DNA of 64,000 bases from Hirsutella rhossiliensis (lineage: Eukaryota; Ascomycota; Sordariomycetes; Hypocreales; Ophiocordycipitaceae), in NCBI RefSeq assembly GCF_020360975.1, contig NW_025408677.1, forward strand, positions 2,232,001 through 2,296,000, read 5' to 3'. The number at the start of each line of letters is the position of its first letter. The stretch's first letter is position 1. Position numbers and translations under genes: made by a program. Positions 1 through 64,000 of the stretch are shown here, in pieces. The notes below the pieces were generated by a model. It ran no database searches. It was not told where the DNA came from and worked only from the letters and a program-made list of their open reading frames with translations.

Positions 1-1463
1 CGCAACCAGCCACCGTTGTTTAGAAGGGCGGGCCTTCCAATACCCACAGCTCCTTGGTTCCGAAGGAAGCTGTGAGGTCCGTGTGGACGTGTTGTCGAGA
101 CCGGCTTTGCAGAGGAATATGAACTCTCCTAATGTCTTCCTCTGTGCTGTTAGGGCCACGATGGACCCGGGCAGCAAAAGCGCGGTCGGGTGGCCTGCAA
201 ATCCGGCCCCCTGCTAGCGAGCCGCTAACAGCTCTGACGGGGGAAGAATTTTTACAGGGGAGAGTTGGTCAAGAGGAGTGTGGAGTATGGGTGTGGCCAG
301 TGTAGGGTAGCTCCGCCGGACTGCACTTGCGCAGCTCTTACGGATACATATTACATCGCCCCTTCGGGTTGCCTCGCATCGGCTTGCAGCAGCTTCTTCC
401 AGTGAACAGGTTACGTATGCTGCATCGGTGACACTTGTGTGCTTGTGTTGGCTGCGCGTCCGAGTAGACGATCAAGGCCTCACCTTCCAATACCGGGCTT
501 CGGATAGCATGGTTGGATCAGAACCAGCCACCGGGAGTGGGTACAGTACGCCAGGCCAAAAGGCTATCCGCAGTTCCGAGTACTTTGTGCTTCACGAGCA
601 GCCAAGGCACCAGCTCCAGGATGGAAGCCTCTTCTAGCCAACCACCCAATAAATGCCAAGTACGGAGCACAGCCCTTGGCCATTTCCTCAACCCTTCATG
701 TACACTGTACTTTGTTTGTCACCAGCAACGCTCGCGCAAGGCCAGCAAGGCGGGTAACCTCAAAGCAGGCTGCCGCTGTTGCAAATGTTGAAGTATCCCG
801 ACCCTTGCTGCATGTCCTCCGAACCTGCCCTGTACCGATGGCCTTTGTACCCGGTGGGTCGTGGCCCTGGCCGGAAGTGAAAGGCGGGTGAGGCCGCTGC
901 CTAGGGTACATGCTCCAAAGTACAGCGTCCTATTCTGTACCACGCCTCAGACGGACGACTACGTACTTGCTTCGTACTCCACATGCGGCCTGCATGCGCT
1001 CCCACGGCAGGACCCACTATCCCATCATCCCCAGCGGCGCCTTGCCATCTTCTATCGTCCCTTCCCTTCTTCACCTTTTTTTTTCTCCCCTTTCCCACCA
1101 ACTCCAACTCCTCCACCTTTCCAATCCCAGCCCAACCCAAATCGCTCACTCACCACACAACTCCCCCACCACCCCATGCGCACACGCCGCTCCTCCATCG
1201 ACGACTCGCATCACTGGCTCTCTTCCCGTCGTGCGTCTGCCGCGGATTGATTGCGCCCGCTTCTGCGCCCGCCGTCCGCTGGATCCGTAGCCGACTCCGT
1301 CATCGCGGGTTGAGAGGCCAAACCTCTCTCTTCAGGGCCCAACCCATCCTCAAGCGCCGCCGCGCAATTGCCCGCCGCTGCCTGCATCCACGACTGCGGC
1401 AGAGATTTCCTCCCCAGATCCCGAGACCTTGGTCAGACCTCTGTCTAGCTGCCGCGACCGACA
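1..1463. other. Upstream region of rco-1, no gene seen
   Basis: No reading frame here has coding character. The short ORFs overlap each other in several frames and match no family I recognise. The last 400 bases or so are pyrimidine-rich (C/T runs around 1070-1180), as in fungal promoters and 5' leaders, so this is probably the promoter and untranslated leader of the gene starting at 1464. A leader intron cannot be excluded. No RNA gene was recognised. Confidence 0.6.
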
Positions 1464-3498
1464 ATGTCCATGTACTCGCATCGCGGCATGGGGGCCGTGC
1501 CCCCTGGCAATTCGGCTCGTCTCAACGAGCTACTCGATCAGATCAGAGCCGAGTTCGAGACGCAGCTACGCCAGACCGAGGGGTTTGAACACCAGAGTAC
1601 GTTTGCGAATGTCCAAGCCTCGGCTCCCTCCCCTTTGCGCCATCTCAGCCGCAGGCAACCAAGCACGCTGCACTGTTGCTAATACTGCCAACAGTCTCCG
1701 CCCAAGTCAGCGAGATGCAGCTTGTTAGAGAGAAGGTGTACGCGATGGAACAAACACACATGACTTTGAAGCAAAAGTGCGTCGCTTGCTCCCCACCCGT
1801 CATCTATTAGCTCGGAGCAGCCTGCTAATCCCCCGCTAGGTATGAAGAAGAAATCAGCATGCTCCGGCATCAGCTCGAGGCTGCCCGCAAGGGTGGTCCC
1901 CAGCCAGGCATGCCCGGCCCCCCTCAGCATCCTGGCCCATCTCAGCAGCCCCCCTCGATCGCCCCCGGAAATGGCCTCTTCAGCGGCATCATGGCCGGAG
2001 GAAACCAGGCCGGCCTCGCTCCGCCGCAACAACATCCCCCGCCGCAGGAGCAGGTGGGACCCCAGCACCAGATGCCTCAGGGCCCTCCCGGCCTCCCCGT
2101 ACCGCCGCCGCACCCTAACGCCCAGCAGCCTCCTTACCAGCAAGCTTACCCCCAAGGGCCCGTCTCGAATGGCATGGGGCCTCAGCCACCGCAGAGCACG
2201 GCGTCGCCCGGCCCGGGCAGGCGAGGCGTAGGCCGCCCCCCGAACGCAGTCGGCCCAGCTACCCCGCAAATCAACACCCCGGTTCCGTACCCGGGAAACG
2301 CGCAATCGCCCCAGGTCAGCCACCCGACGCCAGACCACGCCCGCATGGGCGGCCCTCGAGCGCCGCCGGTCGGCAACTCACTGGGCGACCTTGAGGTTGA
2401 CGCTGTGGCGCCACACAACAAGAAGACGGGAAGCGACTGGTACGCCATTTTCAACCCCCAGGTCCAGCGTGTACTCGATGTCGACCTGGTCCATTCCCTC
2501 ACCCACGAGAGCGTCGTATGCTGCGTGAGGTTCAGCCATGACGGCAAGTATGTCGCCACAGGTTGCAATAGATCTGCACAGATCTTCGATGTCCAGTCTG
2601 GCGAAAAGGTCTGCGTTCTGGAGGACCACAACGCCCAGGACATGACTGCCGATCTCTATATTAGGAGTGTCTGCTTCAGCCCAGATGGACGTTATCTTGC
2701 CACGGGCGCAGAGGATAAGCTGATTAGGGTCAGTTGCATTGGCGCGCGCAGAGCTCTGCAGAAGCTCCTGCGGTTTGGTACTCACGATCGCTAATCGATG
2801 CGCAGGTGTGGGACATCCAATCGAGAACCATCCGCAACCATTTCGCGGGTCACGAGCAAGACATTTACTCCCTCGATTTCGCCCGCGACGGCCGCACCAT
2901 CGCGTCCGGTAGCGGTGATCGTACCGTGCGACTCTGGGATATCGAGCAGGGCACCAACACGCTGACGCTCACCATTGAGGATGGCGTCACGACAGTCGCA
3001 ATGTCACCCGACACGCAATACGTGGCGGCCGGTTCCCTAGACAAAAGCGTCCGCGTGTGGGATATCCACACCGGGTTCCTTGTCGAGCGCTTGGAAGGCC
3101 CTGATGGCCACAAGGACTCGGTCTACTCGGTGGCCTTTTCCCCTAACGGCAAGGACCTCGTCAGCGGCAGTCTCGACCGAACAATCAAGATGTGGGAGCT
3201 GAGCTCTCCGCGCGGCGGCGGCAACGCAGGGCCCAAGGGAGGCAAGTGCGTCAAGACGTTTGAAGGTCATAGGGATTTTGTGCTCTCAGTCGCCCTAACG
3301 CCCGATGCCAATTGGGTCCTGTCAGGATCTAAGGACCGTGGGGTCCAGTTCTGGGATCCTCGGACTGGAACGACGCAGTTGATGCTCCAGGGACACAAGA
3401 ATTCCGTCATCTCGGTGGCGCCGAGTCCGCAGGGCGGATACTTTGCGACAGGGTCGGGCGACATGAAGGCTCGCATCTGGTCCTACCGCCCGTTTTAG
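1464..3498 (+). CDS. rco-1: Tup1/RCO-1 family WD40 transcriptional corepressor
   Basis: Four exons in phase: 1464-1596, 1695-1776, 1840-2728 and 2806-3498, giving 598 aa, close to the usual length of filamentous-fungal RCO-1/RcoA. The first about 75 residues form the helical N-terminal domain that in Tup1 tetramerises and binds the Ssn6/Cyc8 partner ([14 protein letters not shown], then [20 protein letters not shown]). Residues about 80-230 are a Pro/Gln/Gly-rich linker. From about residue 285 to the end there is a WD40 propeller with repeated FSPDG and SGSxDRTxRxWD signatures. The start is the first in-frame ATG and gives the conserved [11 protein letters not shown]-terminus. Known role of the family: general nuclear corepressor recruited by DNA-bound regulators, affecting development, carbon use and secondary metabolism. 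Intron 1 splits an Ile codon and intron 3 falls just before the VWDIQS blade. Nothing looks broken. Confidence 0.96.
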
Positions 3499-3844
3499 TA
3501 TGATGCGGTTATCGCCGGGTCCGGTCAGGAGGCGTTGCAGGAGCCAAAGCGGGGCAAGCAGCAACCGGCGGGCAGGCAAGAGCCAGCAGAAAGCGGCAGC
3601 AGCCGCACAGGGTAAGGCCGTCTTGTCTTTGGAATAGGGTATCGCTGCGGTACGTGTCTGGCAAGGGCAAGTAAATTTATTGGGCGCATCGGCAGGGAGG
3701 AGGACGGCCAATACGTGTACTGTACTGGGGAGTGTGCGTGGGCTTCTCGCAGAGTTCAATTTCTTTGGTATTTGTTATCTGGACCATGAATTGAGCAGTA
3801 AACAACGTGACCATTTGACGTGTGAAGGTGTTGTTTCAAGGCAT
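3499..3844. other. Convergent 3' region between rco-1 and RMP1
   Basis: About 350 bases between two convergent stop codons. It should hold both 3' untranslated regions and polyadenylation signals. No gene is seen. Confidence 0.6.
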
Positions 3845-4589
3845 TCAGCCGAGTGAGCTGAAGAGACTAGACAGTGCATCTTGATCCTTGATTTTGCTTC
3901 TCTTTTTGGCTTTGCTCTTGGCTTGTCCCTTAACGGTCTTGGCATCATGGCTTTGCTTCGTGGTATTCACAGCCACGGGGTCCTCGTGCAAAGGTCTAGA
4001 GGTGGCGGGTTTCTCAGGTTGGAGAAGTTCTCGACGAGAGACGACAACGCCGTGATCCGCGGCAGAAGGTTCTGCGGCCGACGGGGCCAGCATTGATGGC
4101 TGCGTTGGAGCACTCAAGGACAGGGCCGGCGGCGTGTCGAAGGGTAAAAGGTGGGCGAGGACGGCATGCGTGCGAGCCAAGACGGCGAGAAGCAAAAGGC
4201 CCAAGGGCGCATGCTGGTTATCGGCAGCCAATTGGGAGAATGTGCTGAAGGGGGAGGAGGCTGTCAGCTGGGTAAGAAGGCCGGCAGGGCAGGGGCGCAA
4301 CACACACGTAGGCGCTCGGGACGACATGGCTCTGCAGCCAGCGAGCGCGGGCGACGAGGCCCGAGGCGGGAGGAGTGGCGTCTACGTGTGGGCGGAGGCA
4401 GTGGGCGAGGCGGCCAAGGGCACGGCGCAGGAGGCCAAACGAGGCCCACCAGTGGGATGCGCGGTGTTGGTTGCGGTGACGGTGGTTGAAGGCGTGGAGA
4501 ATGGGGAGGAGGAGGGCGAGAGAGTCGGCGGCTGGTGCTCGCGAGGACGAAGGAGGGCGAGGGTGGTGATGTTGCTGGTGCAGGGTCAT
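3845..4589 (-). CDS. RMP1: RNase MRP protein Rmp1-like
   Basis: Two minus-strand exons, 4589-4306 and 4244-3845, give 227 aa. The recognition rests on the Rmp1 RNA-binding helical core: FNHRHRNQHRASHWW followed by a basic LLRRALGRL helix in exon 1, and FSQLAADNQHAPLGLLLLAV in exon 2. The C-terminus is a lysine-rich tail and a short acidic/hydrophobic end (DALSSLFSSLG). The intron boundary was set by phase: exon 1 ends with GT after TAC and the acceptor is CTTCAG, which reconstitutes AYVTFSQL. A donor two bases earlier would break the frame. Known role: protein of the RNase MRP ribonucleoprotein, which processes pre-rRNA and some mRNAs in the nucleolus. The ATG at 4589 is the first true ATG in frame; a short uORF overlaps it. 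The segment 70-150 is low-complexity Ala/Pro/Leu and poorly constrained. Confidence 0.72.
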
Positions 4590-4636
4590 GTTGCCGGCGA
4601 CTCGAGTGGCAGGATGGGGCCTTGGCGGCGGCGCAT
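4586..4636 (-). promoter_or_regulatory. uORF whose stop overlaps the RMP1 start (ATGA)
   Basis: On the minus strand an ATG at 4636 opens a 16-codon frame that ends in TGA at 4588-4586. The main RMP1 ATG occupies 4589-4587, so stop and start share bases as ATGA. In eukaryotic leaders such an arrangement can lower initiation at the main start or couple it to re-initiation. Whether the transcript includes this uORF is not known from the sequence. Confidence 0.45.
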
Positions 4637-5300
4637 GGCGGCAGTGAAGTCTTGTTTGGTTTTGAGACAAGAAGGCGGACGAAGAAAGTCGAAGTTGAAA
4701 AGGCAGATAGATGGGTTGGATGGTGGGGTGTGATATATGAGACGGAATAGGGTAGATTGGTTATTAGTCGCGGCGGGGTTTTTTATTATTTATTAATGGT
4801 GCAAAGTGATTGTTACAAGACAAGACATGCCTCCGGTACCGGAACCAACCTCGGGACCCCTACCCCTTTTCTCTCTCGTCCGCCCGTCTCCTCAGCCCGT
4901 CTCGTCCGCCCGTCTCCTCAGCCCGTCTCGTCCGCCCGTCTCCTGATAGATTCACTTGCTAGCCTTGTCGAGACGCCAAGGAAGCATTTGCAGATGCCTT
5001 GTACTAAAAAGGTATCTAATGAGAGTCAGAGGTGGGGGGATGTGACGGCGGCAACAACGTGAGATCTCCCCCTCCCCCTCTCCTCCTCCCCCTCTCCTCC
5101 TCCCTACCCACCTCGTCCATCGGCGCGTGTCTGGACCGATAAATTTCTCTATGCTACTATTCGTATTGCACCTCGATGGCTGACGCCTGCTTCCTTTCGC
5201 ATGCAGGACCATCGCTCAACCTGGTCCGCAGCAGACAGGCGCAGCCTCCGCAGTCGATAACGTGCCTGATCATCATCAGCAGCGGCAGTAGCGGCGCACA
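4637..5300. promoter_or_regulatory. Divergent promoter, RMP1 / AVT transporter
   Basis: The RMP1 and transporter start codons point away from each other across this stretch. It contains a 26-bp tandem repeat (4875-4944) and a C/T-rich track near 5065-5105 (repeated CTCCTCCCCCTCTCCTCCTCC-like runs). No other gene is visible. Confidence 0.55.
4875..4944 (+). repeat. 26-bp minisatellite, about 2.7 copies
   Basis: The unit begins CTCGTCCGCCCGTCTCCTCA and recurs at 4875, 4901 and 4927 with a period of exactly 26 bases, ending in a partial copy near 4944. It lies in the divergent promoter, 350 bases from the transporter start. Confidence 0.9.
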
Positions 5301-7648
5301 ATGACATCGCCGCCCGCATCGCGCGACGAGCACCCCAGGCGGCCCTCACCGCCTGCCAGCCAGACGTCGAGCGCATTGGCCGAAGAGCAGGCGCTCCTCG
5401 ACGACGACGACGATGTCTCCGTTGCTTCGATTGCGCATCGTGCGCGCAGGCGGTAAGCGTTCACTCACGCGCACGACAACCTCCAAACTGGCAATGCTTG
5501 CTTCCATCTACACTCTACGGAGGCTAACCCGCCCCCCAGATCCTCTGTGAGCAACCGCCTCGCCTCCGTGGCAGACATTGGCGGCGTCAACAGCTTCCGC
5601 TCCTTTGCTCGCAGCTGGCACCGCGCCGCCAGCTTTGCTGAAGTCATTCCCCGCCGCCCGAGCCTGGTCCTCAACCCCGACCAGCGCCCTTTCAACGACC
5701 TCGGCGGCGACGGCGCCCAACCCTTCCCCTACTTCTCGCCCGGTCCGGCCCCGGCACCGCACACCAGCCTCCTCGGCCAGCATCTCGAGCGGTCTCCCTG
5801 GTCTGCAAGCTGGACGTCTAGTGAGTCAAGTACAGGCGTCGACCCCAGAGTCGCGGCGGGCGCGAGGGATGACTTGAGAGAGGGGGGCGGCAAGGCGCTG
5901 CTGGATACAGAAATGGCCGCCGGTGCCTTGCCGCCTGCTTCGCCGCCGGGTCGCTCCACCATCTTCGCTGCCCCTCCGCATCTCGCGACCCCCTCCGTCA
6001 TTGGGAGCTACGGGTCCTTTCGGAGTCAGCACTACGGCACGATCCGATCGCGGCCCTCCTTCAGCCACGCAAGCGGCTGGAGGGCTCGTCGTGACGACGA
6101 CGGCGACGTTGCGGCGGGGGTCCTGGACGACGACGACGCCGCTCTGGGCGAGCACCAGCCTATCCTCGTCAAGGAGGTCAAGCAGGGCGACAAGATTGTC
6201 CTGGCGGTCGAGGGCCAGAGCACCCTGCCGCAGTCTATCTTCAACTCCGTCAATGCCCTCATTGGAATTGGCCTTCTGAGCTTGCCCCTGGCCCTCAAGA
6301 TGAGCGGCTGGCTCATTGGCCTGCCGCTGCTGACCCTCATGGCCCTGGTTGCGACCCATACCGGCAAGCTCCTGGGCAAGTGCATGGAAATGGACCCGAG
6401 CCTCATCACCTATTCCGACTTGGCGTACGTTTCCTTTGGCGCGCGAGCCCGCGTCGTCGTCTCCGCCTTGTTCACCCTCGAGCTTATCGGCGCCTGCGTT
6501 GCTCTCATGATCCTCTTTGCCGACTCGCTCGACCTGCTGCTGCCCGGCTTCGCCAGTGTCAACATCTGGAAATGCATCTGCGCCGTCTTGGTGCTGATCC
6601 TCAACACGCTGCCTCTTCGCTTGCTGAGCTATACGAGCGTCGTTGGCATCTTCTCCACGTGTGCCCGTGAGTTTGTCTTTGGGGCCCCTGCCCGCTCCTC
6701 GTTCCCTGGCCCACCGGTTGCTGAGCCGTGCGTCTAGTTGTATGCATCGTCGTCGCCGACGGCCTCGTCAAGCATCGCACGCCCGGCTCCTTGTGGGAGC
6801 CTGCCGCCACGCACCTACTTCCCTCCAACTGGCTCGCCCTGCCGCTTGCGTACGGCCTGTTGGCGAGCCCGTGGGGAGCCCACTGCGTCTTTCCATCGGT
6901 ACGCGCCGGTTCCTCGCTGTTCTTGCGCGTCGTCGCTCGGTGCTGACTGCTTGTTGGTCTAGATTTATAGAGACATGCGTCATCCCAGCAAGTGGAAGAC
7001 GGGCGTGAATGTGTCCTTTTCCTTTTCTGTATGGAAAACCCCCCTTTCCCTCAAAACCTGCCCCACAAAGTCTAGCTTATGGCAAGACCGCTAACAGCCG
7101 GATCTGGCCAGTACGCCCTCGACACTTGCCTGGCCATTGTCGGCATCCTCATGTTCGGCGACGGCATCAAGGAGATGGTCACCTCTAACATCCTCGACAC
7201 CCCAGGCTTCCCCGAGGCCCCGACGATCCTCATGTGCGTCTTCATCGCCATCATCCCGCTGACCAAGATCCCCCTCAACTCGCGGCCCCTTGTCACCACC
7301 GCCGACGTCGTCTGCGGCCTCCACCCCGACCAGCCTGCCGCAGGGCGCCGATCGGCCATCGTCAGCAGCTGTTTGAAGGCCCTGGTCCGCGTGCTCGTCT
7401 TCGCCGTCCTGCTGCTCATATCCATAGTCTTCCCCGCCTTTGATTCCGTCTGCGCCTTTCTCGGCGCCGCCCTTTGCTCCATCATCTCCATCATCCTCCC
7501 CATCTCCTTTTACCTCAAGCTGTACTGGAGACACATTTCTCTGGGTGAGCGTGTCGTCTCCTGGCTCCTGCTGGGGCTGTTTTCGACATTGGGCTTGGTG
7601 GGCACTATATGGTCCTTTTTGCCCAAGCATCTCCTCGGTTCCCATTAG
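5301..7648 (+). CDS. Vacuolar amino acid transporter, Avt1-like (AAAP/Aa_trans family)
   Basis: Five exons in phase: 5301-5452, 5540-6666, 6738-6898, 6963-7028 and 7112-7648, giving 680 aa. The first about 285 residues are a hydrophilic, Ser/Asp-rich cytosolic tail with the SVSNRLASVADIGGVNSF motif. The membrane domain follows, opening with QSIFNSVNALIGIGLLSLPL, the typical first helix of Aa_trans proteins. Later helices include FTLELIGACVALMILFADSL, LDTCLAIVGILMFGDGI and the final VSWLLLGLFSTLGLVGTIW. About ten or eleven membrane segments are expected. The long N-terminal tail and motif order fit yeast Avt1, which moves neutral amino acids across the vacuolar membrane with protons. Exons 3 and 4 are short but rejoin without frame change. 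Substrate is inferred from family only. Confidence 0.88.
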
Positions 7649-8663
7649 AAGGCGCTCGTGTTGGATTCCATGACGGTTTTGTATCTCCTTGTCCCACCAA
7701 GTACTCTTCCCCCAACTTCTTTTCTTCTCAGCCCCATTCAATCTTTGTCCGTAGAGTTGGTCATATACCCCTGCCCCTGCTTCTGTCTTCCTGACTTGCA
7801 TGGTTTTGCGTATGGTTGGGCGGCGCACGGAACCCACTCACCTGGTCCAGTGTGTGGTGTCTTGGGTTCTGCATCTCTGGCGAGCGTTTTGAATCATCGC
7901 GGGCAAACTTTTGTGTCGACTCCGAATCCAAAGACACGTGCCCGACTCGGTGCCGTGTGGCTTCGTGGCAACAGGGCCTACGTATATATGTGTGTGTATA
8001 TACATCTGTGTATCTATATCCCTCGGAGCCCGCGATGAGTAGACTTCTTGTAGAAGCTCGCTTCCCTAACCGGGGACCTCTCAAATCATACCACACGGCT
8101 CTCGGCCCCTGCCCCGAGATTCCTTCGTAGCACGCTTTCGTCGCCATCTCTGTTATCCATACGGTCGATTCGTCGCCCAGCCAGGAGAGGTGCCGGATAG
8201 CCTGCCTGGTACGTGAGACGTCAAGGCGTGTTACCAAAGGGCTTTAAGGTCTGCACTGATGGCGTCGAGGCTGTCAGGCCGACCAACAGGCAACAAACCA
8301 TCATCTCACTTTTAACCATGTCCCAACGCGGCACACATCCCTCAAAGTTAATAATCACGTTTATGTGTGAGCCGAGAGGCTCCTGCACTTGAGTGGGTAA
8401 TTTCTGGTATTTTCGAACTATTTTTGCGACTATCCGATACACAGAAAGCGAGTTGAGGCTCGGTCCATCCTCCCAGCACCAGACTGCAGCATGCCACGTG
8501 CGACACCTAACCAGGACAACAATGACTCTGGCCGGACCATCGCGTCGGGTGACGCTCAGGCAACATATTAGTTCGCCGGTGCAGCGCGCACGCGTCAGCC
8601 TCGACGGGCACCGAGTTCAATCGACGGCCTCAACCACGATTGGAGGGCACAGAGACTTGCTCC
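7649..8663. other. Convergent 3' region, transporter / kinase
   Basis: One kilobase between two convergent genes. It has a TATATGTGTGTGTATATA-type microsatellite near 7981-8010 and otherwise ordinary sequence. No coding frame is convincing; the short frames are unrelated in opposite strands. Confidence 0.6.
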
Positions 8664-10526
8664 CTAGCACCCCCCAACCCACTCAACCTCGCCCAGATCG
8701 AGGCGCCTGTCTCGACGCCAATTCCAATCTCTCCCCTTGTTCCAGTGACATTCCTTGAGTCCGTCCTTGCCCCAGGACCTGATGGTGTTGTTTTGGTTGT
8801 TTTGATAATGATTGTTGATAGAATGATCCCAAACGCCCGCTTCGTAAGATTTATACCCAAGACCAACATGTCGGTGAGGCTTCGAGCTAGGAGACTTCCC
8901 CGTACCTGACACGGAGCTCTGACCCCTCCGGCGCTCGCCGAGTGCGGCCCACTTGTCATAATTGAATCGCTTCGACGGAGGTGAATAACGCGGCGTGGAA
9001 GTCGATGATTCTTCCGCCGCCTGAACTCCCTGAAAGAAGAAGCCGTCCACTACCAAATCATCATCCACATCTCCCTTGATGCCGTGAGAACAGGACTCAA
9101 GCTCGGCCCCTTGGTCCTTCTTCGGAACGTCGTCGCTGTCGTGGCTCCAGGTCCTCGAGTTCAGCCTCTGGAAAGAATTCTTCTGCTGCTCGCGCTCCTC
9201 TTCCTCGTCTTCGTCCCACATGTCGCTCCAGCTCTTAGACACAGATTGCTTGCCACGACCAAAAACTGCCGACATGGAAACGGTAAGCGGCTTCGACACG
9301 GCGATGGGCAGTGCTTCGGTGGCTGGCGAGACCCTGCTCTGGCGGGTAAAATGCTGGGCGGCAAGGGATTTCATGGATGCACCGAGATGCGAGCCGATCA
9401 TCGAAGACATGGACGGAGTTTGGATGCTAGCCGAGCACCAGTCCGCAGTCTCCCCCGATTTGGAAAACAGGTCCTCGGAGTAGCTCTCGTCCGGGATCAC
9501 GCTCAGCTGGCGGCTGTAGCGATGAGGGTTTGCGTGCAAGGCCTTGGCCCACGGGAACGCTCCAGTATCGACAGAGGGGCTCTGTAGCGAAGGAGTGCGA
9601 AGGGGTTCCCGATTGGCGGAAGCAACGGTTGCCTTTTCAGCACCACAGAAGTCATCGAGAGACTCGTCTTCCGTCGTGAAGCTGACCACGCGGAGAAGTG
9701 CCTCTCGCGCACCGACCAAAGATCGCTTTCGGGGATCCAAGCTCATGCACTGGGCTATGACTTCATAGGTATCCTGTGACATTGCAGGAAACACGTCGAA
9801 GAGGCTTTGCTTGTCGCGAGAATAGTCCAAAAACAGTGGATCAGCCTCGGTTGGGGTCGTGAAGGGGTTCCTGGAGAAGAGGATGTTGAGAAGGCAGATG
9901 CCAATGGCCCAAACATCAGCCGCGGCGGGCGAGTATCCGGCGCCGGCAGAGTCAAACTGTTCTGGGGCCATGTAACGATCACTGCCAACAGTCGTCTCAA
10001 ACGACCACTTGTCAGTTGTTGCAAGTCCGAAATCACCAAGTTTCATCGCCCCGTCCTGGGTCAAGAAAATGTTTTCAGGCTTGATATCGCGGTGGTAGAC
10101 ACCCTTGGAGTGAGCATATACAACAGCATCGACGAGCTGAAGCATGAACTGGCGGACGTGTTCGGTCTGGAGAGGACCGTGACCGTTGCGAATCGCCTCA
10201 TACAGATCGCCCTGAGAGCAAAACTCCATGACGAGATAAACGTGGGCTTCCGTCTCGAAAGAATGCAGGAGGTTGACAATATTGGCATGAGCCCCCAGGC
10301 TGCGGTGCAATGAGCGCTCTTCAGATTTGTCGTCGACGGCAAGCTCGAGGCCCGCATCGTAGGGAGCAGACCGCTTCGTAATGCACTTGATGGCGACTTT
10401 TTGGTTCGTCAAGAGGTCCCGAGCCAAAAACACCATACCGAAAGAGCCGTGGTTAAGAGGCGAGATTGTCTGAAACCGACCGTCAAGAACAACGTCCCCA
10501 ACAAACTGGTCCCGGATGCATTCCAT
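8664..10526 (-). CDS. Ran1/Ksp1-type serine/threonine protein kinase
   Basis: A single open frame of 620 aa from the ATG at 10526. The kinase domain spans residues about 15-330 with a glycine loop LNHGSFGMV, VAIK lysine K47, catalytic loop HRDIKPEN (D147), DFG (D165) and an activation segment ending GSDRYMAPEQ. These residues are all intact, so the enzyme should be active. The HGSFG loop and the overall layout match the fungal Ran1/Pat1, Vhs1/Sks1 and Ksp1 group, which links nutrients to meiosis, filamentation and TOR signalling. The C-terminal half is Ser-rich with an acidic stretch (DEDEEEEREQQ) and a Trp-rich end (DWNWRRDRR, GEVEWVGG). The frame is open for 100 codons upstream, but the kinase start region supports MECIRDQ. 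An intron in the tail cannot be ruled out, for the frame stays open either way. Confidence 0.88.
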   Translation of the reverse strand: MECIRDQFVGDVVLDGRFQTISPLNHGSFGMVFLARDLLTNQKVAIKCITKRSAPYDAGLELAVDDKSEERSLHRSLGAHANIVNLLHSFETEAHVYLVMEFCSQGDLYEAIRNGHGPLQTEHVRQFMLQLVDAVVYAHSKGVYHRDIKPENIFLTQDGAMKLGDFGLATTDKWSFETTVGSDRYMAPEQFDSAGAGYSPAAADVWAIGICLLNILFSRNPFTTPTEADPLFLDYSRDKQSLFDVFPAMSQDTYEVIAQCMSLDPRKRSLVGAREALLRVVSFTTEDESLDDFCGAEKATVASANREPLRTPSLQSPSVDTGAFPWAKALHANPHRYSRQLSVIPDESYSEDLFSKSGETADWCSASIQTPSMSSMIGSHLGASMKSLAAQHFTRQSRVSPATEALPIAVSKPLTVSMSAVFGRGKQSVSKSWSDMWDEDEEEEREQQKNSFQRLNSRTWSHDSDDVPKKDQGAELESCSHGIKGDVDDDLVVDGFFFQGVQAAEESSTSTPRYSPPSKRFNYDKWAALGERRRGQSSVSGTGKSPSSKPHRHVGLGYKSYEAGVWDHSINNHYQNNQNNTIRSWGKDGLKECHWNKGRDWNWRRDRRLDLGEVEWVGGC

Positions 10527-13500
10527 GGTGTAACAGAAAAAGGAAAAGCCTAGATGAGCAGCGACTGGTAATCGTACAACTCGAGTGTCAATATACCTGT
10601 AGACCAGTGCAGAGTTATAGCGAACCTCTAGTATCGCGAGGTGAAGAAGCTTTTGACAACTGAATAATGGGAGACGATTGAGTGAGACAAGTAGCGTTGG
10701 CGACAGTTGGAACAGTCGTCGACATGTACAGTAGGTCCGACAGGTCGGCGCGATAGCACATCCACGGGTGGCGGAGGCTGCTGTGGTAGCGGCGGAATCA
10801 ACAGGACATCGGGTTATGTCGGCACAGGTAAACAAAAGAAACGAGTATATCGAGTTGCGATGAAATTGGAACGCCGGGAGCCGGGGGGGCTCAGAAGAAG
10901 AAGGAAGCCAAAGGCGAAATCGTTATGATGACATGAGATCGTGTAGTGTGTGGTTTGTAAAGAGTGAATCCGACAACAGAGGTTCGGCAGGAGAAGACGG
11001 CGGGTGGCGGAGCCGTGTAGACGTAGAGGACAAGCGAGGCGACTTGGAACGTAGGGGCGGTGACGGGCGAGGTAGCGGCTTGTTGCAACTGTCAAGCTGC
11101 GAACTGACAGAGCAGAGCGTAGCTCGCTCCAAGCCGAGACTTGTATCGATTAAGAGAGGCAGAGGTATAGAGGCGGATCGATGGAGAAGCGACACTCTGT
11201 ATGCTGGTGCGAGGGGATAGCCCCGACAACGCAACGCGAGGCAGCTACTGTTTTGCGTATCGCTGCGTGTCGAGTCTATGTCGGCGAGTAGATGCAAATG
11301 GGGCGAAACGATCCTCGCCAGTGGAATCGTCAGACAGTCCAGTCGCTGGCACGACGAGGAAGAGGATCAAGGCGGTGCCCTGCCAAGCAAAAAGCTGAGG
11401 TCGATTCGTAGCTCGAATTGTACGGCGGCGGCCGTGTGAGGACCTGGCACTCTACAACAATTGCCAAACCAACTGCGTCAGGCAGCAGATCGAGATTTTG
11501 GATGGTACAGGTCGATTGGGCGGGAGTCGAGCCAAGATTGACTTGGATTGGCGAGGGTATGAGGAGTCGTGACGGGCGAGCAACGGATGAGAAAGGCGAA
11601 GCTCGAGGAGAAATGAAATTGTTGAAGAGTTGAACGGTCGGGGAGGCACCGGGGGGGGGGAGGGGAAGGACGGGATGAGCAAAACGGATCGGTAAGGAGC
11701 TGGATGGATGGTATGTAATAAAGGGCGAGTAAGAGAGGGATAGGGAAGGTCGAGAGATGAAAGGAAGGGGATGGCGGTGATGGGAAGCGGATGGGATGGG
11801 ATGGAACAAGGTAGAAGCGGGAAAGGGGGGGTGAAGGTGGTGTGGGTGTGTGTCACTGCTGGTGAGTGGGCAGATCCATGGCATGCCTACCTAATATCGG
11901 GGAGAGGGCACTGCTGCGAGGTATCTCGTATACAGTGTCGAGCATGGAGAGACCATGGCTGGGGTGGGTCGACGTTAGGCGCGCGCTCAAAACAGCGCAC
12001 CACGCCGGGGTGGGCTGAAATGCACTGGGTACGTACCCCGCCAATCGGGCCCTATTTTCGCACTGGGCGACTCGTCATTGCTGCGGAAGCGCGCCGGTGC
12101 AGCCAGCCCCAGTGGGAACGAGAACGTTCTCGCTGGGTGGGTGGGTGGATGAGTAAGACCGGGGACAGTGTGGCGTGATGTCGTGCGGGGCGAGGCAAGT
12201 GTCTGGGGCTGGGGAGCGGGAGCTAGAGAAGTACCCATGTCTTAGTGGTGTTTATGGGAATATTTTTGTAGCTCCCTAACGTCTTTACCTAGAGCATTTG
12301 ACGCTCGGCACACCGTGCGCAGATCACGTTCTGAAAGGCCCAGTGACGACAAAGCGGCCGGCCAGATAGTGCCACGTGTGCCCTCTCCGACAGTTGCGCA
12401 CTGTAGTCCATCTAACCGGGTCTGGCACTAGCCCGGGACTCGCTGGGCGCGACTGGGAGAGTGCGTGCATATGGAAGGCATGGTGGCGTCTCCACTAGCG
12501 ACCAAAGGAAGAGCGGGCCCGCGTGGTCACACGGTGCCATAAATATACCAGCACGGTCTGCGAGAAGCAGTCGCTCGCTGTTGGCCAGCAAGTGCCCCTA
12601 CTGGCAGTGCCTGGCCTGGGTACAGGGCCAGGCGCCGACCTCTGTAGCCTGCAGGCACAGTAGCAGTATCCAAAGCAGGTGCCTGGAGACCAATGCATGT
12701 TGTATCTGAGAGTCGGCGGAAGCACCTCGGCCGCCTGAGCCCACACCGCCCGGCACGTGAACCGCGCGCTGCCCCTAGGCTGTTTCGTGCCCCAGGGCCG
12801 CCTGCAGGTCTTTCCGACACAAATGACGATGTGCTCGTTGCATGGCGGGAGTCGTCGACACCTACGTACCGGAGTACCATAGGTTGTACAGTACATGCAT
12901 ATCTGGACAGGTACTCGCCGTGAACTTGCATCTCCACGTACCATCATCTCATCCAAGCAGTGCGAAAAGGCGTGGCGCCCGCTACCAATGCACAGATCTA
13001 CGAAGTTAGCATGCAAAGGTACAAGCCCATACAGTGCCCCTCCCAGCTCGAGCATCAATGAGAAGCATCGCCCCGCTTTAGGCCGTGCACTGTACGGAGC
13101 ACTCCGTCTTCGGGCCCCTTTGTTGACGGTGCAAGTACGTACCTATCTACATGTATACATGCCTACGGCAAGGGTCCGGGTCTTTCTTCCTTTTTGCTGC
13201 TGATCCACAGTGAGGCGCCATCCGACTATCGACTGTGTGCTCTGAGACTCGGGCGTGCGAGAAACACGCGCACGCTCTCGACGTGCGGGGAGGCCTCTAG
13301 AGAGGTATAAGTACCGAGTACGGAGTAGAGGGGAAGACATTCCGTTACGAGAATAACAGCAGCTAGTAGACTGGTGGGTGCAGCCGGGTTCGTCCTCGGT
13401 TGTCTCATCTTTTTTTGGCTGTCTTGTGAAGCCGCCGGACTTGATGGAACGCAGGCTCTGTAGTCTAGCTGAATGAATGTTTATTTACAAAGGCGGAGGT

Positions 13501-16194
13501 AGCCAATGTGCCACAGATTAGGAGTTCTTGGCAGCCTTGCCGCCTGCTACGTACCAGACGGCGCATCTCATCTGGGCAGACGGTACCTGTCTGTGCCTGC
13601 ATGTTCCTGCGTATCTCGTAGGCGAGGCTGTATCCGTAGGAACTGACGGACAGATAACACAAGGCCCAAGGTTCCCGCTGCCTCAGAGTAGCCAAGTGTA
13701 GGTTGGGACGAGTAGAGTTGGTGAATTAGAATTAGGTATTACAGTGTTGTAGATCGAGGAACACACCCGGCCGTCAGGGACCCCGTGATTGCAGCAGCTT
13801 GCGTTTTACCAGGCGGGAGAGCAAATGGGGCCAAGGACCGGTGGCTTATTCCGAAACAAAACCGTGAGTTTGAAGCAGAGGTTGTCAATCGACATATTGT
13901 TGCTTCAATCGTGCTTGGTAGTCCCGATGGCGACCGATCTCATGAGTCCATCGGGCCGCGCCCCCCCGCCCCCCCGTGTCCAACTCCGAAGAGTCGTCAA
14001 TCTGGTATTGCGAAATACCAGATGCGAGTTGTTGCCCAGGGAGCAGACCGACAACTTGGCACAATGTGTGCCTTGTCCTACCATATCACTTGCCTACCCT
14101 TTTTGCATACCAGTGCCACGCGTTGACGGTTCACCAAGGCGAGCGTTGCTAGGCCGCCAATAACATTCCCCCGAGCGGAGAGATACAGAAAAATACATAC
14201 TCACGACACGAGAGAGGCATTTAGATATTCATGCAAATGGAGCGACCAAGCAACCAAAGTCGCCGCATTGTCATGGTCGCCGCCGTGCCGGCTCATCGTA
14301 TCTGTACGGAGTACCTGCTTCGTACAATAAAACCGTGAGACGAGCCGTGAGATGAACCCGTGAGCCAGAACAGCAATTACGACACGCACCAAACGAAGGC
14401 AGGATCGTGTCCATCTTGACGCTGGAGCTTGCGCCGACTCGTGAGATTGGAGCTTGTTGATACGACGAAGTACATACCTAGACAATGAGGATGTACCTTG
14501 CTCTACTCGTCAGATAGGTAGGTGCCCAGGTACCTTGGACATGACACGCATAGGGTTGTCGATACGTACAGTACAGAGTACCTGACTAAAGGTAAGGTAC
14601 GTAGGTAGATACCTATGTACTGTACCTAATGTACCTACTGAAGTACCTACGCTACAAAGTTCCTTGGTGGAAAATGGAGGGAGCCTGCCAAGTCAGGCGG
14701 GGGTGCAGGGCTGTAACATGTTGGATAATTCAGTGCGTACGCGCGTCTACTTATACGGAACATCTCTTTATGAAAAGCCAGACTGTTCTTGATCATATCC
14801 CTCGGGCACGTCCACGGGATACTTCATTACAGCCCGCATGTCGTACAGTGCAGGTGTGTCTGGAATAGGCCCCTCAATGCCTCACGTACTGTAGGAAGTC
14901 AGCGAGCTTTTTAGGGTCGCACTGCGCCTCTATCTGCCTCAACTTGAGAGTCAGGCCGCTTGACGCCCTGCACGCCCAGGAGAAGGGGGTCACTTCAACA
15001 AGGGCAGGCAGGGTTCGGAATACGGCAGTCGAGTCTGTTGCCCCCCGAACCGACACGGTAAACAAACATACCTACCAAGAATATTCGCACAGCAAGGGAC
15101 ATTGGTGATGCATCTCGTAGAACGGCAGCAAGCGTGCATGTTTTCATGTACGTACATGCCCAGGCTGACGTATCTGATTCTGACCAATTCGCTCTTCTGC
15201 AATAGTGCATTGTTTGGTATGCGGAGCAGGCATCGAGGGAGACCAGGAGGGACTCATTTGCCCCCATTGCATGGACCATCGTGGGCCCGGAAACAAGGGT
15301 GAGGATTATGTAAGGCGAGATCGAGATATACCGCGACGCTGGCTGGGTGGTCAAAGTCGTTGCCTGCTGCTCTTTCAACAAGAGGCACCCGAGGATGCCG
15401 CCATATGTCCGCGTACGTATTCGTACATACTGTGCATGCTTGGTTCAACCTGCCGCTTGCTTTTTTGGTCTCCGTCCGGCTGTTCGCGTCGCCAGCTATC
15501 CGCTGCGCGTCTGTAGGTGATGAGGGGAGAAGAAAAAAAGAGTCATGTACGAAGTAGGAATCCTTGGTGGTAAAGTATATTTGTAGGTTCTGTGCGGTAT
15601 ATGCAGCTGATGGATGCCTGCATGCAGGCAGCCTCTTCCTCTGACCGCCAACTGCCTTCGTCGCCTCCTTGGTATCATGCCATGCCTGAGCCGGCCCCAG
15701 ACAACTAACTGCCCTGCCCAACGGTCCCCAACCCTCCTTGCTAACAACCCACACACACGCCGATGGATGCAGGTTGCATTGAAGGCTGCTGCATCACTGG
15801 CCAGCCGGGGCCCTAGGTATCCAAGGCCGGCACACGAGGCAAGGGGGAAAAGAACAAGAAAGCCACTGATGAAGAAGGGGAGGACAACACCAGGAGAACC
15901 TTCGATGCACCATGCAAGCATCGCAAAGAGGGGAAGAAAAAGCAAAGCAGGGGGGGGGACGATAAAACATCGACAATGCCGTGACGACCAGCTCTACCTC
16001 TACCGACGCATACGGAGTACACAAATATGTAGGTCCCTTCTTTCCCCACTTCCGGCGCGTGTATCCTCCTCACCGCTTCACGGGCCCCCAAAAGCACGAA
16101 GCCCACTCGATTGTCTGCAACCTTTGCAGCCCACCCCATCAAGCCCGCTTTCAGATCACCCGACTCAGGGGCCCAATAAGCAACACTCGGAGCC
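10527..16194. other. 5.7-kb intergenic region with GTAC-rich repeats
   Basis: The part next to the kinase (10,527 to about 12,250) is pyrimidine-rich on the kinase strand and probably holds its promoter and a long leader. From about 12,250 to 16,194 I see no coding gene; the longest frames are under 190 codons, low in complexity and unlike any family. Short GTAC, TACCTA and TACGGAGTAC words recur, most densely at 14,512-14,655. A long non-coding RNA is possible, but nothing in the sequence shows it. Confidence 0.5.
14512..14655. repeat. GTAC/TACCTA-rich simple-sequence cluster
   Basis: Within this stretch the words GTAC, GTACCT, TACCTA and their complements follow each other at short, irregular spacing on both strands (for example GTACAGTACAGAGTACCTGA and GGTACGTAGGTAGATACCTA). 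It is not a strict tandem repeat. Smaller copies of the same vocabulary lie near 12,860-12,900, 13,130-13,170, 34,655-34,690, 35,775-35,805 and 37,005-37,035, all outside genes. Confidence 0.75.
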
Positions 16195-17218
16195 ATGGCC
16201 ATGAACAGCCTCGCCGGCTTTGACGTGCTGGTGCTGGATATCGGTACGTGCAGAACCCCATCGCACCCCGATCGATGGCCGAGTACAGTGCCTCTGACTG
16301 ATGTGCCACGCCTGCAGAGGGCACCGTTTGTCCCATCTCATTCGTCCACGATGTCCTGGTAAGTCGACAATTTTCCCCCTTGTTCCTGCCGGCCGAGTTC
16401 TCCCATTCGTCCCCTCCGTGTGCCACCAGCCCGTCGCCTGGCGCGCGGCATTGATGCATACAATCTCCCCCAACGACTTTGGCTAGCCTGTCCCTCCCCA
16501 TGCAATAATAGGCTGACGCCATGTCCCCGCGTCTCAGTTTCCGTACGCGCTCGACACCCTCACCCGCCGCCTGGATGGCTACTGGGACAGCTCCGACTTC
16601 GCCCCGTACCGCAATGCCTTCCCCGAGCCGTACCGCGGCGACCGCGGTGCCTTTGAAGCGCACGTCCGCCAGCTAGTGGCCCAAGACATCAAGGCCCCGT
16701 ACCTCAAGGCGCTCCAAGGCCATCTGTGGCACCAAGGCTACGAGTCGGGCGACCTCGAGGCTCCCGTCTTCCCCGACGTGGGCCCCTTTATTACGACTGC
16801 CCATGCATCCGGAAAGAAAATCATCATTTATTCATCTGGCTCCGTCCCGGCACAGAAGCTCTTCTTCTCCCATACCACTGCTCAGCCCTCGGATCTCACG
16901 CCCTTCATCTCGGCCTGGTTCGACACGGTCAATGCAGGCCCCAAGACGGAGGCTACTAGCTACACCACCATTCTGTCCAGCAGCCCGGACATTACCCCCG
17001 CTCGATGGTTGTTCCTGAGCGACAACCTCAAGGAAGTAGGCGCTGCCCTCGCTTCCGGGATGCGTAGCCTGCCCGTCACACGTCCGGGAAACGCCCCGTT
17101 GCCGCCAGACGATCCCTTGTCCCAGCTTGCCATCCGCGATTTCGCCCCCGAGTCTGCCGAGAGCATCACGGCCTGTCTAGCGGGTTTGGCTGCCATGCCT
17201 AGGCCAATCCGGTCATGA
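16195..17218 (+). CDS. UTR4: Enolase-phosphatase E1 (methionine salvage)
   Basis: Three exons in phase: 16195-16243, 16318-16358 and 16538-17218, giving 256 aa, normal for the family. HAD-superfamily motifs are present: nucleophile motif LDIEGT (D15, E17), the YSSGS motif II and FLSDNLKEVGAA near the end for the magnesium-binding acid pair. Known reaction: enolisation and dephosphorylation of 2,3-diketo-5-methylthiopentyl-1-phosphate, a step that recycles methylthioadenosine to methionine in the cytosol. Exon 1 is only 49 bases and exon 2 only 41; both are required to supply the catalytic motif. There are two ATGs in frame (16195 and 16201); I chose the first. It converges with BMT2 across about 180 bases. 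Confidence 0.93.
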
Positions 17219-17401
17219 ACCAGCCGCTACCTGCTGGGCATTGATCATGACACTTATGCAGACGGGCCGCATGCCGCGCAGCAAGTTTGTGACGAAGCTT
17301 GACCATAGTAATGCGTGCCTTGACGGCACGGCGCTTCACCGCCTAGCGGCCCAAAGCTATCCACGATGGGCATGGATGCGTATCCGCATTCGAGTTGCGT
17401 G

Positions 17402-18319
17402 TCAGCCATCTGAAGAAAGACGTCTTCTGGTGCTTGGAAAGATTGGCTGCTTGGCAGCAGTGTGATCAAGTGTAATGACAAAGTTATTTCTTCTTCGACC
17501 GGGGTTGACTTGCTGCTTGATGAATCTGGTCCCATCTGTCGCCATTGGCCGGGTTCTCTTCCACAAACCGTACGAAAGCTTCTGCGACGTCCTGGCCTTG
17601 ACCATCTCATAGCCGAGCGTCTCCATTAGCTCCTTGAGCCTCGCCTCTGTCAAATATCGCGAGTTGGTGACACAACTGCGAGGCAAGACGAGGAAAAGCG
17701 ACGGAAGCGGGACGCTGGCCGAGCCGCTTGGTGAATCGTTGGCGTTGGCCCGCAGGAACGAAAGGGTTCGAGCGAGCATCTGCCCACGAACGGCGGTGTC
17801 GGGCACAAAATTCAGAACCAGGCTCAGCGATATAATGTCAAACCTGTCCGCTTCTGTCTCCGGCAGTGGGCGTTCCATAAAGTCTTGCTGGACAATGCCG
17901 GGTTCCTTGCTGCAGAGGTCGATGTGCACCATGTCGAACAGGCCGCTCACCGAGCAGGCATTGCTGGTGCTCAGGGACCCGATCTCTAGCATTCTGAGCC
18001 GCTGGCCCGAAACCCTCATCTCTCGGACCGGCAGCCATTCGAGCAGCACCCTTGACGTGTCGCCTCCTCGCTCGAGGCTCTGTCCCTGAAGACTCGCCTG
18101 CTGATAGTGATCCAGACCTCCGAGTGCGGCAATCTCGGCACATAGACTCTCTTCAGTCTTCTTGTCGCCCTTGTCTGCCGCCTGGCGTCTTTTCTTCTCC
18201 AACTGGTGGTGGCCGTTGATGAGGGCGCGGCTCGCTTTGCGTGACATGGACCTCGCCGGCCTCGCCGTCGGGGGGCGGCCGGTCCGAAGACTTTTGAGCT
18301 GCAGCTTCTTGGATCCCAT
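17402..18319 (-). CDS. BMT2: 25S rRNA adenine-N1 methyltransferase Bmt2
   Basis: A single-exon gene of 305 aa. After a basic N-terminus (SMSRKASRALINGHHQLEKK) comes a Rossmann-type methyltransferase with an SAM motif MLEIGSLSTSNACS, an acidic strand end (FDMVHIDLCS) and FDIISLSLVLNFVPD, which is the Bmt2 signature region. Known role: nucleolar methylation of a single adenine (A2142 in yeast) of 25S rRNA. The length matches yeast and other fungal Bmt2. The start ATG at 18319 is the first in frame. It shares a 690-bp divergent promoter with the uL23 ribosomal protein gene, so both sides of this promoter serve ribosome synthesis. Confidence 0.9.
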   Translation of the reverse strand: MGSKKLQLKSLRTGRPPTARPARSMSRKASRALINGHHQLEKKRRQAADKGDKKTEESLCAEIAALGGLDHYQQASLQGQSLERGGDTSRVLLEWLPVREMRVSGQRLRMLEIGSLSTSNACSVSGLFDMVHIDLCSKEPGIVQQDFMERPLPETEADRFDIISLSLVLNFVPDTAVRGQMLARTLSFLRANANDSPSGSASVPLPSLFLVLPRSCVTNSRYLTEARLKELMETLGYEMVKARTSQKLSYGLWKRTRPMATDGTRFIKQQVNPGRRRNNFVITLDHTAAKQPIFPSTRRRLSSDG

Positions 18320-19009
18320 GATTCCTCAGGCGATGTATAGCTCGTGTCCAAGTGCTTCACATCCAAGGCCTCCGCGACGAGTGGAGTCCGAGACTCATAT
18401 ATTTACTCGTGATGCGTGTAGAGTACGGAGGGGACTTACGGGGCCTTGAACGACTTCTCCTCCCAACAGATACTGGTAGATGGTGGAGAATCAAGACGCA
18501 GGCAACCAATCTCGTTATCTGCTTTAGTGCCCAATGGCTAGGTGAATGGATGAGTTCAATACACTCTGCCGAACGCTGCGAGTCCTCTTGACATGCAAAG
18601 TAGTGCCGTGTCAGAATGTCATGACATTGACATGGAAGCAAACTACGGCATGTCAGCTCGGTGAAATGTGCACTGCGTCGAGAGCGTCGAGAGAGAAGGG
18701 TTGTCAATCATTCGCGTGATAAGAAGGCTCTCCTTCAACCCTCTTGTCTTGAGGTTATGCAAAGTGCGACAACGGGACTGACGGAGCTGGTCACGTGAGA
18801 AGCTATAGCCATCATCAAGGAGCCAATCAACCCTCGTGGCTAATCATTCCTTTCTAGAGACATGGCCCCACCACATGGGGCTAAGCTCGGCAGCCCTAAG
18901 TGGAAATTTCGCCCACAGCGTCCAAAAATCTACTCGCAGCCACCAGCCCACGATCCTTTGCTTCCGCTCCTCCCATCGACAAACGCCATCACCCATCGAC
19001 ACCGACACA
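18320..19009. promoter_or_regulatory. Divergent promoter, BMT2 / uL23
   Basis: A 690-bp shared upstream region between a rRNA methyltransferase gene and a ribosomal protein gene. Nearest the uL23 start is a pyrimidine-rich track, as in highly expressed fungal genes. A CCCTAA word occurs near 18,893, similar to elements found in some fungal ribosomal-protein promoters; this link is only suggestive. Confidence 0.5.
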
Positions 19010-19806
19010 ATGGCCGCCGGCAAGGAGACCACGAAAGGCAAGAAAGGTACGACATGAAAGCACAATGAGAATCCAGTCGCGACGACCCCGTCGCCATGGC
19101 CACTACTAGCAACCATCGAGATTTGCTTCCCTTGGGCCCTCCGCATCATGCAGCAGCAGATTTTGCGAGTTCTGAACAAGGGCGATTGCTGATGCCCACT
19201 CTGTTATAGCCGCTCCCAAGGGCACCAAGCAGGCCAATGCCGCTGCCAAGGCTGTCCTCAAAGGCGCAAGTTCCCTTCCTCCCCCCTCTCTAACTTGGTG
19301 CCCAGCCGCCAGGCGTCCTTTGGGAAACCCGTCGCCGCTGACCATGGTTCTCGTCTTTCCAGTCGCACTCGCACAAGCCCCGTAAGATCCGTACGAGCAC
19401 GTCTTTCCACCGACCCAAGACGCTCGCCCTCTCGCGCTCTCCCAAATACCCCCGGAAGTCGATCCCTCACCTGCCTCGCCTCGATGAGCACAAGATCGTC
19501 ATTCACCCTCTCAACACCGAGAGCGCCATGAAGAAGATGGAGGAGAACAATACCCTGGTCTTCATTGTTGATGTCAAGGCCAACAAAGCCCAGATCAAGC
19601 AGGCCCTGAAGAAATTGTACGACATTGACACGGTCAAGATCAACACCCTCATCCGGTATGTCTTGCGCCCCTTTGCTCGGTGTTGCCCAGGCGCGCCACG
19701 TACTGACAGGATGTGAAGCCCCGATGGTTCCAAGAAGGCCTACGCCCGTCTTACTCCTGACGTCGATGCTCTGGACATTGCTGCCAATAAGCTGTCGCTG
19801 GTATAA
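19010..19806 (+). CDS. RPL25: 60S ribosomal protein uL23 (yeast L25)
   Basis: Four exons: 19010-19046, 19210-19265, 19363-19655 and 19719-19806, giving 157 aa. Landmarks are the Lys/Ala-rich N-terminus ([19 protein letters not shown]), the [20 protein letters not shown] core, and the C-terminal [20 protein letters not shown], all typical of eukaryotic uL23. Known role: binds 25S rRNA near the polypeptide exit tunnel and contacts SRP and nascent-chain factors. Intron 2 (19266-19362) appears to use a GC-AG pair: donor GCAAGT, acceptor TTTCCAG. Only this donor keeps phase and rejoins KG to SHSHK. The GT four bases downstream would shift the frame. Introns 1 and 3 are GT-AG. Confidence 0.96.
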
Positions 19807-20221
19807 ACTTGTGCCGGCGGTTTTTATTTTTCACGACTTGGAGCGGCTGGCCTAGTCTTGCGTGATGGAAGGACATCGGGCATTGGGAGAGGGGAACAAA
19901 AAGGCGCACATGAGCATGTCAATTTCAATGCAAATCAACGATGGGATCAAGGCCCTCCTGACGTCAACTGCAAGCCGCACGACATCTGACACCGTGACTG
20001 TATGACTATAAATGCCATAAACGGCATGTGGCCTTGCCATAATCATATCTGCACGATCGGGCGCGGCCAACAAAACCCAAATGTCCCTAGATGAACGCGG
20101 TTCAATGCCAGGGTTATAAGTGATCGAGACTTTGCGCTATATACCAAGCCGCTTCTTTCCGGCAAAATCTGAAATAACGACTCGGCGCTCCCCTAAAAGA
20201 CCCTCACCCGACGTTGTGCCC

Positions 20222-20623
20222 CTAAGTCGAGCGCATCATGTTGAGGTGTTGCATGGTCAAGAAGTTCATATCGAGAAAGCGGTCGACACAGTTGGCGAGA
20301 CAAGGCTCTTCGGTGCGATCGAGCTTGGCGTTCTTGACATTGCCCGTGACGCACTTTTTCCAGCAGATTTGCGTCAGGTTGTGTGTTTCTGCATTGCAAT
20401 CACCACGGTCAGTCAAGGCTCCAAGTTGGCTGCCCGCGGAGCAGGAGAGATTCGAAGTCACATCACACATTGGGAAGGGGAAAGAGGACAGCAGTCGTCA
20501 CTCACGAGACTGGATCTGTGAGCGCTGCTGCTCGTTGGCGAGGAACTGGCGCAGCTCAGCTTTGTCCTGGTCGTTGAGCTTCTCCAGGTCGAGATTCTCG
20601 ACGCCGGCCTGCGCGGAGTTCAT
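20222..20623 (-). CDS. TIM8: Mitochondrial intermembrane-space chaperone Tim8
   Basis: Two minus-strand exons, 20623-20506 and 20388-20222, give 94 aa, normal for a small Tim. The twin CX3C motif is intact (CWKKC and CLANC, 16 residues apart). The end [20 protein letters not shown] fits Tim8 better than Tim9, Tim10 or Tim13. The splice joins a Ser codon to QTHNLTQIC. Known role: with Tim13, it escorts hydrophobic precursors such as Tim23 across the intermembrane space; the cysteines form two disulphides through Mia40. It converges with uL23 and reads away from the magnesium transporter's stop. Confidence 0.93.
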
Positions 20624-21039
20624 GTTGAGCACGTGAAGCTGAGCAGCAGGCGCTGCGACTCGGGAAGCAAAGTGGCAGTCGGCTCCTTTCTCTTCCTTCG
20701 CCTTGGGAGATGGGGCGCCAATTCAGACGGACGGTAACACTGGCCCTGGTGGCAGACTTGGGCTGATTTTCTCCGTGCTTGGTGCGACTGGCGCCGGTGT
20801 GGAAGATCTGAGTCAGACAAAAAAGGGCCGGCCAGCCGACGAGGTGGACAGGGACCCACTCTTGCCGCGGTCACTGAGCCCGGCGAACTATTAGCGGGTG
20901 CTCTTCAAGTGCGCATCAAGGTCCTACGAGTCCATTGCTTCTTGGCCGTTCCTCGTGCCTTGGATTCGTTTCACTCTGTACAAGTATTGAGCCTTGTATT
21001 TACTGGCTGACAGGATATACAGCTCGCAAAGCACCCCAG
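20624..21039. promoter_or_regulatory. TIM8 upstream region and 3' end of the CorA gene
   Basis: About 415 bases between the TIM8 start and the stop of the next minus-strand gene. It serves as promoter for TIM8 and as 3' region for the transporter. No further gene is seen. Confidence 0.5.
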
Positions 21040-22929
21040 TCAGATGTATCGCTTCCATCTTGCCCAACCCAAAATCAACGAACAAATCAGGATCATGCAA
21101 CCAATGATGCCGAAAAAAGGCTCCAGACGACCCCCCGATCCCTGGAACGGCACCGACACATTCATGCCGAAAACGCCGCTCACCAGGTTCAGCGGCACCA
21201 GGACCGAAGCAAGGAACGTGATCTTGCTCAGCACGCGGTTGGTGTCGGTACCCTGCGATATGCTGTTGATGGACAAGGTCGCCAGGTAGTTGCTGTGCGC
21301 CCGGGACAGCATCTTTTCGAAGTGTCCAAGGTTTGTTGCCATGGTCACGACGTGATCCTGGATGTCGCCGAGGTACATGCCGATGTCCATGTGCGGTGTC
21401 ACTTGATAGTTTTCGTTGCAGCGCTTTGTGAAACCGCGGAGCACGTCAGCCTTACCGCCCAGCAGCCGCAGCAGGGCCATGCAGTTTTTGCGAACTCGCC
21501 CTATTGACCGGAGAAACGAGCTCGAGTCATCCTGCCGCATAACAAAGACCTCGTCTTCGATGGCATCTGCTTCGAGCTCAATTGTCCGGATGACCGGGGC
21601 AAATGAGTCCACAATATTGTCGCTGAGTGGGTGATCCCGTTAGCCAGGGCGGTTGCAGCCTAGAGAGAGGCATGCAACCTACATCAAAGCATAGCAGATC
21701 CAGTCGCTGCTCAAAGAGACATATTCCTTCAGGGCCGTAATCCTCTTGCGGACCTGAGAAGCATGCGAGTTGGGAGCGAAGCTGAAGCTCAGAGTCCCCT
21801 CTCGAAAGACAAGCACGTAAATGTTGAATGGTTCATACTCAACCCCGTCGGGTTCCTCCACAACGTTGAAGGATCGAAAGCAGGCAAAGTAGTAGGAGGG
21901 AAACAGCTCAATCTTCTCGCGAGCCTCTTGAGTGATTATATCCTCAATCGTGAGAGGATGAACACCAAACGCCTTGCAGATCCCTTGGACCTCTTCCCTG
22001 GAGGCGCGATTAACGTTCAACCACCACACCCCATCCGCCTCGTCTTTGGGGAGCTCGAAGAGGCCGCGAATGTCCTCCCCGGGCAGGACAAGGTCGCCCA
22101 TCTCGGCAGCATGTATCGTCGACTCCCAGGCAGACGAGAAGAAGCCGAAACGATTGTTATCTATGGGGTTGGGTGTGTGTTTGGCGGTTGCTTCGGCGGT
22201 CCCTTTTTCGTTGGACACAGACCCTTCCGACGGCATGTCCACTATGTCTCCATCTATGGTTGCCAGTTGGGTTTTGCGAGCATCTGCGGACTGACCGCGC
22301 AAGTCCCCAAAGAGTTCCGAGGATGTTTGTCGATCGTCGACGTGGGCGGCTCGCTCCGCGTTGATGAAGTTCTCGAGATAGTCGAAGTCAATACGCAGCT
22401 CGTGGTTGCGGCGACCGTCTTGTAAAGGAAAGCAGACGTCTTCCTCGGCCTCTCTATCGGTCAAGAGGCTTCCAGCATCGTTATCTATGGTGCGGGGCTT
22501 GCTTCGATGGCTACGACGGCTGGAAACCGACACGGCTCGGCCCAAACCGTCTTCATGATCGCATTTGGGCTCGGAGAAGGACAAGTCGCGCTCCCGCCGG
22601 CGTGCTTGAGCAAAAGCCTTGACAGAGTTTGGAGGCGACAGTGACCGTGCATCGTTGACTGTCTCGACAGTCGGACGACGGCCATGGCGTGCGATGGCGG
22701 GAACTTCCAAAGCGTCTTCGTCGACGATGGCCTCTTCGAAATCGCGGACCCTAATGCCGGAAGTGTTTGACTCTGGCTCGACATGGCGGGTTCCGTACAG
22801 GGAATCGAAAGTGCCCCTGCGAGAGCGTTCTGTCCGCAGAGCGGGAGCCTGCTGATGACGATGGTCGTCGAGTTCGGGCACTGGGGCGTTGTACCCAGTG
22901 TTGGACATGATACCGCCGTGATCAGACAT
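21040..22929 (-). CDS. CorA-family magnesium transporter (Alr1/Mnr2 type)
   Basis: Two minus-strand exons, 22929-21683 and 21622-21040, give 609 aa. The first about 260 residues are a polar N-terminal extension rich in Ser, Arg and Asp. The CorA cytosolic domain follows (GVWWLNVNRASREEVQGIC, HPLTIEDI, YYFACFRSF). A long stalk helix leads to two C-terminal membrane helices with the YGMN-type selectivity motif present as FGMNV. The intron splits an Ile codon and restores LIDNIVDSFAPVIR. Known family role: magnesium uptake at the plasma membrane (Alr1) or release from the vacuole (Mnr2). The sequence does not say which, although the long basic N-terminal tail is found in both. A second in-frame ATG lies seven codons downstream. 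Confidence 0.92.
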
Positions 22930-24534
22930 GACGCAGGCTGAGCTTTGAAATATTCGAGTCGTTCATGGGATGTGTCGATACGATATGAAAGATTCCCGTC
23001 GGCGATGAGGGAGATTCTCGGACTGGCCGTACGAGGCAAGCAGCGGCCACTTAACGGAGGCAAGTCATAATTTATCGACAGAACGGTCGTCGGCTCGCAA
23101 AAGAAAGTATCTTGGCGCACCCGGCGCGGCAGAGACGCGCCGAGTGCTGAGTGGAAGCAAATCGCGGCGCGAGACCAGCGTGATGCGATAAATGGGGTGT
23201 CGAAGAACGGCCGGCGAGGATGTTGGCGAGGGGGCTTTTATCCTGTTAGTCAGTTTATGGAGGCTTCTTGTTGACTCCGCTGTAGACCCAGAAGCCGGGG
23301 CCGAAAGGCGAAGTAGAGGCTAGGACAGCAAGGGCGAGTTGAGCCAACTTGAAGGCTTTTTGGGACGTTGTAGGGAATGATTGGTGAGTAGGGGAGCGAC
23401 GAAAGGGTTCGGAAAGTCGCTCAGGAAGCCAGTTGAGAGGGCGTAGGCAACAGACGGAAGTCGAGAGAAGACTGAGTCCGAGTCGGCAGTCGAGCAAACA
23501 CCGAAGGGAAGACTCGAAGGGAAGGAAAAAGGACGGAGAAGGGGAGCAAGTTGGTTGACTCGAAGAAGCTGGTATGCCTGCAATATGCGAACCGGCCTCT
23601 TTGTGTAAAATGGTTGGGGAGAAAGTAGTCGGGTTTATGAAGTTGGGAAGCTTGGCTTGATGTTTTGCTTTACCAGTAGGAGTGTTTTTGTACGGAGCTC
23701 GGAGGGGAAATTTTCCTCGTACGTGCGGAGTGGGTTGCACAGTGTTGCTGCCCCCGCTCCCCGCTTCGCTGACTGTACTTCGTGTCTTAGTAAGCTACGG
23801 TGTGAGTGGCCGGTTGTTCCCAGCGCTCCGCTTCGACCTCGCCCGAGTACCGTGTACTTGTACCCGATTCACTGCTTACAGTAATGGACTGCTCGACTGA
23901 CTTTCTGGCTCGCCCGAATGCTGCCTCTGCCTGTTAGTTACCGTGCCGGGAGCCAGATAGGCATTGGTCTCGGGCAAATTAATACTCTTCCAAAAAACCC
24001 TAACCTTGGCGATAGAGGAAGAGTCTTTGAGAGGCAAGGCACCTAAGCGGGTCTTTTGCCCGATGCGGATTGCCTCGTCGCGGCTGGAGCTCAGCGTTGG
24101 ATTACGATAATCAATTCTCACCGCGTGCATTTTGTTGTTCCTTCAATGCGCCAAAGCATTACAAACGCCTACTTGCTGTGTGCAGTACTCCATTGTTACG
24201 GAAAGGTGAGATCTGGCGTAAAGACGTGGAAGCTTTCAATTGTCAAGCACTACAAGTGTTAGTGGAACAATTAGTACCCACTATAAACCTTATGTAACCA
24301 ATTCTGGGGAACACGTGAACGCGATGCTCGGGAGACCAACGACAAGGACACCTGTGCTCGTGGGTCCGTAGCCATTAGACGCCGACCATCCACCGACCAT
24401 CCACCGTCCAAACCGCCGACCACCATCGCTCCCCAACCCTGCCTTTCCCACGTTACGTACTGGTTCCGTCTTAGCATCACACAGAGTACCGAGGCGCATA
24501 GTACGCATTGGGCAAGCTCCGCGCCTTGCCCATC
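22930..24534. promoter_or_regulatory. Divergent promoter, CorA transporter / SPC1
   Basis: A 1.6-kb stretch without a convincing gene. The half near the transporter is pyrimidine-rich on that strand and may include its leader. A GTACGGAG word of the recurrent intergenic type lies near 23,691. Confidence 0.5.
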
Positions 24535-24941
24535 ATGGCTGAGGAGCTTCTCGATAAAATTCGCGATGTCGTCGACGGCCCCATTGTACGGCTCCAGAGC
24601 GCCTCTTGCCATCTATCACCCGGCACTTTACTGACGCTGTGCCTTCAGGATTTCGAGGGTCAGAGGCGCGCCGAGACCTTCGCAACGCTCTTGCTTGCCG
24701 TGTCTGGGGTAAAAAACCATTGCCCAAGCACCTGAATTCGTTGATTTCACCCTGCTAACTTGGCCCTCCAAAGCTGGTGGCATTCAACATCGGATACCAC
24801 TACCAAGACATTCAGAAGGCTGTTTATATCGGGTTAGGTGGTACCGTCCTGACATTCCTCCTTGTGGTGCCGCCTTGGCCATTCTACAATAAAAGTCCTG
24901 TCAAATGGCTGCCGGCCGGCGCAGGGTGGCAACAAGGCTAG
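24535..24941 (+). CDS. SPC1: Signal peptidase complex subunit 1 (SPC12 family)
   Basis: Three exons of 51, 60 and 168 bases (24535-24585, 24649-24708, 24774-24941), all in phase 0, give 92 aa. The N-terminus (DKIRDVVDGPIDFEGQRRAE) is the conserved SPC12 motif. Two membrane hairpin helices follow (FATLLLAVSGLVAFNIGYHY and a second from AVYIGLGG to VVPPWPFY). The tail ends NKSPVKWLP. Known role: non-catalytic subunit of the ER signal peptidase complex that sharpens discrimination between signal peptides and membrane segments. Each exon alone is too short to stand out as an ORF, and the gene is only seen once spliced. It converges with RBX1 across 127 bases. Confidence 0.92.
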
Positions 24942-25068
24942 ACTTTCCCAATAGAGGGTCTGCCGACAGGACCTGAGGCGGGACCGGTGATAACGCACGA
25001 TATCAAAATGTCGAGTCTTAGTGTGAATGGCCGCTCCCCGTCGCCTTGTTCGCGCAATTCGCGCAACC

Positions 25069-25587
<519 letters not shown>

Positions 25588-26860
25588 GCTGAACCAGCCG
25601 GTATCAAAACAGCGGGAGAGGGGCGAACGAGAGAATATAGCTGTGGAACGATTGCGGGCTGGCTGGGGCAAACGAAGCTGCCAGTTGAGCTAAATGACGG
25701 AGGTTCTGCGGCACCCGGGGCCTGCTTTCTGGGACGGTTAGCCGAGGCGTTCTTGATGCCATGCCCAGGAAGCAGGTATCCACGCAGACTCGAGCACGGA
25801 GGCGACGTACAGGTAGCGTCTGACACTCTGGCCACGCCGCGAAGCCGGTGATCCCCTCTTCAGTCCGAGCGTGCCACAGTTGCGTACTAGCTGGGGTGCT
25901 GGGGTTGCGAACTCTGTCTGCACTCACGCAGAGTATCTCGAGACTTGAACGGCGCCGTTGGATCAGGAATGGGCTTTTGGTTTGATGGGTGTCTGCACTC
26001 ACTGCGGTCGCAAGGGCTGGGAGCGACAGTTGCAGGAGAACAGGCTGCGTTGGCCGGACGGGTGCTCGCGCGTTTGGGCGAGAACCTCTGCGGCGGCACC
26101 AGAGAGGGGCAAACAAGATGTCGTAATTGCCAGGTACAGAATACCTGAATACCTACCTTACTTACCTAAGCCCCAGATGTCCAAGACACCCGCCTAGCGC
26201 CACCCGCCACCCGAGGCCCTGTTTGCCGGGTACGTGAGCGTGTGCAGGGAGGTACTTACTCCTGATTACAAGAGTTGGACCTGACGCTTCCGGTACAGGC
26301 GTGCCAAACAGCAAGGGCTCGCTCAATATTGGAAGCAGCCACCCGACCTTTTGGAATGCGACAAAGTTTGGCTGGCGCGTCGCCCGTTGGCTTCAAGGCG
26401 CTACTGAAAGCTCGTGCCGTCCGTCTAGCAGAGAGGGCGGGGGAGTCGGACCTCGCGACACCTGTAGACGCCTAACAAGATGCAGTACTGTAGGTCCCTC
26501 GTCGCATTAAATGGTTACCTGACCAAGGCGTGTATCCGCCTTACCTAATACGGGCTCGGTCACCCCTCAGGTCGGCCCACGCCCTGCCTCCAGCCTCCCA
26601 ACTCTCTCCTCCATTCACCCTCATTCTTCCCTTGGTCAACAAACAACCCCTCCTTCTACCACCGAGCTGACTGGGCCGCACAATGGGCACACAAAGCACG
26701 CCTTTCGCATCGCAAACTGCCTCTTCCTATAACCGCCAAATCGCCCTCCCGCCAACGCTTTCCTCAAGCCCTACCACCTTCCCTGATTGCTCGCCATCTG
26801 AGCAACCTCCCGACACCTCTCCCCCAAGCGCGCGCTCGGTGCCGCAGTCTCTGCATAGCT
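25588..26860. promoter_or_regulatory. Divergent promoter, RBX1 / Edc1-like gene
   Basis: About 1.3 kb. Frames over 25,600-26,120 on both strands are mutual shadows with no family likeness. A TACCTACCTTACTTACCTA run lies near 26,150. The last 120 bases before the next gene are C/T-rich. An ATG at 26,683 opens a 93-codon frame that overlaps the next start in another frame. Confidence 0.5.
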
Positions 26861-27991
26861 ATGGACGACATCTCATCGCAGCCCAAACTGACGCCCGCGC
26901 GCAGAAGACCTGGCCGAGGCGAGCCCCGACCGGGTGCCCGGAAGGCCTACGCTTCCGAAAATGACGTGGCTGCTCTCGAGTCCTCCCGCCGTCACAGGGC
27001 GCCGCAAACCCCCAGTAAGACATCCTCCGGATCGCCTGCGCCGGCCGACCCCGGTTCGATGAAATCAGGGCCCAAGCAGCGAAGCAGGAACAAGGCCAAG
27101 GCCAAGAATACGCCCGCGTCCCCCGACTCGATCCAGCGCGATCGCCAGACTCCTCCTTATCGCTCCGAGTCCTTGAGGCCTTCCACTGGCATTGCGTTTG
27201 CTGGCGCCACCTTCCACGCCTCTCCGGCTCCTTCAGCATTGCCAATTCCCAGCTTTCACGCCAAACCTTCCGCCGGCACCCCCGTCCACTCGTCGACAAG
27301 AGACGTAGTGCAGGAGCCTTCACCACCTGCCACCGACACTGACGCACCCACTCCGTTTCGTCCCGCCTCTGTTCCCAGGACGCATGAGTCTCCGCTCGAT
27401 TTCATGTTTCGTGCGCATCGGGAGGAGAAGGAAAGACAATGCCGTGGTGGAGGAGTGGCTGGGCAGAGCACGACGTTCTCAAACCCGACTTCTCCGCAGC
27501 CTCCTTCGCAACCAGATCCTTGCGTTTCCCCGAGTCTTTCAGGTATCTCCCAGTCCCGACGCACAAACCCCAGACCGCCGTCGCGTGGCATCGAACCTTC
27601 TGAGCTGCACAGTCCTTCGGGTCTGCCGATGGGTCCGGCCTTCTCAACGCCCTACCAGGAACGCATCCGAGCTGCGCGCTCCAACGCATCTCGGCCCCGT
27701 TTTAACCAAGCTCGAGAGGAGCAATCACATGCAGCTGCTCTACCGACAGATGATCCTACTGAAGCCTTGAAAAAGTTCCTGTTCGGCAGCAACTCAACCC
27801 CATGCCCGGCTACCCACAAGGCCCCGGCTGCCCCTGCTCCGGCCGTCCAGATCGATGCCGGCAGCTACACGTCGCAATTATCGGCAGCCGAGCCCGGTCA
27901 CCCGGGCTTGTCCCAGTCCAACGACATTCAAGCCATGGAGAAAGACCTCCGGCGAATTTTGAAGTTGGATTTGACGTCGAATTCTTCTTAG
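26861..27991 (+). CDS. Edc1/PNRC-like mRNA decapping activator (disordered)
   Basis: A single open frame of 376 aa, almost wholly Pro/Ser/Arg-rich and predicted to be disordered. The diagnostic piece is FAGATFHASPAPSALPIPSF at residues 113-132. It has the layout of the Edc1/PNRC short linear motif: a YAG-type activation box followed by an LPxP element that binds the Dcp1 EVH1 domain. Other likely conserved islands are NYASEND-like KAYASEND near residue 30, ESPLDFMFRAHREEKERQ near 176-193 and a C-terminal helix MEKDLRRILKLDL. Known role of the motif class: stimulates Dcp2 cap cleavage in the cytoplasm. The first motif residue is Phe instead of the usual Tyr. The ATG at 26861 gives the expected start; a 43-base intron joining the upstream 26,683 frame is possible but less likely. 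Confidence 0.68.
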   Translation: MDDISSQPKLTPARRRPGRGEPRPGARKAYASENDVAALESSRRHRAPQTPSKTSSGSPAPADPGSMKSGPKQRSRNKAKAKNTPASPDSIQRDRQTPPYRSESLRPSTGIAFAGATFHASPAPSALPIPSFHAKPSAGTPVHSSTRDVVQEPSPPATDTDAPTPFRPASVPRTHESPLDFMFRAHREEKERQCRGGGVAGQSTTFSNPTSPQPPSQPDPCVSPSLSGISQSRRTNPRPPSRGIEPSELHSPSGLPMGPAFSTPYQERIRAARSNASRPRFNQAREEQSHAAALPTDDPTEALKKFLFGSNSTPCPATHKAPAAPAPAVQIDAGSYTSQLSAAEPGHPGLSQSNDIQAMEKDLRRILKLDLTSNSS

Positions 27992-28683
27992 CCAAGCCCG
28001 ATGGCTTACTTACTTCGGGATTGCGAATACACACCTCTCTTTCGCTCATTGGTATTGGTGGCGAAACTTGGAACTCGTCTGTTCTATGCTTTCTGGGACG
28101 CGGCACTGCAGAAAGCTGGACATTGTTTAGGATGGGCTCTAGTTGGGTTATGTATTGATCGTTGAGGCGTTCGTGATCAGCCTAGCTTGGTGTCGCGCGG
28201 TCTTGGCACTGGGCCTCGTTAGGTGGATTTGCATTTGAACTAGGTGTCAAGGCTGTTTAAAGGCATTTGGATCCCCATGTTCTTTGATGTGCGGCTTGTG
28301 TCAAAGTGGGGGGGGTTAGCATTTGACGGCTGGTTAAGTCCTCGCTTATTTCTCCCAACGATACCCGGTGGTCTAGGCGAGCACAGAGCGCAGGCGAGTT
28401 CAAGCACGAATAAATATGTACAGGAGTAGAACGAGGCCCCTGTATTGTGGGTTGATGTGGTATATTGGCAATGTCAACTTGCGAGCAGAATGAGTTCCCA
28501 ACCATCTCCCTTGGTGTAGCTGCACGACAAGCTCAGAGTGCCTCAACGCCTTGCCGCCGCGTACGAACCCTTCTGATATACTATTCCATCCCGTGCCTCA
28601 AAGCTTGCGGTTTCTTTGCGAGCCATGTCACATATCGGCACGTTGGGCGACTCACCATTTCTCGAATGATTCACAAGGGTCTC
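27992..28683. other. Convergent 3' region
   Basis: About 690 bases between the Edc1-like gene and the FAD oxidoreductase, whose stops face each other. No gene is seen. Confidence 0.6.
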
Positions 28684-30436
28684 TCATTTGGCGGCTTTGG
28701 ATCCATGCCGCCGCCGTTCCTCCCGGGAGAACACCTTGCCATGCGAGAGCAGGAGATATTTGGCAAAGAAATCTTGGGCAAAGTCGTCGAGCTTAACGTA
28801 GTCGGCGCCCAGACGGTACGCGGCCGCAATACCACTGACACAGGCCAGCTCGTGCATGTTCTGAACTCCCGCATTAGCGCTTCCATCTCGGGGGCCGTTG
28901 CGGACTTAAAGACACGAAAGCAACTAACAACGAGGGTCCAAGATCCTGCAAAAGAGGTGCGGTTTTTCCCGTTCAAAAACATCATGCCAGGGACGACGCG
29001 AATGTAGTGCTGCCATCTATGTCCAAGCTGGTGCCACCAGTTCTTCTTGATGATTTTGGTCTCGTCAATCTCGTCGATTGTCCACAAGTGCCTCAGGTTG
29101 TTGTCGAGGAATATTGTCTGATAGACTGGCTCGAAGCTTTCAGCGGCGTTCGAGTTGGCCCTCTTCAGCTGGTGCTGGTAGTTGCTGCAGTTGAATGACA
29201 TCTCGATCAGTCGCGGGTCGTGCTCGTACGAGAACGTAAAGTACATGGGCCGGAAGCCGCCAGACGAGCCCCCGCTTCCCGCGTCTTCAGCCTTGGCGAA
29301 GGCAATCTGCTGCTTTTGAAAGTCCGATGTTGGCTCTGCGCAGAGGTCAGGCTTGAAGGCCGTCTCGTATTGTTTCTCGAAGTATTTCTGGTCCGTGTGG
29401 GTAACGGTAATATCATCGTAGAAGACGGCACCGCCCAGAACCAGCTTCTCGCGCCATGTAGCTTGCTTCCCCAGGATCCGGAGGCTGTCGTCAGCCAGTG
29501 TACACATGACCATTTCCTCATAATCTTCTTCCGTTGCGGTGCTCGTGGTAATATCCTTGACACAGAGCTTGACTCCTTCGTCTGATCTTGACAGCACTTC
29601 CGATACCTCTGTGTCGGTTCGGATGGTGACCCCCTTGCTCTCCAAATGCTGCCTCCACGTGCGATAGAACTCATGGAGGTGATCAAAGGTGAACATTGAG
29701 GGCAGGTTGGGCAAGAGGGTGACGGGGTCGTAGTCCCAGAGCTTCATGTTGGGGTCGTTAAAGAGGCGCTCGACAATAGCCGAGGGGACATGAGGAGTCT
29801 GGTTGCCGGTGCCCAGGAAGAGAGCGATGAGGGGGTATACCATTTTGTCGCCGAAGTCCTTACTGAAGAAGAAGAGGCGCAGCATGATAGATATGGGCAC
29901 GAGGCCCAGGACGGGCATGGTCCATTTAATCACCTTGAGGAAGAAACCAAACTTGTTGACATCGTTTGAGTAGCGCCGCACGAGCTTGCTGGGGAAGACG
30001 TTTGTCCAGAAGCCCGTCTCGCCCTTGCCAAAGGCAACCTGCAGCTGGACCTCCTGGGGCGGGTAGCCCTGTAGGCGGAAGAAGTTGAAGGTGTGCTTGA
30101 AGATCTGGCGAATGCGTTTCTCAGCACACGGTGAGCGTTGATCCCATTGCTCGAGTTTGACTGACCTGCGACCCGCCTTGGACGCCGTTGTTCATCCACG
30201 GTGCACCGAACTGCTGCTCGCTCAGCGGGATCGAGGTTGCCTGTCCGCCCACAACGTCGCTCCTCTCCAGCAAGGTCACCTTGAATTTACTAGGATGATT
30301 AGCCAGAGTCGCGGCGCAGGACTGGGAGCCATGTTAGCATGGCTCTTCACGCAGAGCACAGGCAAATTACCATGCCGGCGGCACCTCCGCCAACAATGAC
30401 GACGTGTCTCGTCTTGCCATCGGTCGGGGGAACCAT
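28684..30436 (-). CDS. FAD-dependent oxidoreductase, amine-oxidase-like fold
   Basis: Four minus-strand exons, 30436-30371, 30321-30166, 30104-28929 and 28860-28684, give 524 aa. The N-terminal FAD dinucleotide-binding motif is clear: HVVIVGGGAAGM, then an acidic strand end LLERSDVVGGQA. This is the arrangement of the NAD(P)-binding-8 / flavin amine oxidase group, similar to COG2907-type predicted dehydrogenases. A hydrophobic stretch (MPVLGLVPISIMLRLFFF) could sit on a membrane. Conserved-looking C-terminal pieces are NGKNRTSFAGSWTLVNMHELA and GIAAAYRLGADY, the usual second FAD contact near the end of such enzymes. The substrate is unknown to me. Exon 3 start uses the CGCCAG acceptor; an alternative 12 bases upstream would add KRIRQ-like residues in the same frame. 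It shares a 519-bp divergent promoter with TDP1. Confidence 0.82.
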
Positions 30437-30955
30437 GGCTTCAAAGCCGATCCGAACTTTGACAATGATGCCAATGAATGTTTGTTTGCGCGATCAAGCT
30501 GCGGCATAACCAGAGAGGCAGGCGAACTCCATCACCGTTGTGGTCTGCAGAGTCGAGGACAGGACGAGGTCTACGGGCTATGGCTTTTCGGCGAGTAGTA
30601 CCGATTGAGCGGATGATATCGAGGACGTCATAGATGATTCCATGGTCCAACCACCGGCACTTGTCCCATGACCCGGGTACCCTATAGCGCGCAAGCGCCT
30701 TGTCTCTCCTTGCAATTTCTCCTCACCAGGTAACTTAGATACGCTGGAGGCGCAGGCGCGTTTATCTTCTCAGTACTGAGGGCACGTGCGAGGATTGCTG
30801 CCACTTCAGTACCGACGTCACGCCCCTCTCACGTGAGCCCGCGCCAAGGTCCAGGCTTGCGACAACCCGCGTTGTTCACGACACGCGTTTGCGTCGCAGC
30901 AATCCGCCCATCGATTCCGCCAGTTCCCACAGCCGGAAGCCGCGACCAGTCCATC
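30437..30955. promoter_or_regulatory. Divergent promoter, FAD oxidoreductase / TDP1
   Basis: A 519-bp shared upstream region. Two CACGTGNG-like words (GCACGTGCG near 30,781 and TCACGTGAG near 30,830) are E-box-type sites and could bind bHLH factors; this is inferred from the word alone. Confidence 0.45.
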
Positions 30956-33213
30956 ATGGCTGAACCTGACCCAGCCTCTCCTGGCCTCGGCAGTGATGCG
31001 GACGATGACGAGGCGCTCCGAGCGGCCATTGCCTTGTCGTTGCAGGATCAGCAACAGGACTCGATATCACTGGCAACCAAGCCAGCGCACCAAGACCCGC
31101 AGCAATCAGAAACGGCCTTTAGTCTGCTCTCCCTCAATCGAAGGAAGATGGAGGAGGAACGGCTAGCGAGAATGGCCAGAAAACGGGCCAGGTCTCCCTC
31201 GGACGACGAGGTGGTCGAGGTGCCGCCACCCAGGAAAAAGTCGATACCTGCGCCGAGTCATCTCAATGCAACATGCACAGATTCCATGTTGCCATACCCC
31301 AATGGCACGGTCAAGCGGACCTGGGTTCGTGGCTATCCTCGGACCGGTGACGACATCAAGATTGAGGAGGTGCTGCAGAAGGACAAGCTGCTGCTGGCCA
31401 TGCTGTCGTCGTACCAGTGGGACGACGACTGGATATTGTCAAAGGTCGACACGACCAAGACCAGACTTCTTCTCGCGGCCTTTGCATCAGACGACCGACA
31501 GGTAGGTCTCTCACCGGCCCTGCAAAACTGGATGACGGCTTCTTCTCAAGGGGGGACTGCCGTGTTTGATCAAACTCTAATCCACAATCGACAGAAAGAG
31601 GCGATGCGGGCCAATGTGCCACCGCATATAAGGTTTTGCTTCCCGCGGATGCATGGTCCTGGGTCTATGCATTCCAAGCTGCAGATTCTAAAGTTTGCTC
31701 ATTACCTCCGCGTCGTCGTGCCCACGGGAAACCTTGTACCCTACGACTGGGGGGAAACAGGTGTCATGGAAAACGTCGGCATGCCCACCGCCACTGGCCC
31801 ATCCGTCAGCTCGCGGCCGTCACGCGCTAACTCCCGCGTGCGCAGATGGTGTTTCTAATTGATCTACCACGGCTGGACAAGGCCGAGGATCACAAGCCTA
31901 CCACATTCAGCCTTGAGCTCCAGCATTTCCTACGAGCCATGGGGGTTGAGGAGAAAATGGTCGATAGTCTCTCCGGCTACGACTTTTCAAAGACGGCCAG
32001 TCTTGGGTTCGTCCATACCAGGTCAGTCGCCCCAAGCTGAAAGACGTCTTCTCATCCGTCAAGCTCACAGGGCCTAGGCCAGGCGGACACATGGACGAGT
32101 CCCTCAAGCGAGTCGGTCTGTGGCAACCACCACGAATGGTGCGGCACTGTGGCTGACAGCCGGCCCAGGATATTGTGGATTGGGAGCCACCGTGGCCGCG
32201 CTGGGGTTGGCAACTACGGTGCCCATTGAAGTTGACGTAGCGGCACGTGCTTCCGACAGTCTCGGAAAGGGCCCCGTGCTAATGTCGGGAATCAGTGCGC
32301 CTCTCTCGGATCCATTAAGTGCGATCTCGTTGAGGCCATGTACAACGCCTGCCAGGGTGAGTAGCGGTCCATGCATGGCTGCGTACTAGCGACAGCCCAG
32401 AATTCCCTCCCTGCAGAAAAACAAAAAGGAGGGGGTGACGGGGGAGGGGAGCGAGGCGGCGAGCTGGCTGACATGGTCCAGGGGATGATGGCATGAAGGA
32501 ATACACCGAGAGGACAAGTCGCAAGCCTCGCGACAAGCATCCAGGGCCATCTCAGCTGCTCAAGGACCGATTTCGCATATACTTTCCAGCAAACCAGACA
32601 GTATGCGACAGCCGGGGCGGCAAGGCGGTAGGTGGCCAGCATCGGGTGAGGTGGCGCGTCTATAGGCTAATTTGGACATGGGGCGTGACGCACAGGCTGC
32701 GGGTACCATTTGCGTGCAAGCAAAGTGGTGGCGCTCACCAGACTTCCCGACTGAGCTGGTGCGTGATTGCGTCAACACGAGGGAGGGGCTTCTCATGCAC
32801 AGCAAGGTCATCTTCGTGCGCAAGGCCGAGGGAAGCACTGCGAATCCGCATTCGCATTCGAATCCGTGGGCGGGTTGGGCATACGTGGGGAGCGCCAACC
32901 TGTCCGAAAGCGCCTGGTGAGTCGGGTTTTGTCCGTCCGTACTGGCGGACCGCGAAAGGATTTGCACACGACGACGCTGACGGACCATGGCCTGCACGAT
33001 AGGGGTCGGCTGGTCAAGGACAAGAAGTCGGGCAAGGCCAAGATGAGCTGCCGCAACTGGGAGTGCGGCGTGCTGGTGCCAGTTCACCGGAGCAGCAACC
33101 AAGGGAGCAACGCAGGCGACCTGGGCGTTTTTCAGGGCACGGTACCCATCCCGATGCAGGTTCCGGGTCGAGCGTACCGATCGGATGAGGAGCCGTTCTA
33201 CGATGGCGCCTGA
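30956..33213 (+). CDS. TDP1: Tyrosyl-DNA phosphodiesterase 1 with N-terminal UIM
   Basis: Nine exons: 30956-31501, 31595-31774, 31846-32021, 32078-32115, 32169-32236, 32296-32356, 32482-32627, 32696-32916 and 33003-33213, giving 548 aa. Both phospholipase-D-like HxK motifs are intact: MHSKLQILKF (H208, K210) followed by the VVPTGNLVPYDW stretch, and LLMHSKVIFVRK (H440, K442) followed by YVGSANLSESAWG. These pairs perform the two-step removal of tyrosyl peptides (trapped topoisomerase I) from DNA 3' ends in the nucleus. Residues 17-31 (DDDEALRAAIALSLQ) look like a ubiquitin-interacting motif. Internal exons are as short as 38 bases and intron 4 is only 53 bases. The donor after exon 2 (GTCGGC) is weak, but phase and the MVFLIDLPRL continuation support it. 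Confidence 0.93.
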
Positions 33214-33950
33214 GGGGTCTCGGTCGATGACGGGCAGCGGACGATGCCATTTAGCTGACACCAGGGCGGGGGTGGGCCCAATGGCGGACACTGTTGGAGC
33301 AAGGCCGTATGAGTGGTGGTATCTATCTCATGGTACCTAGTCATGATACACATATCCGTACTTGAGCTAGCTAGGGTTGCTCTGCGCAGTGTCTGATCAA
33401 CCAGGGGCCCGCTCGGCTCGCTCTCTGCACCTGATAGAGCCGAATGCCCAGAGCTGGACCCATTGTTTCCGCCCCCCGCCCGTCTGTGCAAGCGGCGAGT
33501 CATGGAGCCGCCTTTCCATTTCCGTCGATGGCCTGGGGCTAGGAGTGTGAGGAGATGTATATCGGTCGGGGGAACCGTGGCGTATGTCTGGTGCACCCAG
33601 CTAGGGCAAGCCAAGGCAGCAATTACAGTAAGCATGCTCGAGCGCCAAGTGGGTAGGCAACTGGCCGGCATATGGGCGGCGATGATGCGGCCACGGCATG
33701 TACGGAGTACCCAGATAGAGACGCTCGGATATCCGTACCAGCGGTGAATGCATGTATACATGGATACTGGGATATACATGATTTGCAATTTGGCAGAGAC
33801 GGGGCGAGGATGTGGATCGAGCGCAGAGAATGCGTGCGCCCCGAGCGAGGTACGAGGAGGAACAAGAGGGCGGTGGTGATGGCAACTTCCGGCGAGTGCT
33901 CGTGGTGCTGTTTTCAATGCACATGACCTGAATGGTAGGGAGCCGTTCGA

Positions 33951-34024
33951 CTTCTCCCTCTCCCCCTCCCCTTCTCCCCTCTTCCCTCTTCCCCTCTTCC
34001 CCTCTTCCCCTCCCCCTCTCTCTC
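33951..34024 (+). repeat. Polypyrimidine track, CTTCCCCT-type repeats
   Basis: About 74 bases of almost pure C/T with the recurring unit CTTCCCCT. It is purine-rich on the other strand, a form that can make triplex or single-stranded structure. Confidence 0.85.
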
Positions 34025-34193
34025 GAATGTGGGCCGGTGGACGCAGGCTCTCGAGCAGTGCGCCTTGCCTACTAGGTAGCTCGGCGCCCACTATCTGCCG
34101 AGATATCAACTAGCTGGCCTTTGGTGGCTCGCACTTTGTCGTCCATCGACGACTCGAGCACCCCTGCAATGCACGCCACACATGCATGCATGC

Positions 34194-34232
34194 GATACAG
34201 GGATATAGGGATACAGGGATATAGGGATACAT
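34194..34232 (+). repeat. 8-bp tandem repeat alternating GGATACAG / GGATATAG
   Basis: Nearly five units in a row, with the sixth base alternating C and T between successive units, so a 16-bp higher-order period is also visible. Confidence 0.85.
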
Positions 34233-37200
34233 GAGGTATGTAATGGGTGGCGGCCCCTCATGCATCTCGACGGGCGCCCCCCCTTCTTGTCCGCCCCACC
34301 TCAGGGGTCCCAGATGCCGGCCGGCTAGGTCCGTCTGGCGAAAGCGGCCGAGGGTTGAAGCTCGTTCTTGCTTCAGCCAACGCACCACGCACCCTCTTTG
34401 CCCCGCCCCTTTTCTTGCGTGGTTTAGACGATTGAACCATAGCTGGCTTTCCCTCCATATATGTGTAAAAGCAAAAGACACGTGCTGTGCTACTATGGGT
34501 TTGGGAAGGGGGGTGTCCCGGGAGTATTGCACATAATAGTTGTGTGACCGAAAACACGCCAATGTCCTGGGGCCAAGCCTACAGACAGACAGCCGTGCAT
34601 CTTATTTGTATTTTCTGTATCGACAAGGGTCGAGTTGCGTCCTTTGCCCACTGTACTGTACTGTATAGGGTACGTGGCAATACGTACTGGATCTCGGTAG
34701 CCACGCTTAGATGCGGGTGACAAGGGCTGTTCCGGTACTGAGATGGGACTGCTCTGTATGGCGGAGTGGTGCGATTATATCCCGGGGATTCCAGCTAGCA
34801 GTTGACTGCATCCCACCGCCGCATCCCGCCCATGTCTGCCAGCCAGTCGGCGACATACACATGCAACTGTACCTACCGTGACAGATCCCGTGGCCCTCGC
34901 AACCGGTTCCGTTTTCGAGCGAGGTTGACGAGGCCCCGACAGCCCCGGCGCAATTGCTAGGGGTATCCCGAATCTCCATCTCTGGCCCCCCGCGCGGCCG
35001 TTGTTGTTACCGCTACAGGGATAACGGGCCGAGAAGAGTACACCGCCTGCCAAATCACTGCATGCATGGATTCGACAAGCAGCGTTGTGCGCTGTGCTGC
35101 CTGATCACATGCTTTCCATCACCTGTGCTCGCCTGGCTGCTGCACGAAAGGAAAGGCATCGCCATCGGTAGCGGTGATTTATTCTCTCGGGCAACAAGGC
35201 CATCATGGCAAGAGTCTTCACATACATGACCCCCTCATGACCCAAGCCCAAGGCAAAGAGGAGCATCAATCCTTGGCTACCCAGCAGTACGTGTCTACCA
35301 CCGGGATTTAGCCATCACATAACTCATCTCGCTGGTCCTTGGAATGGGCAACCAATACTATTTTCCCAGCGGCATCGCGTTTAGCATGCAGCAGAGGCAA
35401 ATGGACAGAGAACCAGAATAGACCAAAGGGACAAAAGGGGCCGGGTTCCCTCTGCTTGGTCTGTCCGTTCCCGGCGACGGCGCGGCGGCCCCCCTGGTCG
35501 CTTTCATCGGCTGGGCGCCGCCGCCGCCGCCGAAGGCCGGACACGTGTGGACGTACTGCAGTACCTCGCGGAGGTGTCTGAGCAAACTCGTAGCGCTCGC
35601 AAAGCCGGCGGGAGGGGTTAGATACCGGCGCATGTAGCGGCGAGGGCAGGCGCCAAGTCCAAGACGGAGGGCTTTTGCCCGAAGCTCGCAACAGCCAGGC
35701 GAGCCAAGACCTTGCTCCCCTTGACGTGCGCGCAAAATCTGCCGATGCGAACATGCCCCCTGCGTCTCTGTATGTACATGGAACATACGTATGTACATAC
35801 GAATACGCCTCCCGCCTTACCATGTGCCGGCCCTGCATGCAGATGCTGCATGCATGACGTGCCAGCCAAGCTCCATCTGTAGGTACCTGCGGCGTGCAGC
35901 ACAGGAATCGTCGGTATGCACCAGGTTGGTTACCTCGACTCGGAGTGAGCGAGCGGTTGTATCGTACTGTGGTATTGTGGTATTGTGCTCCACAGATAGG
36001 AAGATGCGGTAACTACTGGGATATCGTGATGCCTCGGGTCCCCGGGTCGGCGCTGGGATAGCTGGCAGGTACCAAGCGACGCGGTGTCGCTCCGCCTTGT
36101 ATGTAGGACAAAATGCCTTCTATTTCTTCGTAGAGTACCGTCTTTCTCAGCATCTACTCATTACGGGTGCTATCAGAGTAGGTATTATACGCTTAGAATG
36201 ACATAGTAATTCTATCTGATGGTGCTGTAATTATCCAGGCATCCAATAGCTGCTTGGACCAGGCACCACAAAAAACGCGTGCGGCACTTGTCGCGCCTTT
36301 GCTTGTGTCTCGTCTCAAGCGGCAGCGGGTCTAGCACGGGAAGGAGGCAAACCGCACGCGCGTACCTAACCTAAGCATAAAAGCCTCCCAACTGTAGCAG
36401 CATCTCTACTAGTAGTCGGCGAGCGGCGGGGACTGTCCTCCAAAGGCCGAGCGGCTACTACAACGAATGGCAGCGAGGTGCTCCTCGTACTGTGGCCAAG
36501 CCAAGCCGATCTCCTCCGTATACTGTAGCGCTGGTTCGCCACCGATAAAGATCCGTGGCTGGCGGGAGGCCAAGCACGAGTCGCCGCTGCCACGGCCAAG
36601 ATGGCTGGGTCTCGGTCTCAGCATCGGGCGTGGTCGAAGGCATCGCTGGCCTTTTTCTTGCTGGTACCTGGAGCGTTTACGAAGCATGTACAGTACCGTA
36701 CATCTCCCTGGCTGAACCCCGCTCACCCCGCCCCACCTCTTGTTCGCTGTCTTCAAACTCTTAAAACACAAAGTGCAATTTCGACTCTCAGCCCGTCCCT
36801 GGAGACTCTCGCAAAGGCCATTCCGTCGTCTCGAGGGTCGCCCGTGCTCGCCCAGGCTTTTTAAAGTGCGCATACATGGCCAGAATACTGCTGCTATACG
36901 TGTGGCTGCCTACTAATTATGTACCCACCACACACCTAGTCGCCGTCCAGGGCACTTGTTGCCTCTGCAGAGCAGGTAATTATGGGGCACCTCGGTAAAA
37001 GGACAAAGTACTGCTAGTGGTACTAGTAGTACATGGACTCTAGTGCGCGCCACACGCCGCAGAAGTACGAACACAACCTGCCCACACCCCCCCCCCTCTC
37101 TTGGCCCCACCCAGGCACTCAACACCACCCATCACCACATGCAACCCTCTCTGCCTCGCTCCAACACACGCCTCCTCGCCCTTGTACCGCGCGCACTGCG

Positions 37201-38122
37201 TAGACATACTGGCGCTACCGAGCGCGCCTTCGTAGCCCACCTACATACAGAACACCTACTACACTCCCCCGTCACGTCCTCCGTCAAGCCTATTCCGGGC
37301 GTCCTTTTCTCAGGCTCTACCTGCAATGCTGTGTCGACGCCTCCCCAAAACTCTATATCCTAACCTACCCTCTTCTGGCCCTCGGCCCTGTCCCGACCCG
37401 TCTCTGCCCGTCGTCTCTGGATCCAATCTGTCACACCCAGGCTAGATCATCAGACGTCCTCGTCTTCCCGCTCCTCTTCGCTCGGCATCGACAGAAAACT
37501 CTCGTCCTTGCCTCTCCGCCCTCTCTCCCCCTTGGTCGGAGAAATATCGCCCGCACCCGCTCGACGGCGCTTGTCAGAAAACGCACCTCGAGAGTCAATC
37601 TCCTGCTACCCGACGGGTCCCTCCCTGCCCCCCTCTTCCCCTCCTCATCGCCCCCTTCACCCCGTGAGCTTGTGCAAGCCACCTGCCTCGACTTCCACTG
37701 CCTCGCTCTTCATTGCCTTGGAGCAGCACGCCCAAAAAAAAGGCGCTCGGGAAAAAAATATTACGCCCAAGGGCTTTGGTTTCTCGACGGGCTGATCCCG
37801 TTCTTTAGCCGTGCTTAAATCATATAGTGCCGCTCCTCTGTTCTTCATCCGTTGGAACCTTCCTTTCGACTCATTCCCGTTCTTCTCGGCTTCGTCAAAT
37901 TCCCTGCTCACCATCCAGCTTCTCTCGCTCCTCGACAACGACATCCATTTGCTCCAGCCCGCCCTTTGCCCTGTCTCGTTTCTCTAGCACCCGACAGGCA
38001 AGCTTTCGGCGCCGTTAGACACCTGCCCTTATCCTTTCCTCGCCAAAAGTTTTTTTTGTTATTCCTTCCTTTTGGGCGTGCCAAGGTTAAGATTCCACGG
38101 TTGCAGACTTTAGTCCACGGCC

Positions 38123-39586
38123 ATGTCAAATCAATCAAGTCCGCTCAATCCGACATGGCAGGGCCATATAGCATCCACGCTCGATGCTCTGATGCTCTTC
38201 GAAGGTTCCCTTGGAGGTTTGCTCAACCACGTCCCTCGCCGCCCACACGACCGGGAGCGCCAGGACCTCATTCAGAGCGGCAGCGTCTTCATCTACGAGG
38301 AGCACGCCTCGGGCATCAAGCGTTGGACAGATGGCGTCTCGTGGAGCCCCAGCCGCATCCTCGGCAACTTCCTCATCTACCGCGAGCTCGAGAAGCCCTT
38401 CCCGCCGGGCGAGAAGAAACGGGCCCTCAAGAAGAAAAAGTGCCCGTCCGGAGGCATCAGCAAGAGCGAAAGCACTTCGTCGCGCCCCAGCATCAGCAGC
38501 TACGTTGCCGCTGGCATCGACCTCGGCAAGGACACGGAGAGATCCCTCATTGGCTCGCTCATCGACTCGTATCCGTTCAAGACCGACGGCCTCGTCAAGA
38601 AGACAATCAGCATCACCTACCGCGGGGTCCCGCACCATCTCGTCAGCTACTACAGCGTCGAGGATGTCATGTCGGGGCGTCTGATGACCCCTTCAAAAGA
38701 CAATCGCTTGAGGGAAATTGTCCCGCGCATGGAGCTCATGACGTCGCAAAACTTCCGAGCTCCCGTCGACGAGGTCGAGTACGGCCCGGACGGCGCCCCG
38801 GCCCTCTTTGCCGCAGTCCCCAATGGCGCTCACGACTTTGGCAGCGCTTCCGGCAGCATCTTGCAGAGAGCATGGTCAGGCCCCGGCATACACACCGTCC
38901 CGGTTCCGGCGTATACGACCTCGCCCGCATTTGCCTTTCCGCCTGGCCCGCACCACTCCTACGTCTCGTCCATGGGCCCCTCAATGGGGGTTCCGATGTC
39001 CTCGTCGATGCCGCCACCTCTCCCCTCGTCGATGACATCGCCGGCGCCGTCGTCGATTCCACCTCCGAACGGGCCGCCCATGTCTTACTCTTCCCAGTCT
39101 CCAGGCAATTATGCCCTCGACCCTAACCGGACGGCGCGCTTTGGATCTGGGGCCGGCATCGCCAACGAGTTTCCACGCAACATGCCGACGCAGAGCCCAC
39201 CGCGGCGCCATTCCACATTTGGGGCGACTCCGTCGTCGGATCTGACAGGCATGTCGCTTGGGTCGATGTCCGAGGCGAGGCCCGTGGCGAATAGCAATGG
39301 CAACGCATACATACATCAGCCCTCGTACTACCTTCCTCATCGAGGACCCTCGATCAACGCGCAGGAAGGCCAGAACTTCCCGTCCCCGCGGCAAATGAAG
39401 ATGGAAGCAACCGGTGTTGGTCCCGAGGACGGCGCGCCCCAGCAGTATGGGCTGGACGAGAGTAGCTCCGCATGGAACTTCGATACCATTGATGGCCCTC
39501 ACGACCAGCAGTATTTTGGCAGTCATGCAACGAATGGGGCGGCTCAACAGTGGCAGAGCAACGCCAATAGCCTGGGCCGGACATGA
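38123..39586 (+). CDS. WOPR-domain transcription factor, Wor1/Ryp1/Sge1 clade
   Basis: A single open frame of 487 aa with ATG at 38123. The WOPR (Gti1/Pac2) domain is split as usual. WOPRa runs from about residue 8 to 102 and includes LNHVPRRPHDRERQDLI, FIYEEHASGIKRWTDGVSWS and LIYRELEKPFPPGEKKRA. After a Lys/Ser linker, WOPRb includes DSYPFKTDGLVKKTISITYR and PHHLVSYYSVEDV (about 150-200). The rest is Pro/Ser/Gly/Met-rich and probably an activation region. Known role of the clade: master switches of morphology and pathogenic or developmental programmes (Wor1 in Candida, Ryp1 in Histoplasma, Sge1 in Fusarium), often autoregulated. The KRWTDG segment has the Thr proposed as a PKA site in relatives. 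It is the last gene before the mutated repeat block, whose edge lies about 0.5 kb past the stop. Confidence 0.93.
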   Translation: MSNQSSPLNPTWQGHIASTLDALMLFEGSLGGLLNHVPRRPHDRERQDLIQSGSVFIYEEHASGIKRWTDGVSWSPSRILGNFLIYRELEKPFPPGEKKRALKKKKCPSGGISKSESTSSRPSISSYVAAGIDLGKDTERSLIGSLIDSYPFKTDGLVKKTISITYRGVPHHLVSYYSVEDVMSGRLMTPSKDNRLREIVPRMELMTSQNFRAPVDEVEYGPDGAPALFAAVPNGAHDFGSASGSILQRAWSGPGIHTVPVPAYTTSPAFAFPPGPHHSYVSSMGPSMGVPMSSSMPPPLPSSMTSPAPSSIPPPNGPPMSYSSQSPGNYALDPNRTARFGSGAGIANEFPRNMPTQSPPRRHSTFGATPSSDLTGMSLGSMSEARPVANSNGNAYIHQPSYYLPHRGPSINAQEGQNFPSPRQMKMEATGVGPEDGAPQQYGLDESSSAWNFDTIDGPHDQQYFGSHATNGAAQQWQSNANSLGRT

Positions 39587-40110
39587 GCACACTGCCACCT
39601 TCCACTTAATGTAGTATCATTGTTCCTCGGTCGAGTTCGTTTATTGTTGGGTTGGAGTTGAAGCCGGGCATTGGGGGGTCACATTTACTGCGCACGCATT
39701 GGCAGGCTTGGGGAGGCGTCTGGTACATGGAGTTTGAGCATGCTGGATATGGTTCCCATGGTGCATCAAAAGGCGGTTGGTGGATTCTGTTTCTCTTGAC
39801 TGCTATGCCTCGGGTTGAATCGAGTACCTAATATAAGTAGCAGCGTCTTTAATACTAAGTCTCTAGCTATTAAAGGTTGTTGCTTAGAGTATTATTGTTC
39901 GCCCGAGACCAGATCTATGAAGTTAATAGCATATACATTACTCTGCTTTTGCTAGCGCTGCCTCGTGGCATTTACTATTAGTAATTATATCGTAGGCTAC
40001 GACTAACTGTTCGACTAGCTTACTCGACCAGCGGCTTAACTAACTGCCTAGCTGTCTGCCTACTTAACTGCTCGACCGGCTACTTATCTGTCTGCTAGCT
40101 CTGCCTACCG
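39587..40110. other. 3' flank of the WOR1-like gene up to the repeat boundary
   Basis: Contains the 3' untranslated region, then a composition change beginning near 39,830. Between 39,950 and 40,110 there is an imperfect repetition of short words (CTGCCT, ACTGCTCGACC, GGCTAC, CTGTCTGC). TpG is still common here, and becomes rare immediately after. Confidence 0.6.
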
Positions 40111-43100
40111 TGCCGTTAGCTAAATAGAGTATTTATACCTCTCTATTTTTTTAGAAGTTTAATAGATCCTTAATATAGCCCTTTTATTAAGTATTATTAA
40201 CGTTTTTAAAATAAGTATTACTATTTATATAGATAAAATCTTTATTTATATAAATAATTTACTTTTTTTATATATACTTTACTTATTTAGGCCCTACTAC
40301 TTAATTTAGCTATACTAATATAGTAAAGGAGGGAGCTATACTAAGTATAGCGTAAAGCCTTACTAAGTAAGAAATCTACTTTTCTTACTTATATTATAAA
40401 GTAAAGCTATTTATAATAAACTTATAATTTATCTTTATTATTATTAATTTATACTAAGGGACCTATTAAAGGTATCTAAGAAAGCTATTAATTCTTAGTA
40501 GCTAAAAATTATAGCTTATTTCGCTTAAGTAAAAACTAGCCGCTTACCTTATTTCCTTTTTAAGTTTATATTTAACCTAGTACTTAATAACTAATAAGGT
40601 AGATTATCTTACTATATAGCGTAGTATTTTACTATATCCTTAAACTTTATCTTAGACTAATAATACCTACCTTTCTAGTAGCGGACGCGAGCTAGTTAAG
40701 GACCGGGCTAAGTATATTAGTAGTCCTCTTAAAGGTCCTCCTTCTTAGCTAAGCTAAAAGAGCTAGTTACTATTACTTAGGCTCGCTAATAGATTTCCTT
40801 AAGGGAGTATATCTATTATAAGGTAGGTAAAGGGATATACTATAGGTACCTTTTATTATATTATAATAATAAGCTATATAGGATCTAACTATATACCGCG
40901 CTTACTACTACTAAATACGCGTTTATATATATAGCTTACTTTAATAAGGACGAGGGTATATACTTAAAGCACGCGTAGTATATAGCTAAGGATTAGTAGA
41001 GTAATTAACCGCGTAATTATTTAATTATCGGTCCTATATATAGCTTTAAGGGTCTATAAGGAACGGTGTTTTCCTATTATAAATAAAGTAGCTATAATAT
41101 ACTCTCCCGATTATATAAGCTAGTAAGTAGTATATTAATTATAGATAAAATCCTATTATATAAAGCAAAAATCGCTTATTATTTTATATATTATTATGCA
41201 TTAAACGGGTTGCCGGTTATCGTATAATTAGGAATTAAAGGAATAGAGCTAGCTTAAAATACTAGCTAAGACCTTTTAAGAATACCGGTACGACTAACCT
41301 CCTTTAAATATAAATATTATTATAGAGTAGACCTAAGAGGGCATAGGCTATAGTCGCGCTACTACCCCCCTCTACTACGTACGGCGTATTATACGTACGC
41401 GATAAAAGGTAACGAATTAACTAAGCTGCCTAGCTTATTAATTAACTATACTTATTAACTATCTAGGCAACGCCTAGACTCTTATAAATATTAGTAGAAC
41501 TAAGATACTTCTAGATATACTTAAGGTATTATAGAATTCCTTAGTCTTAGGGCTATATAGTAGCCTAAATCTAGTCTTAAAAGGTTCTTCCGTTTAGCTA
41601 TAATTATCTATATAAGATAGTATATCCGCTAGTAAATAGAGATAGAATTATTAACTTTAATACCTCTTTTATATACTAATATACTACTAATAAATTCTAT
41701 TAAAAATCCTACCTTATACTCCTTCTTCCCTTTTATTATATAGTCTTATATAAATCCTTAATTTCCTAAAATTCTACTTTTACTTATATACCTTAAAAGG
41801 GTTTTAGGTTATTAATATAAGTCTTAAAGATTTTTTTACTCTATACCTCTTTATCTTTACTAGAGTTATATAACTAGCCGCTTTTACTTTAAAAGAGAAA
41901 AATAAATATTTAAATTAACTATAATTAAAGAAGATATCTAATTAAATAATCTAGGCTTTTATAAAGCCTTTAAGTATACTTAGGGGGAAGGTAGATAGGA
42001 AGCGCTAAGGGTCTTATCTTTTTAACGGGCTAATATTTATAAGGGTATAATCTTACTTATTAAACTTCTTCCTAGAGAATTTCTAACCTAAGATACTAAT
42101 AGAAAGAGCGTAATAATAATAAGTAAAGGCTCTTATCTTAAGTATATAAGTAAGTAAATAAACTATTAATAGAACTTTTCTCTTTTACTATAATCCCTTC
42201 CCTTTATAATATTTATTCCTCCCTTTACTTATAAGCTACTTATTTAGCTCTTTCCTATCTTTACTTATATACTTCCTTCTTTAAATAATTATCTACTACC
42301 CTTTATATATACTCTTAAGTATTCGCGCTAATTATTCTTAAAGGCGTTAAAGAAATAAAGTAGTTAGCGTTTTTACTAGTCTATAACTTTAAGTATAGCT
42401 AGATTAAATAAGCTATAAAGTCTTATAAACTAATTATTATTATATTACTAGTAGTCTTATATAAATATATAGAGTTATAGTTATTAATATCTTAGTAGTA
42501 GTTTTAATATATTCTTAGGTTTTTAACTCTTTTAACTTAAGTAAGTTTAAAGCTTAGTATAAACCTTATAAAGACTATAGCTAAAGAGGCTATTACTATA
42601 CTTTATTTTTAAGGAGTAATAAAGCGCGCTATAAGTATTACTAAAGTCTTTAGCCTTAAGGTAATTAACTAAGCGCTTAGTAATTATAAGAGCGCTACTA
42701 AGAGGTATAGGCTAATAAAGCACTTAGGTACGTAGTACTAATATATTAGTAGGGTATCGGTAGGGAATTATGCCTACCTTGCTCGTATATTATAGACTAC
42801 TCGCTACTCTGACTAAAGAGGAGAAATCCTTCTTCTCGTAAGCTTTAGTCTTATAATAAGGAGAATATAATATATATAGCGTAGTACCTCTAGCTATCTT
42901 TACTACCTAACTAATTATACCGTAATATATATTCCCTTATAATTTCTAAAGCTTCCTTTTTTAGTTACCTAATAGAGATAGCTACTTAAAGAAGACTATA
43001 TAACGCTCCTATAGCGCGATATAGTAGTTAACTAGTTAAGGCCTCTTCGTTACGTATATCGAGTATCTACTTAAGAGATAAAGAATAGGAAGATATATCC

Positions 43101-43150
43101 TTAGAATAGACCCTTACTATAGATAGCGTTATAACTATATCGAAGATATC
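40111..43150. other. Unassigned RIP-mutated sequence, perhaps older repeat
   Basis: About 3 kb with the same dinucleotide damage. I could not match either strand to a retroelement or transposon domain. It should contain the 5' LTR and leader of element C, but no copy of its 3' LTR is visible in the window for comparison. A third, older element is equally possible. Confidence 0.4.
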
Positions 43151-45700
43151 GCTACCTATAGGCGTAAGATAACTATCTTATAAGGAAAAGCTTATAGCCC
43201 TATAAGCGCGCGTTAAGGAGCTAGAAGAGACGAAACGCTTATAAGATCGCGTTATATAATTAAAGGAGGAAATTACTAAACGCGCTAGTGCTATCGCTAT
43301 TTATTCGGGAAAGCGTTAACAGTCCTACTCCCCTAAATTAAACGGTAGTCGCGGTAGCGAGGTTAAAATTAAAAATATCGCTTAATTATCTTAACCTACT
43401 AATATATAGAAACGTCTAAACTAGACTTACGATCTAGAGGACGCCTTTAGGGCAGCGCCTAAACGTTTTTATCGCGATAAAATAAAGATCCTTTACGCGG
43501 TAGATTATATATATAGCGACTATAAAGCGAGATAGCGCCGATACCTTAAAGAATAGACGCCGATTAACTAGACTAAATATAGTATAGATTAGGTATACTT
43601 TAAAGAATAGATACTTATCTTAATTAAGGATACTATAAATAAGGAGATACTATTAGCGACGTAATTAAAGGAGGCTCGCTAACGAGAAGGCTAGTCCCCC
43701 TTAGAGTTTAGCTTATACCTTAACTCCTTAAAGAGGCATTTCGAACGCCTATCGGAAAAAGCGCGTGCTCTTACGTTTTTTACTAAGCTAGAGCTATAAC
43801 TTTAAGACTAAATTAACCTTTATTCGATACCTATTTATACCTATTAATAGGAAGAGCTTATATAAGTCGCTTAACGATATTAAGATACTACTACTAATAA
43901 GAGGCGATATACTAATACTACTTCTACCCTTAAAGGAACCGGGAATAGAAATAGTACTATACCCTAAGGTAGTACGTATAAGGGGAGGAATTAAAGAGGC
44001 CGATAAGCTAAGCTAAATCGTTAAGGAAATACTATTAATTTAACCGATAACTAGTAAGCTAGCGATATACCTACTAAGGGCTAAACTAAGGGATATTATC
44101 GAGGAAGAGGATCTTTTACTTAATTAGGAATTATATATTTTTAATATAATAAGCTAGGATACCTATCTATAGAATATACTAATTCTTTAAAGGTAGAAAC
44201 CCTAGTAAAGACTCTTAAACTTAATACTATAAAATAAAGAAAAGGTAAGATATTAAGGTAAACGCCTCTCCCTTAATAAACTTAATACTTATAGGATAGT
44301 TACTTAAAACTCCTATAATAATATTAAGGCGAAACCCTACTAAAGTCCCTATATACTTAGATACTTATAGTACCGTTAACCTTATAAATATATACTTTAC
44401 TTAATAGTAGGGATTATTATAAGTAGCGCTATTATACCCTAAGTTATTAGGGCTTAATAATAATAAGGTAAGGGAATATAAAGTATAGTTAGTGCTGCTT
44501 TAAATAATAGATATAAGGGGCACCGAAAAGATAATTACTTATTTTTATATTAATACCGATAAGTTAATACTAAATAATTAGGTATTAATCCTTTTATTAG
44601 TTACTACCTTAAAGGATAAATATATCTATATTATCTTATAGAAACGATAGTAGTAGTTTAAGTATTAACTAGGTAGTAAAACCCTATAAAATCCCTATAG
44701 ATTCCTTTAAGAATATAGAAATAAGGTAAGGGTATATATAATAGCGCTTAATCTTAAGCTAATCCCGCTACTAAATAAAGATAAGGATAAAGGGATTTTA
44801 TAGGAAGAATAGGCCGAAATCCTACTAACTCTTTATTAGTTTAAAGATACCTTCTTAGCTAATAAATCCGACTTATTACTAGCTAGAAAAGGAATAGATT
44901 ACTTAATTAATTTAATCCTTAATATAGAACCCCCTTATAGACCGATTTACCCTCTATCGTAAAAGGAACTCTAAGTATTACGCGATTAGATCTAAGACGC
45001 GATAAAAAGGAAAATAATCTAAGAGTTAAAGAGCCTAGCTAGGGCGCTTATCCTTTTCGTTCTAAAAAAGGATAGCACCTTATAGCTATATATAGACTAC
45101 TAAGGACTTAACTAAGTTATATAAAAGAATCGGTACCCTTTACCCCTTATTTTAGAGATTATTAACCGTTATTAAGGAGCTAAGTATTTTTCTAAGATTA
45201 ATATATAGAATATATATTAACGTATTTAAATTTAAGAAGGAGATAAATAAAAGACCGCTTTTTAAACGTATTATAGATATTTTGAATACCTAGTAATACC
45301 CTTTAAACTTACTAATATACTAGCTACGTTTTAAAGCTATATCTATTAGGCGCTTAAGGGGCTTATAGATATAATCTATATAGTCTACCTTAACGATATC
45401 TTTATATACTCTAAAACGAGAGAAGAATATACTAAATACTTAGAATAAGTAATAGAAAGGTTAAGGGCTATAGAGCTCTATATAAAACTATTAAAGTATA
45501 TCTTTTATTAATAGTTAATCGAGTTCCTTAGGTTTATTTTATCTATTAATAGGGTATCGATAGACCCTTAATAGGTAGAGGTAATAGCCTAATAGCCTAA
45601 ACCTATAACCTACTATAATATTTAGGTTTTCCTTAGGTTTTATAATTTTTACCAACGATTTATATATAAGTACTTAAGAGTTATAGCGCCCTTAACTATA
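43150..45700 (+). mobile_element. Element C, 5' part: Ty3/Gypsy gag, protease and RT (RIP-inactivated)
   Basis: Reading through stops: a coiled-coil-like stretch near 43,200-43,300 (KELEETKRL-type), a gag region, and a zinc knuckle at 44136-44177 in which the three Cys and the His are all Tyr. A protease follows with the active-site Asp codon at 44360 and a STVNLIN context. The RT has YPLPLILEII, FEYLVIPF and the catalytic box YLND at 45386-45397. Gag is in one frame and pol in the -1 frame. The sequence stops at FYQRFI..YLRVIAPLT, the connection between RT and RNase H, where element A begins. The other half lies at 53,549-56,100. Confidence 0.85.
45696..45700 (+). repeat. Target-site duplication of element A, left copy (CTATA)
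   Basis: CTATA directly before the left LTR at 45,701. The same five bases follow the right LTR at 53,544-53,548. Five bases is the usual Ty3/Gypsy duplication. Confidence 0.8.
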
Positions 45701-46164
45701 TATTACGACCACGGTCTAGCGAACCGCGGGGACTAGTATATATTACGAGGACACGTAACGTAGGGAGCAAGGAATATTAAACGGACTAACGGGCCAATTA
45801 AGTTTAGAGCGATAGGTTACTCTAGCGCTCTAACGCTCTACGGCTAGATCGTAGGATCGCTCTAGCGCCCTAGCGCTCCTAGGCGATAGGATTACTAAGT
45901 GCTCTCGGCGATCTAGGAAAGCTCTTAAGATATATAAGGAAGGAACGGAATACTCCTTTAGATAGATAGCTCGATAGCTTTTAACACCGATCTTTATTAC
46001 GATTTTATCTCTAATTCCGATTACCTAATTATAGTCTACGGTCTACGACCTCCGACTTATTACTAATATAATATACTTTTTATTGCTTAGACTACGCCCT
46101 ATTATATCTACTAATATAAACCCCTCGATAGGTTTATCCCTTAGGAATAACACCGGTCGTTATA
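45701..46164 (+). repeat. Left LTR of element A, 464 bp
   Basis: Starts TATTACGACCACGG and ends ACCGGTCGTTATA. It is CpG-rich compared with the internal region (GCTCTAGCGCCCTAGCGCTC segment). It matches the other three LTR copies along its full length, with differences that are nearly all C/T or G/A. Confidence 0.93.
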
Positions 46165-46389
46165 CGTTAAAAGCTCTTATTTAGTATAATACCGCGTTAC
46201 TCTAAGTAATATCGTAACTATTAATATACCTATATAGTAAACTAGATTAACTAACTCTAGAGCTACTATATCGCCTTAGGATATAATACGCGAAATTATC
46301 GCCCTTTAATATAAGGTATAGTTACTTAAGAATAGAGGAGGCAACGGATAAGTTAGGGACCTTAGAGAAGTAGTTAAACTAAAATAGCT

Positions 46390-48860
46390 AGGACTATTCG
46401 ATAGTACTTACGGTACGCTTCGAGACTTTCTTACCTAACTTAAGGCCTACTACCGGTTTTACCCTACTAAACTCTCGGACCTAGTCGAAAAGGTACTCTA
46501 CGTAGGAAATTATTTATCTAGAATAGCACTCGCCTAGTTCGGACCTATTATAAGGGACTTTCTCGATAACTAACTAGCGCGATAAGATAACGAAATAGAT
46601 AAAGTCTTTATTAGTTTCTAAGGATTCGAAGAAGCTATTACGAAGGTATTCGGAATAACTAACGAGGAACGAGAAGCTAAATAAAAACTTCGAGAACTCC
46701 GATAAAGAATCTTAGTATCGGATTATACTATAAAGTTCCGTTAAGTTACCTTAAAGCTTAATTAAGACAACGAACCTCTTATATTACGATTCTACGACGG
46801 GCTTAAAGAAGAAGTTAAGGATAAGCTCTATAAGGAAAATCGACCTAATAACCTCTTAGACTATATTGCTATAGTAGTACGAATCGACGATAGATAGTAT
46901 ACGCGACGCTAAGAAAAGAAGTAAAGAAGAGGAAACTAGAACCCTTCCTATAAGAATAACTTTAACCGACGCGCTAACTATAAAAAGAAGCGCGAAACTC
47001 CTATTGCCTACGCCTATATAACTAACCTAGGTAGGATAGATCTAGATATAATATAGAAAAGTAAAAGAAAGTATTTTAACTACGGGAAACTTAGATATTA
47101 CTCTAAAGAATATAGATAACCTCGTAAGGAGAAGAAAACCTACTAAGTACTAGCCCTAGAAGGTAAGAAACACCTAAACGCTACTAATAAATAGGAACTA
47201 AAGTATAAACTCCTTAGTTAGACTATATACTACGACAACGAATATACGGTATACTTAAGCGATAAAAATAGTACTAGATAGTTCTTAAAGCTACTAAAGA
47301 AGACCCTTATAATAATATAACGAAGGGATCCTAAAATATAGAAATAAGTTAAATTCGTAGAACTAGAATACCTTTATCCTAAAGGAGTCTCTTAAGACTA
47401 AATTAGGAAAAACGGCAAACGATTCTAGGAAGATATACGAAATAAAAATCGATAATAATAACGGGTAGTCTATAAATAATATAATAAGGAAGATACGGAT
47501 ATAGCCCTTATACTTACGAAACTTAGATAATAACCTAAGGAAGAATAACGAAGTATCGACGATATAAGCTTTAAAGAATAAGAAATACCTAGAGAAATAA
47601 AAGATAAGAACGAACTCGTACTACTACCCTTACTACTAAGGGAAAATACTACGATTAAAGAATATACTCTATACTTCGAAGAATTTAAAGAAATACTTAA
47701 AATTAGAACCTAATAAACACCTTAAATTCTTATAGAAAACTAATAAGCTATATTAATTCGGTATTAACTGGTACTACGTGGAGGAGACTACGCTATAGCT
47801 ATTACTATAGTCGATACCTTTATAGCTCTATAACGAGAATAGTAACTATAAGGAGAATTTAGAGACGATCTATAAATACTACTTACTTATAAGCACTATA
47901 AGTATATTTTATAGATATTATATATCTACCTAGATTATATAATATACTTTTAGATAAAGGCACGATACGACGCCTTCCCGGTTAGATTTAAGGGATAAGT
48001 ACTTTCGAAACCCTACCTAAGCATAGAACTAGACTACTAGAAAATCGATTAACGCTACCTAAATAACTAAGTTATATTATTAGAACCTAATTATAGCACG
48101 CTACTTAAATGCCGCGATAATTACGGTTTATTAACGAGATATCTTTTAGAGATATATAAAATCTATAAACACGCTAAAATAGAGGAATAGTATAGCGCTA
48201 CTCGCTCTAAGGTATCCGAACTATTAATCTTTTAAAGACTTACGCAACGAATTAAATACGATAAAGAAGATTATAACGAATACGTATACCTAAACTATAG
48301 AGTTTATAAATATAAAAAAGCATAAGTATAGTATAAACGATATAACGGTATACTAAAAGATTATTAGTAATATATATAAAGGCTATAGGCCGTATTCGAC
48401 TAAGGAAGAATTAATACGAAAATACTATACGAAAAATAGAAAGACGCTAAATAAAAACTTAACCTTTAGTACGAAAATAAATAAAATTATAAAGTATAGT
48501 ACGTAATTAACTACGAAGTAGTATAATATAAACGATATAGCGTTAAGAAATAAGAAATCTTCGATTAGCTATAAGAAATTAGTCTCTTAAGCACCGATAT
48601 AATACTACGCGACGAAAATATAAAGAAACGATATTAATAATAAATCGAAGAAGAAAACCTAAATAAAACGAATAAGGACTAGGCAAAAAACGAGGTACGC
48701 TATCTATAAAAGGGCTATAGACTAACACGATACGATAAGATCTAAGGACCCTATATATAGCAACGGTAAGCTATAGTAACTAAATAGTATTAGATATCTA
48801 AATCGCGGGATATTATATACGTATACTTTTAGACTATAGCGCGATAGGTAATTACGTTTT
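46390..48860 (+). pseudogene. Element A gag with long C-terminal extension
   Basis: A retrotransposon-gag-like helical region (words such as ITNEEREAK, DNEPLILRFYDGLKEEVKD, LLDYIAIVVRIDD) runs to a zinc knuckle at 47072-47113. There the CCHC ligands are all Tyr codons with correct spacing: Y-x2-Y-x4-Y-x4-Y. The frame (position class of 47072) then stays readable, apart from TAA/TAG explained by RIP of CAA, CAG or TGG, for another 1.7 kb to about 48,850. There it overlaps the start of protease in the -1 frame. The extension is charged and Gln/His/Tyr-rich with no domain I know. Start is uncertain since no ATG survives. Confidence 0.65.
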
Positions 48861-51800
48861 ACCTAGAGTCGTTAATCGTTACCGACTTATATAGAGATAT
48901 AAGATAGATCTATATAAACTTACGAATATCGAAGGAAAGGCCTTTAACTATAATAACGGAATTATTAATATAGAGATTAATTACCTTAATATTAATATCT
49001 AGGGCTACGACGAACGAGTTAACTTCGATATTATAGATATTAGAGAATACGACCTTATATTAAGGCTTCTATAGCTATAGGAGAGCAACCTACTAATTAA
49101 CTAGAAAACTAGCTAGCTACGTTAGAATAAAGACATAAGTTTCTAAGACTAGTAGATTTAGAAGAAAGTAAAATTTTACGATAATTTAGCTACTAAATAA
49201 GATAAAAGGGATAACCGTTTAAGTAAATTATTATAGGCTTTAGCGATATAAACGAAAATAGTAACCGAACTAGCGGATATAATAAAATCGATTAATAAGA
49301 CCTACGTACTAACTAATATAGCTATATAACCTAGCATCCGATATAAATAAAATAAAGGATATAATATAAAGATCTAAAGAGTTATTGCTACTCTAAGGAA
49401 AGACCTTAAATAAATTAATAAAGAGCTTAAGTTAAGAGAAACTAGCTCTTAAAAGAAAGAATAAAGCCTATAAGATAAAATAAAGAATATCCCCTAGGAA
49501 TACCGGAAATATAATAAACTCTTTAAGGAAGAACTTAAGATAGGGTTACCCGAATATAGCTAATAGGACCACGAAATTTATCTTAAGGATAGAATAACGC
49601 TAACGTTCTATAAGATCTATAACCTAAATAAAAAGCAACTATAAACGCTACGCGACTACCTCGACGAGAATCTACGAAAGGGATATATATAAACGTTAAT
49701 ATCTAAAGTAGGCTACCTAGTTATATTTATTCTAAAGAAAAACGGTAAGCTATAACTAGTTATTAACTATAGACGCTTAAACGATATTATAATAAAGGAC
49801 CGAATACTATTACCGCTTATATTAGAACTACGAGATCGACTATATAGTAAAAAATAGTTTATAGCCCTCGATCTTAAAGGCGCCTATAACTTAATACGTA
49901 TAAAGAAGGGATACGAATAGATAATAGCCTTTAGAACGAAATTTAGACTATTCGAATATCTAGTAATACTATTTAGACTTATAAATATACTAGCTACCTT
50001 CTAACGGATAATTAATAATATCCTACGCGAATACTTAGATATCTTTATAGTAGTATACCTAGATAATATCCTAATCTTCTCGGATACCCTAGAAGAATAT
50101 AAGGAATACGTTTATAAGGTACTCCGCGTACTTTAAAATACAAAGTTACTAGTTAAACTAAAGAAAAGTAAGTTCTATATATAGGAAGTAGACTTCCTTA
50201 GATATACGATCTTACTAAGAGAGATACGAATATAATAAGATAAAATTAACTTAGTTAAAGAATAGCTAACGCTAAAGAACGTTAAGGACGTATAAAGTTT
50301 CTTAGGATTTATAAATTACTACCGATAATTTATTAAAGATTTCGGAAAGATTATAGCACTACTATATAACTTAACGAAGAAGGAAAAAGGATTTATATAA
50401 GACGATAAAGCTAACGAAGCTTTCGAATATATTAAGACTATAATTACGTAAGAACTAGTCTTAACTACCTTTAATCTAGAACGATAAATCGAACTTAAAA
50501 CCGATATATTAGACTTTACTCTAAGAGTATAAATCGGATAAAAAGACAACGAAGGAAAACTATAACTAATTATATTCTATTCGAAGAAGCTATATAGCGT
50601 AGAACTTAATTACCTTATCTATAATAAAGAATTCCTTGTAATTATTTAAGCTTTTAAGGAATTTCGATACTACCTTCTTAGAAGTAAATATAAAGTTAAG
50701 GTCTATATAGATTATAAGAATATCTTATACTTTATAATAATATAATAGTTAAACGGACGATAGATTTAATAGGCCGAATACTTATTAGAATTCGACTATA
50801 AAATAATCTATAGAAAAGGAATAGAAAACGGTCGAGCTAATACCCTTAGTTAACGAAGTAACTACGATATAGGAGCACCTATAGTAAAAGGATAACTCCT
50901 AGAAATCAACGAAAACGGGAACTACTAGCAACGATAGCTAAATATAATATTTAAAGTATAACCCAACGACTCGACTTACTAAAAGATCCTAAAATAGATA
51001 AAAGAATATAAAGCACTAAACGGATATAATATAGAATATTTAGAAGTTCTAATATATAAAAATAAAATCTAGATACTACTAGAATTATAAGATAAAGTTA
51101 TATAAGATATATATAAATATTTAATATATAGATACTAAGGAATCTAAAGAATAATAGAATAGATTAAATAATAATATAACTTCCTATAGCTTAAGGAAGT
51201 AGTACGATAAGTTATTAAAGAATATAAACTTTACGTATAAAGTAAAGCTAAACGATATAAACTATATAGAGAATTGCAACCGCTACTAGTATTAAAGAAA
51301 CTATAGGATTTAATAGCTTTCGACTATATTATAAAGCTACTACCGTTAAAAGAACCTATAACTAACGTTAAGTATAATAGTATATTTATTATTACCGATA
51401 GATTAACGAAGTATAGATACTTTTTACTATATAAAGAAGTAAGTAATACGGAAGAGCTAGTATATATATTCCTACGAATAATTATTAGTAATTATAGACT
51501 ACTAAACGAGATTGTCTCTAATAGAGGAAGCACGTTTATAGCTAAATTTTAGCAAGCTCTTATAGTATAATTAGGGACGAAATATAAGCTTAGTATAGCT
51601 TATTACCTATAAACGGATAGATAAATAGAACGACTTAACTAAACGCTTAAATAATATTTACGATACTATATTAGCTATAAATAAAACAATTAGGTTAAAT
51701 AGCTACTAATAGCGTAACTAGCTTATAATAGCTTAGTTATAGAAATAACTAAGCTCTTACTAGTATACGCTAATTATAGATATAACCTAGAAGTATTTAA

Positions 51801-52340
51801 GGTTACTCGATAAGGACTATAAGTAGAACGAGCAATACTATAAGTAGATTAGCTATAAAAATTATATAAAGAAATATAATAAGAACTTTAATTCGTTAGA
51901 GAATAAATATTTACTTACTATAATTAGAAAAGATTATAGGGACTAATCTTTCGAGAGGGGGATATAGTCTACCTTATACGACGAAATATTAAAATAAAAC
52001 GACTAAGCAATAAATTAGATTTTAAGAAACTTAGACTATTTAAGGTTAAGAAAACTATTTTAAAAGTTAACTACGAACTTTCGCTACTAATAATAATATA
52101 GATATACCTAATATTTTATATCTTATTATTAGAACTAGCGCTATGAAACGCTAAACTATAGAAAAAAATCGAAGTCGACGACAATTAAGAATATAAAGTA
52201 GAATAAATACTAGATATAAGAAAATAAGGTTAGTAATAAGAATACCTTATTAAGTAGAAGGGATACGGACTAGAGGAAAATACCTAGGAACTACTTAAGC
52301 ACTTAACTTACTATAGTTCTTTACTCCGATAGTTCTACTA
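48832..52340 (+). pseudogene. Element A pol: protease, RT, RNase H, integrase, chromodomain
   Basis: One frame throughout. Protease: Asp codon at 48832 with a DxxA-type context, and a DLIL-x-LL strand near 49,050. RT: YRRLNDIIIKDR, FIALDLKGAYN, and the catalytic box YLDN at 50056-50067. RNase H begins near 50,500 (LKTDILDFTL). Integrase is at about 51,100-51,900 with its first Asp kept, its second changed to Asn, and the Glu kept. A chromodomain at 52,189-52,320 (VE-ILDIRK, YLIK-KGYGLEENTWELLKHL) marks this as a chromovirus, whose integrase is thought to be steered to heterochromatin by this domain. Many in-frame stops are Gln or Trp codons altered by RIP. Confidence 0.87.
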
Positions 52341-53077
52341 AGCGAACCCTTACTCGGAAATATAGGGTTACTAAGAATAGCATCCTAGTCTAATACGTCT
52401 AAGGCACTAAACGATTAAACCTCGCTAATAGTAATAGTTTCCTTATTTAATAAACAAACCGATTCGTCTTAAGAAGAACGCGTTATACTATCTTCTTTAT
52501 TAATAGCTTATATACCCCGCTAAAATAACTTACTACCTCGGTCCTTTAAGAAACGCTTCTATTTCCTAATCCGAGCTAGGCGAGCTATCGCTTCCTCTAA
52601 CGCTTCTTTTACTTTCTATTCGTCCGAATTAATCTTTTACTATTAATTTATAATATAATAAACTAAAAAAAGAAGGAATATTAGTAAAAAAGAACGATAG
52701 GGAAGGAAAGGGATAAAACGAACGGGCGGACGCTATATTACACCTATTATAAGAACGGCCTATAGAGGTATATTCGGAACACCGATTAGAATACTCGCCG
52801 ACTTTATAAGTTAGGCCTAACCGAAAATAATAGGAGTAAGGCATAATTTTAATACCGTAGATCTCGGTCTAAGATACTAGCTCTAATCGTTAACGCGATT
52901 TATCGGAATTATAAGAACGGGATTTTTAAATATAACTAGATATACTATTAGTAGTATATCCCGAAAGGATAAAGGAATAAGGAATAATATACTTACGTAT
53001 AACGCGATAAGGGTATATTTATATACGGCGGCTAAGGTAGTAGGTCTTAAGGGTAAGACTAAAAAGAGGGGAGGCAT
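52295..53077 (-). pseudogene. Possible antisense accessory gene of element A (Cys motif plus coiled coil)
   Basis: On the minus strand between the chromodomain and the right LTR. Codons at 52808, 52781, 52772 and 52751 (first bases) form a C-x8-C-x2-C-x6-C pattern in which three of the four have become Tyr. Downstream is an intron-like 3' site, TTTACTAATATTCCTTCTTT then TTTTAG, with its exon starting at 52662. From there a charged helical segment is readable (VKEALEEAIARLARIRK, KRFLKDRGSKLF) to a stop near 52,295. An ATG-started 64-codon frame also lies at 53077-52883. The donor was not found, so a plain frameshift between the two parts is possible. The arrangement is repeated in element B. 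I recall similar Cys-plus-coiled-coil ORFs near fungal LTR elements but cannot name a family. Confidence 0.48.
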
Positions 53078-53079
53078 CC
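53061..53079 (+). promoter_or_regulatory. Polypurine tract of element A
   Basis: AAAAAGAGGGGAGGCATCC lies directly against the right LTR, where plus-strand DNA synthesis would be primed. The CAT inside it is kept in both copies although CpA is nearly gone elsewhere. Confidence 0.8.
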
Positions 53080-53543
53080 TATTACGACTATAGTCTAGTA
53101 AACCGCGGGGACTAGTATATATTACGAGGATACGTAACGTAGGGAGCAAGGAATATTAGATAGACCGACGGGCTAATTAAGTTTAGAGCGACGGGTTACT
53201 CTAGCGCTCTAACGCTCTATAGCTAGATCGTAGGATCGCTCTAGCGCCCTAGCGCTCCTAGGCGACGGGATTACTAAGTACTCTCGGCGATCTAAGAAAG
53301 CTCTCGAGATATATAAGGAAGGAACGGAATACTCCTTTAGATAGATAGCTCGATAGCTTTTAATACCGATCTTTATTACGATTCTATCTTTAATTCCGAT
53401 TACCTAGTTATAGTCTACGGTCTACGACCTCCGACTTATTACTAACGTAATATACTTTTTATTACTTAGACCACGCCCTATTATATCTACTAATATAAAC
53501 CCCTTGATAGGTTTATCCCTTAGGAATAACACCGGTCGTTATA
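53080..53543 (+). repeat. Right LTR of element A, 464 bp
   Basis: Starts TATTACGACTATAG and ends ACCGGTCGTTATA, followed by CTATA. Compared with the left LTR it differs only by C/T and G/A changes in what I compared. Confidence 0.93.
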
Positions 53544-56414
53544 CTATATTATTAAAAGGGAGTAAGAATAGGAAGAAGCTAGGGAGTATAGAGCTAAACC
53601 TTACTAAAAGGGTAGCGTTTTAAGCTCTTAAGGATACTTTTTAAGGAGCCTTACTCCTCCGATATTATAATTTAGAAAGATATATTTATATTAAAATAAA
53701 TATATTATAATTCGCGATAGTAAGGATTATCTCTTAACTTAATAATAAAGGACGTTACTATCTTATTATATTTTAGTTAAGGAAGTTTACTAGAGCTAAA
53801 CTTAATTATAGTACTTTAGACTAAAAACTATTTACTATCGTTAAGTTATTTAAATACTAGCGATATTACGTTAAAGGGGCAGCGTATAAAGTAAAGGTAT
53901 TATTAGATTACTATAACCTTTAAATATTTATATACTAGACCTCCTTAAATAGGAGGTAAGTAAGATAGTATATATATTTAGTACTATTTAACTTTATAAT
54001 TAAGTATTATATAAGTAAATTAAACCTAGCGAACGCGCTATTAAGAATGCCTAGATATAAGGGTAAGAAGCCCCTATCTATAAAACTATTACTAGAGCTA
54101 TAAGTAAAGCTAGCTACTATTAATACTATATCTATATAGAGAAATAATAAGGCGTTTTTATAGGTAAAGAGATACTTAACCTTAAGTTAATATAAGCGTA
54201 GTAAAGTGCCTTTATATAAGGAAAATATATAAGCTTATCTATAGTAAAACTATAATAATTTAGGCGTAAGACTTAAACGATTAGCCGATTAAGCTAAAGA
54301 GAGAGCTAGTTATAAATAGCTACTCTTAAGGAAGACCGCTAAAAAAGCGGCCTACTATATAAAGGTTTATATAGTAGAAGTTCTAAAACTATTACTAGAG
54401 TTACTAAAACGTACTTAGTCGGTTAATATAGCGATTAATAGGCTAAATAAGACTAAAGACTTCTTAAAAGGGAAGGGTTTTTAGTTAGTACGCTTAGATA
54501 GACTACTACTATAAAAGGGTTATATTATAGTACCTTTAGAGGTAGCCTTATAGTAAGAGCTAATATAGCTCTTTTATAACGATCTATTAATAGGATACTT
54601 TAGCTCTTAACGTACTAGCGAACTACTAGTAAGGAACTTCTACTAGGATAGAATAATAAAAGATATAAATAAATACGTTTAGTTATACTTAGTATATTAA
54701 GGTATAGTATCTAAGAGGCATCGCCCTTATAGTACTATATAATTATTACTATATCTTATACGACTATAGGAAGAATTATTAATAGACTTTACTATAGGTC
54801 TACCTAAAGTATAGTATAATAAATAAGACGTTAATACGATCTTAGTAATTATAGACCGATATACTAAGTATTGCTTTTTCTTTCTTATCTCTAAGATAAT
54901 AATAGCCCTAAAGCTAGTAGAATTATTCTATTACTAAGTTAAATTAGTATATAGACCTTTAAAAGGTATTATCTTAGATAGAGGGTCCTTATTTATAAGT
55001 AAGTTTTAGTTAAATCTTTATTTTATCTTATAAGTAAAACGTAAGCTATTAATAGTATTTTACTTATAAACTAATAGGTAAATAAAATAAATAAACTAAG
55101 CTATATAGTACTACTTAAGATACTTTACTAACTTAAAATAAACTAACTAAGCGTTACTCTTATATATTACTTAATTTATATATAATAATATAAAGAATGC
55201 GATAACTAAGTTATTACCTAACGAAGCGTTAATAGGTTACTAACTAAACTTTTATATTAATACTAAGGATAATATTATTTAAAGGGGGGTACCTAAAGTA
55301 AGAGTAAGAGTTACTAGGCTATAAGAGCTATAAAAGAGGCTTAAAGAATACTAAGGAAAGGCTATTAAATCGTAAGTAAAATACTATAATTTAAAGCACT
55401 AACCGCTTATACTAAAAGTAAGAGACCTTATAGTATTATCGATAAAGAACTTATACCTTAAGGACGAAAAAAGAAAACTCTTACCTAAGTATATTAGACC
55501 GTTTTAGGTCCTATAAGCTATTAGAAAGTAAGTATATTATCTTATACTCCCTAAGAAGTACTTATGCCTTTATAACGTTTTCTATATTAGTCTCTTAGAG
55601 CTATAGAAAGAGCGTAAAGGTACTTATAAAGATAGCGAAACCCTATTAATATTAGACTTAAAGGACGATAAAAGCGAATAAGAAGTTTAAGAGATTAAAG
55701 ACTAAAAGAGATCTAAAGGTAATACCTTTTTCCTTATTAAATAAAAAGGATAGCTAGCTAAGTATAACTAATAGGTTAAGGCCGAAGATATAGTAAATAG
55801 CTAAGACTTTATTAAAGAATATACTACTCGCTTAACCGGAAAAAAGAGGTATAAGACTAAGTAAGGTAGGGAAACTTACTAGTATAAGGAGACGCTATTA
55901 AATTAGTAACGAATCCCTACTAAATTACTACTAACTTATTAACGTATTAGTACGCCTAAATATCCTATAACTATATATAAAATAGTAAAATAGGAGAATA
56001 AGGGAAAACTATATATACTACCTATTAAATATTATTAAGGAAAATAAAACAAAACTATAACTTTATTAAGGCCTTAATAATAAAGGAGAGAAAGATAGTT
56101 ATAACTAAATAAAAGAAAGATAAGACCTATCTATTACTTCTAACTACCCCTCTTTTTTACTAGCGTAGCGGGGACTAACTAAGGCGCCCCCTCCGCTATA
56201 CTAAATACCTTTAGAAATACTAGAACTACCTTATCCTCTACTCCTTCCTTATCCTTTATATCGAGACCTATCTTTATTAGTATAGCACTTACCTCGGCCT
56301 TAGTAAATAGTAAGGTATACTACTAAGAAGTATAGCCTATATTACTATCGATAAAGCGGAGTTTTAACTAGGATTCCTAGGCCTAGTACTTTAGGCTTAT
56401 ATAGGCGATATCGA
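53544..56414 (+). mobile_element. Element C, 3' part: RNase H, integrase, chromodomain (RIP-inactivated)
   Basis: After the CTATA duplication, the codon phase of element C resumes exactly: ...VIAPLT at 45,680-45,697 continues at 53,549. RNase H follows (VAF-ALKDTF, then IISQ). An integrase at about 54,540-55,230 has EELLIDFTIGLPKV (first Asp), GIILDRGSLF (second Asp kept) and a changed Glu (Lys codon). A chromodomain-like stretch ends the frame at about 55,675-55,850 (KGNTFFLIK-KG, YN--VKAEDIV). The last about 260 bases (56,150-56,414) are more GC-rich and may be the start of the 3' flank or LTR, cut by element B. Confidence 0.83.
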
Positions 56415-56419
56415 ATAAG

Positions 56420-56883
56420 TATTACGACCACGGTCTAGCGAACCGCGGGGACTAGTATATATTACGAGGATATATAACGTAGGGAGCAAGGAATATTAAA
56501 CGGACCGACGGGCTAATTAAGTTTAGAGCGATAGGTTACTCTAGCGCTCTAACGCTCTACGGCTAGATCGTAGGATCGCTCTAGCGCCCTAGCGCTCTTA
56601 GGCGACGGGATTACTAAGTGCTCTCGGCGATCTAAGAAAGCTCTCGAGATATATAAAGAAGGAACGGAATACTCCTTTAGATAGATAGCTTAATAGCTTT
56701 TAATATAGATCTTTATTATAATTCTATCTTTAATTTTAATTACTTAGTTATAGTCTACGGTCTACGACCTCTAACTTATTACTAACGTAATATACTTATT
56801 ATTGCTTAGACTACGCCCTATTATATCTACTAATATAAACCCCTTAATAGGTTTATCCCTTAGGAATAATACCGGTTATTATA
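56420..56883 (+). repeat. Left LTR of element B, 464 bp
   Basis: Starts TATTACGACCACGG, like the left LTR of A, and ends ACCGGTTATTATA. The same length as both LTRs of A. Confidence 0.93.
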
Positions 56884-57108
56884 TATTAAAAGCTCTTATT
56901 TAGTATAATACCGCGTTACTCTAAGTAATATCGTAACTATTAATATACCTATATAGTAAACTAGATTAACTAACTCTAAAGCTACTATATCGCCTTAGGA
57001 TATAATACGCGAGATTATTACCCTTCGATATAAGGTATAGTTACTTAGGAACGGAGGAGGCAACGGATAAGTTAGGGACCTCGGAGAAGTAGTTAAACTA
57101 AAATAGCT

Positions 57109-59579
57109 AGGACTATTCGACGGTACTTATAGCACGCTTTAAGACTTTCTTACTTAACTTAAGGCCTACTACCGGTTTTACCCTACTAAACTCTTAGACC
57201 TAGTTAAAAAGGTACTCTACGTAGGAAATTATTTATCTAGAACGGTACTCGCTTAGTTTAGACCTATTATAAGGGACTTTCTCGATAACTAACTAGCGCG
57301 ATAAGATAATAAGATAGACAAAGTCTTTACTAGTTTCTAAGGATTTAAGGAAGCTATTATAAAGGTATTTAAAATAACCGACGAGGAACGAGAAGCTAAA
57401 TAGAAACTTCGAGAACTCCGATAAAGGATCTTAGTATCGGATTATACTACGAAGTTCCGATAAGTTACCTTAAAGCTTAATTAGGACGACGAACCTCTTA
57501 TATTACGATTCTACGATAGGCTTAAAGAAGAAGTTAAGGACGAGCTCTATAAGGAAAATCGACCTAATAACCTCTTAGACTATATTGCTATAGTAGTACG
57601 AATCGACGATAGATAGTACGCGCGACGCTAAGAAAAGAAATAAGGAAGAGGAAACTAAAACCCTTCCTATAGGAATAACTTTAATTAACGCGCTAACTAT
57701 AAAAAGAAGCGCGAAACTCCTATTGCCTACGCCTATATAACTAACCTAGGCAGGATAGATCTAGATATAATATAGAAAAGTAAAGGAAAGTATTTTAACT
57801 ATAGGAAACTTAGATATTACTTTAAAGAATATAGATAACCTTATAAGGAGAAGAAAACCTACTAGGCACTAGCCCTAGAAGGTAAGAAATACCTAAACGC
57901 TACTAATAGATAAGAACTAAAGTATAAACTCCTTAGTTAGACTATATACTACGACGATAAGTATACGGTATACTTAAGCGATAAGAACGGTACTAGATAG
58001 TTCCTAAAGCCCTTAAAGAAGACCCTTATAATAATATAATAAAGGGATCCTAAAATATAAAAATAAGTTAAATTCGTAGAACTAGAACACCCCCATCCTA
58101 AAAGAGTCTCCTAAGACTAGATTAAGAAGAACGGCAAACGATTCTAGGAGGATATACGAAATAAAGATCGATAATAACGACGGGTAGTCGATAAGTAATA
58201 TAATAAAGAAGATATAGACGTAGCCCTTATACTTATAAAACTTAGATAACTACCTAAAGAGGAATAACGAAGTATCGACGATATAAGCTCTAAAGAATAA
58301 GAAATACTTAAAGAAACGGAAGACGAGAACGAACTCGTACTACTACCCTTACTACTAAGGGAAAATGCTACGATTAAAGAATACGCTCTATACTTCGAAG
58401 AATTTAAAGAAATACTTAAAATTAGAACCTAATAAATACCTTAAATTCTTATAGAAAACTAATAAGCTATATTAATTCGGTATTAACCGGTACTACGCGG
58501 AGGAGACTATACTATAGCTATTGCTATAGTCGATACCTTTATAGCTCTATAACGAGAATAGTAACTATAAAGAGAATTTAGAGACGATCTATAAATACTA
58601 CTTACTTATAAGCACTATAAGTATATTTTATAGATATTATATATCTACCTAGATTATATAATATACTTCTAGATAAAGGTATAATATAACGCCTTCCTAG
58701 TTAGATTTAAGGGATAAGTACTTTTAAAACCCTACCTAAGCATAGAACTAGACTACTAGAAAATCGATTAACGCTACCCGAACGACTAAGTTATATTATT
58801 AGAACCCGATTACGGCACGCTACTTAAATACCGCGATAATTACGGCTTATTAACGAGATATCTTTCGGAGATATATAAAATCTATAAATACGCTAAAATA
58901 GAAGAATAGTATAGCGCTACTCGCTCTAAGGTATCTAAACTATTAATCTTCTAAAGACTTACGTAACGAATTAAATATAATAAAGAAGATTATAACGAAT
59001 ACGTATACCTAAACTATAGAGTTTATAAATATAAAAAAGCATAAGTATAGTATAAACGATATAATGGTATACTAAAAGATTATTAGTAATATATATAAAG
59101 GCTATAGGCCGTATTCGACTAAGGAAGAATCGATACGAAAATACTACGCGAAAAATAGAAAGACGCTAAACGAAAACTTAACCTTTAGTATAAAAACGAA
59201 TAAAATTATAAAGTATAGTACGTAATTAACTACGAAGTAGTATAATATAAACGATATAGCGTTAAGAAATAAGAAATCTTCGATTAGCTATAAGAAATTA
59301 GTCTCTTAAGCACCGATATAATACTACGCGACGAAAATATAAAGAAACGATATTAATAATAAATCGAAGAAGAATACCTAAATAAAACGAATAAAGACTA
59401 AGTAAAAAATAAGGTACGCTATCTATAAAAGGGCTATAGACTAGCATAATACGATAAGATCTAAGGACCCTATATATAGCAACGGTAAGCTATAGCGACT
59501 AAATAGTATTAGATATCTAAATCATAGGATATTATATATATATACTTTTAGACTATAGCGCGATAAGCAATTACGTTTT
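57109..59579 (+). pseudogene. Element B gag with long C-terminal extension
   Basis: The counterpart of the element A gag at a constant offset. The zinc knuckle is at 57791-57832, again with all four ligand codons read as Tyr. One Gly next to the second ligand has become Arg. The 1.7-kb extension after the knuckle is kept, so it belongs to the family and is not a chance insertion in one copy. Confidence 0.62.
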
Positions 59580-62500
59580 ACCTAGAGTCGTTAATCGTTA
59601 CCGACTTATATAGAGATATAAGATAGATCTATATAAACTTACGAATATTAAAGGAGAGGCCTTTAACTATAATAACGGAATTATTAATATAGAGATTAAT
59701 TACCTTAATATTAATATCTAGGGCTACGATAAACGAGTTAACTTCGATATTATAAATATTAAAGAACATAACCTTATATTAGGGCTTCTATAGCTATAGG
59801 AGAGCAACCTACTAATTAACTAGAAAACTAGCTAGCTATATTAGAATAAAGATATAAGTTTCTAGGACTAGTAGATTTAGAAGAAAGTAAAATTTTACGA
59901 TAATTTAGCTACTAAATAGGATAAAAGGGATAACCGTTTAAGTAAATTATTATAGGCTTTAGCGATATAAACGAAAATAGTAACTAAACTAGCGGATATA
60001 ATAAAATCGACTAATAAGACCTACGTACTAACTAACACGGCTATATAACCTAGCATCCGATATAAATAGAATAAAGGATATAATATAAAGATCTAAAGAG
60101 TTATTACTACTTTAAGGAAAGACCTTAAATAAATTAATAAAGAGCTTAAGTTAAAAGAAACTAGCTCTTAAAAGAAAGAATAAAGCTTATAAGATAGAAT
60201 AAAGAATATCCCCTAAGAATACCGGAAATATAATAAACTCTTTAAAGAAGAACTTAAAATAGGGTTACCTAAATATAGCTAATAGGACCACGAAATTTAT
60301 CTTAAGGATAGAATAACGCTAACGTTCTATAAGATCTATAACCTAAACGAAAAGTAACTATAAACGCTACGCGACTACCTTAATAAGAATCTACGAAAAG
60401 GATATATATAAATATTAATATCTAAAGTAAGCTACCTAGTTATATTTATTCTAAAGAAAAACGGTAAGCTATGACTAGTTATCGACTATAGACGCCTAAA
60501 CGATATTATAATAAAGGACCGAATACTATTACCGCTTATATCGGAACTACGAGATCGACTATACGGTAAAAAATAGTTTATAGCCCTCGATCTTAAAGGC
60601 GCCTATAACTTAATATATATAAAGAAGGGATATAAATAGATAATAGCCTTTAAAACGAAATTCGGATTATTCGAATATCTAGTAATATTATTTAGACTTA
60701 TAAATATACTAGCTACCTTCTAACGGATAATTAATAATATCCTACGCGAATACTTAGATATCTTTATAGTAGTATACCTAGATAATATCCTAATCTTCTC
60801 GGATACCCTAGAAGAATATAAGGAATACGTCTATAAGGTACTCCGCGTACTTTAGAATATAAAGTTACTAGTTAAACTAAAGAAAAGTAAGTTCTATATA
60901 TAGGAAGTAAACTTCCTTAGATATACGATCTTACTAAGAGAGATATAAATATAATAAAATAAAATTAACTTAGTTAAAGAATAGCTAACGCTAAAGAACG
61001 TTAAGGATATATAAAGTTTCCTAGGATTTATAAATTACTATCGATAATTTATTAAAGATTTCGGAAAGATTATAGTACTACTATACGACTTAACGAAGAA
61101 GGAAAAAGGATTTATATAGGATAATAAAGCTAACGAAGCTTTCGAATATATTAAGACTATAATTATATAAGAACTAGTCTTAACTACCTTTAATCTAAAA
61201 CAATAAATTAAACTTAAAACCGATATATTAGACTTTACTTTAGGAGTATAAATCGGATAAAAAGATAATAAAGGAAAACTACGACTAATTATATTCTATT
61301 CGAAGAAGCTATATAGCGTAGAACTTAATTACCTTATCTACGATAAAGAATTCCTTATAATTATTTAAGCTTTTAAGGAATTTTAATACTACCTTCTTAG
61401 AAGTAAATATAAAGTTAAGGTCTATATAGATTATAAGAATATCTTATACTTTATAATAATATAATAGTTAAACGGACGATAGATCTAATAGGCCGAATAC
61501 TTATTAGAATTCGACTACGAAATAATCTATAGAAAAGAAATAGAAAACGGTCGAGCTAATGCCCTTAGTTAACGAAGTAACTATAATATAGGAGCACCTA
61601 TAGCGAAAGGATAACTCCTAGAAATCAACGAAAACGGGAACTACTAGCAATAATAGCTAAATATAATATTTAAAGTATAACCCGATAACTTAACTTACTA
61701 AAAGATCCTAAAATAGATAAAAGAATATAAAGTACTAAACGGATATAATATAGAATATTTAAAAGTTCTAATATATAAAAATAAAATCTAGATACTACTA
61801 GAATTATAAGATAAAGTTATATAAGATATATATAAATATCTAATATATAGATACTAAGGAATCCGAAGAATAATAGAATGGATTAAACGATAATATAACT
61901 TCCTATAGCTTAAGGAAGTAGTACGATAAGTTATTAAAGAATATAAACTTTACGTATAAAGTAAAGCTAAACGATATAAACTATACGGAGAATTATAACC
62001 GCTATTAGTACTAGAGAAACTATAGGATTTAATAGCTTTCGACTATATTATAAAGCTACTACCGTTAAAAGAACCTATAACTAACGTTAAGTACGATAGT
62101 ATATTCGTTATTACCGATAGATTAACGAAGTATAGATACTTTTTACCGTATAAAGAAGTAAGTAATATAAAAGAGCTAGTATATATATTCCTATAAATAA
62201 TTATTAGCAATTATAGACTACTAAATAAGATTATCTTTAATAAAGGAAGTACGTTTATAGCTAAATTTTAGTAAGCTCTTATAGTATAATTAAGGACGAA
62301 ATATAAGCTTAGCATAGCTTATTACCTATAAATAGATAGATAAACGGAACGACTTAACTAAACGCTTAAATAATATTTACGATACTATATTAGCTATAAA
62401 TAAAACAATTAAGTTAAATAGCTACTAATAGCGTAACTAGCTTATAATAGCTTAGTTATAGAAATAACTAAGCTCTTACTAGTATACGCTAATTATAAAT

Positions 62501-63059
62501 ATAACCTAGAAGTATTTAAGGTTACTCGATAAGGACTATAAGCGGAACGAGCGATACTATAAGTAGATTAGCTATAAAAATTATATAAAGAAATATAATA
62601 AGAACTTTAATTCGTTAGAGAACGAATATCTACTTACTATAATCGGAAAAGATTATAGGGACTAATCTTTTAAGAGGGGGATATAGTGTACCTTATATAA
62701 CGAAATATTAAAATAAAACGACTAAGCAATAAATTAGATTTTAAGAAACTTAGACCGTTTAAGGTTAAAAAAACCATTTTAAAAGTTAACTACGAACTTT
62801 CGCTATTAATAATAATATAGATATACCTAATATTTTATATCTTATTATTAGAACTAGCGCTATAAAACGCTAAACTATAGAAAAAAATCAAAGTTAATAA
62901 CGATTAAGAATATAAAGTAAAATAAATACTAGATATAAGAAAATAAGGTTAGTAATAAGAATACCTTATTAAGTAAAAGGGATATAGACTAAAGGAAAAT
63001 ACCTAGGAACTACTTAAGTACTTAACCTACTATAGTTCTCTACTCCGATAGTTCTACTA
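59551..63059 (+). pseudogene. Element B pol: protease, RT, RNase H, integrase, chromodomain
   Basis: Same order and frame as the A copy. The RT box is again YLDN (60775-60786), and the integrase second Asp is again Asn, followed by Lys where A has Arg. The chromodomain lies at 62,908-63,040. The damage pattern differs from A at many single sites, which shows that many mutations arose separately in each copy. Confidence 0.85.
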
Positions 63060-63796
63060 GGCGAACCCTTACTTAGAAATATAAGGTTACTAAGAATAGC
63101 ATCCTAGTCTAATACGTCTAAGGCACTAAACGATTAAACCTCGCTAATAGCAATAGTTTCCTTATTTAATAAATAAACTAATTCGTCTCGAGAAGAACGC
63201 GTTATACTATCTTCTTTATTAATAGCTTATATACCCCGCTAAAATAACTTACTACCTCGGTCCTTTAGGAAACGCTTTTATTTCCTAATCCGAGCTAAGC
63301 GAGCTATCGCTTCCTCTAACGCTTCTTTTACTTTCCGTTCGTCTAAATTAATCTTTTACTATTAATTTATAATATAACGAACTAGAAAAAGAAGGAATAT
63401 TAGTAAAAAAGAACGATAGGGAAGGAAAGGGATAAAATAAATAGGCGGACGCTATATTGCACTTATTATAAGAACGGCCTATAGAGGTATATTTAGAATA
63501 CCGATTAAAACGCTCGCCGACTTTATAAGTTAGGCCTAACCGAAAATAACGGGAGCAAGGTATAATTTCGATACCGTAGATCTCGGTCTAGGATACTAGC
63601 TCTAATCGTTAACGCGATTTATCGGAATTACGAGAACGGGATTTTTAAATACGACTAAATATACTATTAGTAGCATATCCCGAAAGGATAAAGGAATAAG
63701 GAACGATATACTTACGTACGACGCGATAAGGGTATATTTATATACGGCGGCTAAGGTAGTAGGTCTTAAGGGCAAGACTAAAAGGAGGGGAGGCAT
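63014..63796 (-). pseudogene. Possible antisense accessory gene of element B
   Basis: The counterpart of the minus-strand frame in A. The Cys-pattern codons at 63527, 63500, 63491 and 63470 are now all Tyr. The 3' splice-like site (TTTACTAATATTCC, then TTTTCTAG) is present and so is the helical segment. One stop of copy A, in the codon after DE, is CGG (Arg) here, so that stop arose by mutation. The ATG-started 64-codon frame at 63796-63602 also matches A with a few conservative changes. Confidence 0.46.
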
Positions 63797-63798
63797 CC
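63780..63798 (+). promoter_or_regulatory. Polypurine tract of element B
   Basis: AAAAGGAGGGGAGGCATCC directly before the right LTR, one base different from the tract of A. Confidence 0.78.
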
Positions 63799-64000
63799 TA
63801 TTACGACTATAGTCTAGTAAACCGCGGGGACTAGTATATATTACGAGGATACGTAACGTAGGAAGTAAGGAATATTAAACGGACCGATGGGCTAATTAAG
63901 TTTAGAGCGACGGGTTACTTTAGCGCTTTGACGCTCTATAGCTAGATCGTAAGATCGCTCTAGCGCCCTAGCGCTCTTAGGCGATAGGATTACTAAGTGC
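63799..64000 (+). repeat. Right LTR of element B, first 202 bases
   Basis: Starts TATTACGACTATAG like the right LTR of A and is cut by the window end. Confidence 0.9.

What the first reader, a model, noticed from the sequence alone, without database searches (positions are those of the whole stretch)
52295..53077. Candidate antisense accessory gene in a chromovirus, conserved in two RIP-damaged copies
Seen: on the minus strand between chromodomain and 3' LTR of both A and B there is a C-x8-C-x2-C-x6-C pattern (Cys turned to Tyr), a textbook-like branch site plus acceptor, and a charged helical frame whose only stops can be explained by RIP of CAA, CAG or CGG. At least one stop in A is a sense codon (CGG) in B. 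Established: Ty3/Gypsy elements normally have only gag-pol. Inference: this family carried an opposite-strand, spliced gene for a small zinc-binding coiled-coil protein, perhaps a regulator of the element.
Basis: partly seen in the sequence, partly recalled or inferred. Interest (0 to 1): 0.75.

Follow-up and report, generated by a model that had tools for sequence, protein, structure and literature searches.

The report
Retrotransposon's antisense zinc-cluster regulator gene cassette
A fungal retrotransposon carries, backwards between its own genes and its end repeat, a gene for a small zinc-cluster, coiled-coil protein that looks like a DNA-binding switch, and this gene together with the element's promoter comes in several very different versions on nearly the same element end.

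Summary
Window 52295-52943 (minus) and 63014-63662 (copy B) are RIP-killed copies of a real antisense gene of a Ty3/gypsy chromovirus. RIP-explainable stops alone do not show it. What does: 27 copies at 97-100% identity to an un-RIPed backbone all have the gene beside integrase/chromodomain; two un-RIPed versions have open minus-strand frames, dN/dS about 0.14; intact homologues exist, one named Metarhizium acridum. The protein has six cysteines in Zn2Cys6-like spacing, then a long coil; Foldseek's 26 PDB matches are almost all Zn2Cys6 proteins, each weak.

Beyond the finding: four gene versions, 43-57% identical in the cysteine cluster, share an integrase end with hardly a transversion, and each has its own U3. 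Three of four U3 types hold 10-bp-arm palindromes. Best mechanism: a self-encoded DNA-binding regulator matched to its own U3 and exchanged with it. That step is inferred.

Antisense genes in fungal gypsy elements are known (brtn of Boty, cited in PMC7264820); the zinc-cluster/U3 cassette was not found in eight searches aimed at it. New variant of a known kind.

The parts
45701..46164 (+). 5' LTR of copy A
   Evidence: 464 bp, ends in common with 3' LTR, 5-bp CTATA repeat outside
53080..53543 (+). 3' LTR of copy A; U3 about 53085-53335 (version-specific), R-U5 about 53340-53543 (shared by the versions); the U3/R border is estimated
52192..52335 (+). chromodomain at the end of pol (RIPed)
   Evidence: PF00385, residues 98-145 of window:51901-52380:+
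52295..52943 (-). antisense accessory gene, version 1, RIP-damaged (outer start codon ATA here, ATG in 14 of 43 copies; terminal codon TAA at 52297-52295 in 42 of 43). The outer start rests on version 2 and on homologues; three stops between it and the inner ATG at 52844 are fixed in all 43 copies
52724..52943 (-). exon 1 with six-Cys cluster (Cys codons begin at 52838, 52829, 52808, 52781, 52772, 52751)
   Evidence: each site Cys or Tyr in 43 of 43 copies
52663..52723 (-). intron (61 nt; acceptor firm, donor inferred from reading phase)
   Evidence: TAG acceptor 43 of 43, branch CTAAY 42 of 43, donor GT 28 of 43; 4 of 5 distinct indel sites lie here; homologue P0004 lacks the matching stretch that P0003 reads through
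52295..52662 (-). exon 2, coiled coil and C-terminal tail; ends tail-to-tail with pol
63014..63662 (-). same gene, version 1, in copy B (L006)
56420..56883 (+). 5' LTR of copy B (its 3' LTR runs off the window from 63799); end taken from A's length

Best explanation
The stretch is a RIP-inactivated copy of an antisense accessory gene of a Ty3/gypsy chromovirus. SHOWN: on the minus strand between chromodomain and 3' LTR the family carries a gene (two exons here, by inference from sequence; intronless open frames in the un-RIPed versions) for a protein with a six-Cys Zn2Cys6-like cluster followed by a long predicted coil; it evolves as protein; and it occurs in four distinct versions, each with its own U3, on nearly the same integrase-chromodomain end. 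INFERRED: transcribed leftwards from in or near the 3' LTR, the protein enters the nucleus, dimerises through the coil and binds repeated or palindromic sites in the U3 of its own version, setting the element's transcription (repressor more likely than activator, since each new copy adds dose). Gene and U3 move together when 3' ends recombine, so a new cassette would escape regulators made by resident copies. My probabilities: coding antisense gene 0.97; Zn-cluster DNA-binding type 0.85; acts on own U3 0.5; repressor 0.35. The confidence below is for the claim up to 'acts on own U3'.
For: Un-RIPed copies: 27 backbone copies at 97-100% identity to un-RIPed L064, then 88-89% and less (40 of 565 candidates scored); 27 of 27 have a hit of the gene within 900 bp (from the 68 hits); 12 of the 27 were fetched and seen. 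L058: 0 stops in 610 nt of the gene frame, 2-11 in the five other frames. Selection: version 3 vs 4, 158 codons, differences by codon position 46/33/87, pS 0.70, pN 0.24, dN/dS about 0.14. Homologues: 5 proteins of 550 candidates at E 9e-14 to 1e-54 from the version-2 frame; the four that reach past the cluster also have the coil region. Structure model of P0004: pLDDT 78.6, helix 39-129; 24 of 26 Foldseek matches are Zn2Cys6 regulators and the other two are chains of CBF3 kinetochore complexes. Cassette: over 24 cross-version pairs (2 sequences per version) transversions per site in 500 bp of integrase 0-0.002, R-U5 0-0.021, gene 0.167-0.333, U3 0.213-0.322. Gene version and U3 version agree in 66 of 66 testable loci of 70. 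Palindromes with 10-bp arms in U3 of versions 2, 3 and 4: 0, 2 and 0 of 300 shuffles reach that arm length. Version 2 cluster is 85-88% identical to P0004 and P0003 but 50-51% to the other versions in its own genome.
Confidence: 0.55

Rival explanations
1. Chance frame: no gene, only RIP-made AT-rich DNA that looks open when stops are excused.
For: In the RIPed copies the exon frames are not clearly better than the other frames.
Against: Open frames in un-RIPed copies, third-position excess, homologous intact proteins.
Confidence: 0.02
2. A self-encoded activator (Tat-like) rather than a repressor: the protein binds its U3 and raises sense transcription.
For: Zn2Cys6 proteins are mostly activators (recalled); palindromes lie in U3.
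Against: No direct evidence either way.
Confidence: 0.25
3. An anti-silencing or other host-directed factor; versions differ because the host pushes back, and U3 differs for the same reason independently.
For: Both gene and U3 are very divergent; Tnt1 U3 variation has been read as evasion of host control (PMC1838419, passage).
Against: dN/dS about 0.14 between versions 3 and 4 argues against rapid adaptive change of the whole protein.
Confidence: 0.15
4. The antisense RNA matters, not the protein: it forms double-stranded RNA with the sense transcript and feeds RNAi.
For: Tail-to-tail overlap with pol (about 12 nt in L064, about 85 nt in L057); proposed for plant elements (PMC7264820).
Against: Purifying selection at the protein level; six Cys kept in all four versions and in the five homologues.
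Confidence: 0.08
5. Neutral mosaicism: recombination in the 3' part brings in whatever 3' module is around; gene and U3 co-vary only by linkage.
For: Linkage is close; upstream of integrase versions 3/4 also differ from A (19-21 transversions in 242-404 bp), so the element is mosaic elsewhere too.
Against: The sequence between gene and U3 (52944-53084) is less divergent (0.022-0.169) than either side, which a single neutral block would not give, though PPT and LTR-tip function may keep it; purifying selection on the gene.
Confidence: 0.25

Closest known systems
brtn, additional antisense gene of Boty-like Ty3/gypsy elements of Botrytis cinerea (Zhao et al. 2011, Virology 417:248; paper not held; seen only as cited in passages of PMC7264820 and PMC8365987)
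   Same: Antisense gene between pol and 3' LTR of a fungal gypsy element; PMC7264820 also names Sclerotinia sclerotiorum.
   Different: I could not read the brtn paper or obtain its sequence, so homology, a zinc cluster and a U3-linked cassette are untested for it.
Antisense extra ORFs (aORF-3R) of plant Grande, RIRE2 and Retand elements (passages of PMC7264820 and PMC11963269)
   Same: Same place and orientation, in most copies, some suggested to bind DNA or sit in the nucleus; regulatory role proposed.
   Different: Other protein types (TRP28 domain in Retand); in the passages seen, no version-specific U3 pairing is described.
Additional ORF of unknown function in fungal chromoviruses (PMC2864245, one figure-legend passage)
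   Same: Extra ORF in a fungal chromodomain element.
   Different: Strand, position and protein type were not given in the passage seen.
HTLV-1 HBZ (antisense gene; passages of PMC11963269 and PMC7264820; its bZIP nature and repression of sense transcription recalled)
   Same: Works like: nuclear protein made antisense from the 3' end.
   Different: Different DNA-binding family, different virus group, no shared ancestry shown.
Tnt1 superfamily U3 modules (PMC1838419, abstract and passages)
   Same: U3 highly variable on a conserved body, read as modular evolution.
   Different: Here an antisense protein gene varies together with U3.
Ty1 copy number control, p22/p18 (PMC4599808 and PMC7055915, start of abstract in search listing)
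   Same: Works like: self-encoded limiter of a fungal retrotransposon.
   Different: p22/p18 derives from Gag and acts on Gag and particles; it is not an antisense DNA-binding-type protein.
Lambdoid phage immunity regions (recalled)
   Same: Works like: repressor gene and its operators exchanged as one cassette on a shared backbone.
   Different: Prokaryotic virus; trans-repression is untested here.

Membership tests
Ty3/gypsy chromovirus | chromodomain at the C end of pol | tested here: met
   PF00385 25.1 bits at cut-off 25.1, 62 bits in un-RIPed L064
Ty3/gypsy chromovirus | paired LTRs with target-site duplication | tested here: met
   464-bp LTRs, CTATA on both sides
Ty3/gypsy chromovirus | gypsy-type RT placed before integrase | tested here: inconclusive
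   No Pfam hit in window:50100-52060 (RIPed, one fixed frame); no un-RIPed RT piece was searched; the 348-aa un-RIPed piece of L064 gave only Chromo above cut-off
Zn(II)2Cys6 fungal cluster (PF00172) | C-x2-C-x6-C-x5-12-C-x2-C-x6-8-C (spacing recalled), in versions 1 and 2 and homologues | tested here: met
   L039, L044 and P0003-P0007 fit
Zn(II)2Cys6 fungal cluster (PF00172) | same spacing in un-RIPed versions 3 and 4 | tested here: not met
   They read x2-x7-x9-x2-x7; hence 'Zn2Cys6-like', not filed as a member
Zn(II)2Cys6 fungal cluster (PF00172) | Pfam gathering score 21 bits | tested here: not met
   Best 19.5 (P0005); L039 piece 13.5; versions 3 and 4 no match
Zn(II)2Cys6 fungal cluster (PF00172) | binuclear-cluster fold | tested here: inconclusive
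Zn(II)2Cys6 fungal cluster (PF00172) | DNA binding, zinc content | not testable with these tools
   needs protein
[quoted passage not shown]
   27 of 27 copies at 97% or more, dN/dS 0.14, position
brtn of Boty | sequence homology to BRTN | not tested
   sequence and paper not at hand
immunity-type repressor/operator cassette | regulator gene and promoter region co-vary on a shared backbone | tested here: met
   linkage is an alternative cause
immunity-type repressor/operator cassette | version-specific trans-repression | not testable with these tools
   needs reporter assays

The most novel reading that the evidence does not exclude
A eukaryotic LTR retrotransposon carries lambda-like immunity cassettes: an antisense-encoded zinc-cluster repressor and its matching palindromic operators in the U3 promoter are exchanged as one module, so that copies fall into incompatibility groups and each new burst of transposition rides on a cassette that resident copies cannot repress.
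Probability: 0.28. Interest if true: 0.92.

Novelty: new variant of a known kind. Interest (0 to 1): 0.7.

Why it matters
It turns one of the unexplained antisense retrotransposon genes into one with a predicted biochemical activity and a predicted binding region. It makes a sharp test possible (proteins of the versions against the U3s of the versions), and it offers a possible reason why one element family can amplify repeatedly in a genome that already holds hundreds of its copies. It also suggests an identity (retroelement-type Zn-cluster protein) for some proteins annotated only as hypothetical in fungal genomes.

Tried and rejected
Stop-codon argument: rejected as evidence. Protein search with the window's own exon-2 frame (0 of 347 candidates at E<=10) and with exon 1 of L039 (none) failed; only the version-2 frame found relatives. 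NCBIfam: nothing. PDB by sequence: 16 matches, mostly coiled-coil noise; one CBF3 subunit B chain at E 0.9 over the cluster. IMG/VR: 72 pattern matches, none confirmed. CGG half-site enrichment in U3: none as triplets. Version-1 U3 palindromes: none with arms of 6 or more in L039; short repeats of AGCGCTA and CCCGTCG type instead, in 30 and 25 of 31 copies read. Rapid positive selection as the cause of version differences: not supported. 'Fully identical backbone': limited, because versions 3/4 match A over about 1.1 kb (4-8 transversions) but differ further upstream (19-21 transversions in 242-404 bp); version 2 (L061) matches A over 1546 bp with 3 transversions. Extra versions: four further RIPed loci were fetched, of seven RIPed hits not beside a copy; L074 is version 3, and L071-L073 are a version-4 relative at 2.5-2.9% transversions. 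Ten paper searches ran; eight were aimed at this gene type (81 and 86 at Tnt1 and Ty1) and showed no zinc-cluster antisense gene with matched U3. The brtn paper could not be read.

Full report
1. The place. The window is G000:C11:2232001-2296000 of an unnamed 81.8-Mb genome. From 40 kb on it is AT-rich, with CpA and TpG almost gone and TpA in excess, as expected of RIP. Two copies, A (LTRs 45701-46164 and 53080-53543, CTATA on both sides) and B (from 56420), share the 7379-bp LTR spacing. The plus strand before the region ends in a chromodomain.

2. The observation. The minus-strand motif, the acceptor and the helical frame are there. Taken alone, the excused stops prove little: in 43 copies the exon-2 frame has 9 columns with majority stops, the other five frames 12, 17, 9, 15 and 5.

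3. Less damaged copies. Three own-genome searches scored 40 each of 746, 701 and 717 candidates; I read 43 copies of this version (L001-L043). RIP left different letters in different copies. L039 reads an uninterrupted 38-residue stretch with all six cysteines. At each of the six sites every one of the 43 copies has Cys or Tyr and nothing else. Twelve of the 43 copies carry indels, at five distinct sites; four sites lie in the 61-nt intron, the fifth (L022) near the inner ATG. The intron is rich in T runs, which may help indels. The outer start at 52943 rests on version 2 and on homologues that begin MSSR; in version 1 three stops between it and the inner ATG are fixed in all copies.

4. A second version. 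A search with the L039 piece (150 of 186 candidates scored) led to L044-L046: same chromodomain side, same R-U5, but a gene about 50% identical in the cluster. A search with its frame scored 150 of 338 candidates, all matching at E 2e-56 or better, so this version is numerous.

5. Homologues. The version-2 frame, X at stops, finds five proteins among 550 candidates from 5.8 billion, one named (Metarhizium acridum, hypothetical protein). They share MPCSFC, the six Cys and, in the four longer ones, the coil region. P0004 lacks the stretch that P0003 reads through at the intron position of version 2, which supports splicing. Opposite the stops of the two coil pieces the homologues most often have Gln (11 of 31 cells for version 1, 13 of 20 for version 2), with Arg and Trp also present, but Glu, Lys, Ser, Thr, Asp, Ala and Phe occur too.

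6. Un-RIPed copies. A search with P0006 showed stop-free hits; of nine fetched with flanks seven are un-RIPed copies of the same element with open minus-strand frames, and two, L061 and L062, are RIPed version 2. A backbone search scored 40 of 565 candidates: 27 have 97-100% identity, then 88-89% and less. All 27 have a hit of the antisense gene within 900 bp; 10 of 68 gene hits lie elsewhere. Twelve of the 27 were fetched: three carry version 3, nine version 4; that the other 15 are un-RIPed is inferred from identity. Several have single-base indels that break the frame, which may be assembly errors or real.

7. Selection. Versions 3 and 4 (L058, L064) differ at 46, 33 and 87 sites in codon positions 1, 2 and 3 over 158 codons; pS 0.70, pN 0.24, dN/dS about 0.14, rough because synonymous sites are near saturation. 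In L058 the gene frame has no stop in 610 nt, the other five 2-11; in L064 the same frame has 2 stops but the longest open run of the six, 195 codons. The protein is what is kept.

8. The cassette. With two sequences per version, the 24 cross-version pairs have 0-0.002 transversions per site in 500 bp of integrase and 0-0.021 in R-U5, but 0.167-0.333 in the gene and 0.213-0.322 in U3; between them, 52944-53084 shows 0.022-0.169. Gene and U3 versions agree in 66 of 66 loci that could be tested; of 70, three had no LTR in the stretch and one (L054) no U3 match, and L024 needed its own LTR told from a neighbouring un-RIPed one. Synonymous sites are near saturation between versions 3 and 4 while their integrase is almost the same, so versions are old and backbones are shared, most simply by recombination. 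Version 2 is nearer to P0003 and to Metarhizium P0004 (85-88% in the cluster) than to versions 1, 3 or 4 (50-51%) of its own genome. Limits: versions 3/4 differ from A further upstream, so the element is a mosaic, and gag was not compared.

10. The promoter. U3 of versions 2, 3 and 4 has inverted repeats with 10-bp arms (0, 2 and 0 of 300 dinucleotide shuffles reach that length); version 1, RIPed, has none. One version-2 repeat contains CGG-N6-CCG, the Ppr1-type arrangement (recalled), but such triplets are not enriched overall. Twenty windows were tested, and two gene windows also gave rare values (a 9-bp arm in version 4, 1 of 300; an 8-bp arm in version 1, 12 of 300), so single values need care.

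11. Mechanism. Shown: antisense protein gene, cluster plus coil, versions tied to U3. Inferred: a nuclear dimer that binds its own U3 and sets transcription, most likely down. That would make U3/gene cassettes behave like repressor/operator pairs and explain why versions persist.

12. Known and new. [quoted passage not shown] cited in passages of PMC7264820 and PMC8365987; original not read). A fungal chromovirus survey marks an additional ORF of unknown function (PMC2864245, figure-legend passage). U3 modules are known in Tnt1 (PMC1838419, abstract and passages). Self-encoded copy-number control is known in Ty1 (search listing). The combination here was not found in eight searches aimed at it; subscription papers are mostly absent from that library.

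Noticed in passing
window 53544-56419 and 40001-45700: Other CpA/TpG-depleted sequence flanks and separates copies A and B; a 111-nt piece at 45224-45334 is 68-71% like pol of A and B.
   Followed up: no
L001-L040, window-equivalent 52295-53077: RIP is strongly strand-biased: plus-strand TG is almost gone in every copy (0-8), while CA is kept from 2 to 56.
   Followed up: partly
L066-L070: Un-RIPed version-4 copies are 99-100% identical in aligned bases but carry scattered one-base indels, which may be assembly errors.
   Followed up: partly
L064, start of LTR: The version-4 LTR start carries a tandem duplication of about 21 bp that includes the LTR tip (seen output).
   Followed up: no
L071-L073: RIPed relatives of version 4 differ from it by 2.5-2.9% transversions in the gene and from A by 1.7-3.3% in the backbone, so older sublineages exist.
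   Followed up: partly
L024, L057: Un-RIPed copies or LTRs lie right beside RIPed copies of the same family.
   Followed up: no
L057 and L064, end of pol: The C end of pol after the chromodomain differs between versions, so the cassette boundary falls at the pol end.
   Followed up: no
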